34,239 nucleotides of DNA from positions 1 to 34,239 of IMG/VR virus record IMGVR_UViG_3300030329_004115; one strand, written 5' to 3'. The notes below the pieces were generated by a model. The model was not told where the DNA came from. It made no database searches and saw only the letters and a program-made list of their open reading frames with translations. Position numbers and translations under genes: made by a program. The DNA comes from a virus. Numbering within the stretch: position 1 is the first letter of the stretch; each line of letters opens with the position of its first letter. This document shows positions 1-34,239 of the stretch, one piece after another.

Positions 1-1288
1 CACCCGCTTCCATCATCTTAGCGATTTGTTCGTGCTTCTCGCCCTGAGATTTCAAATCAGACTCGATGGTAGTAACAGGGAGCGGGGCTCGCACATCCAT
101 CGTCATCCCAGGATCTTCCGGCTCTTCGGGGGCGGCTTCAGCTTCGGTACCCATACCCATCATGTAAGCCCCACCACCTGGGAGTCCGGGTGCGATGCCA
201 TACAAAGCCCTTGCTGGGTCTTTTTCCTGAATACCTTTGACCACCTCGTATCCGGTCGCCGCCACACCGAGAGGCCCGAGGAGCCTTGAGCCTCCCTTGA
301 GTGTTGGCCCGATTAGTTTACTAAGCTTTTCTTTTGCTGTGGCAAGTTTTGAGGCGGCCTCTCGCGCCTTGGCACTCCCCGGAGGGGCCTTGCTGAGGGC
401 ATATTCTGCCTCGGAGAGGTGACGGGTCGTCTCCTTAACTTCACCCGCGACAGGGACGTAGTATGGATCGCCTAGCGCGTCCTTCCCGCCCCAACGCGCG
501 AGGACTTCCGCCTCTCTGGCCTCCCGTGCCTCTCTTAGAGCCTTACCCACCTCTTTCCTCTTCTCCTTTGCATCCCGAACACGCTCAGAGTGGGGGGTAT
601 CGGGCGGCAGCTCCTCCCCCGCCAAGCTTGCACGCATTTGCTCCTTCAAGTTGTCGATCTCGACGGGATCCGAGATTTTCTGCCTCCGGAGTCGTTTCTC
701 CTCCTCGAATAGGCTGTGGTACTCTTCCCAGTCAAGGGCTTTGTAGTCTGGATGAGTCCCAGCCCTCAAAGCACGGATCTCATCTTGTGGACTAGCAAAC
801 CCATGCTTTTTGATTTGGGATTCCCCAAGAGGAGTGAGGCGAGGGGCCTCGGGACTCCGAGCGGTTGAGGAAGCATATTCGGGCCGGGGGGGAGGAGACC
901 CATCTGTGGGGCCTCCTTCCCACGGGGCATCCATCACATAGAGACCAGTTTCCGACACAAGCTGCGCCGGGGCGTTTACCATCTCGGTCGCCCATGTGAT
1001 TTGAACTGGGATTTTCTTGTAGCCCAGCTTCTTAAACTCGGCTGCCCGGTGTCTGCCATCATGGTACAGAACCTGCCCATTTTGGAGTATTCTAAGAGCG
1101 GGGAGATTATTGAACTTTCGCCCCCCACTGATCATGACCCCGACGCTCCCCGCCTGCGAACCTCCGGGCTTTAGGGGGAGCGACATCTTCAGGAGTTCAT
1201 CGGGAGAGAGGTAATATATGGACTCCCGCGCGTCTTTAAGGGCCCTCTCCCTAAAGAGGTCTTCTATGGGGGGTAGCCCTTCAGGCAC
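1..1288 (-). CDS. N-terminal part of a large virion protein with ParB-like domain (runs off left edge)
   Basis: The GTG start at 1288 follows an AAGGAG site (1300-1295) with 6-base spacing and lies just after the upstream stop (1292-1290). The frame stays open for 429 codons to position 2, so the 3' end is missing. Residues about 24-100 look like a ParB N-terminal (ParB/Srx) domain, with the family signature HDGRHRAAEF at 76-85 followed by a KIPVQIT strand. Next come charged helical stretches (about 150-320), a Gly/Pro-rich hydrophobic stretch (about 335-395) and an acidic segment. ParB-like domains at the front of long phage 'polyvalent' proteins are known; such proteins are packaged and thought to act after entry. 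The last base at position 1 plus the final two bases of the window complete a codon in frame with the partial gene at 32201-34239, so both may be one gene of about 1108 codons. DNA binding or nuclease activity is inference. Confidence 0.8.
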   Translation of the reverse strand, partial: MPEGLPPIEDLFRERALKDARESIYYLSPDELLKMSLPLKPGGSQAGSVGVMISGGRKFNNLPALRILQNGQVLYHDGRHRAAEFKKLGYKKIPVQITWATEMVNAPAQLVSETGLYVMDAPWEGGPTDGSPPPRPEYASSTARSPEAPRLTPLGESQIKKHGFASPQDEIRALRAGTHPDYKALDWEEYHSLFEEEKRLRRQKISDPVEIDNLKEQMRASLAGEELPPDTPHSERVRDAKEKRKEVGKALREAREAREAEVLARWGGKDALGDPYYVPVAGEVKETTRHLSEAEYALSKAPPGSAKAREAASKLATAKEKLSKLIGPTLKGGSRLLGPLGVAATGYEVVKGIQEKDPARALYGIAPGLPGGGAYMMGMGTEAEAAPEEPEDPGMTMDVRAPLPVTTIESDLKSQGEKHEQIAKMMEAG

Positions 1289-1289
1289 A

Positions 1290-1802
1290 CTATTCTCCTT
1301 GGGCTTTCTTGCGGGGTTCTACAATAGCATCCCTAACGTCCAGAACATCGGGTTGCATCGACTCTTCTCCTCCAGCGAGTTGGATGAGTTGCTCCACGTA
1401 GTTTACCTGAACATTGTTCTGCTGAGGCTGAGAAGCGACAACGCAGGTGTACATAAGCTCTGCCCACTTTCGCATCTCTGAGCTTTGCCCCGGCTTGATT
1501 TCTCCTCGGGCAACTGCTAAACAAACGGTCGTTGCAAAATCCACGATGCCATGCGTGCTGTGCAGGTGAGGAGCAGCGTTACTGAGGAAAGTTGCTGGGA
1601 GAGATTCCTCCATTGCAACGGCTCGGGAGCCCAACTCCTCCAATACTTGGGGGGTTAGTAGGCTGTTGCTGCCATCTGCCGGAGGTACAATCAACGATAA
1701 TCCAGGTTCAACCTGGGTTTTCGTCGGTTCCCCCACCGCTTCTTCTTGCCCAATAGAAGGAGTGTCTCCATCTCGGAACAAATCGTCTAGTTCATCCTTC
1801 AT
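1290..1802 (-). CDS. Unrecognised late protein, 170 aa
   Basis: The ATG at 1802 follows an excellent AGGAGG site with a TTTT spacer. An upstream in-frame start exists but lies inside the preceding gene. The start overlaps the upstream stop by 4 bases (ATGA), so translation is probably coupled. The protein has an acidic, low-complexity N-terminal third (residues 1-45) and a helical rest, with no motif I recognise. Its place as second gene of the late operon would suit a packaging or head-assembly factor such as a small terminase, but nothing in the sequence proves that. Confidence 0.75.
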   Translation of the reverse strand: MKDELDDLFRDGDTPSIGQEEAVGEPTKTQVEPGLSLIVPPADGSNSLLTPQVLEELGSRAVAMEESLPATFLSNAAPHLHSTHGIVDFATTVCLAVARGEIKPGQSSEMRKWAELMYTCVVASQPQQNNVQVNYVEQLIQLAGGEESMQPDVLDVRDAIVEPRKKAQGE

Positions 1803-2758
1803 AAAATCCTCCTTCCAGATGCTTGGTATCCCCATCCCTCTATAGGAACTCTACGCTTCCTTTCCTCAACATCGGAATACTTTCTCATTCCTACCATGAA
1901 CCACCACATATTGCCTTGCGCTATCTCCTGTTCTCGGCGCAGGCGCCTCTCTAAATCCTGATTTCGGCGCTCCTTCTCCTCTAAACTCCGAAACACCGGC
2001 TCCAGGTCCGGTATACGTCTCTCTATAGGGCGCACCCTTTTCCCCAGCTTCAGGAGCGTCTGCACGTATGTACTATCAAATAGCTCTCTCCGCTCGCGCC
2101 GGAACTCCTTGGCCTCGCACAGCAGAGCCCGAGCATGCCTGGGATTCCGGACGATAGGCATCAAGTCGCTCCCTAGGGCCCAGAGAGCAAAGCTAGATAC
2201 CCCCATCAGCTTCTTGATGTACTCCGCTCGCATTACATCCCAGTTCGGGATGAGTTCCTCAATCGCCTCATCCCCCACTCCAATCAACCACCACATAAAC
2301 GCACTGGTATGCAGCTTAGGAACCCGGGTGCTCATGCCCTGAAAAAACCTTCGCGTCCCCCTCGCCCCCCTGCGGCCCGGGGAGAAAGGCAAACCCTCAC
2401 GGTACTGCCCGAGGGTAAAACACGCCACTTCATACGGCGTAGGAGGTTCCTCAAGGCCGAAGGCCGCACGAGCCCTCGGACTCCATTCCCCATGCGCCAC
2501 GCCCATAGTCTTCCCAAATGCGTGCTCCGCGAACGTCCTATTATTAGAAATCCTACCCCGCAGTCGAAACCCCTCATCTTTCTGCTGACTGGGAAACCAC
2601 CGCGTGGAATCCACAATCGGTGGATAGAGCCCAAGGGAAGCAAGCACGTACTGGAACTTGATTCGCTCAGGCAACCCTTTCTGCCGCTTCTTCGCCCTGG
2701 AGTCAAACTGCGGAGCCCGAATCAACTCCGTCCATGCGTCTGTACGTGGCATTCCCAC
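1799..2758 (-). CDS. Unrecognised first gene of the left late operon, about 319 aa
   Basis: This is the first minus-strand gene after the divergent gene-free region. The start could be GTG at 2758 or ATG at 2752; neither has a good ribosome-binding site, which is unusual here and may mean control through the leader. The protein is rich in Arg and Trp. It has a possible amphipathic or hydrophobic stretch around residues 165-215 and a highly charged, probably coiled-coil region of alternating Arg/Glu (about 245-285) just before the C-terminus. I see no Walker A, nuclease or portal motif, so it is not an obvious large terminase. It overlaps the next gene by 4 bases. Confidence 0.7.
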   Translation of the reverse strand: MGMPRTDAWTELIRAPQFDSRAKKRQKGLPERIKFQYVLASLGLYPPIVDSTRWFPSQQKDEGFRLRGRISNNRTFAEHAFGKTMGVAHGEWSPRARAAFGLEEPPTPYEVACFTLGQYREGLPFSPGRRGARGTRRFFQGMSTRVPKLHTSAFMWWLIGVGDEAIEELIPNWDVMRAEYIKKLMGVSSFALWALGSDLMPIVRNPRHARALLCEAKEFRRERRELFDSTYVQTLLKLGKRVRPIERRIPDLEPVFRSLEEKERRNQDLERRLRREQEIAQGNMWWFMVGMRKYSDVEERKRRVPIEGWGYQASGRRIL

Positions 2759-2819
2759 AGGGTAACTTGTTAGATCTCAGATGACGCACCAAAAATGGTC
2801 GCGCATGGAAGAGGGGGGA

Positions 2820-3208
2820 TAACCGGAAACCGGACACCTCCGCACCGGGGATGGGGTCCGCAGCGAACGGAGAGAGCGGAGGGGCACAGCCTCGGGAGCG
2901 CAGCTCGCGCCAGCGAGCGTAGCTCAGGGAGCTGCGACAGCAGCGACCTTCCTTCGCGCAGCGAAGACGAGGCCCCCGGCAGGGGAGCACCGAAGGTGCG
3001 GTGTCGTATCTGTTGGCGTAGCCAACGCAATACGACACATGGCACACATCGGGCGTAAGCCCGCGTGCCCCCCTGGGATCGCGCGGGAGCGACTAGCGAC
3101 CACCGTGAGACGCGGAATAGGCGGAAGGCGAATAGCCTGTAGCCCTCCGAGCGTTCCGATCAGGAACGTGAAGGACAAATCGTCCCGACCGATTAGGGAG
3201 GGACCGCC
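2820..3208 (+). ncRNA. Candidate large structured RNA, dense stem-loops
   Basis: No reading frame here looks real, yet perfect stems follow one another. They include CTCCGC/GCGGAG (2838-2843 with 2876-2881) enclosing TCCG/CGGA, 6 bp at 2903-2918, 7 bp at 2919-2935 (one G-U), 6 bp at 2952-2966, CCCC/GGGG at 2973-2985 and 5 bp at 2987-2999. A 9-bp stem (3001-3009 with 3030-3038) encloses a 6-bp hairpin (3012-3026). A nested pair follows: GGCAC/GTGCC (3041-3045 with 3065-3069) around CGGGC/GCCCG with a GTAA loop. Later stems are at 3126-3138, 3152-3168 and 3182-3204. The GTAA loop is a GNRA tetraloop only when read on the plus strand, which favours that strand. Size and phage setting resemble large ornate phage RNAs such as ROOL or GOLLD, but I cannot show membership. 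An origin or packaging site is an alternative. Confidence 0.4.
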
Positions 3209-3223
3209 CTACTCGTGAGTAGA

Positions 3224-3252
3224 ATGTCAAGGACTTGTAAACCCGTGATAAT
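3224..3252 (+). promoter_or_regulatory. Candidate sigma70-like promoter for the early operon
   Basis: ATGTCA (3224-3229) and GATAAT (3247-3252) are separated by 17 bases, matching the -35 and -10 consensus at 4/6 and 5/6. It lies about 105 bases upstream of the first plus-strand gene and just after the ACCGCCC motif and a 5-bp hairpin (3209-3222). It is the best match I see in the divergent region. No equally good promoter was found for the minus-strand arm. Confidence 0.4.
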
Positions 3253-3340
3253 CTACTGAAGGGTAGATGACTCTCATCCGTCTCACACACGTGAGTGAGT
3301 GAGAGGCCATTTCGGCCAAGGCCCGGGGACCGTTTCCCCG
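3251..3340 (+). promoter_or_regulatory. Structured 5' leader of the first early gene
   Basis: Four hairpins stand in a row before the ribosome-binding site AAGGACA: ATCTAC/GTAGAT (3251-3268); CTCTCA/TGAGAG (3271-3305) enclosing CTCAC/GTGAG with an ACAC loop; GGCC/GGCC (3305-3317); and CGGGGA/TCCCCG (3324-3340). The last ends just before the ribosome-binding site. None has a T-tract, so they look like mRNA-stabilising or translation-control structures rather than terminators. Confidence 0.5.
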
Positions 3341-3357
3341 ATAAGGACAGGTGAAAA

Positions 3358-4020
3358 ATGCGTTATCAAAACTTCAATATTTCTCTCGGTGGCTCGGCTT
3401 CTATGATGCTGGCCGTTCATCCTGACTATTCGTGCGAGGTCACTTCCCTGGAAGATGAGAGCGCCCGCGTGGATATTCTGAGCCCTGACGGTTCAGCCGT
3501 TCACACGGTGTGGACCAAAAATGTCACGGATTCCACGCTGGCTAACTTCCGCGCGTTGGGCGTGGATATCGACGTTTTCCCCCTCTATTCTCCTGGAAAA
3601 TCCGCGAATGAGGGAAACCACGGTCAGAACTGGGAGCGAGCCGTAGACGAGAAGACCAAGGGCTATAAGGTGGAGCGAACCCTTAGATTCTCTACTTCCC
3701 TCACCAGCGACGGTATGTTCCAGCCCGGCCTAAACCGGTGGCATGATGAGAATAATGAGGGAGTTATTGCCTTGTATGTGTGCGAGTTTTCGGTGAGTCC
3801 TACTCGTCAGGAGCAATGGCTGGCCGATGATGCTCCTATCGGGGCGCTCGTGAAACGGACCGAGGCTGACAAGGCGTTCGCCCGTCTCGCCTGCAAAATG
3901 CAGGACGTGAAGAACACTGAGAAGCGACTCGCAGCGCTGCAAAAGGAAGTGGCTACTCTTCAGGCTACCTACGAAAAAGAACTGAAGAAGGAAACCCGGA
4001 AAGCCAAGAAGGCCAGCTAA
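3358..4020 (+). CDS. Unrecognised early protein with C-terminal coiled coil, 220 aa
   Basis: First gene of the plus arm, with an AAGGACA ribosome-binding site 5' of the ATG. Residues 1-165 look like a mixed alpha/beta globular domain. Residues about 170-220 are strongly charged with heptad-like Leu/Ala spacing and end in a Lys/Ala-rich tail, so a coiled coil is likely. No known family recognised. As the first early gene behind a long structured leader it is probably abundantly made soon after infection (inference). It is followed by a 12-bp perfect hairpin. Confidence 0.8.
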   Translation: MRYQNFNISLGGSASMMLAVHPDYSCEVTSLEDESARVDILSPDGSAVHTVWTKNVTDSTLANFRALGVDIDVFPLYSPGKSANEGNHGQNWERAVDEKTKGYKVERTLRFSTSLTSDGMFQPGLNRWHDENNEGVIALYVCEFSVSPTRQEQWLADDAPIGALVKRTEADKAFARLACKMQDVKNTEKRLAALQKEVATLQATYEKELKKETRKAKKAS

Positions 4021-4031
4021 TAATCCCAACC

Positions 4032-4076
4032 GGGATTCCCTCCTGAAAATGGAGGGAATCCCTACCGGGACCGCCC
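4032..4076 (+). promoter_or_regulatory. Perfect 12-bp hairpin plus ACCGCCC motif
   Basis: GGGATTCCCTCC (4032-4043) and its exact complement (4051-4062) flank a 7-base A-rich loop 11 bases after the preceding stop codon. There is no T-tract, so this is not a classical Rho-independent terminator; it may protect the 3' end of the mRNA or act as an attenuator. ACCGCCC follows at 4070-4076, as in several other leaders of this arm. Confidence 0.6.
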
Positions 4077-4255
4077 TCTACTCCGCCGCCGCCGCGTATG
4101 GCCGCTGGCACTACCGCGTCCCCGTAAATATTTCCCTGAGGCTGGCTTAGAAGTTCTGGTAACTCCATGAGCTCAGCCGAGCTTTCAAGCAGGATTCTCG
4201 CCTGCTCATTCTATTGTCTCTAAGACAATCCCCCTCCCCCCCTACCGAGAAACCG
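4077..4255 (+). other. Gene-free stretch with further hairpins
   Basis: No supported gene. It contains AGCTC/GAGCT (4170-4183, loop AGCC), GCAGG/CCTGC around 4189-4205, and ATTGTCT/AGACAAT (4213-4229, loop CTA) followed by a C-rich run. Together with the hairpin at 4032 this makes a structured leader of over 200 bases before the tiny membrane gene at 4256. Confidence 0.45.
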
Positions 4256-4369
4256 ATGCCTATCTTTCTACAGTTTGTACTTATCTATGCGGGAATGTTT
4301 CTTCTCGTAGCTCTTCTCTCAGAACTTCTTGTTTTTCTAAACAAGAAAACAAACGGCTGGTTCTACTAG
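4256..4369 (+). CDS. Tiny single-span membrane protein, 37 aa
   Basis: ATG at 4256 to TAG at 4367-4369. Residues 3-28 form one strongly hydrophobic helix, followed by a short Lys/Asn-rich tail. The C-terminal half of the helix (LLSELLVFL) resembles that of the 41-residue protein at 5113 (LFSEFLLFL), suggesting the two are diverged duplicates. The ribosome-binding site is weak, so this is less certain than its neighbours. The role is unknown; small early membrane proteins of phages often alter host membrane functions or exclude other phages (family-level knowledge, not shown here). Confidence 0.5.
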   Translation: MPIFLQFVLIYAGMFLLVALLSELLVFLNKKTNGWFY

Positions 4370-4453
4370 TCGCCTATCCACGTTTACTGGTTTCTCCGAA
4401 ACCGCCCCACCCCAGTTTGCCGCTGGGTAACTCAAATGAAAGGACACACCATC

Positions 4454-4654
4454 ATGGAACAGCGCGTATTTTCTTCTTCTGGCCTTGAAAGGCTGGAGCA
4501 ACTTCAAAGACGAGAAGGGATTCTCAGTACCCGGTTCGATATGTTTCGAGACCCGGCAGATGCCCAGGCGTTGGAAGAAGTTCAGGTTCAAATCCAGGCT
4601 TGCGAGGAAGCTCTACGAGTTTCCGCTGAGTCTTTCATTCCACTTGATTATTAG
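4454..4654 (+). CDS. Small helical protein, 66 aa
   Basis: ATG at 4454 follows the AAAGGACA-type leader also seen before the genes at 5694, 7131, 8131 and 9978. The protein is rich in Glu, Gln and Leu, with heptad-like spacing over residues 10-55, consistent with a short coiled coil or helical hairpin. No family recognised. A 9-base gap separates it from the next gene, so they are probably co-transcribed. The leader before it carries ACCGCCC and a potential H-type pseudoknot. Confidence 0.7.
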   Translation: MEQRVFSSSGLERLEQLQRREGILSTRFDMFRDPADAQALEEVQVQIQACEEALRVSAESFIPLDY

Positions 4655-4663
4655 GAGACTATC

Positions 4664-5116
4664 ATGTCTAAAACTAAGCTTCATAATCTTGTCGTCTCTA
4701 ATCTGACTCAGGCCCAGGTCAATAAAGTTCTGGATGCTCTGTACGATATCTCTATCTCCGCAGATTTAGCTGAGAAATGCGATAACTGTGGCGGCCAGTT
4801 TGCCCTGGTCTTTATGGAAGACGTGGACTTTGCCCACTACGGGCACCAAAGATTCTGCTGCCATTGCGCTGGCCATTATTACGACAGTCTTCCTGAGCCT
4901 CCACTCGTAAGCTCTAAGGAATCTCCCATCCTGGAGTATGAAAAGAGGATTTCTGTTTCGAATATGGATCCTACTGATATCGGTGGTTCCATGAAATCCT
5001 CTGACCTCAGCGCTCCTATCTGGACTAAGTACAACGTGTGTTTGGACGAACAAAACGGGGAGCCGAGCGCTGTGTTCGCAGTCGAGCTTTCTATCAAAAA
5101 GGAAGGTGAGAAATGA
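4664..5116 (+). CDS. Zinc-ribbon protein sharing a motif with the MoxR-type ATPase, 150 aa
   Basis: ATG at 4664 with a TAGGAGA ribosome-binding site. A four-Cys zinc-binding pattern is visible: CDNC at about residues 39-42 and CCHC at about 66-69. The C-terminal part contains SNMDPTDIGG (about 99-108), nearly identical to SNMDPTDVGG in the MoxR-like ATPase at 5694; the matching DNA is also very similar. In MoxR-type ATPases this segment is a conserved structural loop, so the small protein may mimic or bind the same partner, or have picked up a gene fragment. It overlaps the next gene (ATGA). Confidence 0.75.
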   Translation: MSKTKLHNLVVSNLTQAQVNKVLDALYDISISADLAEKCDNCGGQFALVFMEDVDFAHYGHQRFCCHCAGHYYDSLPEPPLVSSKESPILEYEKRISVSNMDPTDIGGSMKSSDLSAPIWTKYNVCLDEQNGEPSAVFAVELSIKKEGEK

Positions 5117-5238
5117 ATCGTCGAGACTTTGATTGGGCAGACGTTCTCATGCTGTGCGCGATTGGTTCGTTTGTTCTTCTCTTATCCCTGGAGCTTTTCT
5201 CTGAGTTTCTTCTCTTTCTTGCCCGTGGAGGTGTGTGA
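5113..5238 (+). CDS. Tiny single-span membrane protein, 41 aa
   Basis: ATG at 5113 overlaps the upstream stop (ATGA) and has a GGAAGGTGAG ribosome-binding site inside the previous gene. Residues 1-10 are polar and charged; residues 11-37 form one hydrophobic helix. The stop overlaps the ATG of the next gene by one base (TGATG). It resembles the 37-residue protein at 4256 in its helix. It is too short for most gene finders, but its overlaps on both sides and its good ribosome-binding site make it convincing. Confidence 0.7.
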   Translation: MNRRDFDWADVLMLCAIGSFVLLLSLELFSEFLLFLARGGV

Positions 5239-5429
5239 TGTTTGTAGACTCGAAAACCCGCGCGATCTATCAGAAACTACGAGCCGAAAACCCAACGGTG
5301 AGGCCCATATTCCTGTTCAAGCTGACCCGAATGCTGACGACCGATGATCCAAACTGGGTCCGCCGGACTACTATCGGCGGCACACTCGCTACTATCGAAA
5401 GGTCAGTTTCCATAGAAGGAGGTGCGTGA
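5238..5429 (+). CDS. Unrecognised small soluble protein, 63 aa
   Basis: ATG at 5238 has a GGAGG site (5227-5231) with 6-base spacing; a GTG one codon upstream is less likely. The protein is basic, with many Arg and Thr, and no cysteines or membrane span. One-base overlaps with both neighbours (TGATG) indicate a translationally coupled trio with the membrane proteins at 5113 and 5429. Function unknown. Confidence 0.65.
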   Translation: MFVDSKTRAIYQKLRAENPTVRPIFLFKLTRMLTTDDPNWVRRTTIGGTLATIERSVSIEGGA

Positions 5430-5539
5430 TGCGTGAGAAACTTTGGACTATCTATTTCTTTGCTACCAGATTGGTTTTGCCCGCTGCGATTGTTGGATTG
5501 GTAATCACCATTCGCACACTGCAGGACTGCTGTTTCTAG
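5429..5539 (+). CDS. Tiny single-span membrane protein, 36 aa
   Basis: ATG at 5429 overlaps the upstream stop by one base, with a strong AAGGAGG site (about 5416-5422). A short basic N-terminus is followed by a hydrophobic helix (residues about 6-28) and a tail containing a Cys pair (CCF) before TAG. It is the third tiny membrane protein in 1.3 kb. Role unknown. Confidence 0.65.
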   Translation: MREKLWTIYFFATRLVLPAAIVGLVITIRTLQDCCF

Positions 5540-5556
5540 TGTTAGCGCAGCCCCTG

Positions 5557-5674
5557 GCCCGGAGGGTTTGTATCCGGGCTCCTTTTCCCTCGTGGAGTAG
5601 ACTGACTCAATCTTACAGAAACCGCCCTCCCGGGTGTTCCGCTGTCGGATTGAGTCAGTAGCATTCCGCTACTG
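5557..5674 (+). promoter_or_regulatory. Leader of the ATPase gene with mutually exclusive hairpins
   Basis: GCCCGGA/TCCGGGC (5557-5579) is followed by CTCC and TTTT and could be a weak terminator. Then a 12-bp stem, 5611-5622 with 5648-5659, encloses a 25-base loop carrying GAAACCGCCC. A third stem, CAGTAGC/GCTACTG (5656-5662 with 5668-5674), uses bases also needed by the 12-bp stem, so the two compete. It ends about 6 bases before AAAGGACA, the ribosome-binding site of the next gene. The arrangement is like an attenuator or translational switch (inference). Confidence 0.55.
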
Positions 5675-5693
5675 AAAAACAAAGGACAACAGC

Positions 5694-6836
5694 ATGAAAA
5701 TGCAACACACGATTGAAGCCGTTCGGATGTCTATCGACGCCGGACTTGTTCCCATTCTTTGGGGCCCAGATGGCGAGGGGAAAACCTCGTGGGTTCGCTC
5801 GGAGATTAAACGCCGAGGATGGAGAGGCTGGATTCTCAACGGTTCGAATATGGATCCCACCGATGTTGGTGGTGCCATTTCCGTAGAGGATGGAGTCGCC
5901 TCCAGGATTCCTGTTCACCGTGCAATCCGAGAAGCTGCGGAATGTTCGGCTAAGCAGGAACACTACATCATGTTCATCACGGAGCTAACTTCTGCTCCTG
6001 GCGCTGTGCTCGCTACACTTCTGACTCTAATGTCAGAGTATATCGCTGGCGATGTCGAGCTAGATCCTGAGTATATTCACATTATCCTGGATGCAAATCC
6101 ACCGGATATGGCTGTGAATGCTACGGATCTTGCTGCGCCCGTGAATACTCGGATGATTCACTTTGACTGGAAGTCTGACTTTGACTTCTGGTGTGAGGGA
6201 ATGATGTCTGGTGAATGGGCTCCGGTAGAACAAGCTGCGCTTGTCATTGGATTCCTGAAGCGACAAGGTGAGGTAGCGGAAGATTCTCCAGGACCACAAT
6301 CCGTTGGAGGATGTTTCCGTGTTCCGCCGACACGAGAATACGCAAACAAACCACGTCCTACTCCTAGAACCTGGACAAATCTTGCCCGGGGATTGGATAG
6401 CGCCAAGAAAGCTGAGGCTTCCCATCAAGCAATCTCTTTGCTTGTCAATGGAACCATCGGTCAGCATATTGGCTCGGAGTTCATGGGATACTACAGACTG
6501 CGCGAGCATTTGCCCGAGCCGGCTGAGATTCTCGCTCGTGCTGAAACTGTGGAGATTCCTGAACGCGCGGATATTGCATACATGTTCTTCCAGTCTATTG
6601 CTGCGTATGTCAGTGGAACCAAGAAGGTGGACGACTGGAATAAAGCGTGGCTTATTCTCGGTCGTTCGGATGGAACTCCGCACAAAGATAAGGCTGTTGT
6701 TGCAGCTCAAACTTTGGCTACCCTCTACAATACTCCAGAAGGACACCACCTCAAGAAGCACATTCCTAGTGAACTCCGGAAGTTTGTATCTGACTTCCGT
6801 AATCTTGGAATGTTGAAGGCCAAAGACAATGGCTAG
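5694..6836 (+). CDS. MoxR-type AAA+ ATPase, 380 aa
   Basis: ATG at 5694 with AAAGGACA. Walker A is GPDGEGKTS (residues 24-32). The NMDPTDVGG loop after it is typical of MoxR/AAA_5 ATPases. The Walker B region is the hydrophobic strand IMFITEL, where Thr-Glu stands in place of Asp-Glu, so the first acidic residue is missing. Sensor 1 is LDANP and a likely arginine finger lies in NTR. MoxR ATPases remodel or load a VWA-domain partner, often with metal insertion; the VWA/HEXXH protein encoded at 8131 is the obvious partner. The C-terminal 200 residues are a helical lid and specific extension. It overlaps the next gene by 8 bases. Confidence 0.85.
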   Translation: MKMQHTIEAVRMSIDAGLVPILWGPDGEGKTSWVRSEIKRRGWRGWILNGSNMDPTDVGGAISVEDGVASRIPVHRAIREAAECSAKQEHYIMFITELTSAPGAVLATLLTLMSEYIAGDVELDPEYIHIILDANPPDMAVNATDLAAPVNTRMIHFDWKSDFDFWCEGMMSGEWAPVEQAALVIGFLKRQGEVAEDSPGPQSVGGCFRVPPTREYANKPRPTPRTWTNLARGLDSAKKAEASHQAISLLVNGTIGQHIGSEFMGYYRLREHLPEPAEILARAETVEIPERADIAYMFFQSIAAYVSGTKKVDDWNKAWLILGRSDGTPHKDKAVVAAQTLATLYNTPEGHHLKKHIPSELRKFVSDFRNLGMLKAKDNG

Positions 6837-7038
6837 GTATCTGGAAGAGGACTCCAGTGACTACCCACTATTTTGCACTTGCTTAGAGTGCGAAAGCTCT
6901 GTGGAATGGGAGGATTACAGCCACGAAAGTGACATGTGCGTCTCCTGTGAAACTGAGGAAATACGCAAGGAACCATTCGGGAACTTGATCCTTGTGATTG
7001 AAGAACTGGAATCTCCCGAAACCGCCCCCTCGGACTGA
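6829..7038 (+). CDS. Small acidic zinc-ribbon protein, 69 aa
   Basis: ATG at 6829 overlaps the end of the ATPase gene by 8 bases. Two cysteine pairs, CLEC (about residues 18-21) and CVSC (about 37-40), form a likely zinc ribbon. The protein is very acidic. The overlap suggests it is co-made with the ATPase. No named family. Confidence 0.7.
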   Translation: MARYLEEDSSDYPLFCTCLECESSVEWEDYSHESDMCVSCETEEIRKEPFGNLILVIEELESPETAPSD

Positions 7039-7112
7039 GAGGGTTTGTCTAAACTTAGACCTAATGTTCTCCCCCTTCGGGGGGAGCGCATTCAGCCTAC
7101 GTTTAGGTAGGA
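7015..7112 (+). promoter_or_regulatory. Structured leader with UUCG hairpin and ACCGCCC motif
   Basis: GAAACCGCCC starts at about 7018, at the end of the preceding gene. GTCTAA/TTAGAC hairpins at about 7047-7060, and an ACCTAA next to it can instead pair with TTAGGT near 7104-7109, enclosing a very stable CTCCCCC-TTCG-GGGGGAG hairpin (7069-7086). The two pairings share bases and compete. The ribosome-binding site AAAGGACA follows. No T-tract. Confidence 0.5.
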
Positions 7113-7130
7113 AAAACAAAGGACAAAACC

Positions 7131-8111
7131 ATGGGTTATTTCTCATCAAGAACTCAATACGAGGGCCAGTATTCAGCGAATGCTGTGCCTACTACGATTG
7201 AATGCAAAGTAAACTGTATGGCTTCCCGCCATACGATTCTTCTGAAGAATGGATCGCTGGCGTTTCCAGACCATCCCGATGGTTTTGAGGAAATCGAGGT
7301 TCTCAGGATTCTAGAGCCCGGTGTGCGGTGTCGCTGCCAGGAAGTATTGTTCTGGTGGAACTGGTATGTTCAGGATCTTTCTCCTGCTCAAGTTCTATCG
7401 CGAGCAGGAATCGAGACGGGAGACAACTCGTACAGGAATCTAAGGGAAGTCTACGAGGCATTTCCATTCGTGGAAGAAACCATCGGTCATCGGGTGAGCT
7501 ACTACGATGAAGTTCAGGATTCTCTTCTCCTCTCTCTGATTCCAAAGGCGCTTAGAGATGATGCTCAGCATTGTCGCTACGTCAGATCAAATCGAAACCG
7601 ACGACGGTCTACGGCTAGGATTGCAGTATCTCCCCGCCCGGAAGAACGTCCGAAGTTTATGAGAGATCCTCGGATGCTGAACTTTGGACTTCGGAAAGAT
7701 ACCCTGACAAATCGATACTCCAGTCAATGGAGGAAAAAGGAAGCCCTCACTGAGCTTGCGAACAATAAGGTTCGGAACATTCTCTACCGCTACAGTGGGA
7801 ATACCTACAAGCAAATACATTCGAGGAACTTCTCGATAGAGGATCCTTTGGCTTGGCTACGGATGCTCAAGATCTTCAGCAACGAAGGCTCTTGGGTCCG
7901 GCAGTGTCTTGCTGAGGGATTCGTTCCCTTGAAGCTTCCCATCCCACAAATATGGCCCGAGGATTTTCCTCCTTGTGCCCAGGGAGTTTGGTTGCGTCGT
8001 GGAGCCGAGGGAGCATTTAGCTTCCACGATTTCGCATGGGCTACACTTTCCCGCCCAGGTGAATGGGGCAGTCCCATTACCGTTCGTGTTTCTTTTCTCT
8101 CTCACCCATAG
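7131..8111 (+). CDS. Unrecognised early protein, 326 aa
   Basis: ATG at 7131 behind the AAAGGACA leader. The protein is Arg- and Trp-rich, soluble, with no clear catalytic motif. Residues about 60-75 hold a Cys pair (CRC). Its place between the ATPase (5694) and the VWA protein (8131), with the same leader type, suggests a function in the same system, perhaps as an adaptor or substrate (inference). Confidence 0.75.
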   Translation: MGYFSSRTQYEGQYSANAVPTTIECKVNCMASRHTILLKNGSLAFPDHPDGFEEIEVLRILEPGVRCRCQEVLFWWNWYVQDLSPAQVLSRAGIETGDNSYRNLREVYEAFPFVEETIGHRVSYYDEVQDSLLLSLIPKALRDDAQHCRYVRSNRNRRRSTARIAVSPRPEERPKFMRDPRMLNFGLRKDTLTNRYSSQWRKKEALTELANNKVRNILYRYSGNTYKQIHSRNFSIEDPLAWLRMLKIFSNEGSWVRQCLAEGFVPLKLPIPQIWPEDFPPCAQGVWLRRGAEGAFSFHDFAWATLSRPGEWGSPITVRVSFLSHP

Positions 8112-8130
8112 CAACAAAAAGGACAACATC

Positions 8131-9591
8131 ATGTTTGCTACAAATGTAAATCAAAAAGAACAGCTTCCTCCCGAGGCTGCTGAAATCATGGAACAAGCGC
8201 TCGTTCGATTCGCTACTGTTCGAATCGGAGCCGTACACGAGTTTCCATTCTTTGGGCGTGCGCTCTATGGAATGACCTACGTTCCAGTCTGGAAGCTACG
8301 AGAAAAGCTCGGAGCATCTTGGGCTATGGATAAGCACGGTCGGGTTTATGGAGATCCGGAAGCGCTAATCGGTCCGACTGCTGAGCCAATCCAAACTTCC
8401 GTGGCTTCTTTTATCCATGAAGTGATGCACTGGATTTTCCTCCACGTTCCACGAATGGAGGGAATGGGACTATCCCTATCCAAGCACATCCGGAAGAAAG
8501 CTAACTACGCTATGGACGCTCCGATTAATGATCATCCATACCTTAGGAAGCATCTTCCCTCGGGTTGTGTTTTTCCAGAAACCTTGAAGCACAAAGATAC
8601 TATGCAACCTCTCCATTCTGGTGAGGCTTGGGAATGGTACTTTGAAAATATGTTCTGGCCCCCAGAACAAGAAGGAGGAGATCGACCCAAGCCTCCGCCT
8701 CCGCCAGGAGATGATGAGGATCCAAAAGAGGAAGAGGAAGAGGAAGGTGTTCCAGGTCCGGGAGGAAATCCTACACCGGAAGGACAAGATCCTTGTCCTC
8801 CTGGAAATGCTCCTGGAAATCCTGGAGACCATCCAGATATTCCTGAGAATCCTCTTGGTGGAGATCTGCCCGGGATTGAAGAACGAGATTGGGAACTTCC
8901 TCCACCCACAGATGATGGTGAAGTTCCTGGACTCCTGCCCGATCAGGCTGACGATATTCGTAGGGATACTGCCCGGAGTATTGAGCAGTCTTCTACGCAA
9001 CGGGGAAATATTCCTGGGGCGTGGGCTGAGTGGGCTGGCGAAGAACTATCTCCCCCAAAGATTCCATGGCAATCAAAGCTACAGTCTCTTGTTCGGGAGG
9101 CTCGGGATCGTGCGCTCGGATGTTCGAACTATACATACGCCAGAAGAAGTAGACGGCAAAGCTGCGTTACTTCCAATGTCATTCTTCCTGCGGTCTATCG
9201 GCCCAAGGTAGATGTTGCGGTTGTAATCGATACGTCCGGTTCTATGTCCGACACGGATTTAGCTAACGCTTGTTCCGAGTCTTCTGGAATCTTTCGTGCT
9301 GTAGGAGCTGCAGTCTCTGTTGTCACTGGAGATACAAGGGCTGGATTCGCCAAGAAAATCTCCAAGGTTTCCGACATTGAACTAGTCGGTAGATGTGGGA
9401 CAGATATGCGTCCTCTTCTCAAGAAAGCATTGGAGTTCAGGCCCCAATGTATTGTCCTCTTCACAGATGGATTCACACCTTGGCCACGACAACAGGATTT
9501 TCGTATCCCAGTAGTTGTAGCCCTGGTTGGGAGAAACTGTGGAGAAGATCGAGTTCCGTCTTGGATGCACACAATCGTAGTGGAGGACTAG
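8131..9591 (+). CDS. HEXXH metallopeptidase-like and VWA domain protein (DUF2201-type), 486 aa
   Basis: ATG at 8131 with AAAAGGACA; longer in-frame extensions lie inside the previous gene. Residues 1-170 resemble the N-terminal domain of the DUF2201 family, with zincin motif HEVMH (96-100) and the following NYAMDAPIND segment (125-134). Residues about 180-290 form a Pro/Gly/Glu-rich linker. Residues 358-486 are a VWA domain with an intact MIDAS: DTSGS (367-371), GTD (423-425), FTDG (444-447). VWA proteins are usual partners of MoxR ATPases, here the gene at 5694. The intact HEXXH and MIDAS suggest a metal-dependent protease or adhesion/remodelling factor; the substrate is unknown. Confidence 0.85.
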   Translation: MFATNVNQKEQLPPEAAEIMEQALVRFATVRIGAVHEFPFFGRALYGMTYVPVWKLREKLGASWAMDKHGRVYGDPEALIGPTAEPIQTSVASFIHEVMHWIFLHVPRMEGMGLSLSKHIRKKANYAMDAPINDHPYLRKHLPSGCVFPETLKHKDTMQPLHSGEAWEWYFENMFWPPEQEGGDRPKPPPPPGDDEDPKEEEEEEGVPGPGGNPTPEGQDPCPPGNAPGNPGDHPDIPENPLGGDLPGIEERDWELPPPTDDGEVPGLLPDQADDIRRDTARSIEQSSTQRGNIPGAWAEWAGEELSPPKIPWQSKLQSLVREARDRALGCSNYTYARRSRRQSCVTSNVILPAVYRPKVDVAVVIDTSGSMSDTDLANACSESSGIFRAVGAAVSVVTGDTRAGFAKKISKVSDIELVGRCGTDMRPLLKKALEFRPQCIVLFTDGFTPWPRQQDFRIPVVVALVGRNCGEDRVPSWMHTIVVED

Positions 9592-9593
9592 TC

Positions 9594-9893
9594 ATGTCTT
9601 CTGAAAAGAAAAAGCTAGAGGAGGCTCTTGTACTCCTAGAATCCACACGAAAAATCCTAGACGATTGGGAAAATCATTTCTCTCTCGATTACGGATACCT
9701 CCCCACTAGATCGGGAAGCGCCGACACTCTTCTCCACAAGATTGAAGTCCTGCTAGGAGTTGAGTATCAACCTCCCGGCCCAGAGATAGTGTATGCAGAA
9801 CGAGTGGCGAGTAGTGTCGATTGGCTCAGAGAAAAGATGCGCGAGGAAGAAGCGCACAAGAAGAAGATTCGTCTGCAGAATCAAGAAGAGTGA
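9594..9893 (+). CDS. Small charged helical protein, 99 aa
   Basis: ATG at 9594, two bases after the VWA gene stop, with GGAGG (9582-9586) inside that gene. Both ends are highly charged and helical (residues 1-30 and 75-99), with a short aromatic middle. No family recognised. Tight coupling suggests it works with the VWA protein. Confidence 0.7.
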   Translation: MSSEKKKLEEALVLLESTRKILDDWENHFSLDYGYLPTRSGSADTLLHKIEVLLGVEYQPPGPEIVYAERVASSVDWLREKMREEEAHKKKIRLQNQEE

Positions 9894-9921
9894 GATTTGA
9901 TTCTCCCTACAATCCATCCGC

Positions 9922-9957
9922 CCCGCGCGGGTGGGTTGTCTGGTGCAATCAAGCACC
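9922..9957 (+). promoter_or_regulatory. Two hairpins before the 9978 gene
   Basis: A CCCGCGCGGG palindrome (9922-9931) and GGTGC/GCACC (9942-9957, 6-base loop) precede the AAAGGACA site. CCGCCCC just before the palindrome resembles the recurrent leader motif. No T-tract. Confidence 0.4.
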
Positions 9958-9977
9958 CAAACAAAGGACAAACAACC

Positions 9978-10796
9978 ATGTCAGTAGAAAAGCAAATAGC
10001 GTACAACGGTCAGATTGTTTACTGGAGTCTCACGGACGGGACGAACGTAGATACTCTACGGGATGGATTCTCAGCTATTGGAAAAGCCCATCTCATTCCA
10101 GAAACACAAGCAGACAATGCAGCTTTGAAACGAGCGATTGCTTCTGTCTTCTCAGACAAGAGAACACTCATTCGTCCTATTCCGGGAGTCGTAGGCTACG
10201 CTGTAGTTCACGAGGATCCAAATGGGAACGAGATGGAATATGAAGAGGAAGCGCGGTTCGGTCTTATCGACGGAAAGCTCTATTCAAATCCTCTCGGACA
10301 CCACGCAACCGAACGCATATCAGAAACTTATTCGTTCGAGAGAAAGCTCGTGACTGCATCCAAACTCGGTGGAGTTCTGGTTCGTGCTGCGCGAGAACTG
10401 GATGGGATTCCATTGCGCCCAAGAGGTGGAGCATATTGGATTCCAGATCATCAAGCAGATGCTTGGGAAAGTATCGTCAATGTCGTAGAGTCTTCTCGCC
10501 ATGGAAACGTGACGTGGAAGCTAAAGACTACAACGGACGAAAATACCGTCAACGCGGTTTGCGATTCCTTGATCACTGAAGTGGAAAAGGAAATCGAATC
10601 CCTTACCGAGGAAATCCAAGAGGGAGATCTCGGAGAGAGGGGCATCAAGAATCGAGAGAAGAAAGCTCAGGAGCTAGATGCTCTTGTCTCTCGATATGAA
10701 AAGAGACTTGGGAAAACCCTCACCCAAGTAAAAGAACAGATTGCAGAAGTAGAAAAGCTAGCAGTTGCTGCTCTTCTAGATTCTATGGTCGCGTAG
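9978..10796 (+). CDS. MoxR/VWA-associated coiled-coil protein (possibly DUF6744-like), 272 aa
   Basis: ATG at 9978 with AAAGGACA; an in-frame start at 9897 has no ribosome-binding site. Residues 1-190 are a mixed alpha/beta domain with a GGAYWIP strand (about 152-158). Residues about 205-262 form a Glu/Lys-rich coiled coil. From memory this layout resembles a phage family found beside MoxR ATPase and VWA genes (DUF6744), but I cannot confirm the family name. Context points to a third component of that system. Confidence 0.7.
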   Translation: MSVEKQIAYNGQIVYWSLTDGTNVDTLRDGFSAIGKAHLIPETQADNAALKRAIASVFSDKRTLIRPIPGVVGYAVVHEDPNGNEMEYEEEARFGLIDGKLYSNPLGHHATERISETYSFERKLVTASKLGGVLVRAARELDGIPLRPRGGAYWIPDHQADAWESIVNVVESSRHGNVTWKLKTTTDENTVNAVCDSLITEVEKEIESLTEEIQEGDLGERGIKNREKKAQELDALVSRYEKRLGKTLTQVKEQIAEVEKLAVAALLDSMVA

Positions 10797-10797
10797 T

Positions 10798-10857
10798 ATG
10801 TCCCTCACCGGGACGTTTGTACTAGCGATCATCGTCTGTATTATCCTGATGGATTGA
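10798..10857 (+). CDS. Possible 19-residue membrane peptide
   Basis: ATG at 10798 starts one base after the upstream TAG and reads 19 codons to TGA at 10855-10857. Residues 5-17 are almost entirely hydrophobic, and the peptide ends in Asp. There is no separate ribosome-binding site; translation could re-initiate from the upstream gene. It is short enough to be chance, but its position and the other tiny membrane proteins nearby make it worth noting. Confidence 0.3.
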   Translation: MSLTGTFVLAIIVCIILMD

Positions 10858-10874
10858 TAGTATCGGACAACCAA

Positions 10875-10899
10875 GCCCCGGGGGATTCTCCCTCGGGGC
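10875..10899 (+). promoter_or_regulatory. 11-bp GC-rich hairpin
   Basis: GCCCCGGGGGA (10875-10885) pairs with TCCCTCGGGGC (10889-10899) through 11 pairs (one G-U) around a TTC loop. Only isolated Ts follow, so it is a weak terminator at best. It stands 11 bases before the AAAAAGGAC site of the next gene. Confidence 0.5.
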
Positions 10900-10923
10900 T
10901 CTTGCCCATAAAAAGGACGTGTC

Positions 10924-11118
10924 GTGGAAAACAATAATAATAGATTGGAGCGCCGGGAACGAGATACGAACCGACGTTTAGTGGAAGAAGGAAACCAGTT
11001 AGGATTCGAGGCGATTGAAGATCAAGAAAGATTTCTTAGCGCCACGAATGCTAACTGTGATTGTTCCGGAGATACTGAAGAGGATCCCTGCGGGCCTAAC
11101 TGCATGTGGAACTCATAG
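10924..11118 (+). CDS. Small protein with C-terminal cysteine cluster, 64 aa
   Basis: GTG start at 10924 with AAAAAGGAC upstream. The N-terminal half is Asn/Arg/Glu-rich and helical. The last 20 residues hold four cysteines (CDC ... C ... C) that could bind a metal. Function unknown; last gene before the mid-arm promoter region. Confidence 0.65.
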   Translation: MENNNNRLERRERDTNRRLVEEGNQLGFEAIEDQERFLSATNANCDCSGDTEEDPCGPNCMWNS

Positions 11119-11268
11119 CCTCCCCCCTCAGCCTTCCGGGCTGGGGGAGCGAGACCGCCCTTTTAGACTGTATGCCGCTGGGTGCCGCTGGGCGTCAAAC
11201 TACTGCACACCTGTTCAGTGTGTCTACCAACGTCTTATGAGTATCTGCATGACGGGGTTCAATGGGGG
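11119..11268 (+). promoter_or_regulatory. Hairpin and ACCGCCC motif after the first early block
   Basis: A GC-rich hairpin (about 11120-11149) begins right at the stop of the gene at 10924 and is followed by GAGACCGCCC (11151-11160). CGCCC here can pair with a GGGCG near 11189. A GCCGCTGG unit is repeated in tandem between them. No coding sequence seen. Confidence 0.45.
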
Positions 11269-11297
11269 TTGACCTGACATGGGTGGCGGGTTATACT
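11269..11297 (+). promoter_or_regulatory. Strong sigma70-type promoter for the replication operon
   Basis: TTGACC (11269-11274), a 17-base spacer and TATACT (11292-11297) match the -35 and -10 consensus at 5/6 each with ideal spacing. It lies 246 bases upstream of the first replication gene. It implies that host RNA polymerase with the housekeeping sigma reads this arm. Confidence 0.7.
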
Positions 11298-11318
11298 GAC
11301 GTAGATGCCTAGATGAAT

Positions 11319-11500
11319 CCCCCCCGGGGGGTACCCCCCCTCCTGACTAGCAACGTCGGTTGACGTTAGTAAGTACCTAAGATTGCTATGGTGTCTAACT
11401 ATCAACTAACTATTTTATATAGATAGAAACTTAGGAACCTGTCAAACAAATCAATCAACAGTTAGATAGGTTCGACGAACCCTCCCAGTTTTTCCCAACT
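11319..11500. other. Palindromic and AT-rich intergenic region, possible operator or origin
   Basis: A C-run/G-run/TA/C-run (about 11319-11340) forms overlapping palindromes. AACGTC/GACGTT (11352-11367) is a 6-bp inverted repeat with a 4-base spacer. An AT-rich stretch (about 11390-11460) has repeated CTAACTAT-like words, and GGTTCGACGAACC (11469-11481) is a perfect 13-base palindrome. Placement between a strong promoter and the primase-helicase block would suit an origin or repressor operators. No gene fits here. Confidence 0.35.
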
Positions 11501-11542
11501 CTTCACCCCTAACCCAGGTTGCTTGACAACCGAGGAAAACCC

Positions 11543-11953
11543 ATGGAAGAAACCTACCGAGAACAGATGATTACATACGCTGAAAGACTAGGCGATAAGC
11601 TTGGATGCTCACGCTTAGAAGCAACGGCCCGTGCCCTGGAGTGGGCTTGTAATGGTATCTCCGATTGGCCAGCATTCATGCGCCCGCTCATTAGCGGAAC
11701 CGAGCTTGCCGATGAGACATATCCAGAAGCCAGTACCGTGCTCCGCGTAGCCTGGGATCTAGGAGACTATGGTTTTACACTCGACAATCTTATTGAGGCT
11801 GTCGGACCGGATATGGTGGTACGGCCAAAGGCTTACAAGAACCAGCTTTCTCGCCTACTGAGAGACAACGGTTTTTTTAGAAAGCAAGTCCGACGCGAGG
11901 GAGACCGACCGCTCATGTGGTTTCATCCCCAACGCAGCGGAGTAATAGAGTAG
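11543..11953 (+). CDS. Probable winged-helix protein preceding the primase, 136 aa
   Basis: ATG at 11543 with GAGG and 6-base spacing; an upstream TTG is less likely. It is helical throughout. The C-terminal 40 residues (SRLLRDNGFF then charged strand and WFHP) look like a winged-helix DNA-binding tail of the kind found at the end of phage primase-helicases. First gene of the replication operon; a DNA-binding initiator or loader role is inference. Confidence 0.7.
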   Translation: MEETYREQMITYAERLGDKLGCSRLEATARALEWACNGISDWPAFMRPLISGTELADETYPEASTVLRVAWDLGDYGFTLDNLIEAVGPDMVVRPKAYKNQLSRLLRDNGFFRKQVRREGDRPLMWFHPQRSGVIE

Positions 11954-11977
11954 TCTATCCCTTCCCCTTATTGAAAA

Positions 11978-12012
11978 CCCCGCACCCTCTCCTGGCAGAT
12001 GAGGATGCGGGG
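11978..12012 (+). promoter_or_regulatory. Hairpin upstream of the primase-helicase start
   Basis: CCCCGCA (11978-11984) pairs with TGCGGGG (12006-12012), with an inner CCTC/GAGG (11986-11989 with 12001-12004). An ATG at 11999 lies inside it and lacks a ribosome-binding site, which argues for the GTG start at 12029. It could limit read-through or translation of the primase-helicase. Confidence 0.5.
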
Positions 12013-12028
12013 TATCTTGGAGTCAACC

Positions 12029-14305
12029 GTGAACCAACCAAACTGGCTACCCTGGAGGATGTCTTTATTCCAGGGTGGTTTCACAACTGTACACCCGTGC
12101 AGTATTTCTGTCAAGGAAGTCAGACAACTTGAAAAGTTCTTCCTCGACCCACCCTGGCGTCACCAGGATTTCCCAAAGAGAAAGCTTCCGTGTTGGAGCC
12201 CGAGTCTTTACGCCGAGGGAACCAAGCGTTCCAACAACAACGTCAAGGCTATCTCCGCCGTTGTGTTTGATTACGACCATCCTAAGTGGTCTATCGAACG
12301 GATGCACGAACACATGCGAGACCTCAGCCTCGCGTATGCTCTGTACACAACGTGGTCCCACACAGATGAAGAGCCCCGCTATCGAGTGGTGTTGTTTCTG
12401 TCTCGTGCCCTCTCACGCCTAGAGTTTACAAAAGCTCGGGAGTCAGCGCTCTCCCTGATTGGCTATGTAGAAGGGGTAGATACTGGATGTTCCGACCTAG
12501 CCCGACACTATGCTATCCCTGTTCGTAAAACAGGTGCTTCCTTTCAGGGTTATCTGGATGTATCCTTTTCTCCCTTGTGTGTGGATGCATTGATGAATGA
12601 GACGAAAGATACCGAACAGGTTCCTGATGGGGGCGATCCCAACGAGCCTTCTCTCCAGCCCGACACCATACTAGTTGTCTCCGAGGATGGAGCAGACACT
12701 GTATCGGTAGAAGACATCCTCTCTCTTGGCCCGGGGAAGCATAAGTGTGCTTGTCCTTTCCAGGAAGACTCTTCTTTCGGGAGTGCCTTTCTCCGTGTGA
12801 TGAACGACGGTCGCGCTTTCCTTCTCTGCACAAGCGAGAGGCACGAGCACTCCAAGACTCAGTTCTGGCTACGTGGTGAGAGTGCCCGGAAAGAAGGTGG
12901 TGGTTCTACCCGTGCCGCTGCTCACTCCGTCAAGAAGCGGAAGGAACTCCTGGAGGAAATCCCTGACCGACTCCGCTCTTATGTTGATGCCAACATTGTC
13001 TTCAATGCCCCGCAGAATGTTTTCTACAGGCGTGACCAAGGAGCTTGGCAAGTAGGCTCTCCCCTCCGCAAGGATGGAATCCTCAACCATCTCATTGGAA
13101 AGCTGACTGAGGGATTAGATGGACGGCATGCCAACGCGCTTATCGACCATGTTCTTTCTCGTCAGGTGTACGGCTTTACCTGCGACTCTTCTCGTGGTCC
13201 GATTGTCCAAGAGGACGCGTCCGGCCCCAAGCTAAATCTTTATGCCCGTCCGGACCTCCGTCCCCTCGATGGAGAATGTGACCGAGTAGAGAAACTGATG
13301 GAGGTTATCTGCGGGGAAGATGAGAAGGCAGTCGAATGGCTGATGCATTGGAGTGCCGCTGTTGTTCAACATCCTGAACGGCGCTCGATGGTTGCTGTGC
13401 TTTCCATGTCTCCCCAGCAGGGAATCGGTAAGAGCATGTACGGGAGAATCCTCTCCGCGATTATTGGCGAACGGAACTCTGCCATTGTTTCCAACCGTGC
13501 CCTCCGCGACTCCTTCAACGCGAGCTATGTCACGAGACTCCTCGTGCTTGCAGATGAGGTTGCTGTGAGTGGAGCGCGTGACAGCGATGCAGTCATCCCC
13601 GCTCTCAAGTCCTACATCACAGACGACCGGGTTCCCTGCCGCGCTCCCTATGCTGCCCGGACAGAAGTAGAAAACCGAATGTCCTGGTGGCTCACATCCA
13701 ATGACCGGCGACCTCTTGTCCTGGAGAAGGACGACCGCAGGTTCACTGTCTTGGTGCCCAAGGAATGTGAGTGGGAGTACCGCAAGATGCTGGCTGGGTG
13801 TTTCAATCCCAAGACTGGCAAGTACGCCAAGAGCTTTGGTCTGGAGATTCGTGCCTTTGCTTCTAAGCTCCATGCAATGGAAGTGGACTATCGCCTAATC
13901 TCTAAGCCCTACTCCGCTCCTGCCCGGAAGCTACTCCAAGAAGCCTCGCGTGGAAGTGTGGATCACTTCGCGGACTTGGTTGAGGAAGTAGGAGTCTCCG
14001 CTGCTCTGACAGACTACCCCCCCGGCCCCGACTACTCCGGACTTAAAGGAGCAGACATTGCCCTGGGGCGTGGGATTATTTCGTGCGAACTTCTCTACGG
14101 CTCTTACCGCACTTGGTGCGAGAGAAATGGCCGGCGGGACATTCGCCCGGAGTCAACCCTTCGGCTCGGTGTTCTGGGTCAGAGGGGAACATCCGTTCAG
14201 TGGATTCAGTCTGGAGGTAGAAGGTTCCAGGCTTACACAGGACTCACTGTAACCAAAGAAGAAAACAAAGTAATCGAGATGCCCGGCGTAACAGGCGCTG
14301 AGTAA
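12029..14305 (+). CDS. Primase-polymerase / SF3 helicase fusion, 758 aa
   Basis: GTG at 12029 chosen for its TTGGAG site at 6 bases. Residues about 60-200 resemble an AEP-type primase-polymerase, with a VVFDYD strand (about 78-83) and the TTWSH ... YRVVLFLSR pair (about 107-126). A CACPF ... C ... H zinc-binding stretch lies near residues 235-275. Residues about 430-620 are a D5/VirE-like superfamily 3 helicase: Walker A GIGKS (465-469), Walker B LVLADE (ending 510) and sensor SWWLTSND (about 553-560). It should prime and unwind DNA at the phage fork. The C-terminal 100 residues probably form a winged helix. Confidence 0.85.
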   Translation: MNQPNWLPWRMSLFQGGFTTVHPCSISVKEVRQLEKFFLDPPWRHQDFPKRKLPCWSPSLYAEGTKRSNNNVKAISAVVFDYDHPKWSIERMHEHMRDLSLAYALYTTWSHTDEEPRYRVVLFLSRALSRLEFTKARESALSLIGYVEGVDTGCSDLARHYAIPVRKTGASFQGYLDVSFSPLCVDALMNETKDTEQVPDGGDPNEPSLQPDTILVVSEDGADTVSVEDILSLGPGKHKCACPFQEDSSFGSAFLRVMNDGRAFLLCTSERHEHSKTQFWLRGESARKEGGGSTRAAAHSVKKRKELLEEIPDRLRSYVDANIVFNAPQNVFYRRDQGAWQVGSPLRKDGILNHLIGKLTEGLDGRHANALIDHVLSRQVYGFTCDSSRGPIVQEDASGPKLNLYARPDLRPLDGECDRVEKLMEVICGEDEKAVEWLMHWSAAVVQHPERRSMVAVLSMSPQQGIGKSMYGRILSAIIGERNSAIVSNRALRDSFNASYVTRLLVLADEVAVSGARDSDAVIPALKSYITDDRVPCRAPYAARTEVENRMSWWLTSNDRRPLVLEKDDRRFTVLVPKECEWEYRKMLAGCFNPKTGKYAKSFGLEIRAFASKLHAMEVDYRLISKPYSAPARKLLQEASRGSVDHFADLVEEVGVSAALTDYPPGPDYSGLKGADIALGRGIISCELLYGSYRTWCERNGRRDIRPESTLRLGVLGQRGTSVQWIQSGGRRFQAYTGLTVTKEENKVIEMPGVTGAE

Positions 14306-14316
14306 AGGATAGGTCT

Positions 14317-15966
14317 ATGCCCAACAGACCATTTATTTTCTGCAGAAGTGTGCCCGAAGAATATCAGGACATCCCTGGTATCTGGCGTAACAAGAATGGC
14401 TCCGGCTATCGGGTGCCCCTCAACACGCACCCCGTCATTGGATGGCCCGCGCCCCACTCTCTGGCTACAGACACCGAGGTTTCTGTGGCTTTGAACAGCC
14501 CGGGGTTGGTCTCTGATCTGAGGGAGTTCGCGAAGGAACACCAGAAGGCTATGCTCCGCAAAGCCCTAGCTGTATCTGGCTCCCATTGTTGGGCGCCCCC
14601 GGGTGCTGGCAAGACGCTTGTTGGATTGGTCTACGCAATCGCAACTGCTCCCGAAGGAATCAAGCTGATCATCACAAAGGCTGCTGCCCGAGGGACGTGG
14701 GCAGAACAGTGCGAACGGTACACGAAACTTACTCCAGTTCTACTGACCGGACAAAGCCCGGGGGATGTTCCGCTGTCTCCCCGCAATCTGTACATCACTG
14801 CCTGGGAAACCATCAAGTATTGGTGCCCCGCTATCCTTCTAATGAAACCCTCAGTGGTTGTGTGGGATGAAATCCATTGGCTCCGTCGGCCTAAACATAC
14901 CAAGGCTACTGTCATGCAGGACGGTAGTGTTCTGTATGAGGGGCTTGGCAACTCGCTTGACTCTGCCCGACAGATTGCCAATATAACTGAGCGCAAGCTT
15001 GGTCTTACGGCCACCCCCATTCCCGGACGCGTCAAGGATTTATGGACCCAGCTAGATTTGGTTGAGCCCTGGCAGTGGGGAACCTTCTACCAGTTCGGCA
15101 TGCGCTACTGCGAGGGAAGACACAACGGCTACGGGTATGAGTACAACGGACTCAGTAATCCTGTTGAGCTACGTGACCGGCTCCGCTACATCAAGTGCCG
15201 AGTGACTCGGGAAGAGGTGAACAAACACCTGCCCAAGAAGAGACGCGAGGTTGTGCGGCTCTCCCTCGACCAGCAGAACAAACCGTCTGCGATGAAAAGG
15301 GAGTTGGCACGGGCAGCGAAAGCGGCGAAAGGCGGCGACGAATCAGCCCGGGAGGGGTACTTTGAAACTCTTCTCATGGAGGCTGCTTCTCGCAAGCACA
15401 AATATTTAGAAGACCGAGTGCTCACTGCCCTCCGCTCTAAGCAAAAGGTTGTAGTGTTCACGGGAAGGAGGATTGACTGCGAACGGCTCGCACAGAAACT
15501 GCGCTCCGCGTCTGCCCAGGTAGATGATGTTCAAGTTTGGTGGGCTCACGGTGGTACTGACCCATCCGAAAGAGATCGTATCCGCAATGAATACATGTCG
15601 GCCCCCGGACCTGCACTGCTGGTAGGGACAGGTGATGCCTGGGGCGAGAGTGTTGACCTTCAGGATACTGACCTCGCTATCATCTCCATGCTTCCCTGGA
15701 CTCCGGACAAAGTAATCCAGTGGGAGGGGCGCTTTGCCCGGTTGGGGCAAAAGCGACCTGTCCTGGTCTCCTACATCATTGCTCGCACTACGGCTGATGA
15801 GCACGTAGCTGACTTACTCCTGGACAAGCTCCCCCATGTTGGGGAGATCGCGGAAGACGTTGCGGCGGAAGAGATTGAAGGTGCTCTCGCCGGAGTAGAT
15901 GAGTCGGAGGGTGCGCCACTCCGACTCCTGGAGCGTATCGCCCAAACCCAGTTGACATCCTCTTGA
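14317..15966 (+). CDS. SNF2-family superfamily 2 helicase/translocase, 549 aa
   Basis: ATG at 14317 with AAAGGATAGG. Motif I is PPGAGKT (94-100), motif II DEIH (184-187, a variant of DEAH), motif III LTATP (230-234), and motif VI QWEGRFARLGQ (from 468). The helicase core is complete and there is no extra domain. Such phage proteins remodel DNA-protein complexes or restart forks. The end of the gene contains two of three TTGACA repeats that belong to the next promoter. Confidence 0.85.
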   Translation: MPNRPFIFCRSVPEEYQDIPGIWRNKNGSGYRVPLNTHPVIGWPAPHSLATDTEVSVALNSPGLVSDLREFAKEHQKAMLRKALAVSGSHCWAPPGAGKTLVGLVYAIATAPEGIKLIITKAAARGTWAEQCERYTKLTPVLLTGQSPGDVPLSPRNLYITAWETIKYWCPAILLMKPSVVVWDEIHWLRRPKHTKATVMQDGSVLYEGLGNSLDSARQIANITERKLGLTATPIPGRVKDLWTQLDLVEPWQWGTFYQFGMRYCEGRHNGYGYEYNGLSNPVELRDRLRYIKCRVTREEVNKHLPKKRREVVRLSLDQQNKPSAMKRELARAAKAAKGGDESAREGYFETLLMEAASRKHKYLEDRVLTALRSKQKVVVFTGRRIDCERLAQKLRSASAQVDDVQVWWAHGGTDPSERDRIRNEYMSAPGPALLVGTGDAWGESVDLQDTDLAIISMLPWTPDKVIQWEGRFARLGQKRPVLVSYIIARTTADEHVADLLLDKLPHVGEIAEDVAAEEIEGALAGVDESEGAPLRLLERIAQTQLTSS

Positions 15967-16016
15967 CATCTCCTTGACAACTAAGTGCTGGTCACCCTAT
16001 CATCATGTGCTATACT
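15952..16016 (+). promoter_or_regulatory. Internal promoter with three 11-bp-phased TTGACA repeats
   Basis: TTGACA occurs at 15952, 15963 and 15974, exactly 11 bases apart, the first two within the end of the helicase gene. The third pairs with TATCAT (15998-16003) at 18-base spacing. A TGC-TATACT extended -10 lies at 16008-16016. This gives two overlapping promoters for the nuclease gene at 16037. The helical phasing suggests a regulator binding one DNA face, or a -35 duplicated during evolution. Confidence 0.6.
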
Positions 16017-16036
16017 CACTATAACAGGACAACACA

Positions 16037-16861
16037 ATGAGCAACGCCCAACTGCTCGATGCCGGACCCTCCGAGAGGGGATGGCACCGCATTCAATCAG
16101 TGATTCGCTGCCCGCGTCTCTTCGCCTGGAGAGAGGTAGGTGGGATGAGATTCAAGCCCACGGCTCCGCTCGTGAACGGCTCCCTTATTCATGTTGCCCT
16201 GGCGCACCACTACCAGAGGCTCAAGGAAAAACAAGTAGGGGGAACCCCTGATGACTGGCTCCGCCCCACGGAAGCTATCGAGGCATTAGCTCACAAGAAT
16301 GCAGAAGAATCTCCGCTGTGGATTTCTGCGATTCCTCAGATTCAAAATGCCTACATCGCCTACGCAAACAACTGGGTAGGAGAGGAGTGGAAAGTCTTGG
16401 AGGTTGAGCACCAACTCAAGGCACACCTTGGGAAAGAGAAACATCTCTACACCCAGCGTGCAGACCTCATTATTGAAGATGCTCGGGAGAGAGTTTGGAT
16501 TGTCGACCACAAGAGTGCGTACCGTCTCAACTCTAAAACTCTCCGCCAGCATATCCTGGACGGGCAGTTCATTGGATACCAACTATTCGGGAAAGCCAAG
16601 TACGGGGATAAGTTTGCTGGAGTTCTAGTGAACCGAATCAAACTTTCTACGCCGCATGACTTTGACCGGCGACCCATTGAGCCTGCCCCCAGTGCATTGC
16701 GTTGGTTCGTAAAAGTAATCGAGGAGGGCGAGCGTCGGATTGCCCAGTGGGAAGGAAAGCCCATTGAGGAATGGCCAATGGCTCTCAACAATCAAACGTG
16801 CTTTGGAAAGTATGGCGCGTGTTCTGCTTACGATTTGTGTCGCTTCGGCGAGGGAGTGTGA
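16037..16861 (+). CDS. PD-(D/E)XK nuclease of the RecB/Cas4 type with four-Cys cluster, 274 aa
   Basis: ATG at 16037 with an ACAGGACA site. Nuclease residues in order are H52, E124, D143 and DHK at 157-159, with a following GYQLF (180-184) matching the usual Gln motif. C25 in RCPRLF plus C255, C262 and C268 at the C-terminus match the four cysteines that hold a 4Fe-4S cluster in Cas4 and AddB-type nucleases. It probably resects DNA ends for recombination-driven replication. No CRISPR array or cas genes are near, so it is not a CRISPR Cas4. Confidence 0.85.
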   Translation: MSNAQLLDAGPSERGWHRIQSVIRCPRLFAWREVGGMRFKPTAPLVNGSLIHVALAHHYQRLKEKQVGGTPDDWLRPTEAIEALAHKNAEESPLWISAIPQIQNAYIAYANNWVGEEWKVLEVEHQLKAHLGKEKHLYTQRADLIIEDARERVWIVDHKSAYRLNSKTLRQHILDGQFIGYQLFGKAKYGDKFAGVLVNRIKLSTPHDFDRRPIEPAPSALRWFVKVIEEGERRIAQWEGKPIEEWPMALNNQTCFGKYGACSAYDLCRFGEGV

Positions 16862-17278
16862 ATGATGAACTTGCCACCAGGATACGATGATTGGAAGACG
16901 GCCTCTCCAGAGGATGACCGCCCTGCTGAACGTGGGCCCCAAGAGCCCCCCACGATGGAAGACTACGATCTCTTCGGAGTAGAGAGTGCCCATGATGGTG
17001 GATGGCAGGCGTGCCCCGAGTGTGGGTACGACAAGATAACGGCTGGGGATTTGTTTGATGTGGGCGAAGTAGAGCACGAGAATGTTTTCTACCTCCGGAC
17101 TATCTCTTTTCCCATTATGGGAAGAGAGCCCGGGAGCATGAACAGCGTGTCTCTCTATGTTCTCTACGAATGCTTCAACTGTGAGTTCTCCGGGACTTGC
17201 ACCATGATGGGCCCGCGTACCCCGAGGGATCTAGTCCGGAAGCAAATGGAGTTCATGCGTCTCGACTATAAGAAATAA
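16862..17278 (+). CDS. Zinc-ribbon protein, 138 aa
   Basis: ATG at 16862 directly follows the nuclease stop, with GGGAG upstream. It has an acidic N-terminal 45 residues, then a zinc ribbon built from CPEC (about 52-55) and CFNC (about 104-107) with a beta-rich insert between. No enzyme motif. It is probably a DNA- or protein-binding accessory of the recombination block. Confidence 0.75.
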   Translation: MMNLPPGYDDWKTASPEDDRPAERGPQEPPTMEDYDLFGVESAHDGGWQACPECGYDKITAGDLFDVGEVEHENVFYLRTISFPIMGREPGSMNSVSLYVLYECFNCEFSGTCTMMGPRTPRDLVRKQMEFMRLDYKK

Positions 17279-17402
17279 ACCCTTTTCTGGGGGCGTCCCT
17301 CTCGCAGGTAATGGCTTTTCAACGAGGCTTCGAGAGGAGCGTTCTGGGGCGTCCCCCCCTTTTATGTTAGTGTTCTAAACCTGTGTGTATGAGGAGAAAA
17401 TC
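17279..17402 (+). promoter_or_regulatory. Repeat-containing hairpin leader
   Basis: CCTCTCG/CGAGAGG (about 17299-17338) is flanked by two copies of a TTCTGGGG(G)CGTCCC word, at about 17285 and 17342. GGGGCGTCCCC followed by TTTT near 17346-17363 could be a weak terminator. The ribosome-binding site of the next gene follows. Confidence 0.4.
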
Positions 17403-18353
17403 ATGGCTAAGTCAAATGGAGCTAATGGCTCCAATGGCCAAACTGTTGGCGAAAATGGGGGCGTATTCATCTGCCTCTATGGCCCGAGTAAAGCCGGGAA
17501 GACAGTCGCAAGTGCTGCTGCTGGGGCGACCGGCGCATTCATCGGAGCCCCGTCAGGGCTTATGTCCGCTAAAAGATTCCTTGGGATCGAGAAGCTGAAC
17601 ATCCTTCCAGCACGTACTGTTCCCGATGCGATTGGGGCTATCGAGAAGGTCGTAAAGAAGGGGGGTGTTCCCTCCATCGTCATCGACGACTTCTCTCTCA
17701 TCGTAGAAACTACAATCAATGAATATGAAAGCACCAAGGGACGCGCTGGAATGTGGAGTGCCCTGACCCGCGATGTTCTCGCTGCCCGAGATGTGGCGCG
17801 TGCGGCAACTGCCCAGGGAAGTGTTGTCATCTTCAACTGTCACGAACAACCCCCACGGACCAGCAGCGGTAAGTTTGTTCGCGGTGGCCCTTCACTACCC
17901 GGTCAGCTCCCAGAAAAGTTTAGCGGCATGGTCGACGTGATCGGTCGAGCGATGTACGAGCCGACTGCTGCTCCGTGGAAATACCAGCTTTGCTTTCGCC
18001 CCCAACCTGACTACGTGTCTGGGGATCGACTTTCCGTTTTCCCGGGGATGGCGCCGATGAATATCGCAGAGGGACTACGTGCCGCTGGCTATTCAATCGC
18101 CTACCCCAAAGGGATGGAGTGGATCTCGGATGCCGCTGGGAAAATCTCCGAGAAAATCCTGGAAGAGGGAATCGCTAACTGGCGTGAGGTAATCGTGTCC
18201 GCAGCGAAATCCCTGGAAGGAAAGAAGGAAGTCCCCCATATTCGATGGGCTCTACAAGATGGACTTCATCGAGCAACAATCGTTCACTACCGAGAGGTGG
18301 AAGCTCTCCAAGCTTTCTCCGCTCCTTCGGAAGAGGAAGCACTCTTTGTATAG
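17403..18353 (+). CDS. RecA-like (Sak4-type) AAA ATPase, 316 aa
   Basis: ATG at 17403 with GAGGAG at 6-base spacing; an in-frame GTG at 17385 is less likely. A low-complexity Asn/Gly-rich tail (residues 4-20) precedes the core. Walker A is GPSKAGKT (27-34) and Walker B SIVIDD (91-96). The fold order matches the phage nucleotide-binding AAA_24/Sak4 group that anneals or exchanges single strands together with an SSB; the next gene looks like that SSB. Function is inferred from motif and neighbour. Confidence 0.8.
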   Translation: MAKSNGANGSNGQTVGENGGVFICLYGPSKAGKTVASAAAGATGAFIGAPSGLMSAKRFLGIEKLNILPARTVPDAIGAIEKVVKKGGVPSIVIDDFSLIVETTINEYESTKGRAGMWSALTRDVLAARDVARAATAQGSVVIFNCHEQPPRTSSGKFVRGGPSLPGQLPEKFSGMVDVIGRAMYEPTAAPWKYQLCFRPQPDYVSGDRLSVFPGMAPMNIAEGLRAAGYSIAYPKGMEWISDAAGKISEKILEEGIANWREVIVSAAKSLEGKKEVPHIRWALQDGLHRATIVHYREVEALQAFSAPSEEEALFV

Positions 18354-18376
18354 ATTTACGGGTCGGGGCACTGAGC

Positions 18377-18416
18377 TTAGGGGAGGGGTTACGTCCTTTA
18401 CTCCTGAAGCCCCTAA
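18377..18416 (+). promoter_or_regulatory. Intergenic hairpin
   Basis: TTAGGGG (18377-18383) pairs with CCCCTAA (18410-18416), with 26 bases between. It stands in the 140-base gap between the RecA-like and SSB-like genes. No T-tract follows. Probably an mRNA boundary or processing site. Confidence 0.4.
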
Positions 18417-18493
18417 TGTGATAGCCCCGGCCCATTTTCTCCCACTCGCGTGTGTGTTGTGGGTTTCACCAAGACAGCAATAAGGAGTCATCT

Positions 18494-19015
18494 ATGTCTG
18501 TCACAATCGAACTCGACTTTACCGGACAATCCCCCGCAGGGGTTGGTATCGGCTATCTTTCCACCGGCTCTCACTCGGCCACCATTGCGGAGTTTCGTCA
18601 TTACGAAGACTCGAATCGCCTGTACGTGTACATGGTGACTGATGGTATTCGCCACCGTGATAGCTTCTCTCTCTCCGAGAAGGCCCTCCCCTTCTTGATG
18701 GCCTTCTTGGTCTCGGCAGGCGTGCCCGAAACCAAACTTACTGGGAAGGTCAAGTTCCCGTTCGACAAGCTCATCGGGAAGAACGTGTACTTCAACTACG
18801 TTGCCCCCCACATGGGAGCTAACGGTCAGCCTGTCGAAGGGAGCTATGCTGAGTATCGCTTCATCCCCGAGGCGTACTACAACCAGATGGTAAAGGCTTT
18901 GGACGCTTCTGCCCCCACGGACTTTGCAGTCGAGCAGACCAACGGCAAAGCCAATCCCGCCGCTACTCCCGATGCTTCAGGGCTGGAAGATTCCGAGTTC
19001 GGTTTCTTGGCGTAG
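18494..19015 (+). CDS. Probable single-stranded DNA-binding protein, 173 aa
   Basis: ATG at 18494 has an AAGGAG site at 7 bases; upstream in-frame starts lack one. The body is beta-rich with aromatic residues placed like an OB fold (YVYMV, VYFNYV, YAEYRFI). The last 30 residues are Pro/Ala/Asn-rich, ending in an acidic-hydrophobic tip (DSEFGFLA), as in SSB proteins whose acidic tip recruits partners. Similar phage proteins sit beside Sak4-type ATPases. Confidence 0.65.
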   Translation: MSVTIELDFTGQSPAGVGIGYLSTGSHSATIAEFRHYEDSNRLYVYMVTDGIRHRDSFSLSEKALPFLMAFLVSAGVPETKLTGKVKFPFDKLIGKNVYFNYVAPHMGANGQPVEGSYAEYRFIPEAYYNQMVKALDASAPTDFAVEQTNGKANPAATPDASGLEDSEFGFLA

Positions 19016-19054
19016 TGAGTTGTTAGACCGAGGGTTTTTGTGTCCCTTATTGGC

Positions 19055-19201
19055 CGAGCAGGAAGGCATGTCGGCGGTCGTATAGATGCCTTATCCTTTT
19101 TAGGCTTCAAAGGGTTCGTTGATGCCCTCTCGTGTCAACCCCTTTGGAAGAGCGGAGCAGGGAGGCATGTCCGTATAGCCGAATAGATGCCTTACTTTTT
19201 T
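19055..19201 (+). repeat. Tandem hairpin repeats with T-tracts before the polymerase gene
   Basis: Two copies of one unit, about 100 bases apart: AAGGCAT (19063-19069) with ATGCCTT (19086-19092) then TTTTT at 19097; and AGGCAT (19163-19168) with ATGCCT (19187-19192) then six Ts at 19196. Flanking words GAGCAGG and GCATGTC are shared. Between them CAAAGGGTT (19108-19116) pairs with AACCCCTTTG (19137-19146). They may be tandem terminators or a duplicated small regulatory RNA. The polymerase gene starts 15 bases later without a ribosome-binding site. Confidence 0.6.
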
Positions 19202-19215
19202 ATTAGCCCAACACT

Positions 19216-21729
19216 ATGTATTGTAAAACATGCGATAACTGCCCGCTCCGTGCGGGACAGACTGGCGAGCCAGTGCTGCCCGAGATGCACGATGATGATC
19301 GTGTAATCATTCTCGGCGAGGCACCTGGATTGCACGAGACTGTAGAGGGGAGACCCTTCGTCGGCCCGAGTGGGCTGGAGCTACAGCGTGCGCTCAACGC
19401 CATAGATGTGCGACGGGATGAGTGTCACATATCGAATGCTGTCCGGTGCAGACCTCCCAAGAATGACTTGGAGGCTCTGAATATCCGAACGTCCCGAGAG
19501 AATCGCAAACGCGAGAAGAAAGCCCGGGCGGAGAAAGTCGAGGTTGTTCGACTGGAACGTCCTGCTGATGCTTGCCAGAGTTTGCTGTTCAAGGAACTTG
19601 CTGCGACTGGGATTACAAACATTGTGTGCTTGGGGAAGACAGCGGCAAAGGCCATTCGGGGGGGAGACGTTTCTATTATGAACATCCGAGGGGGGTGCGA
19701 AGAAGTTTACGCACCCTGGGATCCCAAGGTGAAGCTGAAGGTTGGGTACACAATGCACCCCTCCTTTGTTCTGCGCCAACAGGCGTATCGGGAGGTGTTC
19801 CGACACGACCTAGCCAAGGCTTTCAAATATTTTCAGGGATCTTTAGACTGGCCCGAGCCAGTTATTACTCGCACAAATAAGCCCGAAGTGGTGTCTAAAT
19901 ATCTTTCTAAGTGGTCCAAGAGCCGCGAAAACGTGGCCTATGACTTGGAAACCGACGGGATAGATCCGCGTACTGCCCAGGTCAGGTGCGTAGGAATGGG
20001 CACAGAAGACGAAGCCCTGGTCATAGAAATCCGGGGCATCGATGGGAGCCCTCTCTTGGATTCGGAGGCTTGCGAGGAAATCAAAGATCTCCTCCGGGAC
20101 TTCTTCTTGGAGCCCGGGACAGCCATCCTGGGGCACAATGCCGGACAATATGATCGTGTCGTGATGGAGCAGTGGCTGAACATTACGCCCACCCTCAACT
20201 GCGATACGATTCTTCTACACCTGCTGGCGGACAACGAGCTTCCCCACAACCTAGGATTTGTGGGCTCCTTCTATACAGACAACCCTGAAGCCTGGAAGGC
20301 AGACCACACCGCAGTGGAGGCCAAGACTGACAAGGAGCTTCATATCTACTGTGGGAAGGATGTCTGTGTCACGGCCCGGATTGCCAAGCCTCTCATGCGG
20401 GATGTAGTGAAGCGATCCCAGCAGCATCTTCTTGGCCGGGAGCACACACTACAATCCCTGGGCACAAACATGCAGAACGTGGGCATGGGCGTAGACCTTG
20501 AGCGGGCGAATGAACACATGCTTTCCTTGGACGCGGAAGCGAAGAAGCATCTCGCTATCTGTAAGGAGATTGGAGGTAGTGGGTTCAACCCGCAGAGCAC
20601 TATGCAGCTTGGCCGGCTTCTCTTTGAGGAGTGGGGATTGACTCCGCACCACTACTCAGAGAAGACCGGCGAGCCCTCTACTGACGATGAAACTCTCCGG
20701 ACAATGATTGTCCACTACGGACTCACGGGCGAGCGCATTGAGTTCCTCAAGTCGATTCGCATCTATCGGAAGACCACGAAACTTCTCAGCACCTATGTGC
20801 GCCCCCTGATTGAGAAGAACATCTTGCGAGTTCATCCCTGCTACAACCGACTCCCCGCGACGGGACGGTACTCATCCAGTAATCCAAATATGCAGAATAT
20901 TCCAAAAAGTCTAAGAGACATGTTCGTTGCCCGGGAGGGGTACGTACTCATAGGCGCGGACATGGATCAGTTGGAGTTGCGTTTGATTGCAGAGGAAGCA
21001 GGGGCAAAGCACTCGCTCCGTATCATCAACGAGGGGCTCGACCCCCACAACGAAACCATGGAAGTCATCTACGGCAAGGATGTTTGGAGACTCCCTGGGG
21101 CACCCGAAGAGCGCCAAAAGAAAGGAGGGGGAACCTTCAAGTCAACCCGGGACATTACCAAGAACTGCCGCTATGCCTGGCAGTACGCAGCTTCGACCAA
21201 GAGGATTCATGAGCAGGTTGTCTCCGTGGAAGACGACAAGGGAGAGCTAATCTTCTCTCACCTCTCGCTTGAGGATGTCCGTCAGGTTGTCAATGGACTC
21301 AAGCGGGCTGACCCTGAGATCCCCAAGTGGTGGCGAATGATTGAAAACCGCTACCGGCGAGAGGGGTACATCGGAGATTCCCTGTGGGACAGACGAAGGT
21401 ACTTCCGCAATGAAGATAAAATCAACGAGCTAGTCAATCATCCTATCCAGTCTGGCGGCGTCAACATCGTCAATGAGGGAATGATTGAACTGGTCTATGG
21501 TCCGCAAGATTGGTTCGCGACCGAGCCACTCTCTCAGCCCGAGGGTGTGATTCCCATTGAGTGGCTTATCAATCACGGACACGACGCGCTTTATCTGGAA
21601 GTGCCCGAGGAAGAAGCCGAGCGTGCTGCTTCCATCCTCCAGGATTCAATGGCCCGAAGAAGAAAGAAGAACCCCAAACTCGACTACACGGCAGAGGCTG
21701 ACATCGGTCACCGCTGGAGTGAAGTCTAA
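19216..21729 (+). CDS. Uracil-DNA glycosylase / family A DNA polymerase fusion, 837 aa
   Basis: ATG at 19216 is forced by an in-frame stop 10-12 bases upstream and by the needed N-terminal cysteines, yet no ribosome-binding site is seen. Residues 1-205 are a family 4-like glycosylase: GEAPG (34-38), GRPFVG, HPS (181-183), and probable Fe-S cysteines C6, C9, C78, C120. Residues about 238-400 are a 3'-5' exonuclease with DLE (243-245), N308/D313 and Y378/D382 intact. Residues about 410-837 are a Pol I-type polymerase: motif A D582, motif B R645/K649/Y653/Y657, motif C HDA (789-791). Y653 takes the place of E. coli F762, and A791 replaces the usual Glu after the catalytic Asp. Glycosylase-polymerase fusions are known in some phages. 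Confidence 0.9.
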   Translation: MYCKTCDNCPLRAGQTGEPVLPEMHDDDRVIILGEAPGLHETVEGRPFVGPSGLELQRALNAIDVRRDECHISNAVRCRPPKNDLEALNIRTSRENRKREKKARAEKVEVVRLERPADACQSLLFKELAATGITNIVCLGKTAAKAIRGGDVSIMNIRGGCEEVYAPWDPKVKLKVGYTMHPSFVLRQQAYREVFRHDLAKAFKYFQGSLDWPEPVITRTNKPEVVSKYLSKWSKSRENVAYDLETDGIDPRTAQVRCVGMGTEDEALVIEIRGIDGSPLLDSEACEEIKDLLRDFFLEPGTAILGHNAGQYDRVVMEQWLNITPTLNCDTILLHLLADNELPHNLGFVGSFYTDNPEAWKADHTAVEAKTDKELHIYCGKDVCVTARIAKPLMRDVVKRSQQHLLGREHTLQSLGTNMQNVGMGVDLERANEHMLSLDAEAKKHLAICKEIGGSGFNPQSTMQLGRLLFEEWGLTPHHYSEKTGEPSTDDETLRTMIVHYGLTGERIEFLKSIRIYRKTTKLLSTYVRPLIEKNILRVHPCYNRLPATGRYSSSNPNMQNIPKSLRDMFVAREGYVLIGADMDQLELRLIAEEAGAKHSLRIINEGLDPHNETMEVIYGKDVWRLPGAPEERQKKGGGTFKSTRDITKNCRYAWQYAASTKRIHEQVVSVEDDKGELIFSHLSLEDVRQVVNGLKRADPEIPKWWRMIENRYRREGYIGDSLWDRRRYFRNEDKINELVNHPIQSGGVNIVNEGMIELVYGPQDWFATEPLSQPEGVIPIEWLINHGHDALYLEVPEEEAERAASILQDSMARRRKKNPKLDYTAEADIGHRWSEV

Positions 21730-21739
21730 AGGACAAACC

Positions 21740-22231
21740 ATGACCTGGAGATCTGACATCAGAGTTTTTTATGCCCACTCCTCCGCAGAGTCGGAAGAGG
21801 AAACCAAATCCCAATGCCAGAAGATCAAAGAACTGATCATAAAGCGGGGGGAGTCCAAGGGACGCGAGCTATCCGTCACTGTTGTGCCCGGGAGGGCCGA
21901 CTTCCGCGCTAACTGCCGGGGAGATTGGGACACTTGGGCTAAGGGAATCATCACCCGGGATCACGCCATTACCCGTGAGCCCTTCTATGATCTCATTATA
22001 GTTCCAAGTGAGTATGTTGGCCGGGCAACGGCCCAAATAGTCGATAGCGCTGTTCGTGTCGGGCGTCCTGTCTTCCTTCTCGGTGAGAGTAAGGGAGAGT
22101 GGGGTCCGCTCCAACGCATCACGCAAGTTTACCCCTATGACCCTGACGATTGGCAGGGGGGCTATAGGTGCGAGCCAGATCCACAACTTTCCCTGCCTTT
22201 CCAGGAGAAGAGTCATGAAGCCAAAGAGTAA
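21740..22231 (+). CDS. Nucleoside 2-deoxyribosyltransferase-like Rossmannoid protein, 163 aa
   Basis: ATG at 21740 with AAAGGACA, 10 bases after the polymerase. It begins with a strand and FYAHS, and the second half has DLIIVPSEYVGRATAQ followed by VGRPVFLL. This strand-GxGT-like helix-strand order is typical of nucleoside 2-deoxyribosyltransferase and related nucleotide-binding folds, and distantly of TIR domains. The catalytic Glu is not clear, so enzyme activity is uncertain. A role in nucleotide metabolism or nucleotide signalling is inference. Confidence 0.55.
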   Translation: MTWRSDIRVFYAHSSAESEEETKSQCQKIKELIIKRGESKGRELSVTVVPGRADFRANCRGDWDTWAKGIITRDHAITREPFYDLIIVPSEYVGRATAQIVDSAVRVGRPVFLLGESKGEWGPLQRITQVYPYDPDDWQGGYRCEPDPQLSLPFQEKSHEAKE

Positions 22232-22469
22232 ACTGCCGAGAGACGTGCGGATTGCGGTGCAGGCCAACCCCATACCATTTATAGAAGATCTCTATGAGTT
22301 GGGATGGTCACCCGAGAAGATTGTGGTTGGAATGGCCGATTTTCTTCTCGGAGAGCACCCTTCAGTCCAGTCCCTTAGAAGGTGGGAGTTCGGTAAGACT
22401 AAACCCACCTCAACCTATGCCTCTGCACTTGCCCTCCTCCATCGGAAGGCTACGGGAGACTCACAATGA
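22215..22469 (+). CDS. Small basic protein, possible HTH, 84 aa
   Basis: ATG at 22215 has CAGGAGAAG upstream and overlaps the previous gene by 17 bases. It is basic at the N-terminus; residues about 20-75 look like three to four helices, with a segment (GEHPSVQSLRRWEFG) that could be a recognition helix. No family recognised. It overlaps the next gene (ATGA). Confidence 0.6.
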   Translation: MKPKSKLPRDVRIAVQANPIPFIEDLYELGWSPEKIVVGMADFLLGEHPSVQSLRRWEFGKTKPTSTYASALALLHRKATGDSQ

Positions 22470-23800
22470 GCTACATTCAAACTCTACAGTCCAACGTAAA
22501 GAGCCCAGACGGGAAGCCATACTCCGTAGACTTGGGCCAGTACACCATACTGATTGGGAGCAATGAGTCTGGGAAGAGCGCCATCGCTGAGTCCGCGCAG
22601 CTTGCTCGCACGGGAAGCGCTTATGGGCTCCTCTACCGGGACAAACCCATCAAGGATGGTGGCCTTCTGAGCGCACTCATGCCCACCGAGGAGGGCTGTT
22701 CTGTTAAGGCGACACTCGACTCCGGAGAGGTGTGTTCTTGGGATCTGTCCCCCGGAAAGAGGCCCAGCCGAGGTGGTCCCAACGGCTCTGTTCTCTCCGT
22801 GGCGGAGCTTCACGGCATCATGTCGGGGAGCGCGGAGACTCAAGCAAAGTTCTTCTGGCGAGTCCTCTGTCAGCCCGTGAAAGTTCAGGAGTTGCTGGAA
22901 AAACTCCCCGATGACCTCCACGAGGCGCTCGTTCTTGTCTGCCCGGTGGATGGACGGGACATTAGTCTCGCCGATCTCATCGAGAAGATTGGGAAGTTCC
23001 AGCGGGAGCAGAATAGCGTTGCTACTGCGGGGCGTATTGCCTTGGAGTCGCTCGGTGGAATCCGAAACATTAGCGACGAAGAACTTGAAGGTGCCTGGGG
23101 CACATTGCACCGAGCAATGCTCCGGGATGTTCTCCGGGAGCTTTATTCTGAGTATCAGGCCGATCCGTCCCTCCAAGCCCGGGAGGTTCTCCGCCATCTG
23201 GTCAAGATGTTGGGCGGAGAGGACGCGATTACCAGAATCCCCGAGACAAAGACAGTTGGAGGGGATTTATCTGAGGTTCTCATCAACCGCCGCCTTTCCA
23301 GGGCTGCAGTAGCGGCCCGGAGAGGAGAAACCCAAGCTGTCACCCTAAAAGAGGGACTGAAGAAGCTCAAGATTGCCATTCTACGGATAATGTTTGAGGC
23401 AATCGACTGGGCTGCCGACAAGTTCATAGATGGAGTGTCGGAATATCTGCCCGGGGGAGAAAAGCTTGTCTTTTCCGTCGATGTTTCCTCCCGCACGCTG
23501 TCTATTGGACTCAAACGGGGCGATGTGGAGCACATTGCGCTGTCTGGGAGCACTGAAGCCCGAGTTCTGGCGGCTATTGCCGCTACCCTTTCGGATGAAA
23601 ACGATCTCGTGGTCGTCGATGACCGGATGTGGGATGGCGCTACGCTCGGGAAGACTTTGGGGGCCTTGGAGGGTGCCCGATGTCAGGTGCTAGTGATGTC
23701 CACCATCAAGCCCAAGGGTAGGCGTCGGGCAGCTTGGAGTTACGTCGAGGTAAACCGAGAAGAAGGTGAGCCCCTGAGCGTAGAGAATGGCGGGGAGTGA
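22466..23800 (+). CDS. Compact SMC/Rad50-like ABC ATPase, 444 aa
   Basis: ATG at 22466 overlaps the previous stop. Walker A is GSNESGKS (31-38), the ABC signature LSGSTE (359-364) and Walker B LVVVDD (381-386). The second Walker B carboxylate is Asp rather than Glu. The region between is only about 320 residues, far shorter than the long coiled coil of SbcC/Rad50, and no SbcD-type nuclease is next to it. It may act as a recombination or end-handling ATPase, perhaps with the nuclease at 16037. Last gene of the plus arm; its stop is 2 bases from the convergent gene. Confidence 0.8.
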   Translation: MSYIQTLQSNVKSPDGKPYSVDLGQYTILIGSNESGKSAIAESAQLARTGSAYGLLYRDKPIKDGGLLSALMPTEEGCSVKATLDSGEVCSWDLSPGKRPSRGGPNGSVLSVAELHGIMSGSAETQAKFFWRVLCQPVKVQELLEKLPDDLHEALVLVCPVDGRDISLADLIEKIGKFQREQNSVATAGRIALESLGGIRNISDEELEGAWGTLHRAMLRDVLRELYSEYQADPSLQAREVLRHLVKMLGGEDAITRIPETKTVGGDLSEVLINRRLSRAAVAARRGETQAVTLKEGLKKLKIAILRIMFEAIDWAADKFIDGVSEYLPGGEKLVFSVDVSSRTLSIGLKRGDVEHIALSGSTEARVLAAIAATLSDENDLVVVDDRMWDGATLGKTLGALEGARCQVLVMSTIKPKGRRRAAWSYVEVNREEGEPLSVENGGE

Positions 23801-23802
23801 TC

Positions 23803-24600
23803 TCAAGTCCCTGGATTTAAATCCTTGTCGTCAATCAGCGTGTAGGTAAATGATTCTGCCCCGGTAGCTTTCCAGATACCCATCGCTTCTTCCCAGTCGG
23901 CAAGGCGTTTGAATACCTGACACCCGGCACTCCACTTTTCTACATTGGTAGAATCCGTGCCGGCGTGATGAATATTTATTCCAAACCAGCCCTCGGAGGG
24001 GGCTCCATCATGATCTAAAACGTCATCTTTGTTGGAGTCCCGCCACACCTTTACCGTTCCGCCTCGCTGACAGAGTGTCTCGTACTTGCCTGCGTGCAGG
24101 TCAAACTTGTACACGTCTACATACTGGCCAGGAACAAGGATTGCGGTTCCCTCTACTCGACTCGGGTTCTCCAACCAGTAGTTGCCCGGGTCGCAGGTGC
24201 ATGGGTACACCTTGTGTTGCCAGCCCTCGTTTCTCCATGCGAGATGGATTTCATCGTTGAAGCTGTTTGCCTGAGTGTCTGAGTTTCTAACACCGATGAT
24301 ATTGCATTGTCCGTTCTCATGGACTTCGTAGCCCAGGCGGCGAGCAGCAGTAATAACCTCGGGCTCATCCTCGCTTGCCGGTGTGGAAATAAGCGTCCTC
24401 GGTTGTGTGAGCGCCGCCATTGTTGCAGGACCAACAATCCCATCCGGGTCAAGCTGCTCGGACTTTTGAAATAGACGGACGGCACTCTCAGTCCCTCGGC
24501 CGAAGATGCCGTCTTCGTCTAAGGGCCCAAAGCCCAGGTGGTTTAGTTTCTCCTGGATCTCTCGGACTCTCTCGCCTCTTGCGGGTCGTCTAATCAGCAT
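23803..24600 (-). CDS. Peptidoglycan-binding cell-wall enzyme (probable lysin), 265 aa
   Basis: ATG at 24600 shares one base with the previous stop (TGATG). Residues about 8-65 are a PG_binding_1 domain (repeats of G..DEDGIFGRGTESAVR type). The C-terminal domain has INIHHAG (about 207-213) and SAGCQVF (about 223-229). The His then Ser-x-Gly-Cys order is like the active site of L,D-transpeptidase (YkuD) enzymes, so a cysteine-based peptidoglycan enzyme is likely. Last gene of the late operon, as expected for lysis. Whether it cuts or exchanges cross-links is unknown. Confidence 0.75.
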   Translation of the reverse strand: MLIRRPARGERVREIQEKLNHLGFGPLDEDGIFGRGTESAVRLFQKSEQLDPDGIVGPATMAALTQPRTLISTPASEDEPEVITAARRLGYEVHENGQCNIIGVRNSDTQANSFNDEIHLAWRNEGWQHKVYPCTCDPGNYWLENPSRVEGTAILVPGQYVDVYKFDLHAGKYETLCQRGGTVKVWRDSNKDDVLDHDGAPSEGWFGINIHHAGTDSTNVEKWSAGCQVFKRLADWEEAMGIWKATGAESFTYTLIDDKDLNPGT

Positions 24601-25199
24601 CAGGTAGGCGGATTGGCAGGCTGGGGCTTCTCAGCAATCGCCTGCTGTACGATGTCGAGGCAACGCTTCAGACCTTCAGGCATTCCATCATCACGAGCTA
24701 CAACCTTTACGTTGTACTTGGCCGAGTTGTCTGAGCTACGAGTGTTCTCGCTGTGGGAGGCTACTGAGCCATGAATCTTTACGTCCACACTCACCGGGCC
24801 CCAACCAGCTTTCACTTCCGTATCCATGGTGGCTGCGTAGTCCCGGCTGGCCTTCTCAGAGGTACTGGATTTTACTTCCATCGTGAACTCTACGTTCACC
24901 TCTTTCACAGCTAGAGATGGAGTGTTCAGGATTGCCAACAAGGGAACATCCAGCTTGTTGGTTACTTCGGTGTACCCACCGTTCCCATCATTCACGGGCT
25001 TCGTGTAGGTGAAGTCTACGGTACGAGTCTTCAGGGCACCGTCTGCATCCTGTTCCAATCCTACAGTCTGAATAAAGTCCGCCGTAGCAGAAGCCAGTTG
25101 AACTTGTGAATCACAAGCAGCTTTGAGGGGACCACCAATGAGTTGTTCCATTGGAAGACCACCAAACTGGGAGGACATTGAAACGAGGCCGTCAGGCAT
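24600..25199 (-). CDS. DUF2589-family protein, 199 aa
   Basis: ATG at 25199 with AGGAG at 8 bases. The features are those of DUF2589: an early GGPLKAA stretch (about 22-28), helical QLASATADFIQTVG, then a beta-rich half with VPLLAILNTPSL (about 85-96) and a VEFTMEV strand. Function of the family is not established to my knowledge. It lies between the lysin and a second protein of similar layout. Confidence 0.75.
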   Translation of the reverse strand: MPDGLVSMSSQFGGLPMEQLIGGPLKAACDSQVQLASATADFIQTVGLEQDADGALKTRTVDFTYTKPVNDGNGGYTEVTNKLDVPLLAILNTPSLAVKEVNVEFTMEVKSSTSEKASRDYAATMDTEVKAGWGPVSVDVKIHGSVASHSENTRSSDNSAKYNVKVVARDDGMPEGLKRCLDIVQQAIAEKPQPANPPT

Positions 25200-25208
25200 T
25201 GCAGACTC

Positions 25209-25712
25209 CTAAGGTATAAGTTTTATTAGCTGGTTGTCGATTCTAACCGAGCCTTCGCTTGCGTCGGTTCCGGAAAACTTCAACTCAAGCTCTGCCATAC
25301 TACCGCTTTTTCTCGCTAAAAACCCGCCCGTATTCGTATTTATCCGGATCTTTCTATGCTCTCGACCCACGTCCGCAAGATCATCCAGCCCGTGAAGCTG
25401 GACCTGCAGTTTGATACTGATCTCATCGAGTTGAAGCTGGCGGTTAGTCGTCAGCGTCGAGAGTGGAACCTCAAAGTCCTGCGTTACCTGTTTACCGTCC
25501 ACCCAAGTGGGGAGGCGTAGCGTAACCATTCGAGGCGTGTAAATAGGATGACCATGGGCATCTTCGAGTGGCTTTCCATCCTCCCCTTTGAGCACTTTCC
25601 AGTGCTCTTCTTGTTGGATGTTCGCCAGCGCGGCGTGCTCTCCAATCTCCGAAGCTTTGATTACCGCGTCGTGAACAGCAGCAGTTAGCTCATCGAGACC
25701 AAATCCAGACAT
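25209..25712 (-). CDS. DUF2589-like companion protein, 167 aa
   Basis: ATG at 25712 shares a base with the upstream stop (TGATG); a TTG one codon earlier is less likely. A helical N-terminus (residues 1-40) is followed by a VTLRLP strand, EVPLSTL and paired beta strands. This is the same order (helix, VPL-type strand, beta sandwich) as the protein at 24600, so the two may be distant paralogs forming a complex. No ribosome-binding site, so probably translationally coupled. Confidence 0.65.
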   Translation of the reverse strand: MSGFGLDELTAAVHDAVIKASEIGEHAALANIQQEEHWKVLKGEDGKPLEDAHGHPIYTPRMVTLRLPTWVDGKQVTQDFEVPLSTLTTNRQLQLDEISIKLQVQLHGLDDLADVGREHRKIRINTNTGGFLARKSGSMAELELKFSGTDASEGSVRIDNQLIKLIP

Positions 25713-26041
25713 CAACCATTAGTATCACGAGTGAGCCTTGCTAGTCTCTCTTCTTCGTGTTTTTGATGTATGGCCTTCAGGCCCTCATCGAGTTTGCCCG
25801 AGATGTCTATGAGGAGTTTGTCTCTTTCGGTGTCGTACTTAGAGATTACATCGTCATAACGATCACGGATCTTATCGAAAGCGGCTTCTCGCTCTTTCTC
25901 TACCGTAGCCAACGTCTCAAGCAGTCGATTGACATAGGCATCCAGGCGTTTAGCCTGTTCCTTTTGGGACCAGAGTAGCCATCCAATAAACAGTCCTGTG
26001 ATGCCCAGGTCTAGTAACTGGGCAATAAACTCTGATTCCAT
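25712..26041 (-). CDS. Membrane-anchored coiled-coil protein, holin- or spanin-like, 109 aa
   Basis: ATG at 26041 behind a G-rich site. Residues about 5-24 form one membrane helix (GITGLFIGWLLW). Residues 30-105 are a long charged coiled coil rich in Glu, Lys, Arg and Asp. This topology, next to the lysin, suits a holin-like or inner-membrane spanin-like lysis protein, but no diagnostic motif is present. Confidence 0.65.
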   Translation of the reverse strand: MESEFIAQLLDLGITGLFIGWLLWSQKEQAKRLDAYVNRLLETLATVEKEREAAFDKIRDRYDDVISKYDTERDKLLIDISGKLDEGLKAIHQKHEEERLARLTRDTNG

Positions 26042-26052
26042 TTCCCCCCCGG

Positions 26053-26451
26053 CTACTTCTTCTTGGCAGGTGCTTTTTTCTTAGTAGCCTTTTTTCGGGG
26101 AGCAGACTTCTTTTTTGTGGGAGCTTTTCCGCCTTCCCACGCCTCATTTTCTTCCGTGGCTGGATCGTCCTTCTTGAACTTCCCCCCTCGTGCTCGCGCC
26201 CGCTTTGGCTTCCGTTTGAGGATAGCGCTCCTGGAGAAGAGTTCCCTTCCATCAGGAGTCTGCCGAAATACGACAGTAATCAATGCCTGGAGGATGGCCT
26301 CTTCGTCAGCGTCGAAGGTGACGACGATCTCATCTCCCGCATCAACCACGTCTTCAATCTGAAAGGGCAGACTGAGGTTTTCCAGGACAGTCTTCAAACG
26401 TAGGAGCGTGTTTAGCCTACGTCCTCGATCTTTTACTCTAAGCTCTAACAT
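26053..26451 (-). CDS. Protein with histone-like Lys/Ala/Pro-rich tail, 132 aa
   Basis: ATG at 26451 with AAAGGAG. Residues 1-75 are a small alpha/beta domain. Residues about 80-132 are extremely basic, ending in repeated KKK and KKA words like histone H1 tails. It may bind DNA, RNA or an acidic partner, for example during packaging or on the virion. No family recognised. Confidence 0.7.
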   Translation of the reverse strand: MLELRVKDRGRRLNTLLRLKTVLENLSLPFQIEDVVDAGDEIVVTFDADEEAILQALITVVFRQTPDGRELFSRSAILKRKPKRARARGGKFKKDDPATEENEAWEGGKAPTKKKSAPRKKATKKKAPAKKK

Positions 26452-26464
26452 GCGCTATTCTCCT

Positions 26465-27517
26465 TTATCCGCCACTCCAGCCCGTGTCGGGGGCGCCTCC
26501 GCCCCCAACCCAGCTTGGGAAGTTCAAACCCGCTGTTCCACTACCCCCGAAATCTGTATTCCAGTGAAGCCTATACCAGACTTTCCACTCTCCCAGAGCC
26601 ACTGCGTCCGCTCCAGCGTCAGTGTTGTTTACCAGTTGGTATGAGAACGGCGCGAGGTACAGATAGACCTGACTATGTACCATCGGATCGGAGGTGTAGT
26701 CTGGAGTGATGGTCGTATTCTCTGAGTCCGTCTTACTCTGAGCCCTCCTGCCTGTGTCTGTATAAGCACGGGCCTGTATAATGTTGGGCCCCCACTGCGT
26801 GTCCGCATCAGCGTGCGCGGTGGAGATTGTCATGCAGTTGAAGTGGAGCCACACTTTTGGGTTGGTACTATTAACCATGGATTGTTGTCCATGATCGCCT
26901 CCAAACTGCACACTCATACCATCTACGGTGGCGCTTCTGTGCCAGCCCTGAAGGAAGCAGCCCTTAACATTAGTCATGGTCTGGGCATCACTGGCTTCAT
27001 CCGTCAAGAGCCCATCTCCACCGATACCGACTGAAAGTCCAGTTTGGTTCTTTAGCGCCGAAGGACTGTCGGCTGGATTGTAGATTAGGAACTCGATCCC
27101 AAACTCATCGTCCCACTTTACGGCCCCCCGCCCATCGGGGCGCATGAGGGGCGTTACAAATCGGCCCGCTTTATTGTGGTTGTAGTCCCATGCGGCAGCA
27201 TAGGTCCCAGGAGGGTCAGCCGACGGTGGCCCCGTATCGTTCCGGTTTAGCCAAAACTCAAGCCCAGAGGAGGTTGATTTGACGTACTGTCCCGCCGCAG
27301 AGGGGTTGTCGTTTAGGGAACTGTTTGGATCGTACCTGTACCAAGTTCCGGGAACAGGGAGATTGTCGTTGTCAGAGAAGTCTGGAATAGAGTTTGTAGG
27401 TTCTCCTCGGGCAGTTGGATCGATAGAAACCCACCCACTCCCCTGGGGGGGAGGTTTCCTCGTAGCGGATAGGGGGCCATGTTTGACCGGCCCAGGTCTT
27501 CTGTCACGTCTACTCAT
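26465..27517 (-). CDS. Probable virion surface or fibre protein, beta-rich, 350 aa
   Basis: ATG at 27517. A basic N-terminal tail (residues 1-20) is followed by a long Asn/Gly/Ser/Trp-rich beta region. It ends in WNTDFGGSGTAGLNF and a Gly-rich tip. The composition suggests a jelly-roll or lectin-like domain used in receptor or glycan binding. No catalytic residues recognised. It overlaps the following (upstream) gene by 4 bases and sits next to other fibre-like genes. Confidence 0.6.
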   Translation of the reverse strand: MSRRDRRPGPVKHGPLSATRKPPPQGSGWVSIDPTARGEPTNSIPDFSDNDNLPVPGTWYRYDPNSSLNDNPSAAGQYVKSTSSGLEFWLNRNDTGPPSADPPGTYAAAWDYNHNKAGRFVTPLMRPDGRGAVKWDDEFGIEFLIYNPADSPSALKNQTGLSVGIGGDGLLTDEASDAQTMTNVKGCFLQGWHRSATVDGMSVQFGGDHGQQSMVNSTNPKVWLHFNCMTISTAHADADTQWGPNIIQARAYTDTGRRAQSKTDSENTTITPDYTSDPMVHSQVYLYLAPFSYQLVNNTDAGADAVALGEWKVWYRLHWNTDFGGSGTAGLNFPSWVGGGGAPDTGWSGG

Positions 27518-27858
27518 GCGTCATCAAACCAGTTTACGTGCCCAGTCACGTTGATTTTAGCAGCCACTGTAGTCTTCCCTTTTATGGTCAGCGGCCCAGA
27601 CTGTCCCTGGATTGTCCAGCCAGGAACAACCAAGACTGTCTCATCGGGCTGGATAGTGACGTGCATCTCGTTGCTCGTTCCCGCAGCGGTCCATTCAATC
27701 GTTAGGACTAAGGCTGCTGTGTGGATGTTAGAAGCCCACAACCAAATCTCTTCATAGTCAGCCGTTTCAGTGGTGACTGTGTGGTAAGTCGTCGAGGTCG
27801 TTCCAGTGGCGATGGGAGCGTTGCTCTCACTCAATCGTTTTCGTTTTAGTGTTGCCAT
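27514..27858 (-). CDS. Small beta-sandwich virion protein, 114 aa
   Basis: ATG at 27858 with AGGAA at 6-7 bases. Almost all beta, rich in Thr, Ala and Val, with strand words like LVLTIEW and MHVTIQP. It resembles in size and pattern the two proteins at 28901 and 29269. Probably a structural or baseplate/fibre attachment protein (inference). Confidence 0.65.
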   Translation of the reverse strand: MATLKRKRLSESNAPIATGTTSTTYHTVTTETADYEEIWLWASNIHTAALVLTIEWTAAGTSNEMHVTIQPDETVLVVPGWTIQGQSGPLTIKGKTTVAAKINVTGHVNWFDDA

Positions 27859-27867
27859 GTGAGATTC

Positions 27868-28494
27868 CTATGCGAAGACGGACATATGGAGAATGGTATT
27901 GGAGTCATCAGCGGCAGCCCCGCCACCACCGCCTGTTCCAAGTTGAGTATCGGTTCCAGCGTCATTCGTAAACCAGAGTTCGTTCGGAGTAGTGTTCTTC
28001 ACCCAAAGCTGGCCATACGCCCCGACATCTGCACCCGCGCTTGCTTGCTCTTTTATACTGACTGGGCCCTCGACGGTAACTTTGCTACCTGCGTTCGGAG
28101 TGGCTGTGCCAAACCCAAAAGTTCCAGCACTCTCGTCGAAGTAGAACCCGGCTGTTGTGTTGGTACCGTAGATGTGGAAGTCACGGGCTGATGTATCGAG
28201 TCGATTGATGCCGTCATACGCACCGCATGTCATGAATGCGTCGAGGTCTGCGATAGACCCGAAGTGCCAGCGGACTCCGGAGGCGGTTGTCCCGTCAACA
28301 GCGAAGGTGTAGTTGGAACCATCTGAATCTTCAACAATGAAGGTGGGGGTTGAGCCCTTGACGTGGAGACTGCCGTCCGGATCGGTCAGGCCAACACCCA
28401 CTCGGTCATTGCTCGAATCTACGTAGAGGGTACCGTCATCAACATTAAGGCTGGAGAGAACTCCAGTGTTGTCAGTGGGGATTGTCCTTGCCAT
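27868..28494 (-). CDS. Tail-fibre-like protein, 208 aa
   Basis: ATG at 28494 with AGAGGTGA. N-terminal words RVGVGLTDPDGSLHVKG (about 31-47) and GTFGFGTATPNAGSKV are typical repeat units of phage fibre shafts. GQLWVKNTTPNELWFTND near 160-180 is a motif common near fibre tips, followed by a Gly-rich run. No S74 peptidase is seen, so no intramolecular chaperone is evident. A terminator lies just upstream, so this gene may have its own transcript. Confidence 0.75.
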   Translation of the reverse strand: MARTIPTDNTGVLSSLNVDDGTLYVDSSNDRVGVGLTDPDGSLHVKGSTPTFIVEDSDGSNYTFAVDGTTASGVRWHFGSIADLDAFMTCGAYDGINRLDTSARDFHIYGTNTTAGFYFDESAGTFGFGTATPNAGSKVTVEGPVSIKEQASAGADVGAYGQLWVKNTTPNELWFTNDAGTDTQLGTGGGGGAAADDSNTILHMSVFA

Positions 28495-28530
28495 CAGTTC
28501 ACCTCTAGGTTGAGCATCTCAATCTTACTA

Positions 28531-28612
28531 TAAAAATGCGGCGGGGGAGAAAAAGGAAGAAACAGGCACATTCCTCGTTTGAGGCCCAACTCTAAACGAC
28601 TCCCCCACCGCA
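28531..28612 (-). terminator. Intrinsic terminator between late genes
   Basis: On the minus strand a 13-base arm (28612-28600) pairs with 28549-28537 at 12 of 13 Watson-Crick positions (the other is G-U). An inner TCGTTT/AAACGA (28599-28594 with 28580-28575) makes the loop compact. TTTTTA follows at 28536-28531. It separates the acidic-tail protein from the fibre gene. Confidence 0.7.
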
Positions 28613-28615
28613 GAC

Positions 28616-28858
28616 TCATTCCGCATCCGGAGTTTCTGCGGCTTCTTCCGCTTCCGATTCCTCAGCTTCAGCCGAAGCTTCTTCAGCGACTTCTTCTTCC
28701 GCCTCTTCCACTTCTTCTACAGCCTCTTCTTCAGAGACCTCCGAAGCTTCGGGGGGAGAAAGGGTACATTGCCCGAAGACAGACCCAACTACAAGACTTC
28801 CACCTACTAGGGAAGCCGTTACGCCATATTTCTTGGCGAGATCCTTGATTGCTTGCAT
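28616..28858 (-). CDS. Small membrane protein with acidic Glu/Ala tail, 80 aa
   Basis: ATG at 28858 has AAGGAG at about 8 bases; an upstream in-frame ATG lacks one. Residues about 11-30 are hydrophobic, with a single Cys at 30 preceded by FGQ, which is not a standard lipobox. Residues 34-80 are almost only Glu, Ala, Val and Ser. It could be a virion or membrane protein whose acidic tail binds the basic tail of the protein at 26053 (speculation). Confidence 0.65.
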   Translation of the reverse strand: MQAIKDLAKKYGVTASLVGGSLVVGSVFGQCTLSPPEASEVSEEEAVEEVEEAEEEVAEEASAEAEESEAEEAAETPDAE

Positions 28859-28900
28859 ATCACCACTCCTTGATGAGGTGAATATCCCACTTATCACGGA

Positions 28901-29266
28901 TTACGCGTATTGGACCCGAACGATGACGTTTGTGAGGGGATCCGTCGTTCCCGCCGTGCCCCCTCCGTCCGTTACCGTAGCCATAGAGATCGCTGTTCCC
29001 ATCGCGGTTCCGGCTGGGTTGGAGTAGACGGCTGTGCTTCCAGCAGCACAATAAAAGCTGTGAGCATTGACCGTCGTTCCAATAGTAGGAGTCGCGTGCT
29101 CGTAGAACTTCACCCAAACGGGAACCAAGCCCGCCGTATTGTCGATTTCTACTTTGAAGAGAGTCCCAGCGCTTCCCTTTAGAACATCCCTAGTCGCCGT
29201 AGCAGTCGGCTGGACAGCGTGGAACGATCCAACATCCGCTACGATGCTTGTAATACTAAGTGCCAT
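28901..29266 (-). CDS. Small beta-rich virion protein, paralog A, 121 aa
   Basis: ATG at 29266 with GGTGAGGTAAC. All-beta, with words PTIGTT (about 58-63) and TDGGGTAG (about 97-104) that recur in the protein at 29269 (PTVGTT, TDAGGTAG). These two adjacent genes are clearly related in layout and probably arose by duplication. Similar 120-residue proteins occur near fibre genes in marine-type phages. The role is probably structural. Confidence 0.7.
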   Translation of the reverse strand: MALSITSIVADVGSFHAVQPTATATRDVLKGSAGTLFKVEIDNTAGLVPVWVKFYEHATPTIGTTVNAHSFYCAAGSTAVYSNPAGTAMGTAISMATVTDGGGTAGTTDPLTNVIVRVQYA

Positions 29267-29268
29267 AG

Positions 29269-29628
29269 TTACCTCACCACCATGTAGAGTTTCAAAGCTG
29301 TAGTGGGGGCTCCACTTCCGGCAGTACCTCCCGCATCCGTGGCGGCATAACTAACGCTGGTCATGTCGAGCCCGGCGAGGGATGTCCACACCACCGTGGA
29401 ATCTGCTGGGGATTTCAGAATCATAAAGGGAGCTGTCGTACCCACCGTGGGGTCTACGTCGTACAGTTTTAGATAGGCGTCATCTGCCGCATGGATATTC
29501 TGGATCTGAATCGAGTAGATCTTTACAGCCCCACCGAAGACATCATCCACGGCAGTGCTCGACACACCCGAATCATAAAAGAGATAATCCGTTTGAACTA
29601 TTGAGCTTTTTCCGGTTGTGACTGCCAT
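29269..29628 (-). CDS. Small beta-rich virion protein, paralog B, 119 aa
   Basis: ATG at 29628 with CGAGGTAAC, nearly the same ribosome-binding context as paralog A. Middle words YLKLYDVDPTVGTT and TDAGGTAG align with those of 28901. It is 2 bases from the next gene. Probably forms a hetero- or homo-oligomer on the virion. Confidence 0.7.
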   Translation of the reverse strand: MAVTTGKSSIVQTDYLFYDSGVSSTAVDDVFGGAVKIYSIQIQNIHAADDAYLKLYDVDPTVGTTAPFMILKSPADSTVVWTSLAGLDMTSVSYAATDAGGTAGSGAPTTALKLYMVVR

Positions 29629-29667
29629 GCGTTACCTCGAAGGATGGGAATACTCTATCATCTATCG

Positions 29668-29982
29668 CTACTTGTTTTTTATACTCTCGCTGAGAGCTTT
29701 ATTTCTCTTATTCTTTAGTTTGTCAGAAGCCTCAGCCCGGTTTTTACTCGCGGAGATGGCCTCTAGATTATCTGCTTTGTTGTTCAGGGGATTGCCATCT
29801 TTGTGATTGACATCCTTTCCGTCCCCCTTGTGGACTCGACCCTCTCTCATAAGCTTACGCCGAGCGCGGTTCCTCATCGCCCGTTTCTTCTTTCGCTTAG
29901 GGTCTTGTTCTTCTTCCTGTTTTTTCTCGCACGCGTAGTCCCGTTTCTCGGGGTCGTGGTGCGGGGGACATTTCTCGGCCAT
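29668..29982 (-). CDS. HNH-like protein, 104 aa
   Basis: ATG at 29982, 5 bases after the upstream stop, without a clear ribosome-binding site. The N-terminus holds CPPHH and a lone later Cys. A strongly basic stretch (about 28-48) precedes the HNH_3-like core DVNHKDGNPLNNKADNLE (about 57-74), followed by NRA. The first His of the classic pair is Asn, so activity is uncertain. Such small HNH-like proteins commonly sit among phage structural genes and may aid packaging. Confidence 0.7.
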   Translation of the reverse strand: MAEKCPPHHDPEKRDYACEKKQEEEQDPKRKKKRAMRNRARRKLMREGRVHKGDGKDVNHKDGNPLNNKADNLEAISASKNRAEASDKLKNKRNKALSESIKNK

Positions 29983-29987
29983 AGGAA

Positions 29988-31244
29988 CTACCAGTCGATT
30001 CGAGATGGAAGAGGAGTACGCTTCTGGGGCTTCGCCTGTTCCGTGGGTTGAGTGGTGGGTGCTGGAGCCGGAGTCGGTGCCGGTGCGCTCTGCCCAGGGG
30101 TGGGCGCTTGGAGCCCGAGGAGGGAAGAGAGGTCTTGCGTGTACGCGCCCTCATCGATCTCTCCCCCTTCGTATTTCCTCTGCAACTCTTGGAGCTTATG
30201 CTGTACACCTCCAACCCTCTCCAAGACCATCGTTCTAGCCTCTGCTGCTCCAAGCTCTTCGGCTGTTGATCTCCCCCGCTCGGATTCGGGGGAGAACTTC
30301 TGGGTTTGCCCCCACAGCACACTATTCACGTCGAATGGCAACCAGCCCCCTCGGGTTGCCTTGTCAATGATAGCTTCCCCACCGAAAGTTCCCTTGAAAC
30401 CCCCCGATGCTCCGGTGAGTTCACCCCTTTTCGCTGCCTCTTGGAGGCGGAGTAGTTCTGCTTGGTACCCTCGATTCCAGGATGGGGTGCTCCTTAGATG
30501 GGCCTCTGTTGCGTCTCGGATTTCTCTGATTTGCTCATCCCGCATTCGGTTGGCCTCTCCTAGCTCACGCTTAGTTCGAAGTGCCATGTCTACCGCTCCT
30601 AACCAAGCCCCAGGAGCTACCCCCTGCAAAAAGGCGCGGGTTTTCCACGGAATATGGGATGCGCCGAGTAGACTACCTAGGATCCCCTCTGACTCGGGCC
30701 CCTCCTCAGCCGCAGCATCTCCGTATTCTGGGTGGATCATCATGTGCCGAACTTCGCCAGTCTTCTCATCCGTGATGGGAGCCCACTGGTACCGAGGATC
30801 GTCGTCTACGATGGCCACGTCCTGGTAGACAAGGGGATCTCCAGGCTCGCCCTCTTTGGGGACGAATGGATCTTTGCCCTGCTGAAGAGCCTGGACGTGT
30901 CGAGGTTGGATTAGCCAGAATCGAGGGAATACTCTCTGGAGTTCTTCTCGCCCTCGGGGGGCATTCTCCTCGAAGAAAAGCCTTCTTTCTGGCCCAGTTG
31001 CGGGGAGGGGCTGGAACATCCACTCCTCTGCTCCCCCCCGAAGGAGGTTTCCTCGATGCTCAAGGAACCCCTCATCTTCCGGAGACCACTTTGACATGGA
31101 CTTCTGCACTGCCTGATACTGGTAGATGGCGGCGAGTGTGCTTAGCGCATCCTCGGTGTAGTTCGGGTTGTCGAACCGAACTTCCGGGAGGTGGGGCGCC
31201 TCTTCTGGGCCCCAATCCTTTTCCCTGGGGTATGGAGCGCCCAT
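29988..31244 (-). CDS. Unrecognised structural-region protein, 418 aa
   Basis: ATG at 31244 with AGGGGG. Mostly helical and charged; it contains QYQAVQKSMSKW near residues 42-53, Pro-rich segments and a hydrophobic Gly stretch at about 185-215 (ILGSLLGAS ... GVAPGAWLGAVD). The last 60 residues are Pro/Ala/Thr-rich and end basic. Size and place suggest an internal virion, head-completion or ejection protein, but no family is recognised. Confidence 0.7.
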   Translation of the reverse strand: MGAPYPREKDWGPEEAPHLPEVRFDNPNYTEDALSTLAAIYQYQAVQKSMSKWSPEDEGFLEHRGNLLRGGAEEWMFQPLPATGPERRLFFEENAPRGREELQRVFPRFWLIQPRHVQALQQGKDPFVPKEGEPGDPLVYQDVAIVDDDPRYQWAPITDEKTGEVRHMMIHPEYGDAAAEEGPESEGILGSLLGASHIPWKTRAFLQGVAPGAWLGAVDMALRTKRELGEANRMRDEQIREIRDATEAHLRSTPSWNRGYQAELLRLQEAAKRGELTGASGGFKGTFGGEAIIDKATRGGWLPFDVNSVLWGQTQKFSPESERGRSTAEELGAAEARTMVLERVGGVQHKLQELQRKYEGGEIDEGAYTQDLSSLLGLQAPTPGQSAPAPTPAPAPTTQPTEQAKPQKRTPLPSRIDW

Positions 31245-31252
31245 GAAACCCC

Positions 31253-31606
31253 CTAGTTGGCGGGTTCGATATCGAGTTGGACGCTAATCGCCGTCCCCGC
31301 AGAAGATGTAGTCACGTCCGCGAAGATAGTTCCGGTGGACGCGCCCGATGTTGTTGGATCAACTTGGTAGAAGATCCCAGGATTCTCTTCCTGGTCAAGG
31401 GGAGTCGCTGTAGCGCTATAAGCTAGAACCGTAGCGAATCCTGTCCCGGCAGTAGTCTCCCCAATCGAGAGCGTAAGGTTTCCCGTTCCCGCTGCCCGGG
31501 CGCGACGAATCCACCCCCGAATGGGAGCAGTAAGCGAGATCTCGCCATCCCCCGTTCGGGTTCCGGAGACTCGGACCCAGGTCTTTCTGGATGTTGCACC
31601 AGCCAT
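31253..31606 (-). CDS. Small beta-rich virion protein, 117 aa
   Basis: ATG at 31606 with AGGGGG. A basic N-terminus precedes an almost all-beta Thr/Ser/Ala/Gly-rich protein ending VQLDIEPAN. It lies directly downstream of the DUF2190-like gene, so capsid decoration or stabilisation is plausible. No family recognised. Confidence 0.65.
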   Translation of the reverse strand: MAGATSRKTWVRVSGTRTGDGEISLTAPIRGWIRRARAAGTGNLTLSIGETTAGTGFATVLAYSATATPLDQEENPGIFYQVDPTTSGASTGTIFADVTTSSAGTAISVQLDIEPAN

Positions 31607-31615
31607 TCAGGCCCC

Positions 31616-32095
31616 CTATGAAAGCGTTACGACGCCGCCGATCCGCAAATCCACAAAGATGGTACCCGCAGTAGCGATTCCATCTGTGAGGACCACATCA
31701 ACCAAGCACACACCGACAACTCGGTCGACGGTGCCGACAGAAGCCCCAAAGGTTCCATCATCTTGAAGATAAACAGGTGCGCCGGCAGAGATCGCCCCAG
31801 AGTTCAACGGGGCTGCCGCCGAAGCCGTGAGGATTGCCCAGGGGAGGACAACTCCATATTTTTGGGGAGGGATTGAGTGCTTCGTAATGAAGAGGGGCAC
31901 CGCGCCGTTGGCCGCAGAGCCTGCATTCACGGTGGTGTTCAGGTTCAAACACTGCCCCGTGGGGGCGCTAGCATCAACCCGCACAAGATCGTTCGCCGCG
32001 ATGGTAACGGTCGTCGAGGGGTTGTACATCAAGATCCCGTCAGCATACGGAATGTTCCGAGCGGGCTGGATGGATTTCTGCTTCATTACGGGCAT
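31616..32095 (-). CDS. DUF2190-like capsid-associated protein, 159 aa
   Basis: ATG at 32095 with AGGAGA. All-beta: an early segment TIAANDLVRVDA, then VPLFITKH, GAPVYLQDDGTFG, VVGVCLVDVV and a terminal VDLRIGGVV. This strand order and the repeated 'G.pVyl' and 'vGv.l' words resemble DUF2190, capsid fibre or decoration proteins of phages. It has its own predicted promoter with a leader hairpin, fitting a highly made virion protein. It could be the main shell protein only if the fold differs from what I see. Confidence 0.65.
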   Translation of the reverse strand: MPVMKQKSIQPARNIPYADGILMYNPSTTVTIAANDLVRVDASAPTGQCLNLNTTVNAGSAANGAVPLFITKHSIPPQKYGVVLPWAILTASAAAPLNSGAISAGAPVYLQDDGTFGASVGTVDRVVGVCLVDVVLTDGIATAGTIFVDLRIGGVVTLS

Positions 32096-32142
32096 TTTTT
32101 ACTCTCCTAGTCTAGAGTCTTCTCGACTATCTTCAGTGAGGA

Positions 32143-32199
32143 CTCCCGTATCTTCACGGGAGCTAAAAGAATCTTACTCGATTGGAAGTTTTTTGTCGA
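32143..32199 (-). promoter_or_regulatory. Late promoter and leader hairpin for the 32095 gene
   Basis: On the minus strand TCGACA (32199-32194) and TAAGAT (32176-32171) are 17 bases apart (5/6 and 4/6 matches). They start one base after the stop codon of the giant-protein gene. The leader then forms CTCCCGT/ACGGGAG (32162-32143), a 7-bp hairpin. This is the best promoter match found in the late arm. Confidence 0.5.
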
Positions 32200-32200
32200 A

Positions 32201-34239
32201 CTAATCGTCTTTTCTTCCGCGAGTTCTAATACTTCGGTCAGATTCTCGGATTCCCTTGTTTTCCTGTTCGAACTCTCGCCACTGATTTTCAATCTCAAGG
32301 ATTCTACTTTGTAGCGTCCGATTCATATCAAATGGGCGGGGGTCTCCGAATCGAGTGAGTTTTCTGAGCATCATCGTGGAACCCTCAAAGACTCCTTGGT
32401 CCCACTCAGGATTGTTTACGGCGGATACCCAGCCCGAAAGCTGAGTAGATGCCACCGGGAGCCCCCGATATGCCATCCACCAACTAGTTGGAACTCTCCA
32501 CTGGCCCCGAGTTTTGTCGTACTCGATGATGCTTTCAAAGTAAGGAATCTTACTGATTTGAGTGAGAATCTCTTCATCAGTGGGCGAGAGATATCTGTAG
32601 TCTCCCTGCGACTTATAATCGAGATCGGCTCCCAGCCCGGCGATTAGCGGGCGTCCGATTGCCTCAAGGGGAGGAGATGCCATGGAGAGCATCGGCTCGA
32701 AGAATCTCTTTTCTACGTCCCCCACCAACGTAGTATCTCCGAGGCCAAGCTTATCTCCCAAACCTGGGATCATCTGTGCGCTCTTTGAGACCATGACTCC
32801 GAGTCCCGCCATCAAACCGAGGCCCATGTCGAAGGTGTCTACGGCCGTGACGGTCGGCAGGAGAATCGACTCGTGAGTATAGTTTCGGCCATACATCTCT
32901 TGGTAGTATTGACGACGCCGAGGATCTATCGGGAGGACGCCTATCTTGGGCCGAGTCTCCTGCCAGTCTGGGTACAACTGTTGTGCGAGGAGATTGACTC
33001 TTTCATTAGTCGTGATTCCTGCATTGATGTCCTGCTGGTAAATAAACTCGGGGAGGGACGGCCAGATATAAAGCTGCTGGCGGAGCCTTGCGAGCTTGGT
33101 GTTCCCAAGGAGCGCCTTCTTTGTAATCTCTGACGAGGGCCTAACCATGGGTTCCATGAGGGAATCCGCGATTTGCTTCATGCCCAAGCGCCAGAATCTC
33201 CAGAAGGGGAGGTGGCGGGAGATGCTCCTCGCTTCCCACTCTGCGATTCCATGGGACCAGTCGTAGAGAGCATTCTTAGTTCGCCTTGCTGCTTCTTTCC
33301 TCGGGACTCCCCGCTGGATTAGATCCAGGTACATCCCCGTTCGTTGCCGCTCTTGGACAAGAGAAGCGTGATCTGCCATCAGCCGCTGGCGCTCATCTTT
33401 AAACTCGACCGCTTTCTTCTTGGTGGTGTCCCACAATCCCCTCGGTCGAGGATCTTCCAGCTTGTCCTTGATCTCGTCCCCCAGGCGAGACATCACTTCC
33501 ATCAACTCTTCTCGAACAAAAGCCTCCGAGATCCCATCCTCTAGAGCCCACTTGCGAGCCTGCTCGTAGGTAATCACGTCACCATTCTTAGTGACGAACG
33601 TCCCCGCTTCCCCCTTGAAGACTTGGCCCAGGTGGGGATTGAGCATGGTCTCAAGCATTCCAGGGAGCGCGTCTTTGCTCCCGGATTTTCCAACTACCCG
33701 CTCGGCCATGTACAGTCCCTTAAGCTGCATCGCCCGACCGAAGTACGGAATATTAGTGGGGAAGTTGATGAAGGATCGTCTTCCCGCGAAGGCTACTCCC
33801 TCCTCCATCCATATCTGGCTGAAGTCCCCGAAGATATTGTTCGTCCAATACCTTGGGTTGGGAACGATCAACCCCGTGACTGCCGATCCCCGCCAGAGAT
33901 TCAAGTAGTCTGTGTATGCTTGAGCAAAGTCCTCCCCCACCCTTGCCTCAATAAACTGGGCGTCGAGGGACTTAGCAATATCTCCTACTCGGTCCTCGAT
34001 AGCCCGGACTAGAGCCCGGGGGACCATGGAAGACCCCCCATCCTTAGCGCCAAGCTCGATGAAACTCCGGCTAACTTTGCCCAGTTCGTCCTGAGCGGCG
34101 CTGACCCTTGTCCTGATCTCGCCCTGCCCGAATGGCATTCCCAGTTCGTTAAGGACTGCGGTCGCCCGGTTTACGTCTTTGACATCGTTATACGCCCCGT
34201 CAAAGATCCGGTTGATGTCTGCTGCTGCAGCGGCATCGA
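32201..34239 (-). CDS. C-terminal part of a giant virion ejection/polyvalent protein (5' end beyond right edge)
   Basis: The frame is open from 34237 down to the stop at 32201 (678 codons) and continues past the edge; an internal ATG at 34138 need not be the start. Residues after that ATG show PNPRYWTNNIFGDF (about 93-106) and, near 289-315, NALYDW followed by RHLPFWRFWR. These two blocks are hallmarks of long phage internal or polyvalent proteins that enter the cell with the DNA. The C-terminus is strongly charged. Frame and strand match the partial gene at 1-1288, consistent with one gene of about 1108 codons carrying a ParB-like domain in front. If the window is not circular these are two separate genes. 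Confidence 0.75.
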   Translation of the reverse strand, partial: DAAAAADINRIFDGAYNDVKDVNRATAVLNELGMPFGQGEIRTRVSAAQDELGKVSRSFIELGAKDGGSSMVPRALVRAIEDRVGDIAKSLDAQFIEARVGEDFAQAYTDYLNLWRGSAVTGLIVPNPRYWTNNIFGDFSQIWMEEGVAFAGRRSFINFPTNIPYFGRAMQLKGLYMAERVVGKSGSKDALPGMLETMLNPHLGQVFKGEAGTFVTKNGDVITYEQARKWALEDGISEAFVREELMEVMSRLGDEIKDKLEDPRPRGLWDTTKKKAVEFKDERQRLMADHASLVQERQRTGMYLDLIQRGVPRKEAARRTKNALYDWSHGIAEWEARSISRHLPFWRFWRLGMKQIADSLMEPMVRPSSEITKKALLGNTKLARLRQQLYIWPSLPEFIYQQDINAGITTNERVNLLAQQLYPDWQETRPKIGVLPIDPRRRQYYQEMYGRNYTHESILLPTVTAVDTFDMGLGLMAGLGVMVSKSAQMIPGLGDKLGLGDTTLVGDVEKRFFEPMLSMASPPLEAIGRPLIAGLGADLDYKSQGDYRYLSPTDEEILTQISKIPYFESIIEYDKTRGQWRVPTSWWMAYRGLPVASTQLSGWVSAVNNPEWDQGVFEGSTMMLRKLTRFGDPRPFDMNRTLQSRILEIENQWREFEQENKGIRESDRSIRTRGRKDD

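Follow-up and report, generated by a model that had tools for sequence, protein, structure and literature searches.

What kind of element fills the gap between two divergent operons of an uncultured phage, a structured RNA or a set of hairpins that act as DNA? We analysed IMG/VR virus record IMGVR_UViG_3300030329_004115, a genome fragment of 34,239 bases (the window), which probably comes from an uncultured, podovirus-like phage. The gap lies between a leftward gene block that begins at 2758 and a rightward one that begins at 3358; an earlier note had read it as a candidate large ornate RNA, perhaps of a new class, or else as a structured origin. The leftward block is a late operon, whose order was read in the near-complete relative G003: there, three genes of unassigned function separate the homologous first late gene from TerL, and a P22-like portal and the major capsid protein come next. 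Replication genes lie in the rightward operon, which encodes a primase-helicase, a helicase and a UDG-PolA fusion (19216–21729, + strand), in which a family A DNA polymerase carries a uracil-DNA glycosylase domain at its N-terminus. GC skew switches sign at the divergent early/late junction and simply tracks gene orientation. No tRNA or tmRNA was found in the window. The junction is laid out as follows.

1799–2758, − strand: first gene of the late operon, 319 aa, or 317 aa from the ATG at 2752
2763–2853, no strand assigned: conserved single-copy element, TAACTTGTTAGA...CAAAAATGGTCGCGCATGNAAGAGGGGGNATAACNGGAAA-N~20-GGGGATGG
2896–3340, + strand: hypervariable hairpin array with strand-polar G..A loops
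3224–3252, + strand: sigma-70-like promoter of the early operon, ATGTCA-17-GATAAT
3358–4020, + strand: first gene of the early operon, 220 aa, function unassigned

Counting perfect, non-overlapping hairpins with stems of at least 4 bp and loops of 3–6 bases, we found 18 in 2759–3357 against 7.1 ± 2.4 in dinucleotide shuffles, and 0 of 200 shuffles reached 18, which bears out the earlier count of about 18 stem-loops. Longer stems were also in excess over the shuffles (stems of at least 5 bp, 11 vs 2.1; at least 6 bp, 6 vs 0.6), and the 600-nt bin starting at 3001 had the highest hairpin count among all such bins of the window. RNA folding of the whole region gave z −8.7 on the + strand and −5.4 on the − strand, while single-strand DNA folding of 2840–3240 gave z −5.7 and −5.0. 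ORFs of 65–154 aa overlap the hairpins. Aligned to relatives, however, the region carries frequent indels whose lengths are not divisible by three, and we therefore agree with the earlier note that it holds no believable gene. The following hairpins of the array include both nested ones that the earlier note had described, at 3001–3038 and 3041–3069.

2896–2906, + strand: c(GCA)g triloop hairpin GAGC-GCA-GCTC
2915–2925, + strand: c(GTA)g triloop hairpin GAGC-GTA-GCTC
2952–2966, + strand: c(GCA)g triloop hairpin CTTCGC-GCA-GCGAAG
2987–2999, + strand: c(GAA)g triloop hairpin GCACC-GAA-GGTGC
3001–3038, + strand: two-tier hairpin, outer 9-bp stem GTGTCGTAT/ATACGACAC (3001–3009/3030–3038), inner GTTGGC-GTA-GCCAAC
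3041–3069, + strand: hairpin GGCAC-ACAT-[CGGGC-GTAA-GCCCG]-C-GTGCC, 5-bp outer stem 3041–3045/3065–3069

Relatives were collected by a PolA search, which gave 58 related loci, and through homologues of the first late gene, which gave a matching gap in about 18 phages. The hairpin region, searched as DNA against phage records, had no match. Across these roughly 18 uncultured phages, conservation is limited to the first ~95 nt of the gap (2763–2853). This block reads TAACTTGTTAGA, then AAAAATGGTCGCGCATGNAAGAGGGGG, ATAACNGGAAA and GGGGATG; the distance from AGAG to GGGGATG is fixed at 37–42 nt while the intervening sequence is free, and only a single copy of the block turned up in the sequence that was searched. 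No consensus fold among the relatives was found for it on either strand. With its fixed spacing and lack of a fold, the block therefore behaves like a protein-binding DNA site and not like an RNA domain. A long-range helix between GGGGATG and a downstream CATCCCC was seen in some relatives, but we do not claim it, because its individual significance was weak and it scored alike on both strands. A further motif, GTAGGTTGAACCTGG..TTTCG, recurs in the gaps of L082 and L093 and in the reverse complement of L096 near a 181-aa-like gene, and thus lies in gaps and in apparently coding sequence in different relatives.

Such a block raises the question of whether the locus is a packaging (pac/cos) or late-promoter region, in which the first late protein, a TerS-like protein or late regulator, would bind the conserved element and the hairpins would be an incidental spacer. 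The element is unstructured, single-copy and spacing-constrained, lies ~40–100 bp upstream of the first late gene, and that gene stands four genes before TerL; weak HTH, sigma-r4 and TerS matches appear in some members, the weak HTH signals lying in the first late gene product itself. This product is predicted to be an all-helical protein, with a confident model for 1799–2752 (− strand; pLDDT 84) that has two viral structure matches. Its fold had no match in the PDB, to TerS or sigma factors among others, the 317-aa form, searched as a protein against phage records, had no match, and TerS identity of the 319-aa protein gained no support from the fold search. We consider this explanation improbable, as it accounts for the block and not for the hairpin signature.

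We then asked what the loops of the array look like. The commonest is a three-base GNA closed by C-G. The GNRA loop that the earlier note saw on the plus strand is present, as GTAA, but only once, and the dominant loop is this triloop rather than a GNRA tetraloop. In five hairpin-rich gaps pooled, 30 G..A loops lie on the + strand against 2 of the mirror form (T..C), compared with 9 and 8 in the gaps of the other relatives. The hairpin-rich gaps hold 15 c(GNA)g triloops vs 0.39 in shuffles, with a maximum of 3 in any of 100 shuffles. In N4 promoters, the C:G closing pair together with the 5'G and 3'A of the three-base loop permits extrusion from supercoiled DNA (PMC4496689). A CsrA sponge was ruled out, the window loops being GCA, GTA and GAA and not GGA.

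Pairing was examined in the same way. Perfect stems are enriched three- to eight-fold (5 bp, 59 vs 19; 6 bp, 29 vs 5.4; 7 bp, 11 vs 1.4), whereas stems with one G-U pair stay at or close to the chance level (14 vs 14, 6 vs 7.2 and 5 vs 2.8 for 5, 6 and 7 bp), a level that resembles A-C. In E. coli rRNA, our single control, one-G-U stems of 6–7 bp are about twofold enriched (6 bp, 15 vs 7.4), and a single G..A triloop was seen. As to transcription, no sigma-70-like promoter was found upstream of the array on the + strand; the sole match, at 3224–3252, lies downstream of most hairpins, and the early transcript would therefore omit most of the array. At the early-promoter site, TTGACA repeats with exactly 11-bp spacing occur in L119 (four copies), L081, L085, L089 and L096, and the window has a single degenerate copy; these repeats are likely an operator or activator array.

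These data bear directly on the RNA reading, namely a new large structured RNA class on the + strand that would start near GGGGATG, be driven by a promoter in the conserved block, and have domains that turn over quickly like the 5' part of GOLLD. The + strand folds better than the − strand by the z-scores given above, the + strand is the more structured one in most relatives' gaps, it is purine-rich, its G..A loops are strand-polar, and three genomes share two compensated hairpins and a conserved unpaired ACACAT. Folding scores by themselves do not discriminate between the two nucleic acids, and RNA can also form c(GNA)g loops. Against this stand the stems without G-U tolerance, GNA triloops that outnumber GNRA tetraloops, a conserved block without a consensus fold, the missing upstream + strand promoter, and many relatives that bear the block without the array, such as L096 with a gap folding z of −0.9. 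Moreover, cmscan of all Rfam 15 families gave no match at gathering and none at E≤5 on 2600–3600, and the relatives' loci matched no family either.

The likeness to ROOL and GOLLD suggested earlier thus found no support in Rfam. Like those RNAs, the locus comprises several hundred nucleotides of hairpin-packed phage DNA without genes; unlike them, its array has no consensus fold and no G-U tolerance and is missing in close relatives. ROOL had no covariance-model match and the window has no tRNA neighbours of the kind considered for it; GOLLD had no model match, and its universally conserved part is the 3' region, whereas the conserved part here is the unstructured 5' block; OLE also had no model match. 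Loop chemistry, pairing and location all lean to DNA, and we judge an RNA that starts at some promoter unrecognised within the conserved block, like the new RNA class as a whole, to be rather unlikely. What stands of the large ornate RNA is a structure that is real, strand-specific and partly constrained; assignment to a large-RNA class finds no support in an array that is not conserved, lacks a G-U excess and has loops of the DNA mini-hairpin type.

Given these loops, we compared the array with the early-promoter hairpins of the phage N4 virion RNA polymerase. The two have in common 5–7 bp stems, a C-G-closed three-base loop with 5'G and 3'A, strand polarity, and a position within a phage early control region. 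By the published N4-type pattern, a c(GNA)g three-base loop on a stem of 5–7 bp (PMC4496689), the array qualifies. It differs from N4 in being dense, with changing stems, and in its company of a sigma-70-like early promoter. If a virion-borne single-subunit RNA polymerase recognised each + strand c(GNA)g hairpin, the loop chemistry, the stem length and the location at the early/late junction would all fit. The polymerase was sought in complete or near-complete relatives, the window being a fragment: RNA_pol (PF00940) had no match in 8 related virus records, and a 2037-aa virion protein matched no family and lacked a motif-B pattern. The genome, at ~54–60 kb, is also smaller than the ~72 kb of N4-like phages, and its early promoter is of the ordinary sigma-70-like kind. 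Because no such polymerase was found, we regard N4-type promoter use as very unlikely; the array would resemble N4 hairpins by analogy of loop chemistry and not by membership among N4 hairpin promoters.

To what extent is the array kept among relatives? It is significant by hairpin count in the window, L101, L084 and L087, and by folding in L119 (z −6.1), but it is weak or absent in L093, L096, L086, L088, L092 and others, and many relatives that lack it retain the conserved block. Between L080 and L101, the first late genes are 88% identical at the DNA level and the conserved blocks 79% identical, and yet the L080 gap is 458 nt long without an array and the L101 gap is 788 nt long and hairpin-rich. 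A tandem set of three hairpins, AAATGAGC-N5-GTTTA-N5', lies in L101 (3300030107_006629); their loops are identical, and each has a different perfect stem. The contigs L083, L084, L090 and L122 end within this gap, which is above expectation for ~600 of ~55,000 bases, and these ends may reflect either assembly breaks at hypervariable hairpins or a physical genome end.

Such turnover makes neutral change a serious rival to the DNA-hairpin reading: the gap might be a functionless neutral or selfish hypervariable stretch, whose palindromes arise and stay perfect through template-switch (quasipalindrome) mutation or duplication of small repeats. Wholesale gain or loss between close relatives, other relatives that do without the array, the tandem L101 copies with swapped stems, and perfect stems without G-U would all agree with it. 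The loop and strand preference (30:2; 15 vs 0.39), however, is hard to obtain without selection or a very polar mechanism, and the ACACAT hairpin is conserved in three genomes. We hold the neutral explanation to be unlikely, while keeping it firmly in view.

The compensatory changes were examined next. The close relatives found for this alignment were only L119 (a MAG contig), L101, L080 and L081. In the window, L119 and L101, two neighbouring hairpins retain their pairing through compensatory changes. The hairpin whose ACACAT motif stays unpaired has stems GGCAC/GTGCC in the window and in L119 and GCCAC/GTGGC in L101; the hairpin preceding it has stems TTGGC/GCCAA, GGGGC/GCCCC and GGATC/GATCC and loops GTA, GTA and GGA in the window, L119 and L101, respectively. 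For the two-tier hairpin at 3001–3038, the L119 counterpart is compensated in both outer and inner stems, and the L101 sequence has a possible counterpart of the inner stem. This evidence comes from very few sequences, and the homologous hairpins of L101 were aligned by hand. A structure-guided pairwise alignment of the window with L119 gave 27 and 29 both-sided changes on the two strands, and we use it as a lead only because it is biased by design. The earlier note had proposed to check the stems for compensatory changes in related phages; two adjacent hairpins show them in three genomes, and the other stems of the array are not conserved. Stem changes compensated in three genomes indicate that structure matters, and the array structure appears to be under selection to some degree.

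Taken together, we tentatively favor, at somewhat less than even confidence, the view that the region is a cluster of DNA hairpins belonging to a replication origin or control site at the divergent early/late junction, a view compatible with the structured origin that the earlier note gave as its second option. The control region would then be ordered as a conserved single-copy DNA element, a fast-changing cluster of c(GNA)g-type hairpins, and the early promoter. Negative supercoiling, or a single-stranded state of the + strand, would let the hairpins extrude on that strand, and the extruded hairpins may be structural entry sites that start phage DNA replication, by a hairpin origin or priming, or may form an early/late switch. 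Hairpin formation in DNA within the cell, and a role in replication initiation, are what we infer here. The PolA and primase-helicase genes of the rightward operon support the DNA-hairpin reading, as does the position at the divergent junction with its change in the sign of GC skew. Like hairpin-dependent single-strand initiation sites and phage origins as generally known, the array has strand-polar hairpins near divergent promoters and upstream of replication genes; unlike them, no initiator gene and no iterons were recognised in the window. Several relatives apparently do without the array, which argues against an origin that is essential to every one of these phages.

For phage biology, one caution follows: a sequence crowded with stem-loops that folds with a strong z-score is not, on that basis alone, evidence for a large RNA. 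What the locus means can be put only as a possibility, and a less than even one: rapidly diversifying, strand-polar c(GNA)g DNA mini-hairpins may serve as an origin or switch, with N4-type chemistry but without an N4-type polymerase, or alternatively the locus is a new large phage RNA class that exchanges its stems wholesale. If the hairpins do act as DNA, a dsDNA phage that does not belong to the N4 group would carry a natural, fast-evolving library of extruding mini-hairpins, in which loop chemistry is preserved while every stem is replaced. If this is true, selection at such a control site would see DNA hairpin shape and not sequence, and loop polarity would be a way to detect hairpin origins or promoters in uncultured phages.
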